Source: Phycisphaerales bacterium
GTDB lineage: Bacteria > Planctomycetota > Phycisphaerae > Phycisphaerales > UBA1924
DNA length: 64,000 bases
NCBI GenBank assembly: GCA_020847175.1
Contig: JADLCM010000039.1
Location: 62,001-126,000, forward strand
Direction: 5' to 3'
The first letter of the stretch is position 1, and the number at the start of each line of letters is the position of its first letter. The translations under genes were made by a program, and so were the position numbers. Positions 1-64,000 of the stretch are shown here, in pieces. Below the pieces are notes generated by a model that had not been told where the DNA came from, ran no database searches, and saw only the letters and a list, made by a program, of their open reading frames with translations.

Positions 1-896
1 CGGAGCCCGCGGGTGACCGGGCCGGGTTCGCCGGCGCCGATGGTCTTGCTCTCGACGTGCGCCACGGGCAGCACGCCCCAACTGGAGTTGGTGAGGAAGG
101 CTTCGTCGGCGTCAAGCAGATCGCCGATCGTGAGCATCCGCGTGGTGCAGGGGATGGACTGCTCGCGGGCGAGTTCAAGGACAGCGCGCCGGGTCACGCC
201 GGGTCGGACGGGGCTCGGCAGGGCCCCGTGGGGTTCATCACCCCGGGCGATGGGGGTGAGGAGTTCGCCGGCACGAATCACAAAGAGGTTGCTGACGCAC
301 CCGCCCGCAAGGTGATTGGACACCTGGAGCGCGACGGCTTCGGCGGCGCCCTTGGCTGCCGCGCCCTGGAGGGCGGTGAGGCGGCGCCAGTAGTTCAGGG
401 TCTTGTGCGATTCAAAGGGGTCGAGCGGGTTGAGTCGGAGATCGGAGATGCAGACCCGCACGCCCTTGGCGTACATCTCGTCGGGGTAGGGGGTGGGGGG
501 CTGAACCACGATCATCAGCGTGGGCTGGTGGGGGGTCGGGCTTGACTGGGGGGCGGGGCGCAGGAGATTGAGGTCCCCCCCCGTCAGGGTGAGGCGGACG
601 CGGGCGCGGCTCCCGGGTTCGCGCAGGTCGAACCGGCGCAGGCACTCGAAGAGGAGTTCGGCGAGCGGTTCGGCGTTGAACTCGCGGGCCAGGCCGAGCG
701 ACCGGACCGAGGTTTCGAGCGTGAGCAGATGCTCAGCGAGGCGGTGAATGCGGGGCGGCCCCCCGGGCTCGGCGGGGCCGACCGCGAGCATGGTCTCGAA
801 GACGCCGATGCCGTGTTGGACGCCGGCGTCAAAGGCGGAGAGCGTCGGCGCGCCGGGATCGTCGTGGAACTTCCCGTTGAGGTAGATGAGGGTCAT
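1..896 (-). CDS. Class IV PLP-dependent aminotransferase (3' end cut by window)
   Basis: The reading frame starts at ATG 896-894 and stays open to the window edge, so about 298 codons are visible and the C-terminus is missing. The fold class is shown by an N-terminal segment with HGIGVFETM near residue 30, the Schiff-base lysine in SHKTLNYW (Lys165), and the later GCVSNLFVI segment that matches the SNxF strand of the family. Class IV enzymes include branched-chain aminotransferase (IlvE), D-amino-acid transaminase and aminodeoxychorismate lyase (PabC). The sequence alone does not separate these, although the length and the weak N-terminal domain fit PabC or DAT as well as IlvE. It lies 15 bases downstream of a small gene on the same strand and is probably co-transcribed with it. 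Confidence 0.9.
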   Translation of the reverse strand, partial: MTLIYLNGKFHDDPGAPTLSAFDAGVQHGIGVFETMLAVGPAEPGGPPRIHRLAEHLLTLETSVRSLGLAREFNAEPLAELLFECLRRFDLREPGSRARVRLTLTGGDLNLLRPAPQSSPTPHQPTLMIVVQPPTPYPDEMYAKGVRVCISDLRLNPLDPFESHKTLNYWRRLTALQGAAAKGAAEAVALQVSNHLAGGCVSNLFVIRAGELLTPIARGDEPHGALPSPVRPGVTRRAVLELAREQSIPCTTRMLTIGDLLDADEAFLTNSSWGVLPVAHVESKTIGAGEPGPVTRGL

Positions 897-911
897 GGTG
901 CCGGGCGCGCG

Positions 912-1163
912 TCAGGAGAGAACTTCGACGAAGGTGTTCTGGTCGAGATTACAGATGCGGCGTTCACCCGAGTCGAGCAGCAGTTCGACGCGCTGGAGCC
1001 AGAGTTTCTTGTCTCGGCTGTGGGCGTACCACGAGCCGGTCTTGCCCGTGCCCGCGGCGACGAGCACGCCCTCGCACGAGGCCGCAATGGACCCGCCGCC
1101 CTTGAGCACCTGCGAGGTGACGCGAACGCGCTTGCCGACCTGCGATTCGATGTCGATGGCCAT
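912..1163 (-). CDS. Small conserved-looking hypothetical protein, 83 aa
   Basis: This short frame starts MAIDIESQVGKRVRVTSQ and has no signal peptide or membrane segment. It looks like a small beta-rich soluble protein (QVLKGGGSI, GSWYAHSRDKKLWLQRVEL, RRICNLDQNTFVEVL). I do not recognise a named family. The start is chosen because the N-terminus becomes protein-like there and because a TATACT hexamer lies 9 bases upstream (1173-1178), which fits the short-leader promoters seen across the window. The class IV aminotransferase follows 15 bases downstream on the same strand, so the two are probably an operon. Confidence 0.75.
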   Translation of the reverse strand: MAIDIESQVGKRVRVTSQVLKGGGSIAASCEGVLVAAGTGKTGSWYAHSRDKKLWLQRVELLLDSGERRICNLDQNTFVEVLS

Positions 1164-1172
1164 ATCGCGCGA

Positions 1173-1178
1173 AGTATA
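1173..1178 (-). promoter_or_regulatory. Putative -10 element TATACT for the 83-aa protein
   Basis: TATACT on the minus strand ends 9 bases before ATG 1163. There is no Shine-Dalgarno sequence, so a very short leader or leaderless transcript is expected. Confidence 0.45.
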
Positions 1179-1238
1179 CGCCCGCGGGGGGGAGAGCCGG
1201 TCGCCGGCGCATATGATGAGGCACCTCCGGAGTTTTCT

Positions 1239-1436
1239 GTGGCGCGCAAGGGTTTGATGCGGTCTTTGGGCGAGTTCGTCGGGCACATCGGGCGGGCGAT
1301 CCGCTCCGATCCGGCCCGCGAGAGGTCCGAGGTGCGCCGCGAGACTGAGGACGAGGAGCGCCGGGGCGAAGAGGGCAGGGTCATCCTGCGGCGCACCACG
1401 ATCGAAGAAATGGAAGTGCGAAAGGAGCGCCCATGA
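1239..1436 (+). CDS. Small charged protein, 65 aa
   Basis: The GTG start at 1239 is preceded by GGAG at 1229-1232 with a 6-base spacer. An alternative ATG is at 1257. The product begins VARKGLMRSLGEFVGHIGRA and ends with a Glu/Arg-rich tail containing GRVILRRTTIEEMEV. It has no signal peptide or membrane helix. I recall similar short proteins in planctomycetes but cannot name a function. Its stop overlaps the start of the following lipoprotein gene by 4 bases (ATGA at 1433), which implies translational coupling. Confidence 0.65.
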   Translation: MARKGLMRSLGEFVGHIGRAIRSDPARERSEVRRETEDEERRGEEGRVILRRTTIEEMEVRKERP

Positions 1437-2035
1437 GCCTGCGCGGGTTCGCGGCGGCATGCGCGGCGGCGGTATTCGTCGGCCTCGGCGGGTGCGCGGG
1501 TCACGATCGGGGGTGCTGCGTGAACGGACGTGCCGAACGGGCCGGATGCGCCCATGCGTTCTGCGGGGGCGGGACGTGTGCCCCGGCGGACGGGGCAGGC
1601 GCGACGCAGGCGCTGGACGCGGCGCGTGCCGCCTGCAGCGCCCGCCTGGATGATCTGCACCGGCTCGCCGCCGAAGCGAAGTTCGATGAGTACTTCGCCT
1701 GCTACACGCCGGAGGCGACTTTTATGGGCACCGACGCGACCGAGCGCTGGAGCGTCGATGAGTTCAAGGCGTACGCGAGGCCGCACTTTGACGCGGAGAA
1801 AGGGTGGACGTACACGCCGATCGAGGGCCGGAGGTTCATCGAGGTGGCGCCGGGCGGGATGGTCGCGTGGTTCGACGAGGCCCTGCTGAATGCCAAGTTG
1901 GGCGAGTGCCGGGGCACGGGAGTGCTGACGCGGGGCGCGGACGGCGCGTGGCGCATCGCCCACTACAACCTCACCATGCCCGTGCCCAACGGCATCATCG
2001 AGAGCGTCGCGGACCGCATCCGGGCCGGGTCATAG
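1433..2035 (+). CDS. Lipoprotein with SnoaL/NTF2-like (DUF4440-type) domain
   Basis: The 200-residue product starts with a lipoprotein signal (MSLRGFAAAC, then a lipobox ending VGLGGC). After a Cys- and Gly-rich spacer comes a domain of about 130 residues running from LDDLHRLAAEAKFDEYFACYTPEATFMGTD to the C-terminal RIAHYNLTMPVPN. This pattern is typical of NTF2-like proteins that resemble DUF4440: helix, ATF.GTD strand, WSVDEFKAY helix, and the closing strand pair of a ketosteroid-isomerase-like cone. Such domains bind small molecules or act as uncharacterised enzymes, so the ligand is unknown. The gene overlaps the preceding 65-aa gene by 4 bases and is followed 9 bases later by ispD, which has its own apparent promoter. 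Confidence 0.85.
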   Translation: MSLRGFAAACAAAVFVGLGGCAGHDRGCCVNGRAERAGCAHAFCGGGTCAPADGAGATQALDAARAACSARLDDLHRLAAEAKFDEYFACYTPEATFMGTDATERWSVDEFKAYARPHFDAEKGWTYTPIEGRRFIEVAPGGMVAWFDEALLNAKLGECRGTGVLTRGADGAWRIAHYNLTMPVPNGIIESVADRIRAGS

Positions 2036-2038
2036 CCT
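2033..2038 (+). promoter_or_regulatory. Putative -10 element TAGCCT for ispD
   Basis: TAGCCT overlaps the stop codon of the upstream lipoprotein gene and ends 6 bases before the ispD ATG at 2045. No Shine-Dalgarno sequence precedes that ATG, which suggests a leaderless transcript. Confidence 0.5.
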
Positions 2039-2044
2039 TCGGGC

Positions 2045-2842
2045 ATGAAGATCGGCGTCATCATCCCCGCCGCGGGCGCGGCCACGCGATACCTCGAAGG
2101 CGGGCACGCGGCCCGGCACAAACTCGACGAAGACCTGGGCGGGAGGCCCCTGCTTCAGCGCACCGTCGAACTTTTCAATACCCATCCGCTCGTGAGCGCC
2201 GTGGTGGTGGCGGGGCCGTACGAGCCTGAAGCCTTCGACGCCTTCCGCCTGAAGCACGCGGACCGGCTCTCGATGCTGGGGGCGAGGCTCTGCCGGGGGG
2301 GGCAGACCCACAGGTGGGAGACAGTGCGCGCGGCGCTCGCCGAGGTGCCCGCCGAGGCCACGCACATCGCGGTGCACGACGCGGCCCGCCCGTGCGCTTC
2401 GGCGGGGCTCATCGAGCGGGTCTTTGATGCCGCCCTCACCCACGACGCGGTGGTCCCGTGCCTTGACGTGAGCGACACGATCAAGCGCGTGGGGGAGACG
2501 CGGGAGACCGCTCCGGAGATTGACCCGATCGCCGAAGTGCTCGGGGTGACGCAGGCGCCGCGGCGCGTGCGGCTGGTGGAGCAGACCCTGGCCCGGGCGG
2601 GGCTGGTCGCGGCGCAGACGCCCCAGGTCTTCCGAGCGGAGGTGCTGCGCCGGGCCTACGCGCAGGCGGACCTGTCGAGCACCGATGATGCGGGGCTGGT
2701 GGAGCGGCTGGGCGTGCAGGTGGTCGTCGTGGAGGGCGAAGCGCGCAACATCAAGGTGACGCGCCCGGATGACCTCACGATCGCGCGGGCGATTCTCGGC
2801 TTCCGCCCTCCGAGCGAGCGCGAGGTGCACAAGCGGTTCTGA
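2045..2842 (+). CDS. ispD: 2-C-methyl-D-erythritol 4-phosphate cytidylyltransferase
   Basis: IspD transfers CMP from CTP to methylerythritol 4-phosphate, the third step of the non-mevalonate isoprenoid pathway. The 265-residue protein has the N-terminal nucleotide-binding loop (IIPAAGAATRY, residues 6-16), the central catalytic segment IAVHDAARP, the TDDAGLVERLG segment and the C-terminal NIKVTRPDDLTIAR signature. It is slightly longer than the usual 230 residues, mainly through insertions around the substrate loop (IKRVGETRETAPEIDPIAEV). The IspF partner gene is not adjacent in this window. A TANNNT hexamer lies 6 bases before the ATG. Confidence 0.95.
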   Translation: MKIGVIIPAAGAATRYLEGGHAARHKLDEDLGGRPLLQRTVELFNTHPLVSAVVVAGPYEPEAFDAFRLKHADRLSMLGARLCRGGQTHRWETVRAALAEVPAEATHIAVHDAARPCASAGLIERVFDAALTHDAVVPCLDVSDTIKRVGETRETAPEIDPIAEVLGVTQAPRRVRLVEQTLARAGLVAAQTPQVFRAEVLRRAYAQADLSSTDDAGLVERLGVQVVVVEGEARNIKVTRPDDLTIARAILGFRPPSEREVHKRF

Positions 2843-3229
2843 GCGGGCGGTCGCGCCGTGCCGGGGCACACCGGGCGCGATGCGCCAAGAGGAGCGGGTT
2901 CGGAATGCGCGCCCGCTCCAGCCGATGACGATCCGATCGGGAATGCCCGTGCGCCGTGTGCGCCTGCCTCGCCCGAGGGGCGGGGCGCCGAATCCGCGCG
3001 AGCGCGAGGCACGTGACCTGCGTATCCGCAATTGCCACCAGCAGGCGCCGGCGGCGAAACGTGTGCGCGCAGCGCGCGGTGCGGAGAGGCCCTGTCGGTT
3101 CGATCCCCCGGCCAAAGCGGCGCACGCTCGCGCCCCTTTCGAGCGGAGTCGGCCAACCTGCGCCGAAGCGCGACGGACTCGGGCCAACCCACGCCGGGGC
3201 GCAGCGGGCGCGCGACGATGCGCACGCCG
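2843..3229 (+). other. Non-coding stretch upstream of a sigma-54 promoter
   Basis: About 390 bases follow ispD without a convincing gene. The open frames here have no plausible start, no protein-like composition and conflict with one another. The 3' part carries two imperfect direct repeats (3145-3171 and 3175-3202) just upstream of a sigma-54 promoter, so it may hold activator-binding sites. Confidence 0.5.
3145..3202 (+). repeat. Pair of imperfect ~27-bp direct repeats, possible activator sites
   Basis: Copy one spans 3145-3171 and copy two 3175-3202. They share the cores GGAGTCGG/GGACTCGGG, CCAACC and CGCCG..GCGC. The centres lie about 30 bases apart and the pair ends 27 bases before the -24 element of the sigma-54 promoter. 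Binding of an enhancer-binding protein here is inference. Confidence 0.35.
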
Positions 3230-3245
3230 TGGCACGCTCGTTGCA
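3230..3245 (+). promoter_or_regulatory. Sigma-54 (RpoN) -24/-12 promoter
   Basis: The sequence TGGCACG-CTCG-TTGCA matches the sigma-54 consensus TGGCACG-N4-TTGCA at every specified base, with the invariant GG and GC dinucleotides 10 bases apart. It lies 138 bases before the ATG of the small secreted protein at 3383. I found no second site of this quality in the window. An NtrC-family activator with a cognate kinase is encoded within 4 kb downstream. Confidence 0.8.
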
Positions 3246-3382
3246 ATGCGGGTCACGTGCGCGTGAGGCCGACCACACGCACACCTTCGCTCGTGCAGGC
3301 CCGGAGGCGTACGACCGGGCACGCCCGAGCGAGGCAGGGATCGTCGGCGCATTCACACCACACTCACGATCGGAAGCAAGTC

Positions 3383-3784
3383 ATGAAGAAGTTCATCACA
3401 ATGTCCGCGCTCGGCCTGGTCCTCCTCTCCGGTGCGGGGTTCACCACGGCGGCCTCGGCCGCCGCGAGCCGCGAAGGCGTGCAGCGGGGCGACGAGACCC
3501 GCCTCATCGCCCGCGCCCGCACCCGGGGCGTGGCGATGCACGCCAAGGGAGACTACCGCGAGCGCGGCTCTCGCCGGCGCCTCAACGTCGAAGTGCGCCT
3601 GGGCACGCCCGGCGATGTCTTCGATGTCGCGGTCAACGGCGCCGTCATCGGGCAGGTCACGATCAATGCGCTCGGTCTCGGCAAGATCGAGATGAACACC
3701 AACGACGGCGCCAACCCCCCGTTCGTCGCTTCGGGCGACGTGCTCACGGTCGGCCCGGTCAGCGGATTGTTCATCGCCCGGTAA
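3383..3784 (+). CDS. Small secreted protein, probable sigma-54-dependent gene
   Basis: The 133-residue product begins with a clear Sec signal peptide (MKKFITMSALGLVLLSGAGF, then cleavage after TTAASA). The mature part is basic and beta-rich. It includes GDYRERGSRRRLNVEVRL, PGDVFDVAVNGAVIGQVT and GLGKIEMNTNDGANPPFV, a motif resembling secreted planctomycete and cyanobacterial proteins of unknown role. No catalytic residues are apparent. The ATG is preceded by GGAAGCAAG at 3371-3379. Transcription probably starts at the perfect sigma-54 promoter 138 bases upstream, and a GC-rich hairpin follows the stop, so this looks like a single-gene unit. Function is not known. Confidence 0.8.
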   Translation: MKKFITMSALGLVLLSGAGFTTAASAAASREGVQRGDETRLIARARTRGVAMHAKGDYRERGSRRRLNVEVRLGTPGDVFDVAVNGAVIGQVTINALGLGKIEMNTNDGANPPFVASGDVLTVGPVSGLFIAR

Positions 3785-3816
3785 CTCCGGCCTGAGCGCA
3801 GTGAGGGAGACAGAGG

Positions 3817-3841
3817 CCCGGCGCACCCCGCGTGCGCCGGG
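3817..3841 (+). terminator. GC-rich hairpin, possible terminator
   Basis: A perfect 10-bp stem (CCCGGCGCAC / GTGCGCCGGG) with a CCCGC loop lies 33 bases after the stop of the small secreted protein and is followed by TGCTTTG. The U-tract is weak, so termination efficiency is uncertain. Confidence 0.5.
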
Positions 3842-4006
3842 TGCTTTGCGCTCCGGCCCGGAGGGGCGAGCACATCCGGCCAATATTTCCGCCACCCCGG
3901 AGAGATGCCGGTTTTTGGAGTTTTTGCGGCGCACCAGCGTTTGCACGCTTTACGCCGATACACTGGGGAACCGGCGGCCACGGGCGGCACGCGGGCAGGA
4001 AGGCTC

Positions 4007-4792
4007 ATGACCGGCCATCGTGGGGTTCAATCTCACCTGGACGCCGCGCCGCTCGCGCGGGCGTTCACGCTGGTCGAGATCCTGATCTCGATCGCGATCA
4101 TCGCGGTGTTGATCTCGCTGCTGCTGCCCGCCATGGCGGGCACGATGGGGAGCGCGCGCGGGTTCAAGTGCCAGATGTCGCAGCGCGCGGTGATGTTTGA
4201 CCTTCAGTTGTTCGCCGAGGGTGAAGTGCCCAAGGGCGACGACGACGGGCTCGCGGGCGGTCGCTTCAGGCTTGAAACGTTCCAGGAGTCGCAGTACCGC
4301 ATCGACGAGTTCTGGGGCTGGCCCGGACGCACCAGCGTCGCCTTGCCCGACGACGCGGGGAACGACCCGCTGCGCTGCGCCGCGATCCGCGGCGATGTGA
4401 CGCTCCGTTCCGGCGTGCCCTGCTCGCGCGGCGCGATCTCGCCCCCAGAGGCGGTGAGTTACGGGTTCAACGTGCGTCTGCACGTCGCAGAAGACACGCG
4501 GAACGGCGGCCCGTCCGTGCGCCCCGTGCTGCTCTCGCCCCGGATCGTCGAACAGTCAAACGTGCCGATCCTGTGGGACGTGGACGGCGCGCTGGCACGC
4601 GATCGCGCCGTGAGCCCCGTCTTCAGCGGGCCGAGCCTGGAGAGCGAGGTCGTCTTCGCCGGCGACCGGTACTGGTTCCCGGGGGCGCGCCACAACGGAT
4701 CAGCGAACTTCGCCTTCCTCGACGGGCGCGTGGAGTCCAGCCGCACGCCGCTCCACGAGGGCTGGGCGTGGGACTATTCGCCCGTGCGATAG
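4007..4792 (+). CDS. Type II pseudopilin-like protein with H-X9-DG motif
   Basis: The 261-residue product has a prepilin leader and hydrophobic helix (ARAFTLVEILISIAIIAVLI around residues 19-38), in which cleavage would fall before Phe and Glu5 is present. A C-terminal H-X9-DG segment (ARHNGSANFAFLDGRV) is also present. This combination marks the large planctomycete family of prepilin-type N-terminal cleavage/methylation proteins. They are processed by a PilD-type peptidase and thought to act in type II secretion-like or pilus-like assemblies. The ATG at 4007 is chosen because AGGAAGG at 3997-4003 is well placed. A TACACT hexamer at 3959-3964 could be its -10 element. No assembly ATPase is nearby, so it is a scattered minor pseudopilin. 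Confidence 0.9.
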   Translation: MTGHRGVQSHLDAAPLARAFTLVEILISIAIIAVLISLLLPAMAGTMGSARGFKCQMSQRAVMFDLQLFAEGEVPKGDDDGLAGGRFRLETFQESQYRIDEFWGWPGRTSVALPDDAGNDPLRCAAIRGDVTLRSGVPCSRGAISPPEAVSYGFNVRLHVAEDTRNGGPSVRPVLLSPRIVEQSNVPILWDVDGALARDRAVSPVFSGPSLESEVVFAGDRYWFPGARHNGSANFAFLDGRVESSRTPLHEGWAWDYSPVR

Positions 4793-4812
4793 TGCCGCCC
4801 ACACGCTTCTGG

Positions 4813-4818
4813 CATAAT
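4813..4818 (+). promoter_or_regulatory. Putative -10 element CATAAT for the kinase operon
   Basis: CATAAT ends 7 bases before the ATG at 4826. Transcription would start at or next to the start codon, and no Shine-Dalgarno sequence is present. Confidence 0.5.
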
Positions 4819-4825
4819 CAGGGCG

Positions 4826-6427
4826 ATGTCGCTTCGCACCAAGTTTGCGATCCTGCTGGCCATTCTCGCTCTCACGGTCCTCGGCGGGGCCGGGGCCGCG
4901 GCGTGGTCGTTCGGGCTGGAGCAGCGGGAGATTTCTGAACCCTTCGCGACGACCACGCGCATCCTGCGCGGCCTGTCCGACATCAAGCGCGGCGCTGAAG
5001 AACGCGCGACGCTGCTCCTCGGCCCCGCCGGATGGCCCGGCACCGACGCCCCAGCCGACGGTGCGACGCCGCAAGGTGTTCGTGGGTCACGCGCGGGGCG
5101 AGACACGCCGCTGAGCCGGGAGGAGCGCGAGCGGTTTGAGGCGCTCGCGCGGGCCGCGATGGAAGCCATCGATGAGCTCGAGGCCGCGCCGGGCTGGCGT
5201 GTGCGGGCGGGGATCCAGGCCGGGGGGCTCCTGCGCCAGGAGCTTCAGCGGGCGGATGCCTCGGTCCGCGCGTGGATGCAGGGCGGGGGCGATGCCGCGC
5301 TGCACGAGGCGGGCACCGAGTTCTTCTCGATCCACGAGCTGATCGAGCGCCTGGAGCGCCGGATCATCAGCGATGCGCGGCTGGCGGTGGATTTCGCCGC
5401 TCGGCTCCGGCAACGGCTGCTGGTGATCCTGGGCTTCACCATCGGCATCGCGGTGATGGTGGGGTTGCTCGGCCAGGCGCTGGTGAGCCGATGGGTGCTG
5501 CGACCGGTCGCCGCGCTGCGGACCGCGGCGGTGCGGATCGGCGCCGGCGACTACGGGCACCGGGTTGCGGTCGACGGGAGCGACGAGGTCGCGCAGCTCG
5601 CGGGGGAGGTCAACCACATGGCCTCGACCATCGGCGCGATGCAGGAAGAACGGATCCAGCGTGAGAAGCTCGCGGCGGTGGGGGAGATGGTGCGCCGGCT
5701 CGCGCACAACATCCGCAATCCGCTTTCTGGCATCCGCGGGCTGGCCGAGCTCACCCGGGCCGATCTGCCCTCGGAGAGCGACCTGCGCGAGAACCAGCAG
5801 CGGATCATCGAGTCGGTGGACAGGTTCGAGCACTGGCTTTCGGATCTGCTCAAGGCGACCAGGCCCGCCGGGGTTCAACCCCGCCCGACGCCCGTGCGCG
5901 AGTGGTTGACCCGGCTGGTCGATAGCCACCGGGCGATGGCGCAGGCGCGCCGGGTCAGCCTCGAGGTGCAGTTCGACGGCGCGCCCGACGAGGCGATGCT
6001 CGATCCCCAGCACCTGGAACACGCCCTGGTCGCGATTCTGGCCAACGCCATTTCGGCAAGCCCCGGCGGGGGAATCGTCCGAGTGACCGCGCGGGGTGGC
6101 CCTAACACCCATTGGGAGATAGAAATCCGAGATCAAGGCCAGGGGGTTCCTCTGGAATTGCGAGAGCGCATCTTTCAGCCGTACTTCACGACCAAGCGGG
6201 ATGGAACTGGCATCGGTCTTGCACTGGCACAGCAGGCGATTCGGGCGCACGGTGGAGTCATCCGGGTGGATGGCCTCTGCCGCAAGCCGGATGAGCCCAC
6301 ACGCGAGGAGACGGGAGCAGTTTTTACCGTACGGCTTCCTGTTTCACCCGCGATAGGCGAGAATGTGGCCAATACTGGCCAGGTGTCAGGAGTGCGCAGT
6401 GGCGAAAGTTTTGGTCATCGAGGATGA
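4826..6427 (+). CDS. Sensor histidine kinase (NtrB-like partner of the downstream regulator)
   Basis: The 533-residue membrane kinase has TM1 at about 7-28, an extracytoplasmic sensor region of about 165 residues, TM2 at about 198-222, a HAMP domain to about 275, a HisKA domain and a HATPase domain. In HisKA the phospho-acceptor is His294, in VRRLAHNIRNPLSG. The HATPase has Asn407 in the N box, DQGQG at 436-440, an F box (FQPYFTTK) and GTGIGLALA in the G2 box. The H-box sequence HNIRNPL resembles the NtrB/AtoS type that works with sigma-54 activators. The gene overlaps the response regulator start by 29 bases, so they form a two-component pair. The sensor region shows no known domain and the signal is unknown. 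The last ~350 bases have lower third-position GC than the rest of the gene. Confidence 0.95.
   Translation: MSLRTKFAILLAILALTVLGGAGAAAWSFGLEQREISEPFATTTRILRGLSDIKRGAEERATLLLGPAGWPGTDAPADGATPQGVRGSRAGRDTPLSREERERFEALARAAMEAIDELEAAPGWRVRAGIQAGGLLRQELQRADASVRAWMQGGGDAALHEAGTEFFSIHELIERLERRIISDARLAVDFAARLRQRLLVILGFTIGIAVMVGLLGQALVSRWVLRPVAALRTAAVRIGAGDYGHRVAVDGSDEVAQLAGEVNHMASTIGAMQEERIQREKLAAVGEMVRRLAHNIRNPLSGIRGLAELTRADLPSESDLRENQQRIIESVDRFEHWLSDLLKATRPAGVQPRPTPVREWLTRLVDSHRAMAQARRVSLEVQFDGAPDEAMLDPQHLEHALVAILANAISASPGGGIVRVTARGGPNTHWEIEIRDQGQGVPLELRERIFQPYFTTKRDGTGIGLALAQQAIRAHGGVIRVDGLCRKPDEPTREETGAVFTVRLPVSPAIGENVANTGQVSGVRSGESFGHRG
6366..6381 (+). repeat. Inverted repeat TGGCCA-ATAC-TGGCCA before the regulator start
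   Basis: Two self-palindromic TGGCCA boxes flank a 4-base spacer. The element lies inside the kinase C-terminal codons, 17 bases before the GTG start of the response regulator and 6 bases before its AGGAG. It could be an mRNA hairpin or an operator; this is speculative. Confidence 0.35.
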
Positions 6428-7898
6428 AGCGAACCTGCGGTACTCGATTCGCCAGACTTTGGCTCGGGCCGGGCACCAGGTCGCGGAGGCGGGCACGCTC
6501 TCAGATGCCCGGGCTCTGGCGGGTTCATCCACGTTTGACATCGTGCTCACCGACGTGATGCTCGGGCCGGAGAACGGCCTGGAATACCTCAAGGAACTTC
6601 GCGCCGAGGGGTTCGAGGGCGTGATCGTGGTGATGACGGCACACGGGAGCGTCGAGGCGGCGGTTGGAGCGATGCGGGATGGAGCGGACGATTATCTTCA
6701 GAAGCCGCTCAGCATGGAGGAGTTGAAGCTCCAAGTCTCCCGCTGGCTGGAGCAGCGCCGGGTGGTCAGTCGGCTCAAGTTGTATGAGCGGATGGAGCGT
6801 CACCGCGAGAACGAGCAGGAACTGCTCGGGGCGAGCGAGGCGTGGACGGGCACGCTGGGGCTCGCCGCGCGCCTGGCGGGTATGCCGGTGGAGTCGCCGA
6901 CGGATGACGCGGGGGGCGGGCTGCCGGTCGTGCTGCTGCTGGGCGAGACCGGGGTGGGCAAGGGTGCGCTGGCCCGGTTCATTCATGGGAGCGCGCAGGC
7001 CGGGGCGGAGTCGGGCAAGGGCGACACGCCGCCGTTTGTGCACGTGAACTGCTCGGCGCTGCCGGCATCGCTGGTGGAGGGAGAACTGTTCGGGCACGAG
7101 CGCGGGGCGTTCACCGACGCGAAGGAGGCGAGGCCCGGGCTGTTCGAGCTCGCGGAGGGGGGCACGATCTTCCTGGACGAGATCAGCGAGATGCCCATCG
7201 AGCTCCAGGCGAAACTGCTGGTGGTGGTGGAGCAAGGAACGTTCCGGCGGGTCGGGGGCACGCGCGAACGCCGGGTGCGGGCGCGGGTGATCGCGGCGTC
7301 GAACCAGGACCTGCTCAGGCGCGTGGAGGAGGGAAAGTTCCGGCGCGACCTGTACTACCGGCTCAACGCGTTCACCATCCAGATTCCGGCGCTGCGCGAC
7401 CGCGCGGGCGACGCAGAGATCATCGCCGATGCGCTGCTGGAACGCTTCGGGCGGCGCTACGGGCGGACGGGGCTGCGCCTCGGCACGAGTGCTCGGGCCG
7501 CGATCGCGGCGCACGCGTGGCCGGGCAATGTCCGCGAACTCGTCAACGCGATGCAGCGGGCGGCGATGCTGGCGCCCGGGGCGAACATCGAAGCCTCGGA
7601 CCTCGGCCTCGCGCACGCGGAGCGGGGACGTGCTCCGGCGCACGGGGCGGCGGGACAGGGCGAGCGCAGCGGGGGCGCCCTCAACGCGGCGCACGCGGGC
7701 GTACTGACCTTCGACTTCGTGGGGGGGCTGCACCTGGCGGACGACGTGGAGAAGGAGCTCCTCGTGCAGGCGCTGCGCCACACGCAGGGCAACGTGTCGC
7801 GGGCCGCCAAGCTCATCGGGATGCAGCGAAGCAGTTTCAGGTACCGCATCGAGAGGTACAAGCTGGAGGGGCATGTGAAGGAGCTCACCCGCTCATGA
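6399..7898 (+). CDS. NtrC-family sigma-54-dependent response regulator
   Basis: This 499-residue activator has a receiver domain (acidic Glu8-Asp9, phospho-acceptor Asp52 in VLTDVMLGP, Thr80, Lys102). Next comes a AAA+ domain with Walker A GETGVGKG (182-189), the sigma-54 contact loop reading GAFTDA rather than GAFTGA (236-241), Walker B IFLDE and the arginine-finger region FRRDLYYRLN. A C-terminal Fis-type helix-turn-helix spans about 453-485. Phosphorylation by the upstream kinase should drive oligomerisation and opening of sigma-54 promoters. GTG 6399 is chosen over an upstream ATG because AGGAG lies at 6388-6392 and the receiver domain begins VAKVLVIEDE there. It overlaps the kinase by 29 bases and the dockerin protein by 4. 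A likely target is the sigma-54 promoter at 3230. Confidence 0.95.
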   Translation: MAKVLVIEDEANLRYSIRQTLARAGHQVAEAGTLSDARALAGSSTFDIVLTDVMLGPENGLEYLKELRAEGFEGVIVVMTAHGSVEAAVGAMRDGADDYLQKPLSMEELKLQVSRWLEQRRVVSRLKLYERMERHRENEQELLGASEAWTGTLGLAARLAGMPVESPTDDAGGGLPVVLLLGETGVGKGALARFIHGSAQAGAESGKGDTPPFVHVNCSALPASLVEGELFGHERGAFTDAKEARPGLFELAEGGTIFLDEISEMPIELQAKLLVVVEQGTFRRVGGTRERRVRARVIAASNQDLLRRVEEGKFRRDLYYRLNAFTIQIPALRDRAGDAEIIADALLERFGRRYGRTGLRLGTSARAAIAAHAWPGNVRELVNAMQRAAMLAPGANIEASDLGLAHAERGRAPAHGAAGQGERSGGALNAAHAGVLTFDFVGGLHLADDVEKELLVQALRHTQGNVSRAAKLIGMQRSSFRYRIERYKLEGHVKELTRS

Positions 7899-9487
7899 GC
7901 GTGCCGACGGGACAGCGCGGGGCGCGCCGACGGCGCGCGGGGCGGGGTTGGGCCGGGGCGCTGGCGGCGCTCGCGGGGACGGGTCTGTGCGCGGCCCAGA
8001 ACAGTGCCGTGCACACCGACCCCGCGGGCGACGCGGCGCTCCGGCGGACGGACCTCGGCAACGACGGGGCCGTGCCGCCGGGGCACCTGCCCGACGTGCT
8101 TGAAGTTCGGCTGAGCGGGTGGTTGCCGGGGAGCATCGCGGACTCGTTCTCTGGCGCGACGACCCCCGGCGACATGGCGCACGTCTTCCGCCTTGACGTG
8201 GTCTTCGCGGGGCTCGTCAACCCGTCCGGGCCCGTAGGGCTGGGGGGCGAGGGGTTCGACCCGCTCCTTTTCGGGCCCAAGCCGCTGGTGGGGTTCTTCG
8301 AGCTCGACATCGACGATGAGAAGAACACCGGCGGAGAGTTGATCGGCGAGGCCACGCAGCATGTGCTGGCGAACGTCGCGCGGTTCGGCGGTGTGCCGTA
8401 CGACTCCGACGATGACCGCGTCGCGACATCGGCCGAGGACTACGACTTCGTGTTCTCCAGCGACCCGCAGTTCGAACGGTCTGGGGATGACTTCACGCTG
8501 GTGCTCTGCGGGTGCGAGACGCCGCAGATCGTGGGCCGCACGGGCGGCAACCAGGACGACGTGTTTGAGGAGGGCGAGACGTGGGTGGTCCGAGGGCGGT
8601 TCTTTGAGCGGGCGCGCGGCTACGCGCCGGCGAGCGGCGTCTTCGGCGGCAGCGACTTCGGCTTCTACGACCCGGTGGTCAACCTGCGGTTCAGCCACTC
8701 GATCGCGGACGATCGCACCACCGTCTCGCTCGTCTTCGCCCTCGACATGTCCGGCGCCGCGACCCTCACCGGGCAGCCCCAGCAGGCGATGGACAGCATC
8801 ATCGACCTCGGCGGCAATCACGCGAGCATCGAGGAGGCCGTGGCCGACCTCATCAACGCGGCGGGGCAATCCTGGAGCGATCCCGTCCGGGCGTACATCC
8901 GCGACTGGCGCGACCGGGACAGCGACGAACATCTGGACCCCACGGACTGGAAGGTGCAGTTCATCGTCGGCACGCCGTACGCCGCCGAGGCGGAGTCGCT
9001 CTATGCCTGGACGGACGCGGGCCTTGATCTCACGCCCGGTGACTTTGACGGTTCGGGCGATGTCGGACCGCCCGATCGGGCCGGGTTTGACGCGGCCCTT
9101 GCGGAACTCGATGGGTGCCCCTCCGACGGCGACGGGGCGCCGAACGGGCGCTTTCAGATCGTGGACTTCGGATACAACTTCAGCCTCTACGACGTCAACG
9201 CCGACGGCGTGGTGGATTGCCAGGATGTCGATGACTGCCCAGCGACCTGCCCGGGCGACCTGTCGGGTGCGAGCGATCCCAACGACCCCGGGTACGGCGT
9301 GCCCGACGGCTCGGTGGACGGGTCAGACTTCTTCTACTACCTCGACCAGTTTGTCGCGGGCAACATGAGCGTCGCCGATCTCACCGGCAGCAGCGACCCC
9401 AACAGCCCCTCGTACGGCGTGCCCGATGGGGCTATCGACGGCGCGGACTTCTTCGTGTACCTCGATTTCTTCGTCGAGGGGTGCTGA
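7895..9487 (+). CDS. Secreted protein with C-terminal GC-type dockerin-like repeats
   Basis: The 530-residue product has an Arg-rich N-terminus followed by a hydrophobic signal segment (WAGALAALAGTGLCAAQ). A large beta-rich ectodomain follows with no recognised catalytic motif. The C-terminus holds Ca-binding-like loops (GDFDGSGDVG, YDVNADGVVDCQD). Two near-identical repeats of about 40 residues come last, each reading DLSGASDPNDPGYGVPDG or DLTGSSDPNSPSYGVPDG then DGSDFF or DGADFF, and ending EGC at the terminus. This tail matches the GC-type dockerin anchoring domain typical of Phycisphaerae. The ATG overlaps the stop of the NtrC-family gene (ATGA), so the protein is translationally coupled to a two-component system, an unusual place for a cell-surface protein. 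Confidence 0.85.
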   Translation: MSVPTGQRGARRRRAGRGWAGALAALAGTGLCAAQNSAVHTDPAGDAALRRTDLGNDGAVPPGHLPDVLEVRLSGWLPGSIADSFSGATTPGDMAHVFRLDVVFAGLVNPSGPVGLGGEGFDPLLFGPKPLVGFFELDIDDEKNTGGELIGEATQHVLANVARFGGVPYDSDDDRVATSAEDYDFVFSSDPQFERSGDDFTLVLCGCETPQIVGRTGGNQDDVFEEGETWVVRGRFFERARGYAPASGVFGGSDFGFYDPVVNLRFSHSIADDRTTVSLVFALDMSGAATLTGQPQQAMDSIIDLGGNHASIEEAVADLINAAGQSWSDPVRAYIRDWRDRDSDEHLDPTDWKVQFIVGTPYAAEAESLYAWTDAGLDLTPGDFDGSGDVGPPDRAGFDAALAELDGCPSDGDGAPNGRFQIVDFGYNFSLYDVNADGVVDCQDVDDCPATCPGDLSGASDPNDPGYGVPDGSVDGSDFFYYLDQFVAGNMSVADLTGSSDPNSPSYGVPDGAIDGADFFVYLDFFVEGC

Positions 9488-9500
9488 AGGGGCGGGGGGC

Positions 9501-9564
9501 GTGAAGAAGTGAAGAAGTGAGGCAGAGAGGCGGTGAAGCAGTGCGTGAGTGCAGGAGGGAGGAG
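9501..9564 (+). repeat. Octamer tandem repeat (GTGAAGMA consensus), 8 degenerate units
   Basis: Consecutive 8-base units read GTGAAGAA, GTGAAGAA, GTGAGGCA, GAGAGGCG, GTGAAGCA, GTGCGTGA, GTGCAGGA and GGGAGGAG without a phase break. The array lies between the dockerin protein and a methyltransferase. A related array is at 43685-43724. Confidence 0.7.
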
Positions 9565-9675
9565 AGACGGGCCGCCGCGAGGGCTGTTGTTGAGGCGAGG
9601 AGGAGTCTTCGATCCGGGGCGCCCATCCGGCGCCGCCTTTCATTGAGTGCGCCCCGGGCGAGCCGATAGCAGGGG

Positions 9676-10668
9676 ATGGAATCGCCTCAGCCGACGTCCG
9701 AGCCGGGTGTTGCCTGCCCTCCCGCCACCCTGACCGCGGCCGGGTCGCCGCAGAGTTCGGGGCAAAGCGACAAGGCGCGGGATGGCTTGGCGCGCGGCCT
9801 GGCCCGGGTGGGGCGCCTCGAGCAGTACCGCGCGACGCACGAGCGTGTGCAGAGGCTGCTCGGCGCGGGCGCCCCGTGGGGGGTGCTGGAGGCGCAGGCG
9901 CTGACCTACGAGTTGCCGGCCTGGACGCGGGGCGCGATCGGCGTGCTGGACGCGTGCTTCCTGACCGATGTGCTGGCGGCGATGCGGCCCGTGCGCGTGC
10001 TGGAGGTCGGCGCCGCCTCGGGCGGCTCCACGCTCGTGATGCTGCGTGCTCTGCGGATGCTCGGAGCGCCGCTCGGGGCCGCCGGGGCGTCGGTCCTCAG
10101 CCTCGACCTGCACCCGCGCTGCTTCAGCGACCAGACCCGCGCGACCGGGGCGGCGGTGGATGAATGCGAGCCTTCGCTGGCCCCGTTCCGGCGCGTGATC
10201 GCCCCGGCCCAGAGTTTCGACCTGCCTCGCCTCGTCTCGCCCGGCGCGTGCGACTTTGCGTTCATCGACGCCGATCATCGGCACCCCTGGCCGAGCATCG
10301 ACGCGCTCGCCTGCCTGGGGGCGCTGCGCCCCGGGTGCTGGATGGCGCTCCACGACATTGACCTGCCCGCCGCCGCGGAGCGGTATGAACGCAAGCGCGG
10401 CGTGAAGGTCTCTTGGCACGAGCACGGCGCGAAATGGCTCTTTGAGGCGTGGCCCCTTGCCAAGTTCGCCGGTGAGGGTGCGTGCGCGAACATCGGCATG
10501 GTGCGCACGCCGGCCTCGGCGCCGGAGCTGGCCATGCTGGCGGGCGCGATCGGGCGGTGCGCGGCGGAGCGGACGTGGGAGGCGACCCCGCCCCCGCGAG
10601 CACTCGAGGTGCTGCGATGGACCGGGTGGCGGGAGGCGGAGCGGAAGGGCGCGCCCGAGGCGAACTAA
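9676..10668 (+). CDS. Class I SAM-dependent methyltransferase-like protein
   Basis: The 330-residue protein has a disordered N-terminus of about 50 residues and then a Rossmann domain. The SAM-binding motif I is VRVLEVGAASGGSTL (about 111-125), followed by SVLSLDLHP as motif II, then DFAFIDADHRHPW and WMALHDIDLP. The FIDADH.y and LHD pattern is that of the Methyltransf_24 group, which includes glycan and macrocin-type O-methyltransferases. The substrate is unknown. The gene stands alone after the dockerin protein, and the upstream gap holds an octamer repeat. A C-terminal extension of about 80 residues follows the core. Confidence 0.85.
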   Translation: MESPQPTSEPGVACPPATLTAAGSPQSSGQSDKARDGLARGLARVGRLEQYRATHERVQRLLGAGAPWGVLEAQALTYELPAWTRGAIGVLDACFLTDVLAAMRPVRVLEVGAASGGSTLVMLRALRMLGAPLGAAGASVLSLDLHPRCFSDQTRATGAAVDECEPSLAPFRRVIAPAQSFDLPRLVSPGACDFAFIDADHRHPWPSIDALACLGALRPGCWMALHDIDLPAAAERYERKRGVKVSWHEHGAKWLFEAWPLAKFAGEGACANIGMVRTPASAPELAMLAGAIGRCAAERTWEATPPPRALEVLRWTGWREAERKGAPEAN

Positions 10669-10699
10669 GGGCTGGGTTGTTCGCGTTCGGGGGGCGTCC

Positions 10700-10705
10700 T
10701 AGGCT
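10700..10705 (+). promoter_or_regulatory. Putative -10 element TAGGCT for tRNA-Ser
   Basis: TAGGCT lies 40 bases before the mature 5' end of the tRNA and matches the TANNNT boxes seen at protein genes in this window. Confidence 0.4.
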
Positions 10706-10745
10706 TGGGCGATGTGCAACGGCCCGACGGGCGCAGGCCCGACAT

Positions 10746-10836
10746 GGAGCGGTGGCCGAGTGGTTGAAGGCGCCGGATTGCTAATCCGGTAGGCGGGATA
10801 TTTCCTGCCTCGAGGGTTCGAATCCCTCCTGCTCCG
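10746..10836 (+). tRNA. tRNA-Ser (anticodon GCU)
   Basis: The 91-base gene folds as a class II tRNA. The acceptor stem is GGAGCGG paired with CTGCTCC (one G-U), with discriminator G. The D arm contains GGCCGAGTGGTTGAAGGC, the anticodon arm is CCGGA-TTGCTAA-TCCGG, a long variable arm follows, and the T arm is GAGGG-TTCGAAT-CCCTC. The GCT anticodon reads AGC/AGU serine codons. CCA is not encoded. A strong terminator follows within 5 bases. Confidence 0.97.
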
Positions 10837-10840
10837 CTTG

Positions 10841-10877
10841 GCGGGAGATCCGGGAACGGGTCTCCCGCGGTGTTTTT
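10841..10877 (+). terminator. Rho-independent terminator of tRNA-Ser
   Basis: An 11-bp stem with one G-U pair (GCGGGAGATCC / GGGTCTCCCGC) around a GGGAAC loop is followed by GGTGTTTTT. It begins 4 bases after the tRNA. Confidence 0.85.
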
Positions 10878-10989
10878 GGGGGGCGAACCTCGCGCGCCTG
10901 CCGGCGGGACGCCGCGAGCGCGAAGGGTGCTCGGTCGAGGGGGCGCATGGCTGCGCCGGCACGGTCCGCCACGGCGCGGCACGCCGGGA

Positions 10990-11457
10990 TCAGGGCCCTG
11001 GAACGGGCACGAGAGCGACCTGCTCGAAGCCCGCGCGGGCGAGAGCATCCCGCACGCGCATGAGGTCAGCGTACGGCACATCGTCGGCAGCGCCGAGCGA
11101 GATGCGGGCGGATCCTGCATCCACGCGCAGGGCGAGCGACGCGGCGCGGGACACGGCGACTTCGACGGGTGCAGACTCTCCCGGCGGCGTCAGCCCGCCC
11201 CCGGAAACGATCGTGCGGCCCGCCTCGCGTCGGAGTTCGACGCGCAGGACCAGGGCAGGCAAGGCGAAGGGGTCTGGTGCGGCGCTCGGGGGCGGCGGGA
11301 TGAGCACGGGGTGAAGCTTGTCTGAGGCCAGAAACGCCGCCGAGGCCATGAAGAAGATGAGGATGACGAGCACGACGTCCACCATGGGGGTCATGCTCGG
11401 GCCGGCGTGGGCCTCGTGCAGCGACCGGGCATCGCGGAGTCGCAGGATCAAGGGCAT
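10990..11457 (-). CDS. exbD: ExbD/TolR-family biopolymer transport protein (second copy)
   Basis: The 155-residue protein has a short cytoplasmic N-terminus and one transmembrane helix beginning with the family signature MTPMVDVVLVILIFF, in which the aspartate (Asp27) is the proton-path residue. A periplasmic domain of about 110 residues follows. ExbD/TolR dimers sit in an ExbB/TolQ pentamer and use the proton motive force to energise outer-membrane processes. The gene is last in an exbB-exbD-exbD operon, with a 5-base gap from the previous copy. The two ExbD copies differ strongly, so they may form a heterodimer or serve separate partners. No TonB gene is in the window. Confidence 0.93.
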   Translation of the reverse strand: MPLILRLRDARSLHEAHAGPSMTPMVDVVLVILIFFMASAAFLASDKLHPVLIPPPPSAAPDPFALPALVLRVELRREAGRTIVSGGGLTPPGESAPVEVAVSRAASLALRVDAGSARISLGAADDVPYADLMRVRDALARAGFEQVALVPVPGP

Positions 11458-11462
11458 GGCTC

Positions 11463-11879
11463 CTACAGGCCCGCGAGCCGGAGGCGCGGGGCGCCCGCCG
11501 CGCGGCAGGCATCGATCACCGGGCGCACCTCGCCCAGGGTGAGGCGCCGGCTCGCCCGCAACACCACCGGGCGGTTCGGGTCTGCCGCGAGTGCGAGGCG
11601 CACGGCCTCGGCGGTTCCCTCGGGCGTGAGTTCGACCTGCTCGACGACGACGCGGACGCCGCCCTCGGCGGGCACGACATTGATCGCGAGCTCCTTGCCG
11701 GCCGGGGGCGTGCCCGAGGGGCCGTCGGGGAGATCGACGGGCAGGTGCCGGCGGGCGGCCATCTGCCCGACGATCAGAAAGAACACGATCAGGCACATCA
11801 CCACGTCGATCATGGGGGTGACGTTGATCTTGGCGGCGGGGGTAGGGGGGGCGAGCCGGGTCGCGGAGCGGGCGCGCAT
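11463..11879 (-). CDS. exbD: ExbD/TolR-family biopolymer transport protein (first copy)
   Basis: The 138-residue protein has the signature KINVTPMIDVVMCLIVFFLI, with the conserved helix aspartate in TPMIDV, followed by a periplasmic domain. ATG 11879 overlaps the stop of the upstream exbB-like gene (TGATG), which indicates coupled translation. A GTG one codon earlier (11882) is a less likely start. It would assemble with the ExbB/MotA-type protein encoded just upstream to form a proton-driven motor. Confidence 0.93.
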   Translation of the reverse strand: MRARSATRLAPPTPAAKINVTPMIDVVMCLIVFFLIVGQMAARRHLPVDLPDGPSGTPPAGKELAINVVPAEGGVRVVVEQVELTPEGTAEAVRLALAADPNRPVVLRASRRLTLGEVRPVIDACRAAGAPRLRLAGL

Positions 11880-12586
11880 CACGACCTCCCGGGAGGCATG
11901 GCCTCGACGATGCGCGACGCGAGGGTGAGCGCCCGCGTGCAGAGGCGGTCAACCCGGGCGCGGAGCAGTCCGTGCGCGAGCAGGCAGGGAATCGCGAGCA
12001 TCAACCCGAGCAGGGTGTGAAAGAGGGCCTTGGCGATGCCTTCGGAGAGGGCGCCCGGGTTGGCCTGGCCACCCGCCGCGCCGAGGCTGCTGAAGGCCAG
12101 CACCATGCCCCAGACCGTCCCCGCCAGGCCGACGAGCGGGCCGAGATTGCCGATGAGGGCGAGCACATCGACGCGACGGAACCAGCGCCCGCAGGCTTCC
12201 GAGGCCGCGAGTTCGGCGGCTTCGCGGCGCGAGGCGGGCTCGGGCGCGGCGAGGGCGGCGGCGCGGGCGGCGCGGGCGACCACGGAGTCTCCTTCCGCGG
12301 CCCGGACCTCATCCAGACGCCCCGCGCGGGCGAGGCTCAGCAGGTGCTCGGCCTCGTCGTCCGGGGCAATGGAGCGTGTCCGGGCCTCGAGCACGGCCGA
12401 GATGATGATGCCGACCGCCACAACCGAGCCCGCAAGCAGCAGCACCGTGAAGAGATCGAAGGATTGGCGGAAGAGGGGCCACAGGCCGGTGCGGGCGGGG
12501 GCTTGAGCCAGGGCGGGCGTCGAGGCGAGCGCCACGAGGGCGAGCGCGAGCGGTGCGGGCCGGGGCATCCATGCCGGACGGATCAT
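11879..12586 (-). CDS. exbB: ExbB/TolQ/MotA-family proton channel protein
   Basis: The 235-residue product starts with an apparent cleavable signal (ALALVALASTPALAQAP). TM1 is at about 37-60 (FDLFTVLLLAGSVVAVGIII), and a cytoplasmic helical region contains the RREAAELAASEACGRW stretch. The conserved MotA_ExbB core follows, with LIGNLGPLVGLAGTVWGMVLAF and a third helix (ALFHTLLGLMLAIPCLLAH). A signal peptide before TM1 is common in ExbB variants. It heads the exbB-exbD-exbD operon. A TACCAT hexamer lies 6 bases before the ATG at 12586, so the operon mRNA may be leaderless. The operon is divergent from the coiled-coil gene at 12694. Confidence 0.93.
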   Translation of the reverse strand: MIRPAWMPRPAPLALALVALASTPALAQAPARTGLWPLFRQSFDLFTVLLLAGSVVAVGIIISAVLEARTRSIAPDDEAEHLLSLARAGRLDEVRAAEGDSVVARAARAAALAAPEPASRREAAELAASEACGRWFRRVDVLALIGNLGPLVGLAGTVWGMVLAFSSLGAAGGQANPGALSEGIAKALFHTLLGLMLAIPCLLAHGLLRARVDRLCTRALTLASRIVEAMPPGRS

Positions 12587-12592
12587 GGGGGC

Positions 12593-12598
12593 ATGGTA
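12593..12598 (-). promoter_or_regulatory. Putative -10 element TACCAT for exbB
   Basis: On the minus strand TACCAT ends 6 bases before ATG 12586. No Shine-Dalgarno sequence is present. Confidence 0.5.
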
Positions 12599-12693
12599 CT
12601 CGACGGGCGGATGCCGGGTGCCTGCGCGGCGCCCGGATGTGGTACAGTGGTGCGGGCGAGGATCGCCCCGCGGCACGTCCAGGAGGGAACGCC

Positions 12694-14580
12694 ATGAGCG
12701 ACGCACCGGCCCCCGAGGTCTTCCTCACGCCGCGCGTGATTGACAAGACTGCCTTCGATGAACTCTCGGGCACGCTGGCGCGCCTGATTCAACAGGCGAG
12801 CGGCGAGGGCGCAAGCCTGCGCAATGCGCTCATGGAGGTCAAGGGGCTCGACCACACGGCGCGCCGGGCGGCGGGCGAACTGGCCACGCGCCTCGACGCC
12901 GCGGCGCGGCTGGTGCCCAGCATCGACGAGCGGGTGCAACGGGCGGAGGCCATGCTCCACGCGGCCTCGGAGCACGCGCTGGCAACCCAGAACGTCGAAC
13001 GGCATCTCGACGAGATCATCCAGCGCCGCATGGGAGGATTGGACTCGCGCGTCGCGGAGATCGTGCAGCAGATCGAGCACAGGCTCGCGTCGGCGCTTGA
13101 GCACGCCGAGCAGGTGGCGGCCTCGTGCGAGCGAACCGTGGCGGAGCGGCTGCTCCGGGCCGAAGAGGGCGCGGCCTCGGCGCCGGTGATGGAGGCCGCG
13201 CAGCGCGCCGAGTCGGTGCTGCGCGAGCTTGATGCGCGCCTGGCCCGGGCCGAGGGAGACGTGGCGCAGCGGCTTGACACGGGCGTGGCGTCGATCGAAG
13301 CGCGGGCCGCCCGGGCATCGGAGGAGTTGAAGTCGCTCGATGAGCGTACGGCGCAGCTCAGTGCGCGGGCGCGCCAGGAGATTGACCGGGCGGGCAGCGC
13401 GCTGGATGAGCGCCTGGCCCGCCTCAGCGCCGCGCTTGAACAGCGCGTGAACCAGATCGCGGGCGAGCTCGGCGCGCAGACCGGTCCGGCGATCACCAGC
13501 CTGAGTCTCCTGTGCCACCGGGCCGTGGACATCCTGGGGCGTGACCCCCGAATCGCCCCCGATGCCCCGGGTGCGCCCGCGCCCCGGGCCGGGAGCCTGA
13601 GCGAACTCGTTCAGCGGGCCGAGCGCGCCGCCGAGCAGGCGGGCGCGGCGGCGCGACAGGGCGAGGCCCTGCGCGAGCAGGCGCAGCAGGTGCAGTCGTC
13701 GCTGCGCGATGCGATTCTGCAGGGCGCGGAGTGGGCGGACGGCCTGCTCGCGCGCCAGGAGCGGGCACGGCGTGCCCTCAGCGATGTCGAGCGGGCGTGC
13801 GCGGGGGCTGAGGCGCTCGCGGCGCGTCATGCCGAGGCGATGCGCGAGACCACGCCCGACGGCCTGGCCGAGCGAGCCGCGCTGGTGGACGGGCTTCTGG
13901 GCCGGGTGCGCGAGGCTCGCGATGCGGCACGGGAGGCGGGGCTCGACGCCTCGGCTTGCGAGTTGCGGGGCGAGGCGATCGGGGCGCGGGTGCGGGAACT
14001 CGCCGCGGGCATCGAGCTCGTGGAGCACCGGGCCCGTGAAGCGGCGGCGGCATCCCGGGCCGAAGCGGAGGAAGCGCGCCGACGTCTGGAGGCCGAGGTC
14101 GCGTCGATCGAGGCGCGGGCACGGGCCGTCGCGGATGAGGTCGAGCCGAGCGCGGATCGCGCTGAGCGGGCGCACGTCTCCGCCGCGCGCAGCGCCGCAG
14201 ACGCGCGCGCCGTGCTGGACGAACTGCGCGAACTCCTGGGCGCGCTGGAGCCGTGGCGGGGCGTCATCATGCCGCGCAAAGGCGAGCGCGTGAGCCTGCC
14301 TCCGGCGCTCGGCGAGGTCGTGGCGGCGTTCCGCGAGAAGCTGGAGCGGGAGGTCGGGCGGGCCGCGGCGCTTGTCATGGAGTGCGAGCGCCGCCTCGGA
14401 GACCCACCGGCGCCGGTCGCAGCGCCCGCGTCGGGCAGAAACCCGCAGGCGAAGGCGAAGCGGGCCAGGGCGGATGCCGGGGCATCCCGGCCCGCGCCGC
14501 ACGCCGAACCCCCGGCGAACTCCGCCAAGCCCAAGTCTGCGGGCCGGGGCAGGCGACCCGGGCCGGCGCGCGAGAAGTAG
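12694..14580 (+). CDS. Long soluble coiled-coil protein
   Basis: The 628-residue protein has no signal peptide and no transmembrane helix. Almost the whole length is Ala/Arg/Glu-rich and predicted as coiled coil. Only the middle (about residues 270-310, LSLLCHRAVDILGRDPRI, then a Pro-rich stretch) and the last 60 basic residues (Lys/Pro/Ala-rich, ending RRPGPAREK) break it. The basic tail could bind DNA or an acidic surface. ATG 12694 is supported by AGGAGGGA at 12681-12688, and a TACAGT at 12643-12648 may be the -10 element. It resembles structural or chromosome-organising proteins in composition only and no family can be named. It is divergent from the ExbB/ExbD operon. Confidence 0.75.
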   Translation: MSDAPAPEVFLTPRVIDKTAFDELSGTLARLIQQASGEGASLRNALMEVKGLDHTARRAAGELATRLDAAARLVPSIDERVQRAEAMLHAASEHALATQNVERHLDEIIQRRMGGLDSRVAEIVQQIEHRLASALEHAEQVAASCERTVAERLLRAEEGAASAPVMEAAQRAESVLRELDARLARAEGDVAQRLDTGVASIEARAARASEELKSLDERTAQLSARARQEIDRAGSALDERLARLSAALEQRVNQIAGELGAQTGPAITSLSLLCHRAVDILGRDPRIAPDAPGAPAPRAGSLSELVQRAERAAEQAGAAARQGEALREQAQQVQSSLRDAILQGAEWADGLLARQERARRALSDVERACAGAEALAARHAEAMRETTPDGLAERAALVDGLLGRVREARDAAREAGLDASACELRGEAIGARVRELAAGIELVEHRAREAAAASRAEAEEARRRLEAEVASIEARARAVADEVEPSADRAERAHVSAARSAADARAVLDELRELLGALEPWRGVIMPRKGERVSLPPALGEVVAAFREKLEREVGRAAALVMECERRLGDPPAPVAAPASGRNPQAKAKRARADAGASRPAPHAEPPANSAKPKSAGRGRRPGPAREK

Positions 14581-14594
14581 GCACGCGGCTCGCC

Positions 14595-16673
14595 TTATCG
14601 CCGATCAGGGAGCGCTTCGGCCAGGCCGGGCACCTGCCCCGCGCCTTCGGGCACTTCGATGCTGGAGCCCTTGAAGTCATCGCCGATGGGCTGGACCCGG
14701 CCGCCGAGGTGCTGGGCCAGGAACTGCTCGGCGACGGCGAAGAACGCGGTGTTGTTCTCGGGCCGGGCGAATCCGTGGCCCTCATCGGGGTAGAGCACGT
14801 AGGTGACGGGGATGCCTCGGTTCTTCATCGCGGCGACGAGCTGGTCGCTCTCGCTCTGCTTGACGCGCGGGTCGTTCGCACCCTGGGCGATCAGCAGGGG
14901 GCGCACGATCTTGTCGACGTGGTTGAGCGGACTCCTCGCTTCGAGGAGCGAGCGGCCCTCTTCGGTGCGCGGGTCGCCCACCCGCAGGGCCCAGTAGTCC
15001 ATCAGGGGCTTCCAGTAGGGCGGGATGGTGTTGAGCAGGGTGTTGAGGTTGGACGGGCCGACGATGTCCACGCCGCACGCGAAGGTGTCGGGCGTGAACG
15101 TGAGCCCCACGAGCGTGGCGTAGCCACCGTACGACCCGCCCATGATGCCGATGCGCGCGGGGTCGGCGATGCCCTCGTGGACGGCCCAGTTGACCGCGTC
15201 GATCAGGTCATCGTGCATCGTGCCGGCCCACTGGTGGTTGGAGAGGTTGATGAAGTTCTTCCCGAAGCCGGTGGACCCGCGAAAGTTGACGCTGAGCACC
15301 GCGTAGCCCCGGTTGGCGAGCCACTGGTGGGCGCCGTTGTATCCCCACGTGTCCCGGGCCCACGGGCCGCCGTGCACGAAGAGCACCAGGGGCAGGGGCG
15401 ACTCGGGCGTGATGCCGCCCTCGGGGTTGGAGCCAAGGGGCAGGGTGAGGTAGCTGACGAGGTTGAGCCCGTCGCGGCTCTTGATGACGACGCCGTGCAT
15501 CGGGGCGAGTGGAAGACCTTCGAGCGCCGGACGATTGGTGAACAGGAACTTCGCCTGCTTGCTCCCCCGGTCATACAGGTAGTACTTCACCGGGCCGTCA
15601 TCCTCGATGAAGGCCGCGAGCCATTTCTGGTCGTCCGCCGTGCGGCTGTTGATCGTGAGGTCGCCCTGCTCGGTCGCGCGCAGCCGGTCGTAGTCGTCCT
15701 TGATCGTGAGGTCCATCAGGTGAACCTCGTTCCGCATCGGATTGCTCATCGCAGCCTGCGGATAGAACTTCGTGGGGTGGAACGCCACGCCCGTGATGTC
15801 CGCCCGCGGGTCGTGGCAGAGCAGTTGAATCTCCTTGGTTTCCACGTGCATCACCGCGAAGGCGGCGGTGTCTCGCCCCCGGCTGTCCACCAAGAAGAGC
15901 AGGTTGCCCTCCGCGTTCAGGCCCACCGGCGAGGTGTTGTTCACGTCCTCGGCGGGGATGGTGAGAAATGTCTCCCACTCCGGCGCGCCGTCGGGGCCGC
16001 TGACCTTCTTGAGGAGTGTCCGGGCGCCGTCCCCTTCCATGCGCAGCGCAAAGCGGACATTGAGGTCATGGTCGCAGAGATATCCCAGGAACTCGGTGTT
16101 CAGTTCCACGAGCTCCAGGTCCCCGGTCGCGATCTCAAGGCGATACAGGTCGTGGCGCTGCGGGTCGCGGTTGTTGAGCCCGATCAGGATCGTGCCCGGA
16201 TGGCGCGGCGAGAGCTCGTCGATCTGCGCGGTGGGGCGCATCACCTTGCCGTTGGGCAGTTTCAGCGGTTGCCCGTCGGGACCCAGGATTTCCTCGAACG
16301 GGGTGAGGTTGCGGTCCTCGCCGGACCGGACATCGACGGCGTGGATCTGCCAGTTCTCGTCGCCCCCCTGGTCCTGCACGTAGAGCAGGTGCGTGCCGTC
16401 CCACGCCCACTGGTACATGCGGATGCCGCGCACGAAGTCGCGCGTCACGGGGCGCGCTTCATCGAGTTTCTCCGTGGGCGCAACCCAGACATTGAGAAAC
16501 CCCTCGGAGGGCGCCAGCCAGCTGAGGTAGGCGCCGTCCGGGCTGATCTGCACGCCGGCGCGCTCGGGGTTTGAGAAGAAGACATCGCGGGGGATGAGGT
16601 CGGCCTCGCGCGTCACCTGGGCCGCCGCCGTCACTCCCAGCGCCATGATCGCTCCTGCCAGAATTGCGCGCAT
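14595..16673 (-). CDS. S9-family prolyl oligopeptidase-like peptidase
   Basis: The 692-residue protein has a signal peptide (MRAILAGAIMALGVTAAAQ). It continues with a seven-bladed beta-propeller of about 370 residues and a C-terminal alpha/beta-hydrolase domain. The catalytic serine is Ser514 in MGGSYGGY, the acid is Asp601 in GANDPRV, and the base is His633 in DEGHGF. The oxyanion segment HGGPWARD lies at 434-441. The arrangement matches dipeptidyl-aminopeptidase/acylaminoacyl-peptidase-type S9C enzymes that cleave short peptides. With its signal peptide the enzyme should act outside the cytoplasm. GGAGAGGG just upstream of the ATG serves as ribosome binding site. It converges with the coiled-coil gene, 14 bases apart. 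Confidence 0.95.
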   Translation of the reverse strand: MRAILAGAIMALGVTAAAQVTREADLIPRDVFFSNPERAGVQISPDGAYLSWLAPSEGFLNVWVAPTEKLDEARPVTRDFVRGIRMYQWAWDGTHLLYVQDQGGDENWQIHAVDVRSGEDRNLTPFEEILGPDGQPLKLPNGKVMRPTAQIDELSPRHPGTILIGLNNRDPQRHDLYRLEIATGDLELVELNTEFLGYLCDHDLNVRFALRMEGDGARTLLKKVSGPDGAPEWETFLTIPAEDVNNTSPVGLNAEGNLLFLVDSRGRDTAAFAVMHVETKEIQLLCHDPRADITGVAFHPTKFYPQAAMSNPMRNEVHLMDLTIKDDYDRLRATEQGDLTINSRTADDQKWLAAFIEDDGPVKYYLYDRGSKQAKFLFTNRPALEGLPLAPMHGVVIKSRDGLNLVSYLTLPLGSNPEGGITPESPLPLVLFVHGGPWARDTWGYNGAHQWLANRGYAVLSVNFRGSTGFGKNFINLSNHQWAGTMHDDLIDAVNWAVHEGIADPARIGIMGGSYGGYATLVGLTFTPDTFACGVDIVGPSNLNTLLNTIPPYWKPLMDYWALRVGDPRTEEGRSLLEARSPLNHVDKIVRPLLIAQGANDPRVKQSESDQLVAAMKNRGIPVTYVLYPDEGHGFARPENNTAFFAVAEQFLAQHLGGRVQPIGDDFKGSSIEVPEGAGQVPGLAEALPDRR

Positions 16674-16709
16674 CGCCGCCCTCTCCAGACTCCGGGGTGT
16701 GCCCGGGAC

Positions 16710-17036
16710 TCACTTCACCAACTTGATACGCCTGATCGGGGCCGAGGCTGCGGCCAGCAGCATCGCCTTGCCCTCCCGGCGCAGCCACGCATCAACTTCC
16801 CAGTGGGCCGAAGCATCCCGGGCGCGCAGCGTGAGCACGCCCTGCACGAGGCCGATCACCTGGGCCATGTCCTTGAGTTCATCGGGCGCCGCCGAAGCCC
16901 ACGCCGCCTTCGCCCCTGGCGCCCGGCGCGCGTCCTGCACGAAGGGGGCGAGCAGGTCGATCAGGGGCGACTCGGGCGCATAGAGCGGACGAATGCTCCG
17001 GCGCTGCGCAAGGTCCTTGGCGACTTGTGATGCCAT
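16710..17036 (-). CDS. DciA-like DUF721 protein
   Basis: The 108-residue protein fits the DUF721 fold: helices at the N-terminus, a W-containing segment (AAWASAAPDELKDMAQVIGLVQGVLTLRARD), then AHWEVDAWLRREGKAMLLAA and the closing strand PIRRIKLV. In many bacteria that lack DnaC, DUF721 proteins (DciA) help load the replicative helicase DnaB. Whether this short version does so is inference. The ATG at 17036 has no clear ribosome binding site, and a start further upstream cannot be excluded. It precedes the S9 peptidase on the same strand with a 36-base gap. Confidence 0.7.
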   Translation of the reverse strand: MASQVAKDLAQRRSIRPLYAPESPLIDLLAPFVQDARRAPGAKAAWASAAPDELKDMAQVIGLVQGVLTLRARDASAHWEVDAWLRREGKAMLLAAASAPIRRIKLVK

Positions 17037-17196
17037 CTTGCCCAAACCCCCATCCGAGAGCGCGTGACGGACCCAGCGTATCCCGCTCCGGGGCCTGCCG
17101 CACGTCCGAGAACCCGCGCGGTCCGATGTTCGCACGCGATTGCTGGCTAATCGTGGCGCCTGCGCCATATTCGGACCATCCAGCGAGGGTGCGTCC

Positions 17197-18159
17197 ATGC
17201 GTCAGAGTTTCGTGTGCGCGGCGGGGGCGATGGCAGTGGTCTGCGGGGGTGCGGTCGCCAACCCCGCCGTCAACGGCCAGTGGCGTTTCACGGTCGATTC
17301 GATGAGCAGCGGCCTGAGCGGCCTCATCGAAACATCCGCCGAGACCGCGGGCACGCTCATCGGCGACTGGGACCCCGTCAACAACCCCGGTGGGACACGC
17401 ACCAAGCCCGGGATCTTCGGGTCGTTTGGGGACGACGAGAACGTCGCCGTGCCGGTGAGCCTCGGCTTCGGCGTCGGCGACGATGTGACGAGCCGGACCG
17501 GGGGCACCTTTGACATCCGCTTCCGGCCCGCGCTCGGCACGGGCGCGGTCACCAACCTCGCCATTGACTACCTCTCCGGAGGTTCGCTCGCGCTGCCCGC
17601 GACGCTCCGCCTCGACCCCGAGACGTTCCGCACCCGGAACCCGGACTCGCTGTTTCCCGGTGTTGAGATCGAGGTGCCCATCGGCGAGCTGACCGTGAGC
17701 CGCCTGGCTGCGACCCAGACCGGCCCGGCCGCTCCGGGTGTGCTCACCGACCTGGGCGGAGGCGTGTTCTCGTTCGTGTCGCTGGTGCCGGTTGATCTTG
17801 AACTCGGCTTGAGTTTCCTCGGCAATGACATGCCGCCCACCGTGATGCCCGCCTTTGTGCCCATCGGGGGCGAGGTGATGGTTTCGGGGAGCGACCTGGT
17901 GATTTCGAGCGTGCAGCCGCTGATGTTTGCGCAGGTGGATGAACCCGGCACGGCCCTGCCGCAGTTCGCGCTGCCGCTGCCCACGGTCCTTCCCCCCGGA
18001 GGCACGGCGAACGTGCTGATGGACCTCGTGCTGGACCGCGTGGAGATGGCCGTGGACGCCGAGCTTCGCCTGAACGCGACGGCAACTCCCATCCCCGGTT
18101 TGGGCGGGCCGGGCGTGCTCGCGGCGGGTGCGCTGCTGGGCGCACGCCGCCGGCGGTAA
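17197..18159 (+). CDS. Exported protein with PEP-CTERM-like sorting tail
   Basis: The 320-residue protein has a signal peptide (MRQSFVCAAGAMAVVCGGAVAN). The beta-rich ectodomain shows no catalytic signature, and the C-terminus reads TPIPGLGGPGVLAAGALLGARRRR. Pro, a short hydrophobic helix and a terminal arginine cluster are the layout of PEP-CTERM/exosortase sorting signals. Planctomycete versions often replace PEP with IPG or APAG. GAGGG upstream of ATG 17197 serves as the ribosome binding site. A CATATT hexamer near 17165 is a possible -10 element. It is divergent from the DUF721 gene. The function is unknown; a matrix or surface protein is likely. Confidence 0.85.
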   Translation: MRQSFVCAAGAMAVVCGGAVANPAVNGQWRFTVDSMSSGLSGLIETSAETAGTLIGDWDPVNNPGGTRTKPGIFGSFGDDENVAVPVSLGFGVGDDVTSRTGGTFDIRFRPALGTGAVTNLAIDYLSGGSLALPATLRLDPETFRTRNPDSLFPGVEIEVPIGELTVSRLAATQTGPAAPGVLTDLGGGVFSFVSLVPVDLELGLSFLGNDMPPTVMPAFVPIGGEVMVSGSDLVISSVQPLMFAQVDEPGTALPQFALPLPTVLPPGGTANVLMDLVLDRVEMAVDAELRLNATATPIPGLGGPGVLAAGALLGARRRR

Positions 18160-18277
18160 TGGGCGATCCGCTGCTGCGACTGTGTCCATGACGTGCGCCG
18201 GCCGACCAGGGGCCGCGTGTTATGCGACGCATGTGGGGGCGACGGGCTCGGTGCCGCGCTCGTCCCAATGATGTCTC

Positions 18278-19066
18278 ATGCGCCCGCTCTTTCTCTTCTC
18301 GCTCGCACGCTCGGGTTCGTCGATCGCCGCGTACGCGGGCGGGTCGCCGTGGCGTCTGCCAGTCGCGGACGAGATCCTCGGGCCGTGGGACCGCACCGGG
18401 CCGCCGTACCACTATCCCTCGTCGCAGGCGAGGCTGGTCGAGGACTTCAAGGCGGCGGGGCACACGCTCACACCGGAGGTCGTCAGCGCCGCGCGCCAGG
18501 TGCTGCGCGAGATTGGTACGCGACATGCAGAAGGCGGTGCCGGGGCATTCGGCGCGCGGGGTGTCGTGATCTTCAAGTGGCCTCACCTGCGCCCGGCCCC
18601 CGACGCCTGGCGCGAGGCATTCCCGGAGGGCTCCGCGGCGTACCTCATCCGCAATCCGCTCCACAGGCTCAACAGCCTGATCGCCCGGGGCTGGACGGGC
18701 AGTTTCGGCCCGAAGTTTGACCTCGAACGCTTCGTGCAGTTTGCGAAGTGGTGGACGCAGCAGCCCCACCGCCTTGCCTACGACACGCTCTCACGCGACC
18801 CCGGCGCGTTCTTCAGCGCGCTCTGGACGGCGTGGGGCCTGGCGCACGGGGCGGGCGAGTTGGCGCAGGCCGCGGCGTACACCCGAACCCGGTATCACGG
18901 CGACAGCGGGCGCACCTCCGACATGCAGGCCGGTCCGGTGATGAGCGAACGCCGGTTCGTGCTGCCTCGCGAAGCCGTGAGCCTGTACCTCGAACACCCG
19001 TTCGCTCGGGGCTTCATGGAAGAGATGGGCTGGCCCGTCCGCCCTGAGGACTACGGAATCACCTGA
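18278..19066 (+). CDS. Sulfotransferase-like P-loop protein
   Basis: The 262-residue soluble protein begins LFLFSLARSGSSIAAY, which matches the 5'-phosphosulfate-binding loop of sulfotransferases. The later AYLIRNPLHRLNSLIA matches the 3'-phosphate-binding RxP..R..S segment. The middle is rich in Trp and aromatic residues, as in other members. These enzymes move sulfate from PAPS to sugars, lipids or proteins. The acceptor is not predictable, and the catalytic base (usually His or Glu) is not obvious here. No sulfation genes lie nearby. It converges with clpS, 37 bases apart. Confidence 0.75.
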   Translation: MRPLFLFSLARSGSSIAAYAGGSPWRLPVADEILGPWDRTGPPYHYPSSQARLVEDFKAAGHTLTPEVVSAARQVLREIGTRHAEGGAGAFGARGVVIFKWPHLRPAPDAWREAFPEGSAAYLIRNPLHRLNSLIARGWTGSFGPKFDLERFVQFAKWWTQQPHRLAYDTLSRDPGAFFSALWTAWGLAHGAGELAQAAAYTRTRYHGDSGRTSDMQAGPVMSERRFVLPREAVSLYLEHPFARGFMEEMGWPVRPEDYGIT

Positions 19067-19103
19067 TCCGAGGGGCGGGCGTGCCCCGGCGCACCGGGCG
19101 CCC

Positions 19104-19433
19104 TCAGCACCCGCCCTCGGCGGGCTCCAACACCGCAGACATCGAACCCTTGCTGCGGCGCATCGAGGGGTCGCGCCCGAAGGCGTGAATCTGCTCCTGG
19201 CGCAGTTCCGCGAGCTCGCGGTGCACCGTGCAGATGATGGCCCGGCCGTCGCCGTCAACCGTGCGTGCGATCTCGAAGCCGCGTTCCTTGCTGAACGCGA
19301 AGACCTCCTGCAGCATCCGGATGACGTACTCGTAGGTGTGATCATCGTCGTCAAGCAGGATGACGTGCCACCACTGGGGGGGCTTTGTCGAGGGCTTGAC
19401 CGAGGGCTTCGCGAGCGTCTTCGTGCCGTCCAT
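19104..19433 (-). CDS. clpS: ATP-dependent Clp protease adaptor ClpS
   Basis: The 109-residue protein has a flexible Lys/Pro-rich N-terminus and then the ClpS core: WWHVILLDDDDHTYEYVIRML, then FAFSKERGFEIARTVDGDGR and a C-terminal helix (HRELAELRQEQIHAFG). ClpS binds N-degron substrates and delivers them to ClpA/ClpC. The DDDHTYEYV segment is the substrate-pocket region (usually DDNxTxDFV). No clpA or clpC gene is adjacent. TAGGCT lies 9 bases upstream of the ATG with a weak GAAGG, so the leader is short. Confidence 0.95.
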   Translation of the reverse strand: MDGTKTLAKPSVKPSTKPPQWWHVILLDDDDHTYEYVIRMLQEVFAFSKERGFEIARTVDGDGRAIICTVHRELAELRQEQIHAFGRDPSMRRSKGSMSAVLEPAEGGC

Positions 19434-19442
19434 GGTGCCTTC

Positions 19443-19448
19443 AGCCTA
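19443..19448 (-). promoter_or_regulatory. Putative -10 element TAGGCT for clpS
   Basis: On the minus strand TAGGCT ends 9 bases before ATG 19433. Confidence 0.4.
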
Positions 19449-19578
19449 TCACGAGCCGGTTCTGAATCAAGAGCCTTCTGCCGGGTCGGCGCGCAGGCCC
19501 GGCGCCTCGGTGGAGGGTGCGGTGCGCCTGCGTGCGAGGCGGGGCGGCGGTCAGCCTGCCGCGGGCGGGTGGGGCAGC

Positions 19579-20760
19579 TCAGCGCAAGCGAGCTTCGTTC
19601 AACCGGGCGTCACGCACCAGGGCGTCGCGCACCTGGCGCAGGCGATCGGCAAACCCGGCGCCTGTCGCGAGCGCCTCCGCCGCGCGGAAGTTCTCGATGC
19701 GCTGGGTGGGGGCCAGCGTGCCCCGAGCAAAGACCGTGATGTTCTCGCCCAGGGTCGCGAGCTGGATGAGCGAGGCGCGGGTTGTCTCATCGCGCTCGCT
19801 TGCGAGGGCGGCGGAGGCGAAGTTCAGGCAATCCCAGCCATAGGCGGCGGCGAGGCGGGCGATGTCATCGGGCGGGGCGACGCGCTGGCTGAACGCGCTT
19901 TGCAGCACTTCTGCCGCCCGGGTCAGCACCTGGCGAGTCGCGGCGTCGCCCTTCAGGGCCGGCTCGGTGCGGATGCGCACGGCCATCTTGGAGGCGAGCT
20001 GTCGGAGCGCCGCCGCGCGGGCGTCCAGGTACTTGGCATCGCCGAGCCCGAGTTCGCTCGCGGCCCCGAGCGTGCGCACCAGCCGGTCGAGCACCCAGGG
20101 GTCGGTTTCTTCGCGGGCGGGGTCGATCTCCTCCGGTCCCGCCTTTGCGCCGGCGGCGTACCTGTCCATCGACTCACTCGTGGTGCCCGAGGAGAACGCG
20201 ATCCGCTGCCCCGCGGCGTTGGCCAGCGCCGCCGCGTTCTCGGCCGTCATCGCCGGCGCGAACCGGACCAGCGTGCGGAAGGTCATGCCCAGCGCGAACG
20301 CCGCCTGGTAGCGGGCGACGGGGTCGGCGCCGGCGAGTTCGCCGACCGCGATCTGCGCCGCGTCGTAGGTCGCCAGTTCGCCCGAGAGCATCAGCGCCGC
20401 GCCGATCGCCTCGGGCTTTGCCGAGCGCACCCACTCGCGAAGCACGGGGGAGAGGTGGGCGCTGTACACGAGGCGGAAGGACACGGTGATCTGGGTGTCG
20501 GTGAGCGGGCGCCGGAGTGCCTGGCGCGCCTGTGAGCGCTCTGCGGGGGTCTCGCTGCCCAGCATCGGGCCGAACTGCCCGATGTAATCGCGGACTTCCT
20601 TCTCCTGCGCCGGGGTGAGCTGGCTGGCGTTTCGGATGGTCTCGGGCGGAATCTCGATGACCTGGGCCCAACCGGGCGAGGCGAGCCCGCACGAGAGGGC
20701 AAGCACGCCAAGCACCCGCTTCGTCAAGCCCGCAACCTTGCCCACGCGCCCGCCTTTCAC
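19579..20760 (-). CDS. Exported alpha-helical protein of unknown function
   Basis: The 393-residue product has a signal peptide (LTKRVLGVLALSCGLASPGWAQ). The mature part is Ala-rich and helical, with segments such as LTPAQEKEVRDYIGQFGPML, AIGAALMLSGELATYDAAQI and ENAAALANAAGQRIAFSSG that suggest HEAT- or TPR-like helical packing. No catalytic motif is seen and no family is recognised. The first codon is GTG; the signal peptide would also start cleanly a few residues later. It lies alone between clpS and the ferredoxin-NADP reductase gene. Confidence 0.75.
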   Translation of the reverse strand: MKGGRVGKVAGLTKRVLGVLALSCGLASPGWAQVIEIPPETIRNASQLTPAQEKEVRDYIGQFGPMLGSETPAERSQARQALRRPLTDTQITVSFRLVYSAHLSPVLREWVRSAKPEAIGAALMLSGELATYDAAQIAVGELAGADPVARYQAAFALGMTFRTLVRFAPAMTAENAAALANAAGQRIAFSSGTTSESMDRYAAGAKAGPEEIDPAREETDPWVLDRLVRTLGAASELGLGDAKYLDARAAALRQLASKMAVRIRTEPALKGDAATRQVLTRAAEVLQSAFSQRVAPPDDIARLAAAYGWDCLNFASAALASERDETTRASLIQLATLGENITVFARGTLAPTQRIENFRAAEALATGAGFADRLRQVRDALVRDARLNEARLR

Positions 20761-20879
20761 TCGCGAAGTCTCGGGGGCACCGGTGGCTCACCCCCCGCCC
20801 GATTCGACGGGCTTGTCAATGCCCGACCGGGGAGGAGAAACCTACCACCCCCCTCCCTCCCGGTCAACTTCACGCCGAG

Positions 20880-21836
20880 TCAGTAGACCTCCATGAAGAA
20901 CCGGCGCGTGGGGGCGATCTCCTTGTGAATCATGCGCCGATCCCACGTGCTCGCGGGGCCCGCCTCGGGTTTCACCCGGAGGTACCGGCCCAGCGCGACG
21001 GGCTCCAGTACGTCACTCAGGCTCCGAAGGATCCCGAGTTCCATGCCTGCGACGCCGCAAAGGTACACCAGCCCACGCTCTCCACCCAGTATCGCCCGCG
21101 CCGGGTCGGCAAGCTGGGTCAACCGATTCTGCACGTACGCGGGGGCCTCGCCGTTCGGACCAGGGTGGCGGCTCACGGCGGTGTGATATGTGAAGTTGGG
21201 GTGTTTGGCCGCGAGCGCCTGAAAGTCGGCGTGATACAGCAGGTCACTGGCGTAGGCGGCACCCGCGATGAGGAGGATGCGTGAGGATGCTCCCGAGGCC
21301 AGAAGTTCCGTGACCATTCCCCTGAATGGGGCGATGCCGGTGCCGGTAGCGACGAAGATGTAGTCATGGGCGCCGGGGTCCAGGGGGAGGACGAATCTCT
21401 TGCCGCTCGGTCCGCTGAGAGGCACCTTGTCGCCGGGGCGGAGATCGCAGAGGAAGTTGGAGGCGACGCCGACGTACAGACGCCCGGTTTCAGGGATTTC
21501 ATCGATGGTTCGTTTGACCGTGGTCGCGACGATGCCGCCCCGGCCATCTTCACCCGAGGTCGGGCTGGCGAGCGAGTAAAGCCGGACCTTGTGCGGTTTG
21601 CCTTGGGCGTCGGTGCCCGGGGGGATCACACCGAAGGACTGCCCGGCCCGAAACGCTCCTTCCAGCGGGGTTCCGGCAACATCAATCGCAACATGCCGGA
21701 CGTACGCCGCGGACTTGACGCTCGCGGTGCAGATGCGGTTCTCGACGATTGTGCCCAGCGCCGGAGCGTCTGGGCGCACCACGTGCATACGGACCGGCGC
21801 AAGTTCGGGCCCTGGGGGCGCGGCGGGGTCGGACAT
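20880..21836 (-). CDS. Ferredoxin--NADP+ reductase (plant type)
   Basis: The 318-residue flavoprotein transfers electrons between ferredoxin and NADP(H). The FAD-binding motif RLYSLAS is followed by the second FAD segment around ASNFLCDLRPGDKVPLSGP. NADP-binding signatures are FVATGTGIAPFRGM and VYLCGVAGMELGI, and the chain ends with an aromatic residue (FFMEVY), as plant-type FNRs do to stack on FAD. An unusually long N-terminal arm of about 40 residues precedes the FAD domain. The start MSDPAAPP at 21836 is the first plausible one, but no ribosome binding site is clear. Third-position GC is somewhat lower in the middle of this gene than in its neighbours. Confidence 0.9.
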   Translation of the reverse strand: MSDPAAPPGPELAPVRMHVVRPDAPALGTIVENRICTASVKSAAYVRHVAIDVAGTPLEGAFRAGQSFGVIPPGTDAQGKPHKVRLYSLASPTSGEDGRGGIVATTVKRTIDEIPETGRLYVGVASNFLCDLRPGDKVPLSGPSGKRFVLPLDPGAHDYIFVATGTGIAPFRGMVTELLASGASSRILLIAGAAYASDLLYHADFQALAAKHPNFTYHTAVSRHPGPNGEAPAYVQNRLTQLADPARAILGGERGLVYLCGVAGMELGILRSLSDVLEPVALGRYLRVKPEAGPASTWDRRMIHKEIAPTRRFFMEVY

Positions 21837-21876
21837 GGTGCTCGGTCCCGGGGGCGCTTCGCGGTTCAACGAGATT

Positions 21877-23385
21877 TCACCCTTCGCCGGTCGTTCCACC
21901 AGGATTCGCGCCGGGGTCAGTGCCCGGCGGAAGGTCACCGTCACCGGCGCCGTCGTCCAGGGGTTCCTGCGGCTCATCGGGCGGGAGTTCGGGCTGCGGG
22001 GGCTCCTGACCCGCCGCGAGACGAGTCCGCGTGTCGCGGATGAGCGCGGCGAAATCGACAGGCGTGCCCCCAAGGTGCGTCATGCCCTGCGCCATCAGAT
22101 TCTGGATGTGGGCAGCGTACAGCCGCGCCGTTTCGCCCCCGACCGAATTGTACGAATCCATCGATTCGGCCAGGCTTTCGGCGGCGGCGGCGCGGCTGGC
22201 GGCGAGGGCGGCTTCAACGGTCCGGATTTCTTCTGCCAGGCGTGAGGAATCGGCGCCGAGTGCCGGTGTGACGGAATTGAGCAGGGCGAGGTAGTGTTCG
22301 TCGCCCACGGCCTGGGCCCAGTGGGTGCCGGCGGAACCGGCGGCGGCCCGGGCCATGGTGGTGTTCCCGCTGCCGCGCGACTTGGTGTTGGCCCCCGACG
22401 CGGCGCTGCGGGCCTTGGAATAGGCCTCTGCGGCGCTTTCGGTCGCGGGGACAAGCACAGAAGCGCGCTGCGCCGCCAGGCCGGTTGAGGGGTCAAAGAG
22501 CGCGGCGGAGATGAGCGCGGCCTGCTTGTCCGCTTCGCCGCGGAGTTCGCGAGCCTTGTCGCCGGCGGCGGCCTGCGCCGCGGCAAGTTCCGCCGCGGCC
22601 TGGTTGAGCGAGGCGATGTCGCCCTCGGCCTGGGCCAGGAGCAGGCGAAGCTCGTTCATGCGGGGAAGAAGGCTCTGGACCTGGGCCCGGATCTCATCGG
22701 CCTGGAACTCAAAGGTGTCGCCGGTGCGCCGGTGCCACATGGACTGGCGGACCAGCACCACGGCGTCGCGGGCGTCGGCCCCGTCGGCGCGGAGCGCGAG
22801 GGCGCCGGCCTGGTTGTTGGCCTCATCGGCGTGCTTGTCGAGCGCCTCAGCCCGCAGATGGAGTTCGCGCACCTGTCCGTCAACCGCGGTGAGTTCCGCG
22901 TTGACGCCGGCGCGGGCTTTTTCGCGCTCGGCGCGCTGGGCCTCCAGCGCCGCGATCGGTTCGGCGAAGTTGACGCTCTCGCTCTGCTCCGCGAGCCGCG
23001 TGATGCCGCGCCAGGCATCGAGCGTGGTGCGGATTTCATCGATGCGCCGGAACTGTTCAAGGAGCGCGGTGTTGGCGGCGTCGGCAAGCAGGCCCGCCTC
23101 GGCGAGCCCGGCCTCGGCGACCATCACCTGCGCCGCGGCGGCCTCGCCCGCGAGCCCGGACTTGGTCACCGGCTCGAGGGTGGTGCGCACCTTGGTGGCC
23201 AGGGTGCGGGTGAGCTCGGGGGGAGTCGTGGAACTCGACCCCGAGTTGAGCACGCGGATGATCTCGCGGGCCTCGCGGATGCGAAACTCGGCGTCGCCCG
23301 ACTGGTCACACCCGAGCGCGACAGCGCCCGAGGCGGCGAGCAGGAGGGCAAGAGCACGTCGGCCGCGGTGGAGAGATGGGTTCAT
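21877..23385 (-). CDS. Coiled-coil lipoprotein
   Basis: The 502-residue protein has a lipoprotein signal ending in VALGC (lipidated Cys near residue 23). A long Ala/Glu-rich coiled coil of about 400 residues follows, then a C-terminal Pro/Asp/Gly-rich disordered tail (DEPQEPLDDGAGDGDLPPG). ATG 23385 is chosen over 23391 because AGGA sits 6 bases before it. It is probably an outer-membrane-anchored periplasmic spacer or scaffold, but no family is recognised. It lies upstream of the FNR gene on the same strand with a 40-base gap. Any functional link is unclear. Confidence 0.8.
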   Translation of the reverse strand: MNPSLHRGRRALALLLAASGAVALGCDQSGDAEFRIREAREIIRVLNSGSSSTTPPELTRTLATKVRTTLEPVTKSGLAGEAAAAQVMVAEAGLAEAGLLADAANTALLEQFRRIDEIRTTLDAWRGITRLAEQSESVNFAEPIAALEAQRAEREKARAGVNAELTAVDGQVRELHLRAEALDKHADEANNQAGALALRADGADARDAVVLVRQSMWHRRTGDTFEFQADEIRAQVQSLLPRMNELRLLLAQAEGDIASLNQAAAELAAAQAAAGDKARELRGEADKQAALISAALFDPSTGLAAQRASVLVPATESAAEAYSKARSAASGANTKSRGSGNTTMARAAAGSAGTHWAQAVGDEHYLALLNSVTPALGADSSRLAEEIRTVEAALAASRAAAAESLAESMDSYNSVGGETARLYAAHIQNLMAQGMTHLGGTPVDFAALIRDTRTRLAAGQEPPQPELPPDEPQEPLDDGAGDGDLPPGTDPGANPGGTTGEG

Positions 23386-23530
23386 GAGCATTCCTGTGGC
23401 GCCGGACGGAAGCCCCGGGGGGCACACTTTAGCACGGAGCCCCGGGGAGTGTCTGTTCGGCCCCCGGGGGCCCGGGGTTCCCCGGCGCGGGGGAGGGGCC
23501 CTGCGGGACGCGGGCGGGAGCGGTTCGGGG

Positions 23531-23536
23531 TACGCT
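23531..23536 (+). promoter_or_regulatory. Putative -10 element TACGCT for ruvA
   Basis: TACGCT ends 7 bases before the ruvA ATG, which has no Shine-Dalgarno sequence. Confidence 0.5.
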
Positions 23537-23543
23537 CAGCGCC

Positions 23544-24173
23544 ATGCTGACGCGTCTTGCAGGGAGGCTGGCGGGCATCGAGGGCAATGCGCTGACCGTG
23601 GAGGTTGGCGCGGGGCTCGCGGCGGAGGTGCTTGTGCCCGCGTACCTGGCGGAGCGGCTCGCGCCTGACGTGGGGGCCGGCGTTGCGCTGTACACGGTGA
23701 TGTACCTGGAAAGCCAGGGTCAGGGGACGAGCTTCCTGGTGCGGCTGCTCGGCTTCGCCTCGGCGTCAGACCGGGCGTTCTTCAACCTGTTCACGACGGT
23801 CAAGGGGATCGGCAACAAGCGGGCGCTGCGCGCGATGGCGGCGGAGCCGGGCACGATCGCGCGTGCCGTGCGCGACCGCGATACACGCACGCTCCAGCAA
23901 CTGCCCGAGATCGGCAAGCGCATGGCGGAGACGATCATCGCGGAGCTCTCGGGCAAGGTGGATGCCTGGGTGGGTGAGGATCGGGAGCCGTCGCGGCGGA
24001 CCGAGGTCAAGGGGGGCCTGTCGGGGGCCGCGCTGGAGGCGATCGCGGCGCTGGTCGCGCTGGGCGAAAGCGAGACCGACGCCGAGAAACTGGTGCGCCG
24101 CGCGCTCACCAGGCCGGGCATGGGTGACTCTGCGGATGCCCTGGTGGCGGGGGCGCTCGGCGCACGGGGGTGA
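23544..24173 (+). CDS. ruvA: Holliday junction branch migration protein RuvA
   Basis: The 209-residue protein has the three RuvA domains. An OB-fold comes first (LTRLAGRLAGIEGNALTVEV). Tandem helix-hairpin-helix motifs follow (FNLFTTVKGIGNKRALRAM and LQQLPEIGKRMAETIIAEL). The small C-terminal domain that contacts RuvB ends the chain (ALEAIAALVALGESETDAEKLVRRAL). RuvA tetramers bind four-way junctions and target RuvB for branch migration during recombination. Neither ruvB nor ruvC is adjacent here, so the operon is split. The start lies 7 bases after a TACGCT box. Confidence 0.96.
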   Translation: MLTRLAGRLAGIEGNALTVEVGAGLAAEVLVPAYLAERLAPDVGAGVALYTVMYLESQGQGTSFLVRLLGFASASDRAFFNLFTTVKGIGNKRALRAMAAEPGTIARAVRDRDTRTLQQLPEIGKRMAETIIAELSGKVDAWVGEDREPSRRTEVKGGLSGAALEAIAALVALGESETDAEKLVRRALTRPGMGDSADALVAGALGARG

Positions 24174-24487
24174 GGGGCCGAACCGGCTGCGGGGGCGCGT
24201 GGAGCGATGAGCGAGCGACCGGGCCCGTGCCGGGTGGTCCAAACCCGCCGGGACTGCCGCTCCGCTGGTGTGCGGAAGGTCCAGTCGAGCCTTGGGGAGT
24301 TCGAATGAACCCACGAAGACCTCCAGCGCCGAAGTCGGTCGGGGCACGGCATCTGAGCGCACTGCATCGTGGTGTGATGCCGAGGCTATCCTGAGTCCTG
24401 CGCACGCGGTCGGCGCGCATCGTCGCGGATTCTTGCGCGAGGTCTTTCCCTTTCGCGATTGCCACGCCGGCACGCATGTTCGCTTCG
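24174..24487 (+). other. Intergenic stretch between ruvA and ligA with no recognised gene
   Basis: The two flanking genes converge on this 314-base interval. Short open frames occur but none has a start signal or protein-like sequence. I looked for a tRNA, SRP RNA or RNase P RNA and found no matching conserved segments. No strong terminator with a U-tract is visible. Confidence 0.5.
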
Positions 24488-27587
<3,100 letters not shown>

Positions 27588-27613
27588 CGCGGAGAGGCTG
27601 AGGTGACGGGAAG

Positions 27614-27653
27614 CCGAAGCGCCAAAGAACCAAGTGGCCAAGGAATCAAAGAG
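27614..27653 (+). repeat. Octamer tandem repeat (CCAARGAA-like), 5 degenerate units
   Basis: Consecutive 8-base units read CCGAAGCG, CCAAAGAA, CCAAGTGG, CCAAGGAA and TCAAAGAG. The array lies between folD and an ABC-2 permease. It has the same 8-base period as the arrays near 9501 and 43685 but another consensus. Confidence 0.55.
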
Positions 27654-27708
27654 CCGGATAGGCTGCCGCGCTTCAATGCGCGCCTTCCGCGGTTCCTTCG
27701 TTTGACCC

Positions 27709-27714
27709 TACCAT
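27709..27714 (+). promoter_or_regulatory. Putative -10 element TACCAT for the ABC-2 permease
   Basis: TACCAT ends 7 bases before ATG 27722. An earlier ATG (27713) overlaps this box. Confidence 0.5.
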
Positions 27715-27721
27715 GTCCCCC

Positions 27722-29545
27722 ATGCCTCCGATTGTGCGATGGCTGCTGCAACTCGGGCCGCTCAACCCCATCGCGGTGCGCCTCGTGCACAACGGATCAC
27801 GCCGCCAGAGGCATTTCTACATCCGCGCCACGTACCTCGCGGTGCTGATCCTGCTCCTGCTGTGGGCGCTCATCTCGCAGACGCGCGGCGGGGGGGATGA
27901 CTACCGGGCCCTGGCCAAGGCGGGCGCCAACAGTTTCACCTGGATCGCCTACGTGCAGGTCGGCCTGATCTGCATCCTCGCCCCCGTGTTCATGGCGGGC
28001 GCCGTGGGGCAGGAAGCGGACCCCAAGACGTGGGACATTCTCCTCAGCACCCCCCTCACACCGGCCCAGATCGTGCTGGGCAACCTGGGGGGCCGGTTGT
28101 TCTTTGTGCTGGCGCTCCTGGTCGCGAGCCTGCCGCTCTTTGCGATCACGCAGTACTTCGGCGGGGTCCCGGGGTCGTCGATCCTGCGGAGTTACCTGAT
28201 CGCGGCCTGCGCGGCGGGCCTGGTGGGGGCCATCGCCATCAGCCTCTCCGTGAGCCGCCTGGTGGGTCGCCGGGCCGTTTTTGCGTTCTACGTCGCGGTG
28301 GTGAGCTACCTCGCCCTGACGCTCGCGGTGGACGCGTGGTTGCAGCGGTCCGGGGCGGGGGTGACCGTCATGACCGCGCTCAACCCGTTTCTGGCGCTGC
28401 GGGCGCTCCTGAATCCGTCGGGGTACCCGGCTGCGCCGACCGGGGCGCCGTGGATGCTCCGCGAGCCCGTGGACGCCTGGTGCTGGGGCAGCCTGGTGCT
28501 CGCGGTCGTGCTCGTGGTCGCCAGCGCCTGCACGGTGCGGCTCGGGGGGCTTCAGGGGCTGCTCGCCCGGACCGGCGGCGTGCCGTGGTACCGGCGCGTT
28601 TTCGGGCTGGGGGCCGCGGGCGCTGAGCACCGCCCGCCGAGGCACGTGTGGCACAACCCGATCGCCTGGCGCGAGGCCGCGGCCCGCAACGCGACGCTCG
28701 GACGCATCGCGGCGCGCTGGAGCTTCATCGGGCTCGGGGCCGCGATGTCCATCGGTATCGTGGTGATGTATCACGTGGGCACGCTCGATCATGCGTCGTT
28801 CCGGTTCGTGCTCCTCTCGGTGGTGTGGGGCGAACTGGCGGTGCTGACCCTCGTGACCATCAACATGGCGGCCACGGCGATCACGCGCGAGCGCGAAGAT
28901 GGCACGCTGGACCTCCTCCTCACGACGCCCATCACGCCGGGGATGTACCTCTCGGGCAAACTCCGCGGGCTCATCGCCTACCTCCTGCCGATGATCGCCG
29001 TGCCCGCGGGCACGATGCTGCTCGCGGGGTTCTATGTGGCGCTGGCAGGCGCGGCCCGCGAGGGGGGCGTGCGCGTGACCGAGCAGGTGGGCACGGGCGC
29101 CCTCGAGATGCCCGTGGTGCTGCCGGAGGCGGCGCTCTCCGTACCGCTCGTCAGCATGGGGTTCATCGCGCTGGCGGCGATGATCGGGCTGGCCTGGAGC
29201 CTCAAGAGCCGGGGCACGCTGAGCGCGGTCATCACGTCCTTCGCCATCGTCATCGTGATCGGCGGCACGCTCGGACTCTGCGGGTACAAGTCGGCGCTCG
29301 AGATCGAGTACATCGGGCCGTTCTTGGCCGGGCTTAGCCCGGCCTCGCTGGTCTTCGCCGCGGCGCAGCCGGGCGAAGCGCTGGCCACCAGCGTAACCGC
29401 GGGCTCGGCCACGAACGCCCGGATCGCGCTCTTCATCGGGGCGCTGGTCGCGACGGCGGCGTGCGTGGGGGCGATCTACGCGATCCACCTGAGCATGGTG
29501 CGCACGTTTGACTTCACCACCCGCAAGCTCGCGGGGGGGCGCTGA
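27722..29545 (+). CDS. Double-length ABC-2-type transporter permease
   Basis: The 607-residue membrane protein has about 12 hydrophobic segments and an internal duplication. EADPKTWDILLSTPLTPAQI near residue 100 and EREDGTLDLLLTTPITPGMY near 400 are the same cytoplasmic coupling-loop signature of ABC-2 permeases, each followed by LGNLGGRL or SGKLRGLI. One polypeptide thus supplies both membrane halves of the transporter. An ATP-binding subunit would be required but none is adjacent. The ATG at 27722 is preferred because TACCAT at 27709-27714 sits 7 bases upstream. The substrate is unknown; related proteins serve in drug, polysaccharide or gliding-type exporters. A PIG-L deacetylase follows 32 bases later under its own apparent promoter. 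Confidence 0.88.
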   Translation: MPPIVRWLLQLGPLNPIAVRLVHNGSRRQRHFYIRATYLAVLILLLLWALISQTRGGGDDYRALAKAGANSFTWIAYVQVGLICILAPVFMAGAVGQEADPKTWDILLSTPLTPAQIVLGNLGGRLFFVLALLVASLPLFAITQYFGGVPGSSILRSYLIAACAAGLVGAIAISLSVSRLVGRRAVFAFYVAVVSYLALTLAVDAWLQRSGAGVTVMTALNPFLALRALLNPSGYPAAPTGAPWMLREPVDAWCWGSLVLAVVLVVASACTVRLGGLQGLLARTGGVPWYRRVFGLGAAGAEHRPPRHVWHNPIAWREAAARNATLGRIAARWSFIGLGAAMSIGIVVMYHVGTLDHASFRFVLLSVVWGELAVLTLVTINMAATAITREREDGTLDLLLTTPITPGMYLSGKLRGLIAYLLPMIAVPAGTMLLAGFYVALAGAAREGGVRVTEQVGTGALEMPVVLPEAALSVPLVSMGFIALAAMIGLAWSLKSRGTLSAVITSFAIVIVIGGTLGLCGYKSALEIEYIGPFLAGLSPASLVFAAAQPGEALATSVTAGSATNARIALFIGALVATAACVGAIYAIHLSMVRTFDFTTRKLAGGR

Positions 29546-29566
29546 TCGCCGCGCGCCGCCCCGACG

Positions 29567-29572
29567 TACGCT
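29567..29572 (+). promoter_or_regulatory. Putative -10 element TACGCT for the PIG-L deacetylase
   Basis: TACGCT ends 5 bases before ATG 29578. No Shine-Dalgarno sequence is present. Confidence 0.5.
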
Positions 29573-29577
29573 CCCGC

Positions 29578-30297
29578 ATGGCCCGCATCCTCGTCATCGG
29601 CCCGCACCCGGACGACGCCGAACTCGGCATGGGCGCGACCATCGCCCTGCTGGCCTCGCAGGGGCACACGCTGCTCCTCGCCGACATGACCGACGGCGAG
29701 CCCACCCCCTTCGGCGACCCCGCCACGCGTGCCGCCGAGGCCCGCCAGGCGTGCGAAGAACTGAGCCTGTCGCACCGGCCCCTGAAGCGAGTGAACCTCG
29801 GGTTGCCCAATCGGCGCGTGGAGCACTCGCTCGCTTCGCGGCATTGCGTCGCGGGGCTCATCCGGGCCTTTCAGGCCGAGATCATCTTCTGTCCGCACGG
29901 CGACGATGCCCACCCCGATCACGTCGCCACGACCCGAATCGTCGAAGACGCCCGCTTCGACGCCAAGCTCTCCAAGGTGGACATGCCCGTGCCGCCCGGC
30001 TTTGACGCGGTCGGCACGCCCTGCCATGCCCGGCGCGTGATCTGGTACTACGCCTCGCACCTGCGCGCCGTGCCCGAGCCCACGTTCATCATGGACGTCT
30101 CCAACTTCGTAGGGGCCAAGATGCGCGCGATCCGCGCCTACCGCTCGCAGTTCGAGGCCAACCCCGCCAATCGATCGATTCCGGGCTGGATCGAAGCCTC
30201 GCTCACCTACTTCGGGTCGCGCATCGGCACATCCGCGGGCGAACCCTTCTTCTGCCGCGAGGCGCTGGGGCTCACCGGGCTGACCGGCATGATCTGA
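29578..30297 (+). CDS. PIG-L family deacetylase, BshB1-like
   Basis: The 239-residue protein has the PIG-L/LmbE metal site: GPHPDDAELGMG (His10, Asp13) and CPHGDDAHPDH (His112, His115). The fold and the segments ADMTDGEPTPFG, LGLPNRRV and YRSQFEANP match BshB1. BshB1 deacetylates GlcNAc-malate in bacillithiol synthesis and can also act on thiol conjugates. The bshA and bshC genes are not in the window, so a role in bacillithiol is inference, and another N-acetyl-glucosaminyl substrate is possible. The protein is cytoplasmic. It probably starts a leaderless transcript. Confidence 0.88.
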   Translation: MARILVIGPHPDDAELGMGATIALLASQGHTLLLADMTDGEPTPFGDPATRAAEARQACEELSLSHRPLKRVNLGLPNRRVEHSLASRHCVAGLIRAFQAEIIFCPHGDDAHPDHVATTRIVEDARFDAKLSKVDMPVPPGFDAVGTPCHARRVIWYYASHLRAVPEPTFIMDVSNFVGAKMRAIRAYRSQFEANPANRSIPGWIEASLTYFGSRIGTSAGEPFFCREALGLTGLTGMI

Positions 30298-30322
30298 GCA
30301 GGCGCGGCCCCCGGTTGGCCCG

Positions 30323-31684
30323 TCAATGCATCGCCAGGGCCGCGCTCGTCACCATCGACTGCCCCTGCGCATCGACCGCGCCGGCGTAGTTGATGAACTC
30401 GACGGTCTGCGGCCGGGCGAGTTTCAGCGCGGCGACGAGGTTTCCGATCGAGCACCAGCGCGTCGGGTTCTGCTGCCAGGCCATCGCAGTGACGAGATCG
30501 TCAGGGCGATTCTCGCGCACGTGCTGGAGCATCTCCTGGTCATGCTGCACGATCTTGTTGCGGAAGGCTTTGGACGCGTCCGTCTCCGCAGAAGGACTCT
30601 CCCGGTCGCCGAAGGCCGGCCCGGCGTGGCTCAGATCCGCCGAGGCGACGATGAGGGAGCGCCCGGGGAGCGCCGCCAGCGTCTGCTCCATCGCCTGCAG
30701 GAAGGCATCCAGCGCCAGTCCCTGCCCGTCGTAGCTCTCACCGCTATTCACGCTCGGGTCGTGAATCAGCGCCCCGAAGACCGGCACGCCCCGGCCGGCG
30801 CTGTCCACGCCGAACACGTGGTGAATCCAGGGCATCTGGAGCTCGATCGAGTGCTCGCGCTCGTGATCGAACCGGTGCGCGAAGGCCCGCTCCGCGTTGG
30901 ACCCGAGGGCCCGCCGGAGCCCCTCGACCAGCGCACGGTCAACTTCGCTCGTGCCCAGCGGGCTCGTGAAGCCCTTGTCGCAGCAGCACACGCCCGTCGC
31001 CTCACCGAAATGGTTCGTGCCCAGGATTACGATGCGGTCCGGACGCTCGCCCCGGGGCAGCGAGCCCCAGGCCGTCGCGTAGTTGGGCCAGCCGCGCGGA
31101 TAGTCGAGGTGCGGCACGACAATCGCCCTGGGCAGCGCCGCCATCGGCTCGCGCTTCAGGCGCTCCATGGCATCCTTGATCCACAACTCGAAGACCTCCG
31201 GCATCCGCGAGGCCCCGACCTCGTAGCGCTTGTCCTCGGGGGGTTCCGGCTCGCCCTTCTTCAGGGCCAGCGCCTCGGCGAAGGCCGCCGTCGATCCGGG
31301 CGGCAGGTTGGGTTGGCTGTCGAAGGCCCGGTGCATCTCCGCCTTCATGGCCTCGAACGCAGGGCCGAAGAGCAGCCCCGCGTCATCAAGCTGGGCGACA
31401 AACTGCTCAAGGAAACCCCGGGTCAGGCCCCGCCCGACCTGCGTCACAATCTCCTCCACCGAGCGCGAGCCGTCCATCAGCGGCAGGATCGCCTGCGCCG
31501 CGGGCACGGTCGCGACGAGCTTGTCCGAAACCTGGCGCGCATCGGCGAGCCCCAGCATGGGCACTTCCTTGCCCTCGGGGGAGCGGGCCTGGAGCGGAAA
31601 GCCCCGCAAGGGTCGGACATGGGGCTTCTGCTGGTGGGGGGCGCCCGGGTCAAACGCCGGGGCCTGCGGCGCGGGGTTGGTCAT
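30323..31684 (-). CDS. Memo-like (AmmeMemoRadiSam system protein B) with N-terminal helical domain
   Basis: The C-terminal ~290 residues of this 453-residue protein are a Memo domain. Signatures are AIVVPHLDYPRGWPNYATAW, RIVILGTNHFGEA, HEREHSIELQMPWIHHVFG and LIVASADLSHAGPAFGD. Together they give the metal-binding histidines of the dioxygenase-like Memo fold. The N-terminal ~150 residues resemble a PqqD-like winged domain (ILPLMDGSRSVEEIVTQVG, FVAQLDDAGLLFGPAFE). Such domains bind peptides or act as recognition elements. Memo often occurs with AMMECR1 and a radical-SAM protein, but neither is found here. ATG 31684 has a TACACT box 5 bases upstream. The reaction is unknown. Confidence 0.85.
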   Translation of the reverse strand: MTNPAPQAPAFDPGAPHQQKPHVRPLRGFPLQARSPEGKEVPMLGLADARQVSDKLVATVPAAQAILPLMDGSRSVEEIVTQVGRGLTRGFLEQFVAQLDDAGLLFGPAFEAMKAEMHRAFDSQPNLPPGSTAAFAEALALKKGEPEPPEDKRYEVGASRMPEVFELWIKDAMERLKREPMAALPRAIVVPHLDYPRGWPNYATAWGSLPRGERPDRIVILGTNHFGEATGVCCCDKGFTSPLGTSEVDRALVEGLRRALGSNAERAFAHRFDHEREHSIELQMPWIHHVFGVDSAGRGVPVFGALIHDPSVNSGESYDGQGLALDAFLQAMEQTLAALPGRSLIVASADLSHAGPAFGDRESPSAETDASKAFRNKIVQHDQEMLQHVRENRPDDLVTAMAWQQNPTRWCSIGNLVAALKLARPQTVEFINYAGAVDAQGQSMVTSAALAMH

Positions 31685-31689
31685 GGATA

Positions 31690-31695
31690 AGTGTA
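31690..31695 (-). promoter_or_regulatory. Putative -10 element TACACT for the Memo-like gene
   Basis: On the minus strand TACACT ends 5 bases before ATG 31684. A TAGACT at 31759-31764 on the plus strand may serve the divergent gene at 31825. Confidence 0.5.
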
Positions 31696-31824
31696 GGAAG
31701 GACAAGCCCCGATTCCGGCCTGCGCGCGCATTCGTTTGGTTCTCGCGGGGGCCGGGCCTAGACTTCCTTCCTGCCTTCGGCGTCGGCGGTGGGCCGACCT
31801 CGGGAGCAGACCGCGAGACTGCCC

Positions 31825-32133
31825 ATGAACTTCACGCCCGGCTCAACCATCCGCTGCACCGTCAACTCCGTGCCCGTGGCCAAGGGTCCGTACGAGACGC
31901 TTGAGCGGCTCATGCGCCGTGACCCCTCCGCCGCCAAGGCGCTGCGCCGAAGCCAGAAGGCCCGTCGTCAGACAACCACCACCAAGGGCCGCGGCGGGCG
32001 CGTGTGGTACCAGCGCCAGCAGTGCGGCAAGATCGTCAAGGTCCGTTCCGGCCAGACTTGGAGCATGACGTACACCCCGGACATCGCCCCGGACCTCCGC
32101 AGCGTCGAGTCGTACCTCAGCATCTCGGCCTAA
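31825..32133 (+). CDS. Small basic protein, 102 aa, unknown function
   Basis: The product is Lys/Arg-rich and lacks a signal peptide. It opens MNFTPGSTIRCTVNSVPVAK, has a helical KALRRSQKARRQTTTTKGRG stretch and closes with a Trp-containing beta region (WYQRQQCGKIVKVRSGQTWS). The pattern suggests a nucleic-acid-binding or ribosome-associated protein, but no family is recognised. A TAGACT at 31759-31764 could be its -10 element, giving a leader of about 55 bases. It may be co-transcribed with the copper-binding-like lipoprotein that begins 30 bases downstream. Confidence 0.7.
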   Translation: MNFTPGSTIRCTVNSVPVAKGPYETLERLMRRDPSAAKALRRSQKARRQTTTTKGRGGRVWYQRQQCGKIVKVRSGQTWSMTYTPDIAPDLRSVESYLSISA

Positions 32134-32163
32134 CGCCGCGCCCCGGCGGCACGGATCGTCGCC

Positions 32164-32919
32164 ATGTCATTCCGCCGATTCAGCGTGATCTGGCTCGCGG
32201 GCATGATGGCCCTCGGGGCCTTTGTGGCGTGTTCGCGCAAGCCCGAGCCCGCGAAGGCCCTGGAGCCGTGGGACGAAGGCCCGCCCGCGCAGGTGTACAC
32301 CCTGCGCGGACAGGTTGAACGCCTCGCGGATGCCTCCGGCCCCATGAAGATCCACCACGAACCGATTCACGCGTTTGTCAACCGCGCGGGCGAGATCGTG
32401 GGCATGAACGCCATGGTCATGGACTTTCCCGATCTCTTCGACGACTCCGCCGCCGGCCTGCACAAGGGCGCGAAGGTGGAGTTCAGCCTGGAGGTCTACT
32501 GGCCCAAGGGCTCTCCCCGCTGGCGAGCCGGCGCCTTCAAGGTGCTCGACGATGCCACCGAACTCGACTTCGGCAAGGCCGACCCGGCCTCGCTGGCACA
32601 CGACTACACCGTGCGCGGCGTCATCGCCGAACTCCCCGACCCCGCCAAGCCCATGAGCAGTTTCCGCGTTCGGCACGAGGCGATCGACGACTTCCGCAAC
32701 AAGGAAGGCGCGCGCGTGGGCATGAACGCCATGACCATGAGCTTCGATGCGCTCGCCCCTGGCGTGACGCTCGACGGCCTCGCCGTGGGCGACAAGGTGC
32801 GGTTCACCATTCGAGTCACCTACGGCCCCGACGGGCCGCGCTACCCCGTGACGGCCATTGAGAAACTCGATCCGGCCGTCGAGCTTGAGTTTCGGCGCGC
32901 CCAGCCTCCGAAGGACTGA
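32164..32919 (+). CDS. Lipoprotein with two CusF-like copper-binding domains
   Basis: The 251-residue lipoprotein has a signal ending GAFVACS (Cys23). Two homologous domains of about 90 residues follow. Each has the pattern YTxRGxV/I..L.dp..pm..f.v.HEpI..F.n..G..vGMNAMxMdF. In domain 1 the core is HHEPIHAF then GMNAMVMDF; in domain 2 it is RHEAIDDF then GMNAMTMSF. The His plus M-x-M arrangement resembles the Cu(I)/Ag(I) site of CusF and the copper-handling domains found at the ends of efflux systems. Binding of Cu(I) is inference, and no efflux pump is adjacent. The Yellow-like lipoprotein follows 46 bases later. Confidence 0.8.
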   Translation: MSFRRFSVIWLAGMMALGAFVACSRKPEPAKALEPWDEGPPAQVYTLRGQVERLADASGPMKIHHEPIHAFVNRAGEIVGMNAMVMDFPDLFDDSAAGLHKGAKVEFSLEVYWPKGSPRWRAGAFKVLDDATELDFGKADPASLAHDYTVRGVIAELPDPAKPMSSFRVRHEAIDDFRNKEGARVGMNAMTMSFDALAPGVTLDGLAVGDKVRFTIRVTYGPDGPRYPVTAIEKLDPAVELEFRRAQPPKD

Positions 32920-32965
32920 CCCTTCGCAGCCCGCGCCCCGAAGCCTCGCACACGCACCCTTCACG

Positions 32966-34102
32966 ATGGAGAACCGCATGGCCCGGCCCTTCGCCCCTGC
33001 CCTGCTGGCGGCCCTGGTGAGCTCGCTCCTCGGCTGCGCCTCGACGCCGGATTCGCCCAAGGAGCCGCCGCTCGCGGCGGGTGAACTGCGCAGCGTCGCG
33101 ACCTCGCCCGAGCACCAGTGGACGGGGCTGGCCGTGAGCGCCCGGGGCCGCATCTTCGTGAGTTATCCGCGCTGGTTCGGCCCCCACGAACTGTCCGTCG
33201 CCGAGATTCTGCCCGGGGGTGAACTCCGCGCGTTCCCCGACACCACATGGAACAGCTGGACCCCGGAACAGGGCACCCAGCCCCGCGAGCAGTTCGCGTG
33301 TGTGCAGGCGGTCTTCGTGGATGGCCGCGATCGGCTGTGGATCCTCGATTCCGGCGCGCCCAAGTTCGAGGGCCCCATCGAAGGCGGCCCCAAACTCGTG
33401 CAGGTTGACCTGGAGCGCAACCGCGTCGCCCGGGTCTATCGCTTTGATCGCGAGATCACCCCGCCGGGGGCGTACCTCAACGACCTCCGCATCGACATGC
33501 GCGGCGGGCACGCCGTCATCACCGACTCGGGCCTCGGCGGGCTCGTGGTGCTCCATCTCGCCAGCGGGCGCGCCCACCGCGTGCTGGCCGGGCACCCCAG
33601 CACGCTCGCCGACCCCGACGTGCACCTCGAGGTCGAAGGCGTGCCGCTGGTCTCTCCTGCGGGTGATCCGGTGCGCGTGCAGGCCGACGGCATCGCGATG
33701 GACGCCAGGGGCGAGTGGGTCTACTACCAGGCGCTCACGGCGCGCCGTCTGTATCGTGTCCCGGTCGCGCTCCTCATCGAGCCCAACGTCCGTGCCGACA
33801 TCCTCGCTCGGGCGGTGGAAGACCTCGGGCCGACCGTGGCGACCGACGGCATGGAGATGGATGCGTCGGGCAATATCTACTTTGCCGCCTTCGAGCGAGG
33901 CGCTGTGCTCGTCCGCAGGCCGGACGGCACCATCGAGCACCTCTGCTCCGGCCCCGAAGTCTCCTGGCCCGACACCCTGGTTGTGCGCGGGGGCGAACTG
34001 TGGTTCACGACCGCGCGGATCCACGAGGGGCCGCCCTTCGGCCCGGGCATCCGGGGCCCCTACGGCGTGTGGAGGACCGCCCTGCCGGGCCCGGCCCGCT
34101 GA
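32966..34102 (+). CDS. Yellow/major-royal-jelly-like beta-propeller lipoprotein
   Basis: The 378-residue lipoprotein has a lipobox LLGCAS (Cys24) and then a six-bladed propeller-type repeat pattern. Family signatures are LAVSARGRIFVSYPRW, LWILDSGAP, LNDLRIDMRGGHAVITDSG, GIAMDARGEWVYYQALTARRLYRV and ATDGMEMDASGNIYFAAFERG. These match the major royal jelly protein/Yellow family, whose bacterial members are poorly characterised. Insect homologues bind small ligands such as biogenic amines. A second ATG (32978) is possible. It follows the copper-binding-like lipoprotein and is probably in the same transcript. A pairing of the two in the periplasm is inference. Confidence 0.85.
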   Translation: MENRMARPFAPALLAALVSSLLGCASTPDSPKEPPLAAGELRSVATSPEHQWTGLAVSARGRIFVSYPRWFGPHELSVAEILPGGELRAFPDTTWNSWTPEQGTQPREQFACVQAVFVDGRDRLWILDSGAPKFEGPIEGGPKLVQVDLERNRVARVYRFDREITPPGAYLNDLRIDMRGGHAVITDSGLGGLVVLHLASGRAHRVLAGHPSTLADPDVHLEVEGVPLVSPAGDPVRVQADGIAMDARGEWVYYQALTARRLYRVPVALLIEPNVRADILARAVEDLGPTVATDGMEMDASGNIYFAAFERGAVLVRRPDGTIEHLCSGPEVSWPDTLVVRGGELWFTTARIHEGPPFGPGIRGPYGVWRTALPGPAR

Positions 34103-34117
34103 ACTCCCCGTCCGGCC

Positions 34118-34447
34118 TCAGAAGCCCTTCTTGCTCTTTGAGGCCACCTTGCCCCCCTCGATGACGAGGATGATGCTCTTGTCGCCCTCGGTCCAGACGT
34201 AGGTCTGGCGTTTGTCGTTGGCGCTCCCGGAGCCCTCGACGATCCCGCTCGCGCCGATCGAGGTGCCCGAGGCGTCCTGGCGCTCGCCCGCGCCGAGCAG
34301 GCCCTCGACGTCGCTGAGCGACATGCCGACGGTGATCTTGTCGTAGTTCTCGCTGTCAACGCCCCCGCCGCAGGAGGCGAGAAGCAGGCAGGAGCCGAGC
34401 ATGACCGCCGCGAGCGGGCGTCGGCACGAGGGTGAGCGTCCAAACAT
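34118..34447 (-). CDS. Small BamE/SmpA-like lipoprotein
   Basis: The 109-residue product has a lipoprotein signal ending LLLASC (Cys26). Its domain begins YDKITVGMSLSDVEGLLGAG, the recurring BamE/SmpA/OmlA-like motif (Y..I..GMs..eV..llG.p), followed by a beta-hairpin ending WTEGDKSIILVIEGGKVASK. Such domains stabilise outer-membrane assembly complexes or bind beta-lactamase inhibitor-like partners, and here the target is unknown. GGAGG 6 bases before the ATG is a strong ribosome binding site. A TAGACT further upstream (about 34472) is a possible -10 element. Confidence 0.8.
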   Translation of the reverse strand: MFGRSPSCRRPLAAVMLGSCLLLASCGGGVDSENYDKITVGMSLSDVEGLLGAGERQDASGTSIGASGIVEGSGSANDKRQTYVWTEGDKSIILVIEGGKVASKSKKGF

Positions 34448-34644
34448 GGTGCGCCTCCGGGTTCGGGGGCCAGTCTACCTTCTCGGTCTCTCCCGGGCGA
34501 AGCGCCTCCCGGCGGACGTGACCAGGTCCGCGCGGGTGTTGATGTGGTCATCGATGCGGACACGGGCGTCCGAGAACGGCCCGCGGCCCCCGCGCCCGGA
34601 GACTCCCGCTCCGGTTGTTTCATCGGGGGCCCGAAACAGAACGC

Positions 34645-35199
34645 ATGGGACGCCGACGGGTGCAACTCGGTCTGACGCCGGTGCGCGCCGGGTTCTCGCT
34701 CATCGAACTCGTCATCGTCATCGTCATCATCGGCATCATCGCCGCCATCGCCGTCCCGCGCATGGGCAAGCGGGCGGAGACGGCCCGGGTGGTGCGCCTG
34801 ATGGAGGACATGAACCGCTACCAGGAGGCGATCGAGCGCTACAAGATCGAGCATGGCGGGCGGTCCCCCGCGCACGATTCGACCGGCGCGCTCGACACCA
34901 GCGGCGACAACTTCATCGCCCGGCTCACCATGCCCACCGACGATGACGGCGCCCTCCGCGCCGGGGGCCTGTACGGGCCCTACCTGCGCGCCGCGCCATC
35001 GAACGCGGCCTCGCGGCTCGTCACCGTGCGCATCGGCGGCGCTGCCGCGGGCGCCGACACGCACGGCTGGCGGTTCGGCCCCAACACCGGCCTCATCGAG
35101 CCCGACAACCTCACCACCGTCGAGATCAAGAACGTGGGTGATGCCGTCGTCAGCCGGGGCAAGGTCGGCGGGTTCGAGGCCGTCGAAGACGGGCCCTGA
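34645..35199 (+). CDS. Pseudopilin-like protein
   Basis: The 184-residue protein has a prepilin leader with the processing site before Phe in VRAGFSLIELVIVIVIIGII (Glu5 present), and then a 35-residue helix (ETARVVRLMEDMNRYQEAIERYK). The mature C-terminal domain lacks H-X9-DG and resembles a minor GspG/H-type subunit. It would be cleaved by prepilin peptidase and inserted in a type II secretion or pilus-like fibre. The start at 34645 has only a weak ribosome binding site, and a TTG at 34615 in frame cannot be ruled out. No other secretion genes are adjacent. Confidence 0.85.
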   Translation: MGRRRVQLGLTPVRAGFSLIELVIVIVIIGIIAAIAVPRMGKRAETARVVRLMEDMNRYQEAIERYKIEHGGRSPAHDSTGALDTSGDNFIARLTMPTDDDGALRAGGLYGPYLRAAPSNAASRLVTVRIGGAAAGADTHGWRFGPNTGLIEPDNLTTVEIKNVGDAVVSRGKVGGFEAVEDGP

Positions 35200-35257
35200 T
35201 CGCCGCTCGACGGCGCCGGTGCGGCCCATCGCGTTCGCGTCCCGGGCGCAGCGCGCC

Positions 35258-35263
35258 CACAAT
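35258..35263 (+). promoter_or_regulatory. Putative -10 element CACAAT for the multi-HTH protein
   Basis: CACAAT ends 7 bases before ATG 35271. The earlier ATG at 35262 lies in this box, so the later start is preferred. Confidence 0.4.
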
Positions 35264-35270
35264 GGTGCCG

Positions 35271-36884
35271 ATGCCGCCCCTGCCGCGCCTTCGCGTCGCC
35301 GCCCTCAGCGACCTGCTCCAGCAGGTGCGGTTTGCGCCGCGTGAGGCGGTGCGACGCATGATCGAGCGAGCCGAGGCCTACGCGGCCTCGCTTGCCGATG
35401 AGGCGCTGGTGGATGAGTCCGACCTGGTGCGGGCGATCACGGGGTACGCGCCCGATCTCGCCGAGCCCGCGACGCTGGTGGGGGGCGCGCTCCTCGGCGA
35501 CCTCTCCCGCTTCGTAGAACTCCTGTGCGCTCAGGTCGCCCTCCGCCCCGACGAGGCGCCACCCGGCGCGCTCACGCCCGAGGCCCTGCAGGCCCGCTGG
35601 AACGTGAGCCGCAAGACCATTGATCGGTGGCGGGCGCGGGGCCTGGTGGCGCGCCGGGTGTCGGCGCGACCCGGGCACGCGCAGATCGTCTTCGCCCCGG
35701 CGAGCGCCGAGGCGTTCGAGGCCCGGGCCGGCGGGCTCATCCGGCGCGCATCCGGCTTCTCGCGCATGGACGATGCGCTCCGGGCCCGTGTCGTGCGCCA
35801 CGCCGGGCGATATCGCCGGCGCTTCGGGTGCTCGCTCAACCAGGTCGCGCTGCGGCTCGCGCAGCGATACGGCCGGAGCCACGAGGCGGTGCGCCAGGTG
35901 CTGCTTCAGCACGACCGGGGCCCCGCGCCGATCTTCCGCCAGGCCGGGCCCATGACCGCGCGCCACCAGCGCCTGTGCCTGCGCGCCTGGCGACGGGGCA
36001 TCGACGCCCCCGAACTCGCCCGTCGCCTCGGGCGCTCGCCCGCGGCCATCCGGCGCGCGGTGAACATGGCCCGCCTCGACTTCCTCCGGGCGCTCGATCT
36101 CCCCGCCGGTCCCGGCGAGCCTTCAGAAGACGTCATCGGCGCACCCCCCGCGCGCGAAGGGCTGCGCCTGTCGTCTCCTCGCGACCTCGCCTCGTTCCTC
36201 GCCTTCGGAGCCTCGGTCGGCGCGCCCGTGGCGGCGGAGGAGCGGGCCCGGGCCCTGGCGATCGTTCACCTTCAGGCCCGCGCGCAGCAGACCATCGCAC
36301 GCATCCACGCCATCAATCCCGAGGCGGGGATGCTCGACGAGGCCGAGACCGACCTGCGGCTGGCTTCTCGCCTCATCGCCGCCCAGGTGCGTGCGCAACT
36401 GCCGACCGTGCTGCGGGCCCTGCGCGACCGGCTCAACCGGCCTTTCGAAGAACTCCGCGGGCCCGTGCTCCTCGCGCTGCTCACCGGAGCGCTCGGGGCG
36501 GCGGCCCGCGCCGCGCGGGAGTTCGATCCGGGCGTGGGCGGGCGACTCGCCGCGCGGGTCTCCCTGGCGGTTTCGCGCGCCTGCGAGCCGCACCTGGACC
36601 GGGTGCCCGCGCCGGCGCCGGGCCTGGCCCGGGCCCTGCCTCGCCTTGTGCCGGGCGTCCTGCTCCCGGACTGGACCAGGCGGGTCGCGCCCTGGCAGCC
36701 GGAACTCGAACTTCGCCCCGGCCTGCTGGAGGCCGCGGGGGGGCTCGGCGCGCCGCTGGGCGTGCTGCTCACTCGCCGTTTCGGGCCTGAACCCGTTACG
36801 CTCGCCCTCGCCGCGGCGCCGCTCGGGGCATCGGCGGCGGCGCGTCTCGAGCGCCGGGCGCTCCGGGCCGCGCGCGGCGCATAA
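35271..36884 (+). CDS. Multi-helix-turn-helix DNA-binding protein of unknown family
   Basis: The 537-residue soluble protein has several HTH-like units. ALTPEALQARWNVSRKTIDRW at about 98-118 is a MerR/excisionase-style motif, with a following Arg-rich wing. A CSLNQVALRLAQRYGRSHEAVRQVL segment at about 190-214 looks like a sigma-region-4-like HTH, and GIDAPELARRLGRSPAAIRRAVNM at about 240-263 is another. The C-terminal ~250 residues are Ala/Arg/Leu-rich helices with no known domain. It lacks sigma-70 region 2, so it is not a standard sigma factor. A transcription regulator or an RNA polymerase-associated protein is plausible. It sits between a pseudopilin and a PEP-CTERM gene, without further clues. 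Confidence 0.75.
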   Translation: MPPLPRLRVAALSDLLQQVRFAPREAVRRMIERAEAYAASLADEALVDESDLVRAITGYAPDLAEPATLVGGALLGDLSRFVELLCAQVALRPDEAPPGALTPEALQARWNVSRKTIDRWRARGLVARRVSARPGHAQIVFAPASAEAFEARAGGLIRRASGFSRMDDALRARVVRHAGRYRRRFGCSLNQVALRLAQRYGRSHEAVRQVLLQHDRGPAPIFRQAGPMTARHQRLCLRAWRRGIDAPELARRLGRSPAAIRRAVNMARLDFLRALDLPAGPGEPSEDVIGAPPAREGLRLSSPRDLASFLAFGASVGAPVAAEERARALAIVHLQARAQQTIARIHAINPEAGMLDEAETDLRLASRLIAAQVRAQLPTVLRALRDRLNRPFEELRGPVLLALLTGALGAAARAAREFDPGVGGRLAARVSLAVSRACEPHLDRVPAPAPGLARALPRLVPGVLLPDWTRRVAPWQPELELRPGLLEAAGGLGAPLGVLLTRRFGPEPVTLALAAAPLGASAAARLERRALRAARGA

Positions 36885-36919
36885 AAAAGCGCACGGGGCG
36901 CCAGAGGCACCCCGTACGC
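36883..36919 (-). terminator. Rho-independent terminator of the PEP-CTERM-like gene
   Basis: Read on the minus strand, a 14-bp stem (two G-U pairs) with a TCT loop is followed by six T residues. It begins 24 bases after the stop of the gene at 36943. Confidence 0.85.
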
Positions 36920-36942
36920 GAGAGATAGGTCAGGCGAAGAAC

Positions 36943-37626
36943 TCAGCGGCGACGACGGCCAATGGCCAGGCCCCCGAGGCCGATCACCGCGAGGCCGGCG
37001 GGCGCGGGCACCGCGGTGGCGCGGAGCATCCACACGCCGGGGATGCCGATCGAGTCCATCTCAAGGGCCGAACCGAGATCGACCGACGCCGAGCCGACGT
37101 TCACCCACGAGCGCCCGAGCGAAGGGCTGGACGCATCGAGCGAAGCGGGGAAGGTGCCCGCGGCGTGAGTCAGGGAGACGCCGATCCAGAAGACGGGCTG
37201 GCCCACCGTTGCGCTGATCGCGACGCTCTGGAAGGTGTCGTTGTCGATGTTCGCGCCGTTGACGGTCGTGAACACCGTGGCCAGCAGGGTTGCGCCGTTG
37301 GTGGGGTTCGTGTCGTTGTCTTCCCACACCGCGACTTCAAGGGCCTCGCCACCGACCAGGCCCGAGGTGCCCGCGAAGGCGGCGGTGCCGAAGGTGACTT
37401 CGACGGAAGTGATCTGGTTGTTCGCGGTGGTGTTGAACCCGTTCCACCAGGCGAGCGAGCCGCCGGAGGTGAGCCCCACGCTGTTCTCCGAAACGCCGTC
37501 ATCCCACAGGTAGGTGCTCACGGCGGGGCCGACACTTCCGCCCCCGGTGTTGTTGGGGAGGGAGGACGAGAACTGGGCCGACGCCGCGCCCGCGAGCGCA
37601 GCAACGATCAAAGCCGAACGAAGCAT
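36943..37626 (-). CDS. Exported protein with PEP-CTERM-like sorting tail
   Basis: The 227-residue product has a short signal peptide (MLRSALIVAALAGAASAQF) and a beta-sandwich-like ectodomain rich in Thr, Ser and Gly (AWWNGFNTTANNQITSVEV, FWIGVSLTHAAGTFP). The C-terminus reads VPAPAGLAVIGLGGLAIGRRRR, in which PAPAG replaces PEP before the hydrophobic helix and Arg cluster. This should direct it to an exosortase-type system and the cell surface. GAGGAG precedes the ATG, and a strong terminator follows, so it is monocistronic. A perfect palindrome lies about 155 bases upstream. Function is unknown. Confidence 0.88.
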   Translation of the reverse strand: MLRSALIVAALAGAASAQFSSSLPNNTGGGSVGPAVSTYLWDDGVSENSVGLTSGGSLAWWNGFNTTANNQITSVEVTFGTAAFAGTSGLVGGEALEVAVWEDNDTNPTNGATLLATVFTTVNGANIDNDTFQSVAISATVGQPVFWIGVSLTHAAGTFPASLDASSPSLGRSWVNVGSASVDLGSALEMDSIGIPGVWMLRATAVPAPAGLAVIGLGGLAIGRRRR

Positions 37627-37780
37627 GTCTGTCTCCTCTTACTCTCTGCATCCTTGGCGCTGCGGCGGAAGACACTCCTCCTCCCTCAGCGCCCTGTCTC
37701 TGCCGCACAGTCCGGTTTCCCGGGGAGCGGCTCTCCAAGACCGAAGCATACCGGTTCGAACTCAGTCGGTGTACGTGAAT

Positions 37781-37798
37781 TGGTCAAAATATTGACCA
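37781..37798. promoter_or_regulatory. Perfect palindrome TGGTCAA-AATA-TTGACCA, candidate operator
   Basis: Two 7-base arms flank a 4-base AT spacer in the AT-richer 286-base region between upp and the PEP-CTERM-like gene. On the minus strand TTGACC could also be a -35 hexamer for the gene ending at 36943. The regulator is unknown. Confidence 0.5.
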
Positions 37799-37912
37799 CT
37801 TCTGTGGCAATTTCCAGATTTGACGATTGTTCGGTTCTCGGAACTAGCGAAACCCCCAGTATTGTCGGCTGGAATACGCGGCAAGTGCGGGAAATGAGAG
37901 AGCGCGACGTAC

Positions 37913-38545
37913 TCATTCGGTGCCGTACATTCGGTCCCCCGCGTCGCCGAGCCCGGGCAGAATGAACCCCCGGCTATTGAGCCCGCGGTCGAGTGCGGCG
38001 GCGTAGATGCGCACCTCGGGGTGTTCGCGCCCCATGCGCGCCACGCCCTCGGGCGAGGCGACGAGGCAGAGCATGCGCAGATCGCGGACACCCGCCTCGC
38101 GGAGGATCGTCGCCGCCTGGCAGGCGCTGCCCCCGGTGGCGAGCATGGGGTCAACGAGGAGAACAGGCCCGGCGTGCAGGTCGCGCGGGAGTTTGCGCAG
38201 GTACACCACCGGTTCAAGGGTCTGCTCGTCACGGGCCAGGCCGAGGTGCCCCACGCGCGCCTCGGGCATGACTTCGAGAATGCCCTCGGTCATGCACAGG
38301 CCCGAGCGCAGGATGGGCACGAGGGTGATCGAGGCGCTCAGCCGCCGCCCGCGCGTGCGCTCGATGGGGGTCTGGATGTCGATCTCGGCGGTGGGGAGCG
38401 AGCGGGTGGCCTCAAAGACCATGAGCCCGGCGATCTGGGCGAGCAGGGCCCGGAAGGGCCGGTGGCTGGTCGCGATGTCGCGGATGTACCCGAGCTTGTG
38501 CTGGATGAGGGGGTGATCGAAGACCACGAGATTGGCTGCGGACAT
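37913..38545 (-). CDS. upp: Uracil phosphoribosyltransferase
   Basis: Upp makes UMP from uracil and PRPP in pyrimidine salvage. The 210-residue protein has the expected N-terminal LVVFDHPLIQHKLGYIRD, the flexible arm, ITLVPILRSGLCMTEGILEV, the PRPP-binding loop VLLVDPMLATGGSACQA, and the C-terminal uracil-binding region ILPGLGDAGDRMYGT. All key segments are intact and the length is normal. ATG 38545 lies 6 bases after a TAGCCT box without a ribosome binding site. The T6SS operon is divergent from it. Confidence 0.97.
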   Translation of the reverse strand: MSAANLVVFDHPLIQHKLGYIRDIATSHRPFRALLAQIAGLMVFEATRSLPTAEIDIQTPIERTRGRRLSASITLVPILRSGLCMTEGILEVMPEARVGHLGLARDEQTLEPVVYLRKLPRDLHAGPVLLVDPMLATGGSACQAATILREAGVRDLRMLCLVASPEGVARMGREHPEVRIYAAALDRGLNSRGFILPGLGDAGDRMYGTE

Positions 38546-38551
38546 ACGCGC

Positions 38552-38557
38552 AGGCTA
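38552..38557 (-). promoter_or_regulatory. Putative -10 element TAGCCT for upp
   Basis: On the minus strand TAGCCT ends 6 bases before ATG 38545. Confidence 0.5.
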
Positions 38558-38694
38558 TCACACCGACCGGGGACGAGGGCCGAGCACCACAAACCTTCGC
38601 CCGTCACGCCGGGCCCGCGCGCCCGGAGCCGCGCCGGCGGGCAGCAGAAGCGCCGGGGCGATACAGTGCCCGGCACCCACACGCCGGAGGGGCC

Positions 38695-39495
38695 ATGAAC
38701 GCCGAAACGCTGGTCAAAGAAGGCAAGCTGGACGAGGCGCTCGCCGCCCTCAAGCAGGAGGTGCGGGCCAAGGCCGGTGATGCGCGCCTGCGGGTCTTTC
38801 TCTTCCAGCTCCAGGCGGTGATGGGGGCGTGGGAAGGGGCGATGACGCAACTCAACGTGGCGGCGGACCTCGACGCGGCCAACAGCATGATGGCCCAGGT
38901 CTGCCGCCCGGCCCTCCAGGCCGAGGCCCTGCGCGCCGAGGTCTTCAAGGGGCAGCGGGCCCCGCTGGTCTTCGGCGAGCCCGAGCCGTGGATCGGCCCC
39001 CTGGTGCAGGCGGCGATGCTCTTCGGGCAGGGAAAGTTCGAGGCCGGGGCCGCGCTCCGCGACCAGGCCTTCGATCTCGCCCCCGCGCGGGCGGGGATGA
39101 TCAACGACGAGCGTTTCGAGTGGCTCGCCGACGCCGACGGGCGGATGGGCCCGGTGGTCGAGGCGCTCATCGAGGGGCGGTACTACTGGGTGCCGCTCAC
39201 CCGGGTCCATGAACTGCGCGTCGATGCGCCGACCGACCTGCGCGACCTCATCTGGACACCCGCGACATTCCGCTGGACGAACGGGGGCGAGTCGGTGGCG
39301 CTGCTCTTCGCGCGCTATCCCGGCAGCGAGTCGAGCCGCGATCCGCGCGTGCGCCTCGGGCGCGCGACCGAGTGGGCCGAGCGCGAGGCCGGGGTGGTGA
39401 CGGGCCTGGGGCAGCGGATGCTCGCGACCGACGCGGGGGAGTACCCGATGCTGGAGGCGCGCCTGGTGAGGTTCGAGGAGGCCTCGGGTGGCTGA
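38695..39495 (+). CDS. tagJ: Type VI secretion accessory protein TagJ/ImpE
   Basis: The 266-residue protein has the ImpE/TagJ layout. The N-terminal TPR-like helices (LVKEGKLDEALAALKQEVRA, then RVFLFQLQAVMGAWEGAMTQL) are followed by the conserved DERFEWLADADGRMGPVVEALIEGRYYWVPL. The C-terminal beta domain contains LRDLIWTPATFRW. TagJ binds the sheath protein TssB and modulates sheath recycling in some type VI systems. GGAGG 5 bases before the ATG is a good ribosome binding site, and TACAGT at 38662-38667 is a likely -10 element. It overlaps tssE by 8 bases and heads the operon tagJ-tssE-tssF-tssG. Confidence 0.92.
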   Translation: MNAETLVKEGKLDEALAALKQEVRAKAGDARLRVFLFQLQAVMGAWEGAMTQLNVAADLDAANSMMAQVCRPALQAEALRAEVFKGQRAPLVFGEPEPWIGPLVQAAMLFGQGKFEAGAALRDQAFDLAPARAGMINDERFEWLADADGRMGPVVEALIEGRYYWVPLTRVHELRVDAPTDLRDLIWTPATFRWTNGGESVALLFARYPGSESSRDPRVRLGRATEWAEREAGVVTGLGQRMLATDAGEYPMLEARLVRFEEASGG

Positions 39496-39994
39496 ACTCC
39501 TCCCCAGCGAACGCCTGCAGCCCTGCCTGATCGACCGCCTCGTGGACGACGAGCCGGAGAAGCAGAAGGAGCCGCGCGAGCGCCGGGTCTTCTCGATGCG
39601 CCAGCTCCGGGCGGCGGTGCTGCGCGACCTCTCGTGGCTGCTCAACGCGTCCAGCAAGGGCAACACCGGGGAACTCACCGACTTCCCGGAGGCGTCGATG
39701 AGCGTGATCAACTACGGAATGCCCGACTACACGGGGCGCACGGTCTCGGTGCTCACGCCGGGTGAACTGGAGCAGGCGATCCGCAAGGCGATCGAGTTCT
39801 TCGAGCCGCGCATCCTGCGCGGGAGCCTGCGGGTCACGACGGCGCCGCGCCGGGAACAGCCCGGGTTCAACACGGTGGCGATCGAGGTGAACGGGGACAT
39901 GTGGGCTCAGCCCGTGCCCGAGCACCTGCTGCTGCGGACGGAGGTGGACCTGGAGACGGGCCAGTGCCGCCTGCGGGAGGCGAGCCGTGGATAG
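39488..39994 (+). CDS. tssE: Type VI secretion baseplate subunit TssE (gp25-like)
   Basis: The 168-residue protein is a GPW/gp25-family member with the core RQLRAAVLRDLSWLLNASSK, then VINYGMPDYTG and LEQAIRKAIEFFEPRILRGS, and the closing strands VAIEVNGDMWAQPVPEHLLL. TssE is a wedge subunit of the T6SS baseplate that nucleates the contractile sheath. The usual LLNTRR turn reads LLNASSKGN here, a mild variation. It overlaps tagJ upstream and tssF downstream by 8 bases each, indicating coupled translation. Confidence 0.94.
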   Translation: MAELLPSERLQPCLIDRLVDDEPEKQKEPRERRVFSMRQLRAAVLRDLSWLLNASSKGNTGELTDFPEASMSVINYGMPDYTGRTVSVLTPGELEQAIRKAIEFFEPRILRGSLRVTTAPRREQPGFNTVAIEVNGDMWAQPVPEHLLLRTEVDLETGQCRLREASRG

Positions 39995-41912
39995 GCGCCT
40001 GCTGCGGTACTACGAGCGAGAGCTGGCGCATCTCCGCAAGAGCGCCGGGGAGTATGCGCGCGAGTTTCCGAAGATCGCCAAGCGCCTGGAACTGGACGAG
40101 AACGAGTGCCCCGACCCGTACGTCGAGCGCCTGCTGGAAGGGTTCGCCTTTCTCGCGGCACGGGTGCAGCTGAAACTGGACGCAGAGTTTCCGCGCTTCA
40201 CGCAGCACCTGCTTGAGGCCGTCTACCCCCAGTACCTGGCGCCCTTGCCCTCGATGTGCATCACGCAGTTCACGCCCGACCATCACGACGCGGCCCTCGC
40301 ACCGGGGCTCAAGGTGCCGCGGGGCACGCCCCTGCGCAGCACCATCGGCAAGGGCGAGCGCACGGCGTGCGAGTTCCGCACGGGGCACGAGATCACGCTC
40401 CTCCCGCTGCGTCTCACCGAGGCGCAGTACTACACCCGCGAGATGGGCGTGCTCGACCTGCCGGGCGACGTGCTGGGGCGCGCGGGGGCCCGCTCGGCGC
40501 TCCGCGTGCGCCTCGAGGCCACGGCGGGGCTGACGTTTGCGGAGCTCGCGCTGGGCGACCTCGGCCTGCACTTCGCCGGGGCGGACCAGACCCCCATGCG
40601 CCTGCACGAACTGCTGCTCACCCGGTGCGCGGGCGTGGTGGTGCGCCCCCCCGGCAAGCCCGCGCCCTGGACGCGGATCATCCCGGGGTCGAACGTGGCG
40701 CCGGTGGGCTACGAAGACGACCAGGCCCTCCTGCCCCTGTCGCCGCGCTCGTTCCACGGCTACCGGCTGCTGCACGAATACTTCGCCCTGCCCCAGCGCT
40801 ACCTGTTCGCCGACGTGCGCGGCCTCGGGACGGTGATCCGGGGGGCGCAGGCGAAGGTGAAGGAGCTCGACGTCATCTTCGTCTGCGACCAGGAGGACCG
40901 GGCGCTCGAGGGCATGGTCTCGGCGACCAACGTGCAGCTCTTCTGCGTGCCGGCGATCAATCTCTTCCCGCGCCGGGCCGACCGCATTCACGTGAGCGAC
41001 GCCGAGTGGGAGTATCACGTAGTGCCCGACCGCACCCGCCCTATGGACTACGAGATCTTCGACGTGCTCGGCGTCGAGGGGTACGGCGAAAAGGGCGAGG
41101 AGCAGCAGCGTTTCCGCCCGTTCTACGCCGCCAGCGACTTCTCTGACGCCCAGGGCGAGGCGTACTTCGCGCTGTCGAGGCGCCCCCGGAGTCTCACCGA
41201 CCGCGAGAAGCGCAAGGCCGTGGACGAACGCACCGGCGTCTTCCAGTCCACCAGCCTCACCTACCACGGTTCGGAGGTGTTCGTCTCGATCGTGGACTCG
41301 AAGAACGCCCCCTTCCGCTCCGACCTGCGCCAACTCGGCGTCGAAGCCCTGTGCACCAACCGGCACCTTCCCGTGATGATGCCCCTGGGCCCCGGGGCGG
41401 GGCGAACCGACTTCACCACCGATCTCGGGCCTTCGGTGCAGTCGGTGCGCGTGCTGGGCAAGGCCACCCGTCCGCGCGAGAGTTTCGGCGAAGGCGAGAC
41501 CGCGTGGCGCCTCATCAGCCATCTCACCCTCAACTACCTCTCCCTCGTCGATGCCTCCGACGAGCGCGTCGGGGCCGCGGCTCTCCGCGATCTTCTGCGC
41601 CTCTACGCCGACGCCTCCGACCCCGTCGCCCGCAAGCAGGTGGACGGCGTCCGCAGTGTGACCTCCCGGCCCGTGGTGCGGCGCGTCAGCACGCCCGGGC
41701 CCATCGCCTTCGCCCGGGGGCTCGAGATCGAAGTCACACTGGACGATGCCATGTTCGAGGGCGTCGGCATTCATGTCCTCGCGGGGGCGCTCGAACGCTT
41801 CTTCAGCAAGTACGTCTCGATCAACTCGTTCACCGAAACCGTGCTCCGCTCCAGCGAGCGAGGGGTCATCAAGCGATGGGCGGCGAGGATCGGACAGCGA
41901 GCGATCGTCTGA
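39987..41912 (+). CDS. tssF: Type VI secretion baseplate subunit TssF
   Basis: The 641-residue product shows the family N-terminus LLRYYERELAHLRKSAGEYA, then FPKIAKRLELDENECPDPYVERLLEGFAFL, HLLEAVYPQYLAPLPSM and the conserved FPRRADRIHVSDAEWEYHVV. The remaining beta-rich wedge follows. TssF dimers with TssG form the arms of the baseplate wedge. The length is normal. The gene overlaps tssE (8 bases) and tssG (37 bases). Confidence 0.95.
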   Translation: MDRRLLRYYERELAHLRKSAGEYAREFPKIAKRLELDENECPDPYVERLLEGFAFLAARVQLKLDAEFPRFTQHLLEAVYPQYLAPLPSMCITQFTPDHHDAALAPGLKVPRGTPLRSTIGKGERTACEFRTGHEITLLPLRLTEAQYYTREMGVLDLPGDVLGRAGARSALRVRLEATAGLTFAELALGDLGLHFAGADQTPMRLHELLLTRCAGVVVRPPGKPAPWTRIIPGSNVAPVGYEDDQALLPLSPRSFHGYRLLHEYFALPQRYLFADVRGLGTVIRGAQAKVKELDVIFVCDQEDRALEGMVSATNVQLFCVPAINLFPRRADRIHVSDAEWEYHVVPDRTRPMDYEIFDVLGVEGYGEKGEEQQRFRPFYAASDFSDAQGEAYFALSRRPRSLTDREKRKAVDERTGVFQSTSLTYHGSEVFVSIVDSKNAPFRSDLRQLGVEALCTNRHLPVMMPLGPGAGRTDFTTDLGPSVQSVRVLGKATRPRESFGEGETAWRLISHLTLNYLSLVDASDERVGAAALRDLLRLYADASDPVARKQVDGVRSVTSRPVVRRVSTPGPIAFARGLEIEVTLDDAMFEGVGIHVLAGALERFFSKYVSINSFTETVLRSSERGVIKRWAARIGQRAIV

Positions 41913-42982
41913 CCGCGGCGGATGCGCCCCCGGGCGCCCCCGCCCCGGATGACCCGTTCGCGGGCCCGGCGTGGCGCGATGCGCCCGCGATCAGCGTCCT
42001 GCTCGAGGAGATCCGCGCCGACCCCTTCAACTACGACTTTCTCGCCGTCGTGCGCCGCCTGGAGTGCCTGGCGAGCGACCGGCCCCGCACGGGCACCAGC
42101 ACCAGCCCGGCGGGCGATGTCGTCCGGTTCGGGCAGGAACCCTCGCTGGCCTTCGCGCCCTCTGGGCTGCGCGCCGTGGAGGATCCGTTCGCGACCCGTC
42201 CGCCGCGCATCGTGCAGGCGATCTTCGGCTTGCTCGGGCCCAACGGCCCCCTGCCCCTGCACCTCACCGACTTCATCCGCGAGCGGGTGATCCATGTGAA
42301 GGACCGGAGCCTGCTCCGGTTCCTCGACCTCTTCCATCACCGGCTCACCGCGATGTTCTACCGCGCGTGGGCGCTCAACCAGCCCGTCACCCACCGCGAC
42401 CGCCCGGGCGATGATCGCTTCGCGCGCTACGTCGCGAGCCTGTGCGGCCTGGGGATGGACCCGCTCCTGGAGCGCGACCAGGCCCCGGACCTCGCGAAGT
42501 TCCACTACGCCGGGCGACTCGGGCTGCACACGAGGAACGCCGAAGGCCTCGCCTGCATCGTCGAGGATTTCTTCAAAGTGCCCTGCCGACTGACTCAGTT
42601 TGTGGGGCAGTGGATGGAACTCCCCCCTGATGCGCAGTGCCGCCTCGGCGCCGGCCCGGCCACGGGGCAATTGGGGCGGAGCGTGATCGTGGGGCGGAAG
42701 TTCTGGGAGTGCCAGCAGAAGTTCCGCTTCGAGCTCGGGCCGATGAGCCTCCGCGACTTCGAGCGGTTCCTGCCCTCGGGCACGAGTTTCGGGCGGCTGG
42801 TCGCCTGGGTGCGGAACTACACCTGCGATGAGTATTCATGGGATGCACGCCTGATCCTGAAGGCCGCCGATGTGCCGCGCACCCGCCTCGGCGGCTTCGG
42901 TCGCCTCGGGTGGACGACGTGGCTCTCGACCGCGCCCTTCACGCGCGATGCGGCGGACCTCGTCCTCCAGCCGCGCGCCTAG
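41876..42982 (+). CDS. tssG: Type VI secretion baseplate subunit TssG
   Basis: The 368-residue protein has the TssG signatures PFNYDFLAVVRRLECLA, VRFGQEPSLAFAPS, FGLLGPNGPLPLHLTDFIRE and LRFLDLFHHRLTAMFYRAW. The C-terminal segment is LGRSVIVGRKFWECQQKFRFELGPM. TssG pairs with TssF in the baseplate wedge. The start is inside tssF, in the only frame position that gives a full N-terminus, although its ribosome binding site is weak. It ends the four-gene T6SS operon. No sheath, ring, effector or membrane-complex genes follow. Confidence 0.94.
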   Translation: MGGEDRTASDRLTAADAPPGAPAPDDPFAGPAWRDAPAISVLLEEIRADPFNYDFLAVVRRLECLASDRPRTGTSTSPAGDVVRFGQEPSLAFAPSGLRAVEDPFATRPPRIVQAIFGLLGPNGPLPLHLTDFIRERVIHVKDRSLLRFLDLFHHRLTAMFYRAWALNQPVTHRDRPGDDRFARYVASLCGLGMDPLLERDQAPDLAKFHYAGRLGLHTRNAEGLACIVEDFFKVPCRLTQFVGQWMELPPDAQCRLGAGPATGQLGRSVIVGRKFWECQQKFRFELGPMSLRDFERFLPSGTSFGRLVAWVRNYTCDEYSWDARLILKAADVPRTRLGGFGRLGWTTWLSTAPFTRDAADLVLQPRA

Positions 42983-43160
42983 GGGCGCTCCGCCCGCATC
43001 CCGGCTCCTCATCGTGCCGGCGTCGCATGGGGTCCTCGCCCGGCGCGCATCCGGCCGCGGCGGCGGCACCCGGGCAGCCGGGGCCGCCGGGGCGTGGGCA
43101 TCCTCGACCGCGCGCTAGCATCTCCGCCCCGGGCCGGGGCCGGTCAAGGAGCGCACGGGC

Positions 43161-43688
43161 ATGGCGTGGTGGATTCCGCTGTTGATCTTCATCGCCCGGG
43201 TCGGCGACGTCTCCATCGGAACGATCCGCACGATCCTCGTCACCAGCGGCTACAAGAAGTCTGCGGCACTGCTCGGCTTCTGCGAGGTCACGATCTGGGT
43301 CCTCGCCGTGAGCGGCGTCATCCAGAACCTGCACAACGTCTGGTCGGTGCTCTCCTATGCCGGGGGGTACGCCGCGGGCGTGCTCGTGGGCATGACCATC
43401 GAAGAACGCCTGGCGTTGGGGTACCGCGTGGTGCGGGTGATCTCGCTCCAGCAGAACGGCAACCTCTGCGAACGCCTGCGGGCCGATGACTGGCGGGCGA
43501 CACGGGTCAACGGTCAGGGCCGCAACGGTCCCATCGAGATCGCCTTCCTTGTCATCCCGCGGCGCGAACAGGCCGCGCTGCTCGATGACATCCGCCGCAT
43601 CACCCCGGACGCATTCATCACCGTCGAGCGCGTCGAGCGCCCCCACGGGGCCAACTTCGGGCCCCTCGCCGCGGCGGTGAGGAAGTGA
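43161..43688 (+). CDS. Membrane protein with DUF5698/DUF2179-type domains (UPF0316-like)
   Basis: The 175-residue protein has three transmembrane segments. They start at WIPLLIFIARVGDVSIGTIR, KKSAALLGFCEVTIWVLAVSG and VWSVLSYAGGYAAGVLVGM. A cytoplasmic DUF2179 domain follows (VVRVISLQQNGNLCERLRADDW to AFLVIPRREQAALLDDIRRI, ITPDAFITVERV). This is the UPF0316 family, whose function is not established. DUF2179 also ends YitT-type proteins and may bind a small ligand. AAGGAG lies 10 bases before the ATG, and TAGCAT at 43116-43121 is a possible -10 element. Confidence 0.88.
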   Translation: MAWWIPLLIFIARVGDVSIGTIRTILVTSGYKKSAALLGFCEVTIWVLAVSGVIQNLHNVWSVLSYAGGYAAGVLVGMTIEERLALGYRVVRVISLQQNGNLCERLRADDWRATRVNGQGRNGPIEIAFLVIPRREQAALLDDIRRITPDAFITVERVERPHGANFGPLAAAVRK

Positions 43689-43724
43689 CGATGTGAGACA
43701 GTGAAGCAGGAAAGCAGTGCAGGA
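43685..43724 (+). repeat. Octamer tandem repeat (GTGAAGCA consensus), 5 degenerate units
   Basis: Consecutive 8-base units read GTGACGAT, GTGAGACA, GTGAAGCA, GGAAAGCA and GTGCAGGA. The array begins at the stop codon of the DUF2179 gene and shares units with the array at 9501-9564 (GTGAAGCA, GTGCAGGA). Confidence 0.65.
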
Positions 43725-43896
43725 GCAGCGCGCGCACCCTCGGGGCCGACGCCGAACCCGAACCTCGCGAACGTCCGGGTTGGCCTCGGAGGGGTGTGCG
43801 AACCCGCGCCCGAAGCCCGCTGATTCGCACCGCGTCGCCGACGCCCCGGCACCATGCGATCGGCCGCGTCGGCGGCCCGGCGGTGCCCGGGTCGTG

Positions 43897-43902
43897 TACC
43901 CT
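43897..43902 (+). promoter_or_regulatory. Putative -10 element TACCCT for the GNAT gene
   Basis: TACCCT ends 5 bases before ATG 43908. Confidence 0.45.
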
Positions 43903-43907
43903 CGGAC

Positions 43908-44444
43908 ATGGGCATCGAACCACGCGAGCGGGGCGCCATGGCCTTGCCGGGCACGCCGCGCCCGATCCGCGCGAGCGAAGCGTCGAGCCTGCACCGGCTC
44001 ATCGATGCCTGCTACCGGGAGTACGGGCTGGTGCTGAACCTGTTCGATGCCTGCGAGCGCCATCTGCTCGACCCCGGGGCGTACTTCCGCGCGCACGGCG
44101 GGGCGTTCTGGGTGGTCTGCGACGAGGCCGGCGAGGTGCGGGCCTCCGCCGCCCTCGACATGCACTTGGTCGATGGGCGTCCGGGCGACGGGCCCGCCGA
44201 ACTCAAGTCGATGTACGTGGATCCGACGTGGCGTCGGCGCGGGTGGGGCCGGCGCCTCACGGGCATGGTGATGGACGAGGCCCGGCGGCGCGGGGCCCCG
44301 GACATGGAACTCTGGTCAGACACGCGCTTCGGCGCGGCCCACGCCATGTACGAAGCGCTCGGATTCGTCCGCTTCGGCGAACGCGCGGTGGACGACTCGA
44401 ACAACTCGCGGGAGTACGGCTACCGGCGGACGCTCCGGGCCTGA
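43908..44444 (+). CDS. GNAT-family N-acetyltransferase
   Basis: The 178-residue protein has the GNAT core. The strand FWVVCDEAGEVRASAALDM is followed by AELKSMYVDPTWRRRGWGRRL, in which RRRGWGR is the acetyl-CoA pyrophosphate-binding loop (motif A). The C-terminal segment AHAMYEALGFVRFGERAV is motif B. The substrate is unknown. Two starts are possible. ATG 43908 fits a leaderless promoter (TACCCT 5 bases upstream). ATG 43938 has a GCGGGG stretch before it and would remove ten residues outside the fold. The gene converges with the ABC permease gene. Confidence 0.88.
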   Translation: MGIEPRERGAMALPGTPRPIRASEASSLHRLIDACYREYGLVLNLFDACERHLLDPGAYFRAHGGAFWVVCDEAGEVRASAALDMHLVDGRPGDGPAELKSMYVDPTWRRRGWGRRLTGMVMDEARRRGAPDMELWSDTRFGAAHAMYEALGFVRFGERAVDDSNNSREYGYRRTLRA

Positions 44445-44453
44445 ACCCCGGGC

Positions 44454-45836
44454 TTACGCCGACGGGCGAAGGCTGCGCGAGACGCTGGTGCGATAGGCCA
44501 TGATCGCCGGTACGACCCCGGCGAGGGCGGCGAGCAGCGTCGCGCCCGCGAGCAGGATGACCATCCACTCCAGCGCCGGCGTCGGCGCGATCGCCAGCCC
44601 CACGCGCGCCCGGAGCACCCCCGCGGCAAGGGCCGTGCCTCCCGCCCCCAGCGCAATGCCGAGGGCCGCTCCGATCAGGCCGATCAGCGCGGACTCGGTG
44701 AGAACAAGCCCGAAGACGCGGGCGCGGCTCGCGCCCAGCACGCGCAGAATCGCCACCTGCCGCCGGCGCTGCTCCATGCTGTTGTAGAGCGCGAGCATGA
44801 TCGCGATCCCCGACGACAGCAGCACCGCCGTCGCGAGCGCCACCAGGACCCGGTCCACGTTTGAGACGATCCGGAAGAGGCCGCGCACCTCTTCACCCGG
44901 GGCGGCCACGCGCAGCCCCAGCGATGAGCGCTTCAGTTGCTCACCCACCGTGCTGATTGCCGCCGAGGCGCTGCTGCCCTCGCGGGTGGGCACGCGCAGG
45001 TAGATGCCCGTGACCTTGCGGTCGCCGGGGGTGAGATCGGCCTCGGTCGCGGGGGGCGCATCGACGCCCATCTCCGATTCGCGCCGGTCCTGCGCGTGCA
45101 GAATCCACGAGGCCGCGATGGGCACGAAGAGCGCCCGGTCATGGGCCGAGCCCGTCGCGCGCAGCACGCCCACCACTTCGAACGAATAGTCGTGGTGCAG
45201 GTGGACGCCCGCGTGCTCGCGCCCGGCCCCGGCATGGTCCTCTCCGGCGTGCTCGTCCCCGGCGTGGTCGGCATCAGCGGGCGCGATGTCCTGCACCCGC
45301 CCGGCGGCGCGGCTCATGCCGTGCGTCAGGTAGATCCGCTGGCCCGGGCGCACCCCAGAGATGCGCGCCGCCTCGCTCCCCAGCACCACCTCGAATGTCG
45401 AATCAAAGATCCGGCCGGAGGCGAACGCCCAGGGCCGCCCCGCGTCGGGCTCGAACTCGGTGAAGAACTCGCGCGTGGTCCCCACCACCGGCATACCCCG
45501 GAAGCTGTCGCCCACGACCGTGGGAATGGCCCACGCGAGGGGAACCGCGCGATCCGAATCCTGGTACGCCGTCCACTCGTCCCACAGCAGGTACGCCTGC
45601 GGCGCGCCGGTGTAGAACACGCTGTGCAGCACGCTCTCGAGCTGGCTCGGCTCGCGGCTCGCGAGCAGGTGCATCGTGCCCGTCCCGCTCGCGAAGGCGC
45701 GCCGCCCGGCATCGCGCAGGCTCAGAATCACCAGCAGCAGCGCGACGGCGACCGCCACCGTGAGCGCGGTGATGAGCGTCGAGAACAGCCGCGCCGTCAT
45801 CGAACGCCGCACGATCGCAAGGTCGGTGAGCGCCAC
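44454..45836 (-). CDS. FtsX/MacB-type ABC transporter permease with His-rich periplasmic loop
   Basis: The 460-residue permease has the MacB/LolC layout. TM1 is at about 20-40, a large extracytoplasmic domain at about 41-320, and three C-terminal TM helices enclose the FtsX core (RVLGASRARVFGLVLTESALIG). The extracytoplasmic domain carries a His/Asp/Glu-rich loop. Within residues 191-215 there are seven histidines (191, 196, 201, 208, 212, 214, 215), mostly as repeated (D/E)HAG units. Such loops bind Zn or similar metals. Some Zur-regulated ABC exporters are built this way, so a metal-linked role is plausible but unproven. It follows its ATPase gene with a 2-base gap. Confidence 0.9.
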   Translation of the reverse strand: MALTDLAIVRRSMTARLFSTLITALTVAVAVALLLVILSLRDAGRRAFASGTGTMHLLASREPSQLESVLHSVFYTGAPQAYLLWDEWTAYQDSDRAVPLAWAIPTVVGDSFRGMPVVGTTREFFTEFEPDAGRPWAFASGRIFDSTFEVVLGSEAARISGVRPGQRIYLTHGMSRAAGRVQDIAPADADHAGDEHAGEDHAGAGREHAGVHLHHDYSFEVVGVLRATGSAHDRALFVPIAASWILHAQDRRESEMGVDAPPATEADLTPGDRKVTGIYLRVPTREGSSASAAISTVGEQLKRSSLGLRVAAPGEEVRGLFRIVSNVDRVLVALATAVLLSSGIAIMLALYNSMEQRRRQVAILRVLGASRARVFGLVLTESALIGLIGAALGIALGAGGTALAAGVLRARVGLAIAPTPALEWMVILLAGATLLAALAGVVPAIMAYRTSVSRSLRPSA

Positions 45837-45838
45837 GG

Positions 45839-46531
45839 TCAGGCCCTCCCCGGCGCGCCGGCCATGCGCGCGCCCTCAGCGAGGTCCGCCAGCACGGTGC
45901 GCCGCTCAAAGCGCGACGCCATCGCGGGGTCGTGGCTCACGCACAGCAGGGCCGCGCCGCACTCCCGGCACGCCGACTGGATCAGGTTCATGGCCTCCGC
46001 GGCGCGCTCGGGGTCCAGGCTCGCGGTGGGCTCGTCGGCGAGCACCAGTTTCGGCGTGCAGGCCAGGGCCCGCGCGACCGCGACGCGCTGCTGCTGCCCC
46101 ACGCTCAGCGCCTCCGGGGTCGCCTCGGTTCGGTCGATGCCCAGGCGCTCCAGCAGGGCCCGCGCCCGCGCCCGATGCTCGCGCCGCGGAATGGGCGAGA
46201 ACATGAGCGCCGCCATCACGTTCTCCAGGGCGGAGAACCCGCTCAGCAGATTGAACGTCTGAAAGATCATGCCCACCAGCCGGCCCCGGAGCAGGTCGCG
46301 GGCCGCCGCGCGCCGGGCGAACATGTCCTCGCCGGCGATTTCGATGCGCCCCGCCTGCGGCTCCAGCAGCCCCGCGATGAGGTGCAGAAGCGTGCTCTTG
46401 CCCGCCCCCGATGCAGCGGTCAGCAGCATCTGCTCCCCGGGCGCGAGTTCAAGGTGCGCGATGCGAACCGCGGGCGACGGAGCGCCGGGATAGGCGAACA
46501 TGAGGTGGTCGATGGCGAGTGCCGCGCTCAT
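45839..46531 (-). CDS. MacB/LolD-type ABC transporter ATP-binding protein
   Basis: The 230-residue ATPase has Walker A AASGAGKST (about 39-47), the Q-loop FQTFNLLSGFSALENV, the ABC signature LSVGQQQRVAVARAL, Walker B LVLADEPTASLD, and the switch histidine in CVSHD. The FQ.fNLL pattern places it in the MacB/LolD/FtsE group, whose partners are FtsX-type permeases; one is encoded just downstream. Together they would form a mechanotransmitting exporter or lipoprotein releaser. The ATG is preceded by TAGACT with a 7-base gap and no ribosome binding site. Confidence 0.94.
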   Translation of the reverse strand: MSAALAIDHLMFAYPGAPSPAVRIAHLELAPGEQMLLTAASGAGKSTLLHLIAGLLEPQAGRIEIAGEDMFARRAAARDLLRGRLVGMIFQTFNLLSGFSALENVMAALMFSPIPRREHRARARALLERLGIDRTEATPEALSVGQQQRVAVARALACTPKLVLADEPTASLDPERAAEAMNLIQSACRECGAALLCVSHDPAMASRFERRTVLADLAEGARMAGAPGRA

Positions 46532-46538
46532 GGCCCGG

Positions 46539-46544
46539 AGTCTA
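46539..46544 (-). promoter_or_regulatory. Putative -10 element TAGACT for the ABC exporter operon
   Basis: On the minus strand TAGACT ends 7 bases before ATG 46531. Confidence 0.5.
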
Positions 46545-46585
46545 GGGGAGAGCCGATGCCGAAACCGCCCGCGCGCCCCTCGGCA

Positions 46586-48433
46586 TCACCGGCGCGCAGG
46601 CGGGGCGGGCGCTGCGCCCGCCGCGATGCGCAGTTCATCGCGCACGCGCAGATCGAATCGCTCGCTCTCCTCGCGCCCGCCCTCGCGCGACCGGGCCCGC
46701 CACGCATCCCGGCTTCGCGCGATGAGGTCGTCCATCCGGTCGGCCAGATCCCGGGCGCGCCCGCCCGCAAGCCCGGTGCGCCGCGCAATGGCCCGGTCGC
46801 GCGCAACAAGGGCCGTGTCCAGCGTGATCTCGACTTCGTGCCGCACCTGCGGCGAGAGCGCCTCCGTGGCCTCGCGGACCTGCCGCGCCGGGATCGCGAC
46901 CTCCTCCCACGTCCCCGCATCCGCGCGCGGGTCGGCCATGGCCCCGGCCGGGAACGGCTCACCCAGCGGGGTGTGCAGGTCGCGGTACAGGGCCGACGCG
47001 TTCTTGAGGGGGCGGGGCGAGGCGAGCGTGCCGCCGCAGACCGAACGCAGGTGCGCATCACACTGGCTGAGGGCGTCGAGCGCGGGAGAGATCCGTCCGG
47101 AGGGGTCGCCGAACAGGTGAAGCGAGACGCCGTGCGGGCAGGCGAGCCCAACCCGCGCGCCGAGGCCCTCTGCCGCCGCGCTGGGCCGGGCCGCGGGGGC
47201 GCCCGTCCACGCGGCTTCGGCGGCGTCGGCGAGCGCCCGCAGCGTCACGGGCCATTGCTGCCGGTGCCCCTGGTCTCCCCAGTCGCAGACCATGAAGCCA
47301 TCGGCGCCCGCCGACGATGCCGCCCGTGCCGCGCGCCGCAGGGTGGCGGTGCGCTCGGCGCCGCGCCCGGTGATACTCAGCCAACTGCTCGTGCCCGGGC
47401 AGACCCAGCATCGGCGTTCCGGGCATGTCCGCCTCGCCGCGTTGATGAGCGCGTCAAAGTCGATATCGGGTTCGTACCCCCACATGAGGGCGACCGCCTC
47501 AGGCGGAATCACGTGAGCGTGCTCGGCATGGGCCGCGAGCATGTCGCCCCAGATCATCGGGCGAACGCCGCGCCGAAGGGCCGCCCGGCAGAGCCGCCCG
47601 ACGAAGCCGAGCCGCACGGCCCCGGCCCCGTCGCGCTCGGCGGCAGGGCGGCTTCGCCCGGCGCCCACGTCAAAGGTTTCGTCGCACCCGAGGTTGACCT
47701 GACCCGCCGAGAAGCAGGGCAGGAGCTGGTCGAGCCAGCCTTCAACCAGCCGCAACGCACCGGGGTCGTCCGGGCAGAGGCTGTGCGGGCCCAGCCGGTC
47801 CCATTCGAGGAACCGGAAGAGCCCGTGCGTCTCGGCCAGCGGCGCGTACCGCGGGTGGCGCAGCCAGCGCCGCAGGTGCCCGAAGCAGTTCTGGTTCGGG
47901 GTGAGCGCGATGCCGCGATCCCGGCACCAGCCGTCCAGCGTGCGTGCCTCGTCGGGGGTGAGGGGGTCGCACCCGCCCCAGATGTCCTCGTGCCCGTCGT
48001 AGGCGAAGGTGTGCTCGGTGTAGAGCTGCAGGTGATTGAACTTGAGCGAGGCGAGCAGGTTCACCGTGCGGCGCAGTTCGTCCATCGTGGGCACGCGGCA
48101 TCGCGACACGTCCAGCATCACGCCCCGGTCGGCGATCGCGGGCGCATCGGCGATGTCGAGGGCGGGCAGATCGTGGCCGTACTGGCGGATGAGCTGCGCG
48201 AGCGTGGCCCGCGCGTGACGTTCGCCCGCGGGGTCGGACGATTCAACCACAACTCGAGCGCGCGGCGAGCCCTCGATCCGCAGCCGGTACGCCTCGGCGG
48301 GCATGGGGGCGTGCCGGTGCTCGGGTTCCGCCAGACCCGCGAGGCGGACGAGCCCGCCCGTCAGGTGCACCTCACGCGGACGCGGAAGGAGCACCGGCGG
48401 CCCGCCCGCGAGCGCATGTGCAGGCGCGTTCAT
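46586..48433 (-). CDS. GH20-like beta-N-acetylhexosaminidase
   Basis: The 615-residue protein lacks a signal peptide. A GH20b-like N-terminal domain is followed by the TIM barrel from DRGVMLDVSRCRVPTMDELR to HLQLYTEHTFAYDGHEDIW. The catalytic Asp-Glu pair is Asp251-Glu252 in VNLGCDETFDVGAGRS, the family hallmark for substrate-assisted hydrolysis of GlcNAc- or GalNAc-terminated glycans. The C-terminal ~200 residues are helical and carry many charged residues. Its substrate may be a peptidoglycan or host-glycan fragment imported by the symporter encoded next to it. The start ATG overlaps the stop of the symporter gene (ATGA), so both are translated together. The cytoplasmic location suggests action on imported sugars. 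Confidence 0.88.
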   Translation of the reverse strand: MNAPAHALAGGPPVLLPRPREVHLTGGLVRLAGLAEPEHRHAPMPAEAYRLRIEGSPRARVVVESSDPAGERHARATLAQLIRQYGHDLPALDIADAPAIADRGVMLDVSRCRVPTMDELRRTVNLLASLKFNHLQLYTEHTFAYDGHEDIWGGCDPLTPDEARTLDGWCRDRGIALTPNQNCFGHLRRWLRHPRYAPLAETHGLFRFLEWDRLGPHSLCPDDPGALRLVEGWLDQLLPCFSAGQVNLGCDETFDVGAGRSRPAAERDGAGAVRLGFVGRLCRAALRRGVRPMIWGDMLAAHAEHAHVIPPEAVALMWGYEPDIDFDALINAARRTCPERRCWVCPGTSSWLSITGRGAERTATLRRAARAASSAGADGFMVCDWGDQGHRQQWPVTLRALADAAEAAWTGAPAARPSAAAEGLGARVGLACPHGVSLHLFGDPSGRISPALDALSQCDAHLRSVCGGTLASPRPLKNASALYRDLHTPLGEPFPAGAMADPRADAGTWEEVAIPARQVREATEALSPQVRHEVEITLDTALVARDRAIARRTGLAGGRARDLADRMDDLIARSRDAWRARSREGGREESERFDLRVRDELRIAAGAAPAPPARR

Positions 48434-50013
48434 GCTGCCCCCGGGGCTCGGCCGCGCGGGATGGCGCATACCAGCGCCGCGCCCGTCGCCGCGAGCAGGA
48501 GGTGCCAGGGCCAGGCGAGCACGAGTTCGCCCAGGCGCCATCCGTCGTCGATGCCCGGCGTCGCGCGCGTGAAGGGGAGGAGCGAGGTCCACCACCCGAA
48601 GACCTTGGACTGGAGCGCCAGCACGACCAAGAAGCCCGTGCCCATGGCGGCCAGAGCGCTCCATGCGCGCCCGCGCCGGGTGAAGATCGCGATGCAGAAG
48701 ACCCCGATCAGCCCCGCGTACGCGAAGGTCATGCTGGAGAGCGCGAAACTGAGCAGCGTCTGCGCCTGCGGGTCATAGAGCGTGATGCAGAGCGTGCCGA
48801 AGAGCCCGAGCGCCACGGACCAGATCACCATGCCCCAGCGGCCGGCCCGGACGTAGTGCCGGTCGTCGCGCCCGGGGCGCAACGGGCGGTACAGGTCGCT
48901 CACCGAGGTCGCCGCCATCGCGCTGATCGAGGAGTTGACGCTGGAGAGACCCGCCGCGAAGAGCCCCGCGACCATCAGGCCCGTGAGGCCCATCGGCATC
49001 TCGTGGACGATGAAGTGGGTGAAGGCCTTGGCGGACTCGCCCGCGCCGGCCTCCGCGAGGGGGACGCGCGGGCCGCGATCACCCATGAGGTCGGGGCGCT
49101 GGTAGATGATCGACAGCAGCAGCCCGATCACCAGGAAGAGCAGCACCGCCGGGATGCCCACGAGCACCCCGTTGATGACGCTCCGCGCGGCGTGCCGGGG
49201 CGTCGGGCACGTCAGCAGGCGCTGGGCCATGTCGTTGTCGAGGCCGTGGCTGGCGATGGTCAGCAGCGGAAAGCAGAGAAGGCTGGTCCAGAGCGTCATG
49301 TCGGCCGCCGGGGAGAAACTGAGGCTGATGAGGTTGAGTTTGCTCGGTGCGTCCGGCGCGGGGGCGCTGAGCGCCTGCCAGATGGCGCTACCCGAGGCCG
49401 GGATGCGGATCCACAGGGCGATGAGGGCCGCCACGGCCGCTCCGAGATAGACCACAGCCTGCGTGACGTCCGTCCAGATGACCCCGGAGATGCCCCCGAA
49501 GACGGAGAGCAGCAGTGCCGCCGCGACCATGACCCAGATCGAGATCATGAGCTGCGCCGGCTGCATGTCGCCGAAGATCACGAGACTGGTCGGGATCGCC
49601 CCGATGAAGATGCGTGAGCCCGTCGCGAAGACGCGCCCCACGAGGTACGCCGTGCAGGTGCCGCGCCGGGCGCCGGCGCCGAAGCGGCCCTCGATCAGTT
49701 CATAGGGCGTGGTCACGCGCCGGGCGTAGTAGGCCGGGATGAGCACGCGCGCGATCACCACCGCCGCGATCATGCCCCCGATGTTGGTCGAGAGGTAGGC
49801 GAGGTCGCCCGCGAAAGCGGCCTGGGGCACGCCCACGAACGTCGCGGCGGACTGCGCCGTGGCCAGCACCGAGATGACGACCGCCCACCCGGGCATCCGG
49901 CGCGACGCGAGAAAATAGCCTTCGGCCGTGCGGGGCCGCCGCCCTACCAGCACGCCGACCCCCACGAGCAGCGCCAGGTAAAGCCCCACGATGAGCCAGT
50001 CAAGTTCGTGCAT
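48430..50013 (-). CDS. Sodium:solute symporter (SSS family)
   Basis: The 527-residue transporter has about 14 transmembrane segments. It begins LIVGLYLALLVGVGVLVG, continues GYFLASRRMPGWAVVISVLATAQSAATF, the family start motif, and has the signature region around GLMVAGLFAAGLSSVNSSISAMA with the Na-binding serines. SSS proteins import sugars, amino acids or anions with sodium. A gene for a GH20-like enzyme follows in the same operon and the divergent murQ lies 61 bases away. A GlcNAc, MurNAc or disaccharide substrate is therefore suggested, as inference. GGAG lies 7 bases before the ATG. Confidence 0.92.
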   Translation of the reverse strand: MHELDWLIVGLYLALLVGVGVLVGRRPRTAEGYFLASRRMPGWAVVISVLATAQSAATFVGVPQAAFAGDLAYLSTNIGGMIAAVVIARVLIPAYYARRVTTPYELIEGRFGAGARRGTCTAYLVGRVFATGSRIFIGAIPTSLVIFGDMQPAQLMISIWVMVAAALLLSVFGGISGVIWTDVTQAVVYLGAAVAALIALWIRIPASGSAIWQALSAPAPDAPSKLNLISLSFSPAADMTLWTSLLCFPLLTIASHGLDNDMAQRLLTCPTPRHAARSVINGVLVGIPAVLLFLVIGLLLSIIYQRPDLMGDRGPRVPLAEAGAGESAKAFTHFIVHEMPMGLTGLMVAGLFAAGLSSVNSSISAMAATSVSDLYRPLRPGRDDRHYVRAGRWGMVIWSVALGLFGTLCITLYDPQAQTLLSFALSSMTFAYAGLIGVFCIAIFTRRGRAWSALAAMGTGFLVVLALQSKVFGWWTSLLPFTRATPGIDDGWRLGELVLAWPWHLLLAATGAALVCAIPRGRAPGAA

Positions 50014-50062
50014 ATCCGCTCCGGCGCGAAATGTACCACGCCGCCGACACGCCCGGGCGCGA

Positions 50063-50068
50063 TAGCAT
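50063..50068 (+). promoter_or_regulatory. Putative -10 element TAGCAT for murQ
   Basis: TAGCAT ends 6 bases before ATG 50075. The 61-base spacer to the divergent SSS gene must hold both promoters. Confidence 0.5.
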
Positions 50069-50074
50069 GGCCCC

Positions 50075-50995
50075 ATGCAGCCCCCGGACCGAGCGCATAT
50101 CGCGACCGAGCGCATCAACCCGCGCACCGAAGACCTCCACGCCCTCGCACCGCGGGCCTGCATCGAACGCATCGTGTCAGAGGACAGGGCCGCGTTCGAC
50201 GCCGTCGCGGGCGCGGCGGGCGCGATCAGCGCCTTCGTCGAGGCCGCCGAGCCGGGCTTCCTGGCCGGGGGGCGGCTCGTGTACGTGGGGGCGGGCACCT
50301 CGGGTCGCCTGGGGGTGCTCGACGCCAGCGAAGCCCCACCGACGTTCCAGGTGGATACCGCGCGCATCGTCGGCCTGATCGCGGGCGGCGACGCGAGCCT
50401 GCGCCGCAGCAGCGAAGGGCTCGAGGACGACCCGGAGGGCGGCCGCGATGCGCTCGGCGAACTCAGCCTCGGCCCGCGCGATGCGGTGCTCGGCATCGCC
50501 GCCGGGGGGACCACGCCTTACGTGCTCGGGGCGATCTCGTTCGCACGCGGGCTCAAGGAGCCGCCGGTCGTCGGCCTGCTCACCTGCGCCCCGGGCGCGG
50601 TGCGCGCCGGCGAGGGGTTGCACCTCATCGAGCTCGACACCGGCCCCGAAGTGCTGGCCGGTTCGACCCGGATGAAGGCGGGCACCGCGACCAAGATGAC
50701 CCTCAACGCCATTTCCACGACGCTCATGGTGCGTGCGGGCAAGGTGTACCGGAATCTCATGGTGGACGTGCGGGCCACGAACGACAAGCTGCGCGACCGC
50801 GCCGCGCGGATCACGGGCGCGATCACCGGGCTGGGCCGGCGCGAGAGCCTCGATCTGCTCGCCCGCGCCGGCTGGGGCGTGAAAGCGGCGGTGGTGATGC
50901 ACACGCGCCGCGTAGGCCGCCTCGACGCCGAATCGCTGCTCGAACGCGCAGGGGGTCGGCTGGACCGCGTGATCGAAGGGGGTGAGGCGCCATGA
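50075..50995 (+). CDS. murQ: N-acetylmuramic acid 6-phosphate etherase
   Basis: MurQ cleaves the lactyl ether of MurNAc-6-P to GlcNAc-6-P and D-lactate in cell-wall recycling. The 306-residue protein shows the SIS-domain signatures. They are ERINPRTEDLHALAPRACIE, RLVYVGAGTSGRLGVLDASE with the catalytic Glu, the phosphosugar-binding GPEVLAGSTRMKAGTATKM and VYRNLMVDVRATNDKL. All are intact. Together with the overlapping amidase gene and the divergent GH20/SSS pair it forms a peptidoglycan recycling module. The matching sugar kinase (AnmK- or MurK-type) is not in the window. Confidence 0.97.
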   Translation: MQPPDRAHIATERINPRTEDLHALAPRACIERIVSEDRAAFDAVAGAAGAISAFVEAAEPGFLAGGRLVYVGAGTSGRLGVLDASEAPPTFQVDTARIVGLIAGGDASLRRSSEGLEDDPEGGRDALGELSLGPRDAVLGIAAGGTTPYVLGAISFARGLKEPPVVGLLTCAPGAVRAGEGLHLIELDTGPEVLAGSTRMKAGTATKMTLNAISTTLMVRAGKVYRNLMVDVRATNDKLRDRAARITGAITGLGRRESLDLLARAGWGVKAAVVMHTRRVGRLDAESLLERAGGRLDRVIEGGEAP

Positions 50996-52077
50996 CCCGT
51001 AATTGCGAGGCCGGGCCTCGCCGCGTGAACACGCCCGCGCAGCCGCCGCGACGCAACTGGCGCGCCCTGTGCCTCGGCGTGCTCGGGGCACTGCTCCCCT
51101 GGGCGCTCTGCGCCTGCGCCCACGCGCCCAGGCCCGGCGAGACGCTCGCGCGCCGGGGCGACGAGATCATGGTCGCCGGGCAACTCGTCCACACCGGGGC
51201 GAAGGTCGTGCTGTGGACCGACCCCGGCGGCTACGACGCCTACCGCGTTCAGCGCCGTTTCGTCCCGCCCGAAGAGGCCGGTTGGGCCGCGAGCGCCGCC
51301 TCGCTCTCGTCGCCCAACCGCTATGACGTCCGCCCTCTCGAATCGTTCGACGCGGCGGCGCACGAGCGTCTGCGCGCGGGGGGCTGGACCCCGCAGGAAC
51401 TCGCGTCGGTCGTGGACCAGTTCGTCATTCATTATGACGTATGCGGCACCAGCCGCCGCTGCTTCCGGGTGCTGCACGACCTCCGCGGGCTGAGCGTGCA
51501 CTTCATGATCGATCTCGATGGCACGATCTACCAGACGCTGGACGTGAAGGAACGTGCCTGGCACGCGACCATCGCCAACGGGCGCTCGGTCGGCGTGGAG
51601 ATCGCGCACATCGGCGCGTACCCCCCCGGGGAGAGCGCCGTGCTCGATGAGTGGTACGCCGCCGACCCCGACGGCACGCGGGTGACGCTGCCCCCATCGG
51701 TCGCGCCGAGCTTCGCGGGTGCGCCGGGCTTTGTGCCCCGCCCGCGCAGAGCCGAACGCATCAGCGGCGAGATTCACGGGCGCACGCTCGTGCAGCACGA
51801 TTTCACCCCCGAGCAGTACGAGGCCGTCGCCCGTCTCGCGGCGGCCCTGTCAGCGGCCCTGCCCGCGATCGCGCTCGATGCGCCGCGCGGGCCGGACGGG
51901 GCCGTGCTCACGCGCGCCCTTACGCCAGAGGAGTTCACTCGCTTCTCCGGCGTGCTCGGGCATTGGCACGTCCAGGAGAACAAGGTCGATCCCGGGCCGG
52001 CCTTCGACTGGGAATGGGTGCTGGGCAACGCCCGGCGGCTTCGCGCCCTGCAGGGCGCCCGCCCTGACCGCAAATGA
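50992..52077 (+). CDS. N-acetylmuramoyl-L-alanine amidase (Amidase_2/PGRP-type) lipoprotein
   Basis: The 361-residue product has an N-terminal signal with a possible lipobox ending LCAC (Cys42). A spacer follows, then the zinc amidase domain. FVIHYDVCG (His147) and AWHATIANG (His191) supply zinc ligands, with GVEIAHIG near the active site and HDFTPEQYEAVARL near the C-terminal end. Such enzymes split MurNAc from the peptide stem, as AmiD does at the outer membrane. The long gap before the third zinc residue is larger than usual (insertion at about 205-260). The start overlaps the murQ stop (ATGA), so both are coupled. Confidence 0.9.
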   Translation: MTRNCEAGPRRVNTPAQPPRRNWRALCLGVLGALLPWALCACAHAPRPGETLARRGDEIMVAGQLVHTGAKVVLWTDPGGYDAYRVQRRFVPPEEAGWAASAASLSSPNRYDVRPLESFDAAAHERLRAGGWTPQELASVVDQFVIHYDVCGTSRRCFRVLHDLRGLSVHFMIDLDGTIYQTLDVKERAWHATIANGRSVGVEIAHIGAYPPGESAVLDEWYAADPDGTRVTLPPSVAPSFAGAPGFVPRPRRAERISGEIHGRTLVQHDFTPEQYEAVARLAAALSAALPAIALDAPRGPDGAVLTRALTPEEFTRFSGVLGHWHVQENKVDPGPAFDWEWVLGNARRLRALQGARPDRK

Positions 52078-52167
52078 TCGCCCCCTCCCTCTCGCGGGGG
52101 TGTGCATCAGGGGGTCGGCCCAGGGGTTCCTCAATCGTCCGGGCGACTCGTGCCGGGGCCGCCCGCG

Positions 52168-53040
52168 TCACGTCGCCCCCTCGCCCACTTCCCCGATGAT
52201 CCGCAGCGCCCGGGGCAGGCATTCAAGGCGCAGCGCCGCCGAAGCCTCGGCGGGCTCGCCGTCGAGTTGAACGCGCAGGGTGCCCCCCTCGTGAGACACC
52301 TCGATCGCGCTCACGCGGGCCGCCGCGGCGCGCGGGTGTGTCCAGGCGCGCCGGCGCGCCGCCCGCACCGCCCAGCGCACCACCCCCGTCGTCGAGCCGC
52401 AGGGCATGAAGAGCGCGTCAAGCGCGCCGTCGGTCATGTCGGCCTCGGCGCAGGGGTTGGCCCGCATCGCGTACATCGGGGAGTTCGCCACGATCAGCAC
52501 GCCGCGCCCGGGCTCTGACCAGCCGCCCCCGTCTGCGCGCCGGCGGATCGTGGGGATCGCCGGGGCGAGGGCTTCGCGCGCAATGGGGCCGACATAGGTG
52601 AGGTGGGAGATTCGCGCGCGGCGCTTCGCCTGGAGCCGGTGGATCACCGAGGCATCCGGCCCGAGACTGGCCATAAGGATGAACAGCCGCGAATTGCACG
52701 AGGCGCCGTCGATGTCCACGGCTGGCCCGCGCACCGCGCGATCGGCGATCTCCTCGGGGTCGGCGTTCACCTTCCACTGGCGGGCGAGCAGGTTCTCCGT
52801 CCCCGCCGGCACGGGCAGGAACGGCGTGCGGACCCGCGAGAGCAGGGGCAGCGCGCGATGGATCGTGCCGTCTCCTCCGAAGACGAGAATGCGATCGGGG
52901 AGGCTGCTCGCCCAAGGTTCCCCTTGGTGAACCCAGTGCGTCTCGACGTCGTGCCCGCGCAGCAGGGCTTCAACCCGCGCGACCAGTGGGCCCGCGCGAC
53001 CCTTGCCGGCCCGGGCATTGGCGAGTATCCCGATGCGCAT
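52168..53040 (-). CDS. Diacylglycerol/sphingosine kinase-like lipid kinase (YegS family)
   Basis: The 290-residue protein has the DAGK catalytic domain: RIGILANARAGKGRAG at the start, DRILVFGGDGTIHRAL as the nucleotide-binding GGDGT motif, and PFLPVPAGTENLLARQ. The beta-sandwich C-terminal domain ends with LRVQLDGEPAE, the DGE segment that binds metal in this family. It phosphorylates a lipid headgroup such as diacylglycerol or undecaprenol. The substrate is not determined by sequence. ATG 53040 has a TACGCT box 7 bases upstream. It converges with the amidase gene. Confidence 0.93.
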   Translation of the reverse strand: MRIGILANARAGKGRAGPLVARVEALLRGHDVETHWVHQGEPWASSLPDRILVFGGDGTIHRALPLLSRVRTPFLPVPAGTENLLARQWKVNADPEEIADRAVRGPAVDIDGASCNSRLFILMASLGPDASVIHRLQAKRRARISHLTYVGPIAREALAPAIPTIRRRADGGGWSEPGRGVLIVANSPMYAMRANPCAEADMTDGALDALFMPCGSTTGVVRWAVRAARRRAWTHPRAAAARVSAIEVSHEGGTLRVQLDGEPAEASAALRLECLPRALRIIGEVGEGAT

Positions 53041-53047
53041 CGGACCG

Positions 53048-53053
53048 AGCGTA
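53048..53053 (-). promoter_or_regulatory. Putative -10 element TACGCT for the lipid kinase
   Basis: On the minus strand TACGCT ends 7 bases before ATG 53040. Confidence 0.5.
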
Positions 53054-53165
53054 GCCGGGCGCCCATCCGCCGCGGCGCGGGCGGACCAGCCAACGCAGCG
53101 GCGCAGGCGGTTCGCGGTATGCTGGATGCCCCGGGCGAAGAGCCCGGGTCAGATTCGGGGGTTCC

Positions 53166-55199
53166 ATGAAGACATCTCGACGTCTGTGGTCGCTGGCGTT
53201 GGCGGCGGGCATGTGCATCGGCGCGCTCGCGCCCGCGCGGGCCCAGGAGCGCACTCTCTGCACGTCGCGCGAAGGGCGCGCCGTGAAGGTGCTGACCCTC
53301 ACCGATGGAGGTGAGGCAGACCAAAAGCCTGCCATCGCCGTCATCGCGGGGCTTGACGGGCGTCACACCGTTGGCAGCGATGTCGCCGCGCGGCTCGGGG
53401 CACGACTCCGCGCCGAGCACGGCGAGATGCTCAAGAACTACACGGTGTACATCATCGCCGAGGCGAACCCCGACGGGCTCGCGCGATTCCGGGCGAACGG
53501 CAGGTCCGGGCCTGATTTCGGCGGCGCGCTGGTGCCCGTCGATGATGACCGCGATCGGCGCACCGATGAAGACGGCCCCCGCGACATCAACGGCGACGGC
53601 GTCATCACCATGATGCGCATCGAAAAGCCGGCCCCCGGAACGGGCCTCTCCGCTACCACCGTGATCGACGCCGACGATCCGCGCCTCATGCGCGCCCCGG
53701 CCGCCGACAAGCACGAGGTCGCCACGCACGCCCTGGTCGTCGAGGGCCTTGACGCGGACGGGGACGGGCGGATCGCCGAGGACGGCGCCGGGGGAGTCGA
53801 CCTGACGCGGAACTTCCCCTACCTCTGGCCCGAGACGCGGAGCGATACTGGGCCCTACCCGCTCTGCGAGCCGGAAACGCTCGGCATCGCAAAGTTCCTC
53901 ATCGATCGCACGAACATCATGCTGGTCGTGGTCTACGGCCCGGGCGACACGATCGTGAAGGTGCCCGGCGCGGGGCAGTTCGACTACACCGGGCGTGTGC
54001 CCACGGGCATCGAGAACGACGACAAGGCCGCCTTCGACCTCCTCAGCGGGGTCTTCAAAGGCGCGACCAAGATGAACGCCGCCCCGAGCGCGGAGAACGC
54101 CGGCTCGCTCCACGGCTGGGCGTACGCCCACTTGGGCGTGCTGAGTTTCACCACGCCCGTCTGGGTCCGGCCCGACCAGTTGAAGTCCGACGATGCGGCC
54201 CCGGCCCAGGAGGGCGCCCAGCCCGCCCCCGACGCGCCGGAAGACCCCGCGGCCGCGGCCGCCCGCGAGCGTGCGGCCCTCGTCAGCCAGGGGGTGCCTG
54301 ACCGGTTCGCCGAGTTCCTCACAGCGCCCAAGGAGCGCCGCATCGAGATGATGCGCGAGTCGATGTCGATGAGCGAGGCCCAGCAAGCCGAGTTGATGGC
54401 GCAGGTCTCGGCGCTCAGCCCCGAGGTTCGCGCCCGGCTCATGGCCGCCGTGCAGGAGGTCCAGGCCGAGTTCTCACGCGGGGCGCCCCCGCCCGCCCCG
54501 CAGCCTGCCCCGCAACCCGCAGGGCAGCCCCTTCAGCCGGCCGTGCCGCAGCCCGGCGCGGGCGGGCAGCCTGGTGGTCCGCCCGGCCCAGGTCGTCGCG
54601 GGCCGCGCTTCGGTGGCGGCGGCGGCGGCGGGCCTTCGCAGGCACAGGCCGCCCCCGGAGGTGATGAAGCCGCCTGGCTCAAGCTCGCCAAGGAGCGGGG
54701 CGAGGGGTTCATCGACTGGAAGCCCTTCGACCACCCGACCCTCGGCAAGGTCGAGATCGGCGGCTTCGTGCCCGGGTTCAAGTTGAACCCGTCCGAGAGC
54801 GAGATCGATCGCCTGGTGGGTGAACAGGCAAAGGTGATCGCCGACATCCTCGCGAAGATGCCCCGCGTCGAGTTCGACGGCCTGCGGGTCGAAAGCCTGG
54901 GGGGCGGGCTCTGGCGCGTCAGCGTGCGGGTGACCAACCGGGGCGAGCTCGCCACGCGGGCAGCGATCGGGGTCAAGGCACGTCGGCGCGTGCCGATGCG
55001 CCTCGCGGTCGACCTGCCCGAGGAGCGGGTGCTCAGCGGGCAGCGACTGCAGCGCATTCAACGGCTCGATGCTCGTGCCTCGCAGGAGGCCACCTGGGTG
55101 GTCCGGGGCGATGCGGGCTCAACCATCACGCTCACCCTTGCTTCACCCGAGTTCGGAACCACCCCGCTCACTGTCACCCTCTCGGAAGGGGGCCGCTGA
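53166..55199 (+). CDS. M14-like carboxypeptidase homologue lacking zinc ligands
   Basis: The 677-residue protein has a signal peptide (LALAAGMCIGALAPARA) and an M14-type fold, but the catalytic residues are gone. Where its neighbour has NVHGNEIQ, this protein has GLDGRHTVG, and where the neighbour has QSYHNSGG it has VVYGPGDT. It keeps the Ca-binding-like acidic loops (DDDRDRRTDEDGPRDINGDG; LDADGDGRIAEDG) also seen in the neighbour. Between about residues 360 and 510 it carries an insertion of helical Glu/Ala-rich and Pro/Gln/Gly-rich low-complexity sequence. A binding or regulatory role rather than hydrolysis is likely. TATGCT at 53118-53123 is a possible -10 element. The stop overlaps the next start (TGATG). 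Confidence 0.85.
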   Translation: MKTSRRLWSLALAAGMCIGALAPARAQERTLCTSREGRAVKVLTLTDGGEADQKPAIAVIAGLDGRHTVGSDVAARLGARLRAEHGEMLKNYTVYIIAEANPDGLARFRANGRSGPDFGGALVPVDDDRDRRTDEDGPRDINGDGVITMMRIEKPAPGTGLSATTVIDADDPRLMRAPAADKHEVATHALVVEGLDADGDGRIAEDGAGGVDLTRNFPYLWPETRSDTGPYPLCEPETLGIAKFLIDRTNIMLVVVYGPGDTIVKVPGAGQFDYTGRVPTGIENDDKAAFDLLSGVFKGATKMNAAPSAENAGSLHGWAYAHLGVLSFTTPVWVRPDQLKSDDAAPAQEGAQPAPDAPEDPAAAAARERAALVSQGVPDRFAEFLTAPKERRIEMMRESMSMSEAQQAELMAQVSALSPEVRARLMAAVQEVQAEFSRGAPPPAPQPAPQPAGQPLQPAVPQPGAGGQPGGPPGPGRRGPRFGGGGGGGPSQAQAAPGGDEAAWLKLAKERGEGFIDWKPFDHPTLGKVEIGGFVPGFKLNPSESEIDRLVGEQAKVIADILAKMPRVEFDGLRVESLGGGLWRVSVRVTNRGELATRAAIGVKARRRVPMRLAVDLPEERVLSGQRLQRIQRLDARASQEATWVVRGDAGSTITLTLASPEFGTTPLTVTLSEGGR

Positions 55200-56932
55200 T
55201 GAAACGCTCCATCCTCTCCGGTCTCGCGCTCGGCGCGGCGTTCGTCGCCGCTCCCCTTGCCGTCGCGCAGCCCGACATGCCCAGCCGCGTCTCCATGTCG
55301 TTCAACCACTACAGCACGTACGCGCAGATCGAAACCCAGCTCAAGGCGATTGCCGCGGCGTACCCGGAACTGGTCACCCTCACCCCCATCGGCACCAGCC
55401 ACCAGGGGCGCACGCTCTGGGTTGCCACGGTGAACCCGAAGGCGAGCGGGCCTGACGCCGCCAAGCCCGCGATGTGGATCGACGGCAACGTGCACGGCAA
55501 CGAGATTCAGGCCGCCGAGGCCGTGGTGTACACGCTCTGGTACCTGACGAAGTCATACGGCGTGAACCCGCAGCTCACGGCGCTCATGAACCGCTGCGCG
55601 TTCTACCTCTGCCCCAGCGCCAACCCCGACGGGCGTGAGAGCTGGTTCACCGACCCGCACACGCCCGACAGTTCACGCCAGAACATCCGGCCCCTCGACG
55701 ATGACCAGGACGGCCTCATCGACGAAGACCGCGACGACGACCTCGACGGGGACGGCAGCATCACCCAGATGTGGAAGGCCGACCCGGACGGCGCGTGGCT
55801 CCGCGACAAGGACGACCCCCGCGTTTTCCGGCGCGTCGAAGACGGCAAGCGCGGCGAGTGGACCCTCCTCGGAGAGGAGGGCCTCGACAACGACGGCGAC
55901 GGCCGGATCAACGAGGACGGCATCCACACCGACGACATGAACCGCAACTACCCCGCCGACTGGCAGCCCCCGTACGTGCAGATGGGCGCCGGGGAGTTCC
56001 CCTTCTCCAGCCCCGAAACATTCGGCATCGCCCGGTTCATCATGGACCACCCCAACATCGCCGCGGTGCAGAGCTACCACAACTCGGGGGGCATGATCCT
56101 GCGCGGCCCGGGCACGCAGACCCGCGAGAGCCTCTACGGGCCGGGCGACCAGGCCGTGTACGACGAGTTCGGACGCATCGGGGCCGAGATGCTGCCGTAC
56201 TACCGCTACATGATCATCTACCGCGACCTCTACGAGGTACACGGCGGGTTCGTCAACTGGACCGCCGAGAGCCTCGGCATCATCTCGTTCACCAACGAAC
56301 TCTGGAGCGACAACAAGTACTTCCAGCGTGATGTCGCGAGCCCCAGCGAGGAGCAGACCTGGATCTGGCGCGACAAGCTCGCCTTCGGCCAGACCTTCAA
56401 GGACTACACCGAGTTCGATCACCCGCTGTACGGCAAGGTGCTCATCGGCGGGCAGAACAAGTGGGCCCGGCGCAACACGCCCACCTTCATGCTTGAAGAA
56501 GAGTGCCACCGGAACTTCGCCTTCACCATGTTCCACGCTTCCGAAATGCCCGAGGCTCGCTTTGACCGCGCCGAAGTCAAGGACTTGGGCGCCGGGCTCT
56601 GGAGCGTCACCGTTCAGCTCCGCAATGATCGGCTCATCCCCACCCGCACCGGCATCGCCGCGACCCGCAGAAGCGGCCTGCCCGATCTTCTCACGCTCCA
56701 GGGCGCCAAGGTCGTGGCCTCGGGCCGGGTCTTCAGCTTCGATGCCCGCACCCTCGGCGACCTCGACAAGGAGCCCGCCCGGGTGCTGCTCAACGACGGC
56801 GTGCCGAGCAGGGGGCGCAGGCTCGTGCGGTTCATCGTCGAAGGGCCGGCGGGCGCCGAACTCAGGTTCCGCTACGAGGCGGAGAAGAGCCGCGACTTTG
56901 ACTTCACCGTAACCCTCCGCGCCACGCCGTAA
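55199..56932 (+). CDS. M14-family zinc carboxypeptidase
   Basis: The 577-residue secreted enzyme (signal MKRSILSGLALGAAFVAAPLAVA) has all M14 features. The zinc ligands are His and Glu in NVHGNEIQ and His in QSYHNSGG. The substrate-binding Arg-like positions lie near SANPDGRESWF and TDDMNRNYPADW, and the catalytic Glu is in SFTNELWSD. Repeated acidic loops (DDDQDGLIDEDRDDDLDGDGS, DNDGDGRINEDG) suggest Ca binding and are inserted in the catalytic domain. The C-terminal beta domain is shared with the upstream pseudoenzyme. It likely removes C-terminal residues from peptides outside the cell. The genes overlap by one base (TGATG) and should be made together. Confidence 0.94.
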   Translation: MKRSILSGLALGAAFVAAPLAVAQPDMPSRVSMSFNHYSTYAQIETQLKAIAAAYPELVTLTPIGTSHQGRTLWVATVNPKASGPDAAKPAMWIDGNVHGNEIQAAEAVVYTLWYLTKSYGVNPQLTALMNRCAFYLCPSANPDGRESWFTDPHTPDSSRQNIRPLDDDQDGLIDEDRDDDLDGDGSITQMWKADPDGAWLRDKDDPRVFRRVEDGKRGEWTLLGEEGLDNDGDGRINEDGIHTDDMNRNYPADWQPPYVQMGAGEFPFSSPETFGIARFIMDHPNIAAVQSYHNSGGMILRGPGTQTRESLYGPGDQAVYDEFGRIGAEMLPYYRYMIIYRDLYEVHGGFVNWTAESLGIISFTNELWSDNKYFQRDVASPSEEQTWIWRDKLAFGQTFKDYTEFDHPLYGKVLIGGQNKWARRNTPTFMLEEECHRNFAFTMFHASEMPEARFDRAEVKDLGAGLWSVTVQLRNDRLIPTRTGIAATRRSGLPDLLTLQGAKVVASGRVFSFDARTLGDLDKEPARVLLNDGVPSRGRRLVRFIVEGPAGAELRFRYEAEKSRDFDFTVTLRATP

Positions 56933-57028
56933 CCCGAGCCGCGTGTCCCGAATCGCGACGTGCCCGCCGAGGCGCTCCGGGTATGCTGGTGCGCCCCGCA
57001 CCGGGGCCCGGGGGCCGGAAGGATCGTC

Positions 57029-57862
57029 ATGCGCGCCCGCCGCCCAGCCGCCGCGTTCACGCTCATCGAACTGCTCGTGGTCATCGCGATCATGGGCATC
57101 ATCATGACCATCCTGCTCCCGTCGCTCGCCGGGGCGCGCCGGTCGGCCCGGCAGGTGAAGTGCCTGTCAAACCAGAAGCAGATCGGCACGGCCCTGGTCG
57201 GATACGCCAACACCTACCAGGAGTGGACCCCCCGCGAGAGCGGGATCAGCGAGGGGCTGACGCGGTTCACGCCGCTCGTTCCCGCCTGGCAGCGGTCGCG
57301 GACCAACCGGGCCTCCGTGAACATCTCGTGGGCCTTCAACCTTCGCCCCTTCCTCGATGACCGCGTGGACCCCTCGCGGGGCGACCAGGGGCTGGGGGAC
57401 CGCTACGTCGATGCGCCGTATTACAAAGACCCGGCCCGTCTCGACGATCCGCACCAGATTCATTATGTGAACAACGGGCTCAAGTTCCGCAAGTTCGGCC
57501 CCAACGTCCGCACCACCACGGTCGGCAAGCCGCCCACCCGCATGACCCGCTACAAGTGGGCCGATCGCGTGATGTACCTGACCTGCTTCACCGACGACCC
57601 CGCCGGGTTCCGCTGGGGCAACAACTACGCCCCCGGGAACGACGAACTTCAGATCAGCATCTTCTACGACCTGTGGAACCCGTCGAGCGTGACCGGCCTC
57701 GGCCCCGACACGCCCACCGAAGCGCAGCGCGTCGCGCCCAGGCGTCACACCAACGGCGCCAACGTGGTGTACCTCGACGGGCACGCGGCGCTCGTGCCCG
57801 GGCGCGACCTCACCAACCCGAAGAACTGGGACGACGGCGATTACCTTGACGTCTTCAACTGA
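57029..57862 (+). CDS. Type II pseudopilin-like protein with H-X9-DG motif
   Basis: The 277-residue protein has the prepilin signal AAFTLIELLVVIAIMGIIM (cleavage before Phe, Glu5 present) and the C-terminal H-X9-DG segment RRHTNGANVVYLDGHA. It belongs to the same large family as the gene at 4007. GGAAGGA 5 bases before the ATG is a good ribosome binding site, and TATGCT at 56992-56997 may be its -10 element. It follows the carboxypeptidase gene but is probably separately transcribed. Its end overlaps that of the convergent aldo/keto reductase gene by 8 bases. Confidence 0.9.
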   Translation: MRARRPAAAFTLIELLVVIAIMGIIMTILLPSLAGARRSARQVKCLSNQKQIGTALVGYANTYQEWTPRESGISEGLTRFTPLVPAWQRSRTNRASVNISWAFNLRPFLDDRVDPSRGDQGLGDRYVDAPYYKDPARLDDPHQIHYVNNGLKFRKFGPNVRTTTVGKPPTRMTRYKWADRVMYLTCFTDDPAGFRWGNNYAPGNDELQISIFYDLWNPSSVTGLGPDTPTEAQRVAPRRHTNGANVVYLDGHAALVPGRDLTNPKNWDDGDYLDVFN

Positions 57863-58655
57863 CCCGGTCCGCCAGCGCCCGGCGCGCCGCTTCCACATTC
57901 AGCCGCAGGTGAGTCGGGTCGGTGGTGCCCACGATCATGCTGGTCACGCCCGGTTCGCCCAGCACCAGGCGCATCGCCGAATCCAGCGCCCCCGCCCCGG
58001 CGCCGGGGGTGACCGCGTGCCCGCTCGCCAGGCCCTTCTTGATGAAGACGCCCCGGCCCCGCCCGTGCGCCGCCGCGATCGCCGGCCGGTCGTCGGGCGA
58101 GGCTGCGTTGAGCGTGAGCATCACCACGTCGCAGACTCCCGCCGCCTGGAGCCCTCCCCCCGGGGTCTTCGTGCTCGCGCCCACAGCGACGATCTTGCCC
58201 TCGCGCTGCATCTCGCGAAGGGTGTCAAGCGCGCCCCCCGGTTCGAAGAGGGCCGCGTCATTCCCGTCGGAATGGAGCAGCACGATCTCCACGCGGTCGG
58301 TGCCCAGCCTCATCAGCGATCGGTCCACGCTCGCCCGGATGCCCCGCGGCGAAAAGTCGAAGCGTGAGCGGTCCCCGTCAAACTCTTCGCCGGCCTTGGT
58401 CGCAATCACCCACGCATCGCGCCATCCGCGCAGCAGGCGTCCGAGGCGCTCCTCGCTCGCGCCGTAGGCCGGTGCCGTGTCGATCAGGTTGATGCCCAGC
58501 CCGTGCGCCAGCCTGAGCAGCGCCAGCGCCTCGTCATCGCCCGGGATGCGCACGGGCGAAGGGTACGTGACACCCCGGTCGCGACCCAGCTTGACCGTGC
58601 CGAGCCCCAGCGGGCTCACCCGGAGCGCCGTGCCGGGGAGGGGTCTCAGGTCCAT
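57855..58655 (-). CDS. Aldo/keto reductase
   Basis: The 266-residue NADPH oxidoreductase has the family tetrad. The Asp is in NLIDTAPAYG, with Tyr in APAYGAS, Lys in VIATKAG and His in VLLHSDG. The start has LGLGTVKLGR and the C-terminal half contains MIVGTTDPTHLRLNV. The substrate is unknown. The start overlaps the end of the upstream FAD-dependent oxidoreductase gene by 10 bases, so both are co-translated and may act on related compounds. Confidence 0.9.
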   Translation of the reverse strand: MDLRPLPGTALRVSPLGLGTVKLGRDRGVTYPSPVRIPGDDEALALLRLAHGLGINLIDTAPAYGASEERLGRLLRGWRDAWVIATKAGEEFDGDRSRFDFSPRGIRASVDRSLMRLGTDRVEIVLLHSDGNDAALFEPGGALDTLREMQREGKIVAVGASTKTPGGGLQAAGVCDVVMLTLNAASPDDRPAIAAAHGRGRGVFIKKGLASGHAVTPGAGAGALDSAMRLVLGEPGVTSMIVGTTDPTHLRLNVEAARRALADRVS

Positions 58656-59878
58656 GTCAGCCCCTCCGAGTCCCACGGGTAGGTCGCCACCGGCGGGTGC
58701 GGGCCCCCGAGCGCTGCTGCGGCATCATCCAGGGCCGCGTCCCGTCCCTCCGGCTTGCCGGCGCGCCGGGCTGCGAACTCCAGCACCATGTCGCCGACTT
58801 CGGGGGCGTAGGCCAGTTTGGTGGGCCAGCACGCGACCAGGCCTGGCGCCACCTCCCGCACCACGGGCCCGGCGGGGCGTTTGCCCCCGGGGCTCGTGGC
58901 CTCGGCGCGGTTGACCATCCACGTGCTCCAGCGGGTCCGGGCGAGGTCGATCCAGGGCAGGCACCGAGCGACTTCGCGCTGCGCATGGGCGATGAGGTCC
59001 GGCTCGCTCATCGTCGCGCCGCGCTCGGCGATCTCGCCGCCGATCCACCACACCGCCCCGCCCTCCGCCGCCCGTCCGGTGGTGATGGTGCAGAGGGGCG
59101 TGGAGCTGGCGCCGACGCAGTGCCCGTGCAGTTCGGGCACATCGCCCCGGGCCATGACCATGCGCAGCGGGCGCCGCTGCATCGGGGCCGCCGCGCCCAG
59201 CCCCGCCTCACTCAGCAGGGCTTCGTTGCCCTCGCCCGCGGCGAGAATCACGCACGGTGCTTCGAGCCGGAGGCCCAGCGCGGGCACCCCGAGCGCCGCC
59301 CCGGTGCTTCCCGGCTCCACACGCACGCCCCCCGGCCCCGTCGCGCGCAGCGTGCCTGGAGCGATGCCCGCGCTCAGCGCGCCGAGCGTGCGGGCGACAT
59401 CGATCACGGGCTCGGGCAGGGCGTACACGCGCACGCCCGCGGGCGCGCCGCGCAGGGCTTCGTGGGCTTCGCGCGCCTCGATCCGCTCCGGGCGGGCCCG
59501 CAGGGCCCTGGCGGCCGCGGCCCCGATCACGCGCGCGGCAAGCCCGGGCAGCGTCCACAGCATCGTCGTGGGCGAGACCGCCGGAGCGCCGGAGAGATCG
59601 ACCTCCCCGCGCCCTTCCAGCGCGGCACGCCAGCGCTCGGGCATCCGGGCGATGGCCTTCGAGTCCGCCCCGCCCGCCCCCCCGAGCGTGTACTTCATCC
59701 CGCCGTGGATGATGCCTTGGCTGGCGATGGTCTGCCCCGCGCCCAGGGCGCGGGCCTCGACCAGCCCCGCCGCGTACCCCGCCGCCCGAAGCCGGGCGCA
59801 CGCCCAGAGGCCGGCGATGCCCCCTCCGACGATCCAGGCATCGGCGCGAATCACCCGCGCGGGAACATCTCGGCCCAT
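58646..59878 (-). CDS. FAD-dependent oxidoreductase (DAO-like)
   Basis: The 410-residue protein begins with a Rossmann FAD-binding motif (ADAWIVGGGIAGLWACARL) and LVEARALGAGQTIASQGIIHGG, the classic DAO-type second segment. The rest has VILAAGEGNEALLSEAG, a typical late FAD contact. The substrate could be a D-amino acid, glycine, sarcosine or a sugar acid, and no residue is diagnostic. It is the first gene of a two-gene operon with the aldo/keto reductase. The ATG has no ribosome binding site, and CACACT 5 bases upstream is a weak -10 candidate. Confidence 0.85.
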   Translation of the reverse strand: MGRDVPARVIRADAWIVGGGIAGLWACARLRAAGYAAGLVEARALGAGQTIASQGIIHGGMKYTLGGAGGADSKAIARMPERWRAALEGRGEVDLSGAPAVSPTTMLWTLPGLAARVIGAAAARALRARPERIEAREAHEALRGAPAGVRVYALPEPVIDVARTLGALSAGIAPGTLRATGPGGVRVEPGSTGAALGVPALGLRLEAPCVILAAGEGNEALLSEAGLGAAAPMQRRPLRMVMARGDVPELHGHCVGASSTPLCTITTGRAAEGGAVWWIGGEIAERGATMSEPDLIAHAQREVARCLPWIDLARTRWSTWMVNRAEATSPGGKRPAGPVVREVAPGLVACWPTKLAYAPEVGDMVLEFAARRAGKPEGRDAALDDAAAALGGPHPPVATYPWDSEGLTWT

Positions 59879-59941
59879 AGGCAAGTGTGGGGGCGGTCTG
59901 CCCCGAGTCAAGGGCTCGGGTGCGCCGCGCCACCCGGGCGC

Positions 59942-59947
59942 TACCCT
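59942..59947 (+). promoter_or_regulatory. Putative -10 element TACCCT for the fused MFS/spermidine synthase
   Basis: TACCCT ends 9 bases before ATG 59957, which has no Shine-Dalgarno sequence. Confidence 0.4.
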
Positions 59948-59956
59948 CCCCCCCGC

Positions 59957-62209
59957 ATGGTTGCGCTCTACATCGTCACGGTGTTTCTGAGCGCCTCCCT
60001 GCTCTTCATGGTGCAGCCGATGGCCGCGAAGGTCATTCTGCCCCTCCTCGGGGGTTCCCCCGCGGTCTGGAACACCGTGATGGTCTTCTTCCAGGCCGCC
60101 CTGCTCGCGGGGTACGCCTACTCGCACGGCCTGAGCCGCCGGCTGAGCATGCGCGCCCAGGTCGCGGCCCACGTGGTGCTGCTCTCCGGCGCCGCGCTCC
60201 TGCTCCCTGCAGTGCTGCCCGCCGGGGCGAGTCCCCCCGCCGACGCCGGCCCGACGCGCTGGGTGCTCGGGCTGCTGCTCGTGATGGTGGGGGGGCCCTT
60301 CGTGGCGGTCTCCACCACGGGCCCGCTCCTCCAGCGCTGGTTCAGTTTCACCGCCCACGCGCGGTCCCACGACCCCTACTTCCTGTACGCGGCCAGCAAT
60401 GCCGGCAGCCTGCTCGGTCTTCTGGCCTACCCCGTCGTTGTCGAGCCCATGCTCAACCTCCGCGAGCAGGCGTGGGCGTGGGCGGGCGGCTACCTCGCGC
60501 TGATCGTTCTTGTGGCCTTGTGCGGCGTGTGGGCCCGCGCGCGCCGCGCCCCCGCGGGTGGCGCAGAGTCCCCCCGGCTCGCCTCCGCGTCCTCCGCCGG
60601 TGAGCCCGTGGTCTCTGCCGCCGGTTCACCTCCGGCGCGCGGTCGCTGGTGCGAGCGGGCCCTGTGGGTGGGCCTGGCGTTCATCCCCAGCGCCCTGCTG
60701 CTCGCCTGCACACAGCACCTGACGACCGATGTCGCCTCGATCCCCCTCCTGTGGGTCGTCCCGCTCACCCTGTACCTGCTGACCTTCATCATCGCATTCT
60801 CGGGTCGGTTCGCGGGCTCGCTGCGCGCCTGGTCCGTGGCCGGGGCGCTCGCGGCGGGCGCGATCGTCGTGATGTTCATCGCCCCGCCCACGACCGCGCT
60901 CGATCTGATCCTCGGCGGGCACCTCGCGGTGCAGTTCCTGCTCACGATGGTCTGTCACCGGCGCCTGGCCGCGTGCCGCCCAGCCGCCGGCCGCCTCACC
61001 GAGTTCTACCTCGCGCTGGCGCTCGGGGGTGTGCTGGGCGGCGCGTTCGAGGCCCTCGTCGCCCCGGCGATCTTTGACCGGGTGATCGAGTATCCGCTGG
61101 CGATCGTCGGCGCGTGCCTCGTCCGCGCGGGCTGGCGCCGGTCGCGCCAGAGCCCCGGGGCTCGCCTCCTCTCCCTCGCCCTCAGCACGCTCCCCGCGAC
61201 GGTCATGCTGCTGGTGGTCGCGCTCCTGGGCGCAATCGCCGACCGTTCCGCGACGGTGTACTACAGCGAAGGGGCGCGCCTCGCGTGGGGGGCCGGGGCG
61301 GGCGCGCTCCTCGCGGTGCTGCTCTCGGGGCGCCGGGTGCCCTTCGCCGTTTCGATCCTGCTCCTCCTGCTCGTGGGAGAACTGGAGAAAGCCCGGACCA
61401 GCGACACCCGCGAACTCCGGCGCGACCGCACGTTCTTCGGCGTGCTCGTCGTCGAAGAGGACCACGGCCCCAACGGGCGCGAGCACCGCCTGATGCACGG
61501 CACGACCAACCACGGCTACCAGATCATGGAAGATGCCTTTCGCGCGCTGCCCACCACCTACTACCACCGGGCCGGGCCGGTGGGCGACGTGATGGAGGCG
61601 ATGCGCGACCGACGCACCAGGGTCGGGGTCGTCGGCCTGGGCTCGGGCACCATCGCCGCCTACGCGCGCCCCGGCGATGCGTACACCTACTTCGAGATCG
61701 ATCCCGGCGTGCAGCGCATCGCCGAAGACCCCCGGCTCTTCACCTACCTGCCCGACGCCCGGTCGCGCGGCGCATCCGTCGAGATCATCCTGGGTGACGG
61801 GCGTCTCACCCTCGCGGCTCGTCCCGAGGGCTCCTTCGATCTCCTCCTCATCGATGCCTTCAGTTCCGATGCGATCCCCGTGCACCTTCTCACACGCGAA
61901 GCCGTCGCGATGTTCCTCGCCCGGCTCGCCCCCGGGGGTCTCGTGATGATCCACGTCTCCAACCGGCACCTGGAGCTCGCCCCGGTCGTCGCCCGCATCG
62001 CCGAGAGCCTCGGCGCGCCCTGCCTGCGCCGAGAAGACTCGGGCGATGACGGCGTGCGCTATTCATCCGAGTGGCTGGTGCTCGGGCGAGGCCCGGGCAC
62101 GCTCGAACCGCTCTCCCTGCCCGAGTCGTGGCGCCCCGTGCCCCTGGAACCCGGCGACCCATTGTGGACCGACGACCGCTCCGACCTGCTCTCGGTGATC
62201 CGCTGGTAG
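59957..62209 (+). CDS. Fused MFS-type membrane domain and spermidine synthase-like domain
   Basis: The 750-residue protein has an N-terminal membrane domain with about 12 segments. It starts IVTVFLSASLLFMVQPMAAK and continues LLGGSPAVWNTVMVFFQAALLAGYAYSH. The cytoplasmic C-terminal domain of about 280 residues is spermidine synthase-like. It has VGVVGLGSGTIAAYA as the SAM-binding loop, YFEIDPGV, EIILGDGRLTLA and LLLIDAFSSDAIPVHLLT. Such fusions are common in planctomycetes and proteobacteria, but polyamine synthesis has not been shown for most of them. The domain lacks obvious putrescine-binding residues, so another aminopropyl or methyl transfer is possible. It is divergent from the FAD oxidoreductase gene. 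Confidence 0.92.
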   Translation: MVALYIVTVFLSASLLFMVQPMAAKVILPLLGGSPAVWNTVMVFFQAALLAGYAYSHGLSRRLSMRAQVAAHVVLLSGAALLLPAVLPAGASPPADAGPTRWVLGLLLVMVGGPFVAVSTTGPLLQRWFSFTAHARSHDPYFLYAASNAGSLLGLLAYPVVVEPMLNLREQAWAWAGGYLALIVLVALCGVWARARRAPAGGAESPRLASASSAGEPVVSAAGSPPARGRWCERALWVGLAFIPSALLLACTQHLTTDVASIPLLWVVPLTLYLLTFIIAFSGRFAGSLRAWSVAGALAAGAIVVMFIAPPTTALDLILGGHLAVQFLLTMVCHRRLAACRPAAGRLTEFYLALALGGVLGGAFEALVAPAIFDRVIEYPLAIVGACLVRAGWRRSRQSPGARLLSLALSTLPATVMLLVVALLGAIADRSATVYYSEGARLAWGAGAGALLAVLLSGRRVPFAVSILLLLLVGELEKARTSDTRELRRDRTFFGVLVVEEDHGPNGREHRLMHGTTNHGYQIMEDAFRALPTTYYHRAGPVGDVMEAMRDRRTRVGVVGLGSGTIAAYARPGDAYTYFEIDPGVQRIAEDPRLFTYLPDARSRGASVEIILGDGRLTLAARPEGSFDLLLIDAFSSDAIPVHLLTREAVAMFLARLAPGGLVMIHVSNRHLELAPVVARIAESLGAPCLRREDSGDDGVRYSSEWLVLGRGPGTLEPLSLPESWRPVPLEPGDPLWTDDRSDLLSVIRW

Positions 62210-62221
62210 GTCCGGCCGCGC

Positions 62222-63247
62222 TCAGTCCCGCACCGGGGCCACCTCCGCCACCACGGCGCGGTGCGTGCCCGAGCCGGGGTCGATCACCCGTGCCGCCACC
62301 GGCACCAGCGCCGCGCCCGCGAACACCTGGTCGAGGGCCCAGAGGGGCACGCGCCTCGGCCAGGTTGCGCCGGGGCCTACGCCCCGCGCGCTGAAGACTT
62401 CGGACATGCCCCCGACCAGCGCTCGCAGCGAGGCCGAGCCGCGCGGCGTGTTGAAATCCCCCACGATCAGGTCGGGCGCCGGAAACGCGATGCGCGAGGC
62501 CGCGATCGCCCGTGCGATGCGCTGCATCAGCCGGGTGCGCACCAGGCCGGGGTCGGCGGGCACATCCACGACCCAGAGCACGATCTCGCGCCCCTCCCCC
62601 GTCTCCAGGGTTCCCCACGCGGCCCATCCGTCGTCGATCGCCGAGGGCCCCTGGGCCGGGTCCATCCCGGGCCGCGCCGCGCCCAGGCGCAGGCTCGTCC
62701 ACCCCGACCCGCGGACCTCGCCCCTCCACGCGATCAGGCATTCCGGAAGTTCGATCAGCGTGTGCGAACGGGCGAGCGAGGCCTCGATCGCGCCCCGCGA
62801 TGCCGAATACGCGGGGTTGGCAAGCACGATGAGCTCGGGGTGTTCGCGCTCCAGCAGCGCCGGCGCCCCCGGCGCTTCCTTTGAGGCCATGTTCCAGAAC
62901 AGGATGCGCCACCGGCCGGCGCCCGCGCCGGACCGCCCGCGCAGCCCGTGCCACTCGATGAGCCCTGTCCAGGCAATGCACGCACCGAGCCCGCAGGCGA
63001 GCACGCAGCGCGAACCCCAGCGGCGTCGCCGCCCCGCAATCGCCGCGAGCACCAGGCACCCCCCTGCCAGGGCCGCCGCCGCCGCGGAGGGGAGCCACCA
63101 CAGATACTGCGACCACCCGAGGCGGTCGTTCAGGATTCGCCCTGCGCCCCACACCGCGAGCACGCCGAGTCCCGTCCACGTGAAGAGAAACGCGAGCCCT
63201 TCGCGCAGCCGCCCGCCCGCCTCGCGCGTGACGGCGCGTCCGCTCAC
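62222..63247 (-). CDS. Membrane-anchored endonuclease/exonuclease/phosphatase-family protein
   Basis: The 341-residue product has two or three N-terminal transmembrane segments (AFLFTWTGLGVLAVWGAG, YLWWLPSAAAAALAGGCLVLA, CVLACGLGACIAWTGLI). An EEP-fold domain follows, from WRILFWNMASKEA to the end. Active-site signatures are the DLIVGDFNTPRGS segment (DxN), LDQVFAG and the late GTHRAVVAEV in place of the usual SDHxP. Such membrane EEP proteins often act on lipids or remain uncharacterised. The start is GTG 63247, overlapping the stop of the upstream peptidase gene by 4 bases. Confidence 0.85.
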   Translation of the reverse strand: MSGRAVTREAGGRLREGLAFLFTWTGLGVLAVWGAGRILNDRLGWSQYLWWLPSAAAAALAGGCLVLAAIAGRRRRWGSRCVLACGLGACIAWTGLIEWHGLRGRSGAGAGRWRILFWNMASKEAPGAPALLEREHPELIVLANPAYSASRGAIEASLARSHTLIELPECLIAWRGEVRGSGWTSLRLGAARPGMDPAQGPSAIDDGWAAWGTLETGEGREIVLWVVDVPADPGLVRTRLMQRIARAIAASRIAFPAPDLIVGDFNTPRGSASLRALVGGMSEVFSARGVGPGATWPRRVPLWALDQVFAGAALVPVAARVIDPGSGTHRAVVAEVAPVRD

Positions 63248-64000
63248 GATCCGCTCGTGGTCGCCGGCTCGCTCGGCTCCGCGGCCTCCTTGGCGGCATC
63301 CTCGGCGAGCGCCCGCTCAAGCGCCGCACGCCAGTCGCGGTCGAGCGTCTCGAAACTGATCCCGAGCGCCTGCTGCGAGGCCTCCTCCAGCGAGTGCCCC
63401 TGCGACAGCAGGCGCACCCATAGGTTGCGCGGTGTGCGTCCGTAGGTGTCGTGAATGAACATCATCATGTGATGTCCCTGCGTGTACACGTGCCCGCCCC
63501 ATTTCTTCTCCGGAAGCGGGAACTGGAACATGTCCTCCCACTTCGCTAGGTTGCCGTCCTTGGCCCACGACTTCACCCGGCGCTCCACGCGTTCACGCGA
63601 GTTGCTGTACGGCTCGGCGACAAGCTCCGCGACGCCTTCAAGCATCCACCAGGGCGCCAGCGTGGCCTTCTCACCCATGATGAACGTGCCCACGTGCCCG
63701 TATTCGTGCGCCAAGAGCGAGCGCAGACCCTCGGGCCCCGAGCGCCGCCCGGGCAGAATCTTGATCGCCTCGCCCGGCTCGTTCCAGCCTCCGAGTCCGT
63801 CCACGTAGCTCGGAAAGATCGAGTACTGGAGCTCCCGCATCGAGTCGTAGATCTTGATCTCCTGCACATGGTGGGCCACCGCATCGCCGAGTTCCATGTC
63901 GGCGTTCACGGTGTCCATCACCGCCGGAAAGACCTCCATCACCGTCTGCGCGACCTCGGCCCGGTCGGGCGTGAAGAGCACGACGCAGTGCGGACCCTCA
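63244..64000 (-). CDS. Gluzincin peptidase-like protein (MA clan), 5' end cut by window
   Basis: The frame is open to the window edge, so the N-terminus is missing and about 251 residues are visible. The metal motif is LAHEYGHVGTF, an HExxH (HEYGH), followed by WWMLEGVAELVAEPY, in which the Glu of EGVAE would be the third zinc ligand of the MA clan. Upstream sequence is protein-like (ELGDAVAHHV, IYDSMRELQYSIFPSYVDG). A C-terminal region contains HSLEEASQQALGISFETLDRDW. The protein probably has a signal peptide in the missing part. It overlaps the EEP gene downstream by 4 bases. A function beyond peptide hydrolysis cannot be given. Confidence 0.85.
   Translation of the reverse strand, partial: EGPHCVVLFTPDRAEVAQTVMEVFPAVMDTVNADMELGDAVAHHVQEIKIYDSMRELQYSIFPSYVDGLGGWNEPGEAIKILPGRRSGPEGLRSLLAHEYGHVGTFIMGEKATLAPWWMLEGVAELVAEPYSNSRERVERRVKSWAKDGNLAKWEDMFQFPLPEKKWGGHVYTQGHHMMMFIHDTYGRTPRNLWVRLLSQGHSLEEASQQALGISFETLDRDWRAALERALAEDAAKEAAEPSEPATTSGS

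Follow-up and report, generated by a model that had tools for sequence, protein, structure and literature searches.

A putative sigma-54 secretome regulon in Phycisphaerales, with a small secreted protein as a likely target of the adjacent NtrC-type regulator

The PrsK-PrsR system, described by Haft and colleagues (2006), acts on PEP-CTERM target genes in which a repeated motif lies some 63 b ahead of the −24/−12 element (PMC1569441), and the RpoN dependence of a PEP-CTERM gene was shown later (PMC9850573). In PilS-PilR, the inner-membrane pilin pool is one of the cues (PMC6058289). On a broader scale, sigma-54 has been presented as a controller of the bacterial exterior (Francke et al. 2011, PMC3162934), in a survey whose text does not include planctomycetes. 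A 2025 survey of sigma-54 regulons (PMC12316311) does cover planctomycetes, without dockerin proteins or a TGGCCA motif. A literature search for the GC-type dockerin returned no paper.

We focus here on a 64,000-nucleotide stretch of a Phycisphaerales genome (the window), in which an earlier note had pointed to a perfect −24/−12 match 138 b before the gene for a 133-aa secreted protein (here called SMALL), with a kinase and a sigma-54 activator encoded downstream. All of these elements were recovered, the match without a single mismatch, the protein with a signal-peptide-like N-terminus and the kinase and regulator with their expected domains. The earlier note did not describe the four-gene operon to which the last two belong, nor a presumed operator that appears to be readable from the DNA. 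The features are as follows.

3150–3165, + strand: candidate upstream activator site CGGCCAACCTGCGCCG (GGC-N8-GCC), weak (p about 0.05 for the pair)
3181–3196, + strand: second candidate activator site GGGCCAACCCACGCCG, weak, 31 b (~3 helical turns) past CGGCCAACCTGCGCCG
3230–3245, + strand: −24/−12 sigma-54 promoter TGGCACGctcgTTGCA, conserved before homologues; predicted transcript start about 3256
3383–3784, + strand: SMALL, secreted protein of 133 aa and putative target of sigma-54, distantly related to PGS Ig-like domains
4007–4792, + strand: prepilin-like protein with N-methylation motif and H-X9-DG C-terminus; first gene of the operon
4826–6427, + strand: membrane sensor histidine kinase (HAMP, HisKA, HATPase), conserved
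6366–6381, + strand: perfect operator dyad TGGCCAATACTGGCCA, presumed autoregulatory site, 18 b before the regulator start
6399–7898, + strand: response regulator of the NtrC type, with receiver, sigma-54 AAA+ (GAFTDA) and Fis HTH domains
7895–9487, + strand: 530-aa secreted protein with GC-type dockerin C-terminus (NF041540, 82.3 bits, cut-off 29); last gene of the operon

The locus shares with the PrsK/PrsR system of Proteobacteria a histidine kinase and NtrC-type regulator encoded in tandem, a repeated activator motif upstream of −24/−12, dispersed secreted-protein targets with a common C-terminal domain, and the co-occurrence of motif and regulator across genomes. However, the window regulator scores 301.3 against PrsR (TIGR02915, curated cut-off 502.6) and the kinase 74.3 against PrsK (TIGR02916, curated cut-off 300). 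The activator motif here is TGGCCA-N4-TGGCCA, unlike the PrsK/PrsR motif that ends in TTTACA, and the targets end in a GC-type dockerin instead of PEP-CTERM. A prepilin-like gene is part of the operon; at the window locus no TPR gene was recognized. Given the scores below both cut-offs and the differences in motif and target C-terminus, the window system appears best read as an analogue of PrsK/PrsR and not as a member. The linkage of a sensor kinase and NtrC-type regulator to a pilin-like gene likewise recalls PilS-PilR, but here the kinase carries a HAMP domain, the pilin-like protein is encoded by the first gene of the kinase operon, and the targets are mostly dispersed secreted proteins. 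Control of extracellular components by sigma-54 is the theme of Francke et al. 2011, to which a predicted regulator, operator and target class can here be added.

The regulator possesses the receiver, sigma-54 AAA+ and Fis HTH domains that define the NtrC type, and its sigma-54 contact loop has GAFTDA in place of GAFTGA, as seen in each of the 44 alignments examined. At a threshold of E ≤ 1e-110, 65 of the 163 genomes of the window's own family contain an orthologue, and the relatives closest in sequence belong to Phycisphaerales. Nearly all regulator loci examined preserve the order of prepilin-like protein, kinase, regulator and 530-aa protein, with the exceptions lying mostly at contig ends. 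Two genomes (G114 and G115; loci L149 and L150) display a tandem duplication of the whole operon.

The −24/−12 element TGGCACGCTCGTTGCA at 3230–3245 on the + strand matches the consensus with zero mismatches and has the GG at −24 and GC at −12, 10 b apart, of a sigma-54-dependent promoter. Downstream, the SMALL reading frame is preceded by a GGAAG ribosome site. No consensus terminator was found 3′ of SMALL, where the hairpin is no better than those of shuffled sequences. The genome encodes one copy of rpoN (contig C30, E 1.7e-57), as control by RpoN would require. The earlier note had also proposed a genome-wide search for −24/−12 to define the regulon. For the motif alone, exact TGGCAC-N5-TTGCW occurs at 5 sites in the 3.18 Mb genome versus 3 for a reversed control pattern; a perfect match is thus near chance in this genome and not significant by itself. 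The promoter is judged real because of its position and its conservation across relatives, not because of the motif match alone.

Homologues of SMALL were identified in 27 of the 163 own-family genomes and more thinly across the class; SMALL is absent from G001, a genome of the same genus. Perfect −24/−12 elements precede homologues in nine genomes from three families. They lie 88–153 b upstream in five own-family genomes (G000, G002, G021, G031 and G107), two of another family in the same order (G039 and G043) and one of a further family of the class (G238), and 241 b upstream in G363, from the same family as G238, where the start call is uncertain. Six more own-family genomes display a near-perfect element (with uncertain gene starts in G114 and G115) and 15 none; G106, with a very weak homologue, was left out of these promoter counts.

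Dyads upstream of the SMALL promoter are strong in relatives and weak in the window, where the matrix-scored pair reaches p about 0.05 and the better site only −0.7 bits. Over the 11 own-family SMALL promoters the combined dyad p is 2e-9, or 1e-5 with fewer close relatives; the signal comes mainly from G031, G162, G171, G021 and G115, while G002, G107 and G172 fit poorly.

Before the regulator gene, the presumed operator TGGCCAATACTGGCCA scores 26.7 bits with a matrix from which the window was excluded, versus 5.0 for the next site in the 64 kb. Of 42 loci, 27 have TGGCCA-N4-TGGCCA 29–51 b ahead of the regulator start, and in 24 of these the distance is 29–33 b. At L167, L176, L179, L181 and L024 other palindromes stand in its place, namely CGGCTGA..TCAGCCG and, in G002, whose SMALL promoter contains two TCAACC, GGTTGA..TCAACC; these are possibly drifted operators. 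Two other perfect dyad copies in the window's genome have no −24/−12 nearby, and the dyad alone, with up to 2 mismatches, is at chance level there (102 sites versus 106 in the control).

Other genomes also have −24/−12 sites beside the operon, ahead of genes for signal-peptide proteins that often contain FG-GAP-like repeats. These flanking sites, the SMALL promoters and one site of the window's genome make up a set of 17 promoters, chosen blind to the dyad. TGGCCA is enriched upstream of 10 of the 17 (0.66 expected) and TGGC-N8-GCCA, with at most one mismatch, upstream of 11 (1.4 expected). Several of the motif choices followed a look at the data, and the p values given throughout take no account of phylogeny. 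The gap of 8 is specific in that most other gaps are at or near expectation, with exact gap-10 copies in four promoters. The TGGCCA element recurs 60–120 b upstream of −24/−12.

The two elements were then joined into a signature, TGGCCA-N(55–85)-TGGCAY-N5-TTGCW, with the reversed pattern as control. It yields 47 matches in 29 of the 163 own-family genomes versus 2 in the control, and it is found in 25 of 65 regulator-bearing genomes versus 4 of 98 others (Fisher 2e-8); outside the family, in the class at large, matches are scarce and close to the control level. A signal-peptide-like ORF follows 35 of the 45 distinct promoters, a generous count in that the choice of ORF favored such starts. A GC-type dockerin end was detected by regular expression in 18 of the 35 complete ORFs behind the signature, and 6 of 10 scanned target proteins pass the NF041540 cut-off. 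Among the other targets are proteins with FG-GAP, Kelch, Ig, beta-helix, PepSY or multihaem cytochrome domains. The window's genome contains 83 GC-type dockerin matches, by our estimate a few percent of its genes, compared with none in 14 control genomes. Secreted proteins, those with a GC-type dockerin among them, would make up most of the regulon thus delineated, with SMALL as an apparently minor member.

Could the perfect match before SMALL be a chance occurrence in a GC-rich genome, with transcription starting from another promoter? The closeness of exact and control counts genome-wide would suit this reading, but we regard it as very improbable: the exact motif stands before nine homologues, compared with an expectation of about 3e-4 per 400 b at the frequency of the window's genome, and no sigma-70-like site was found upstream of SMALL. 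Marginally less credible still is the proposal that the dyad ahead of the regulator gene owes its conservation to coding for the kinase C-terminus and not to binding a protein. The window copy does sit inside the overlapping kinase gene. At six loci, however, the kinase stop precedes the dyad, leaving it wholly non-coding, so coding constraint does not explain it; moreover, its central four bases vary freely, and unlinked promoters have the same sequence upstream.

A stronger contender, although an unlikely one, holds that the −24/−12 before SMALL is real and responds to another sigma-54 activator, with the neighboring regulator driving only dockerin genes. The window's genome encodes five strong activator genes (the window regulator and four others), the window has weak operators before SMALL, and homologues outside the own family have a perfect −24/−12 with no clear dyad, all of which would be in keeping with such an arrangement. 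The distribution of the regulator argues otherwise, as own-family SMALL genes have a −24/−12 only where it is present: an orthologue occurs in 11 of 11 genomes with the element versus 3 of 15 without (Fisher 5e-5), or, per genus, in 8 of 8 versus 4 of 12 (p 0.005, counting a truncated orthologue in G183), with both p values treating the genomes as independent, although they are related. SMALL also adjoins the four-gene operon in the window and, in divergent orientation, in three other genomes, namely G002 and, with the perfect −24/−12, G039 and G043; the recurrence in another family indicates that the link is old. Dyads stronger than those of the window precede SMALL in G031, G162 and G171. 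In families still further removed, NtrC-type regulators are encoded within several kb of SMALL-like domains, which is no more than suggestive. We therefore retain, as the best and a probable explanation, a sigma-54 secretome regulon in which SMALL would be a target of the adjacent NtrC-type regulator. Control by RpoN through the neighboring pair, as the earlier note had supposed, is also the reading best supported by the presence of rpoN, the conserved −24/−12, the co-occurrence with the regulator and the recurrent linkage. For the family this control appears well supported; for the window's own genome we infer it.

In the regulon that we favor, the kinase would sense an envelope or secretion signal, possibly via the co-encoded prepilin-like protein, and, judging from the domain families, would phosphorylate the regulator. 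The regulator would then bind TGGCCA dyads, usually 60–120 b upstream of −24/−12 and often paired, and drive RpoN polymerase to transcribe secreted-protein genes, predicted to encode many GC-type dockerin proteins and some Ig-like proteins such as SMALL. By binding the dyad before its own gene it would probably set its own level. The DNA itself shows the promoter, the operator, the operon, the co-distribution and the class of targets; binding, phosphorylation, activation, the signal and what SMALL does are computational predictions. That the prepilin-like protein informs the kinase is an idea drawn from the conserved gene order and the analogy to PilS-PilR. A wider proposal, which we advance tentatively and hold to be possible, is that Phycisphaerales and a related family of the order use a dedicated two-component sigma-54 switch for the GC-type dockerin extracellular system, with its own operator code and a prepilin-like protein reporting secretion or pilus status to the kinase.

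If correct, this reading would provide a defined sigma-54 regulon for this planctomycete group, one whose regulator, operator and target class are all predicted and can be read from the genomes of many uncultured organisms. It would tie GC-type dockerin proteins to a regulatory system, as was done earlier for PEP-CTERM proteins, and the regulation could be tested by heterologous reporter without culturing the organism.

SMALL itself is secreted and probably an Ig-like beta domain; its role would most likely be that of a structural or adhesive part of the extracellular layer. The PGS Ig-like domain NF058592 scores 16.7 on SMALL, below its cut-off of 45, and is weakly matched by 12 of 15 homologues (best E 4.4e-6). 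Pfam gave no match for SMALL, and a profile search of solved structures no credible one; phage records likewise gave no match. A single-sequence AlphaFold model is all-beta with pLDDT 58, too poor for a fold search.

Several further sites were noted. In the window's genome, a perfect −24/−12 precedes an Hsp20 gene (L004, 1501–1516; L026, 5044–5469), with another sigma-54 activator ~3.3 kb away, and a near-perfect one (L007, 891–906) precedes flgB-flgC beside another sigma-54 activator; neither the Hsp20 nor the flgB promoter has a TGGCCA dyad (p 0.98 and 0.57). The −24/−12 sites on contig C8, without dyad or convincing gene, were rejected as regulon members, as was a combined-pattern match on contig C67 with no convincing gene behind it. 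The −24/−12-like match at 6208–6223 was dismissed as codons of the kinase GTGIGLA box; it occurs at the same place in orthologous kinases, and these codons are a recurring false positive in sigma-54 scans. An FG-GAP dockerin gene behind TGGCCA and −24/−12 in the window's genome (L029, 14340–15202) is split into two ORFs of 94 and 164 aa and is possibly disrupted or mis-assembled. At three loci (L204, L205 and L363), the promoter signature precedes multihaem cytochrome-like proteins.
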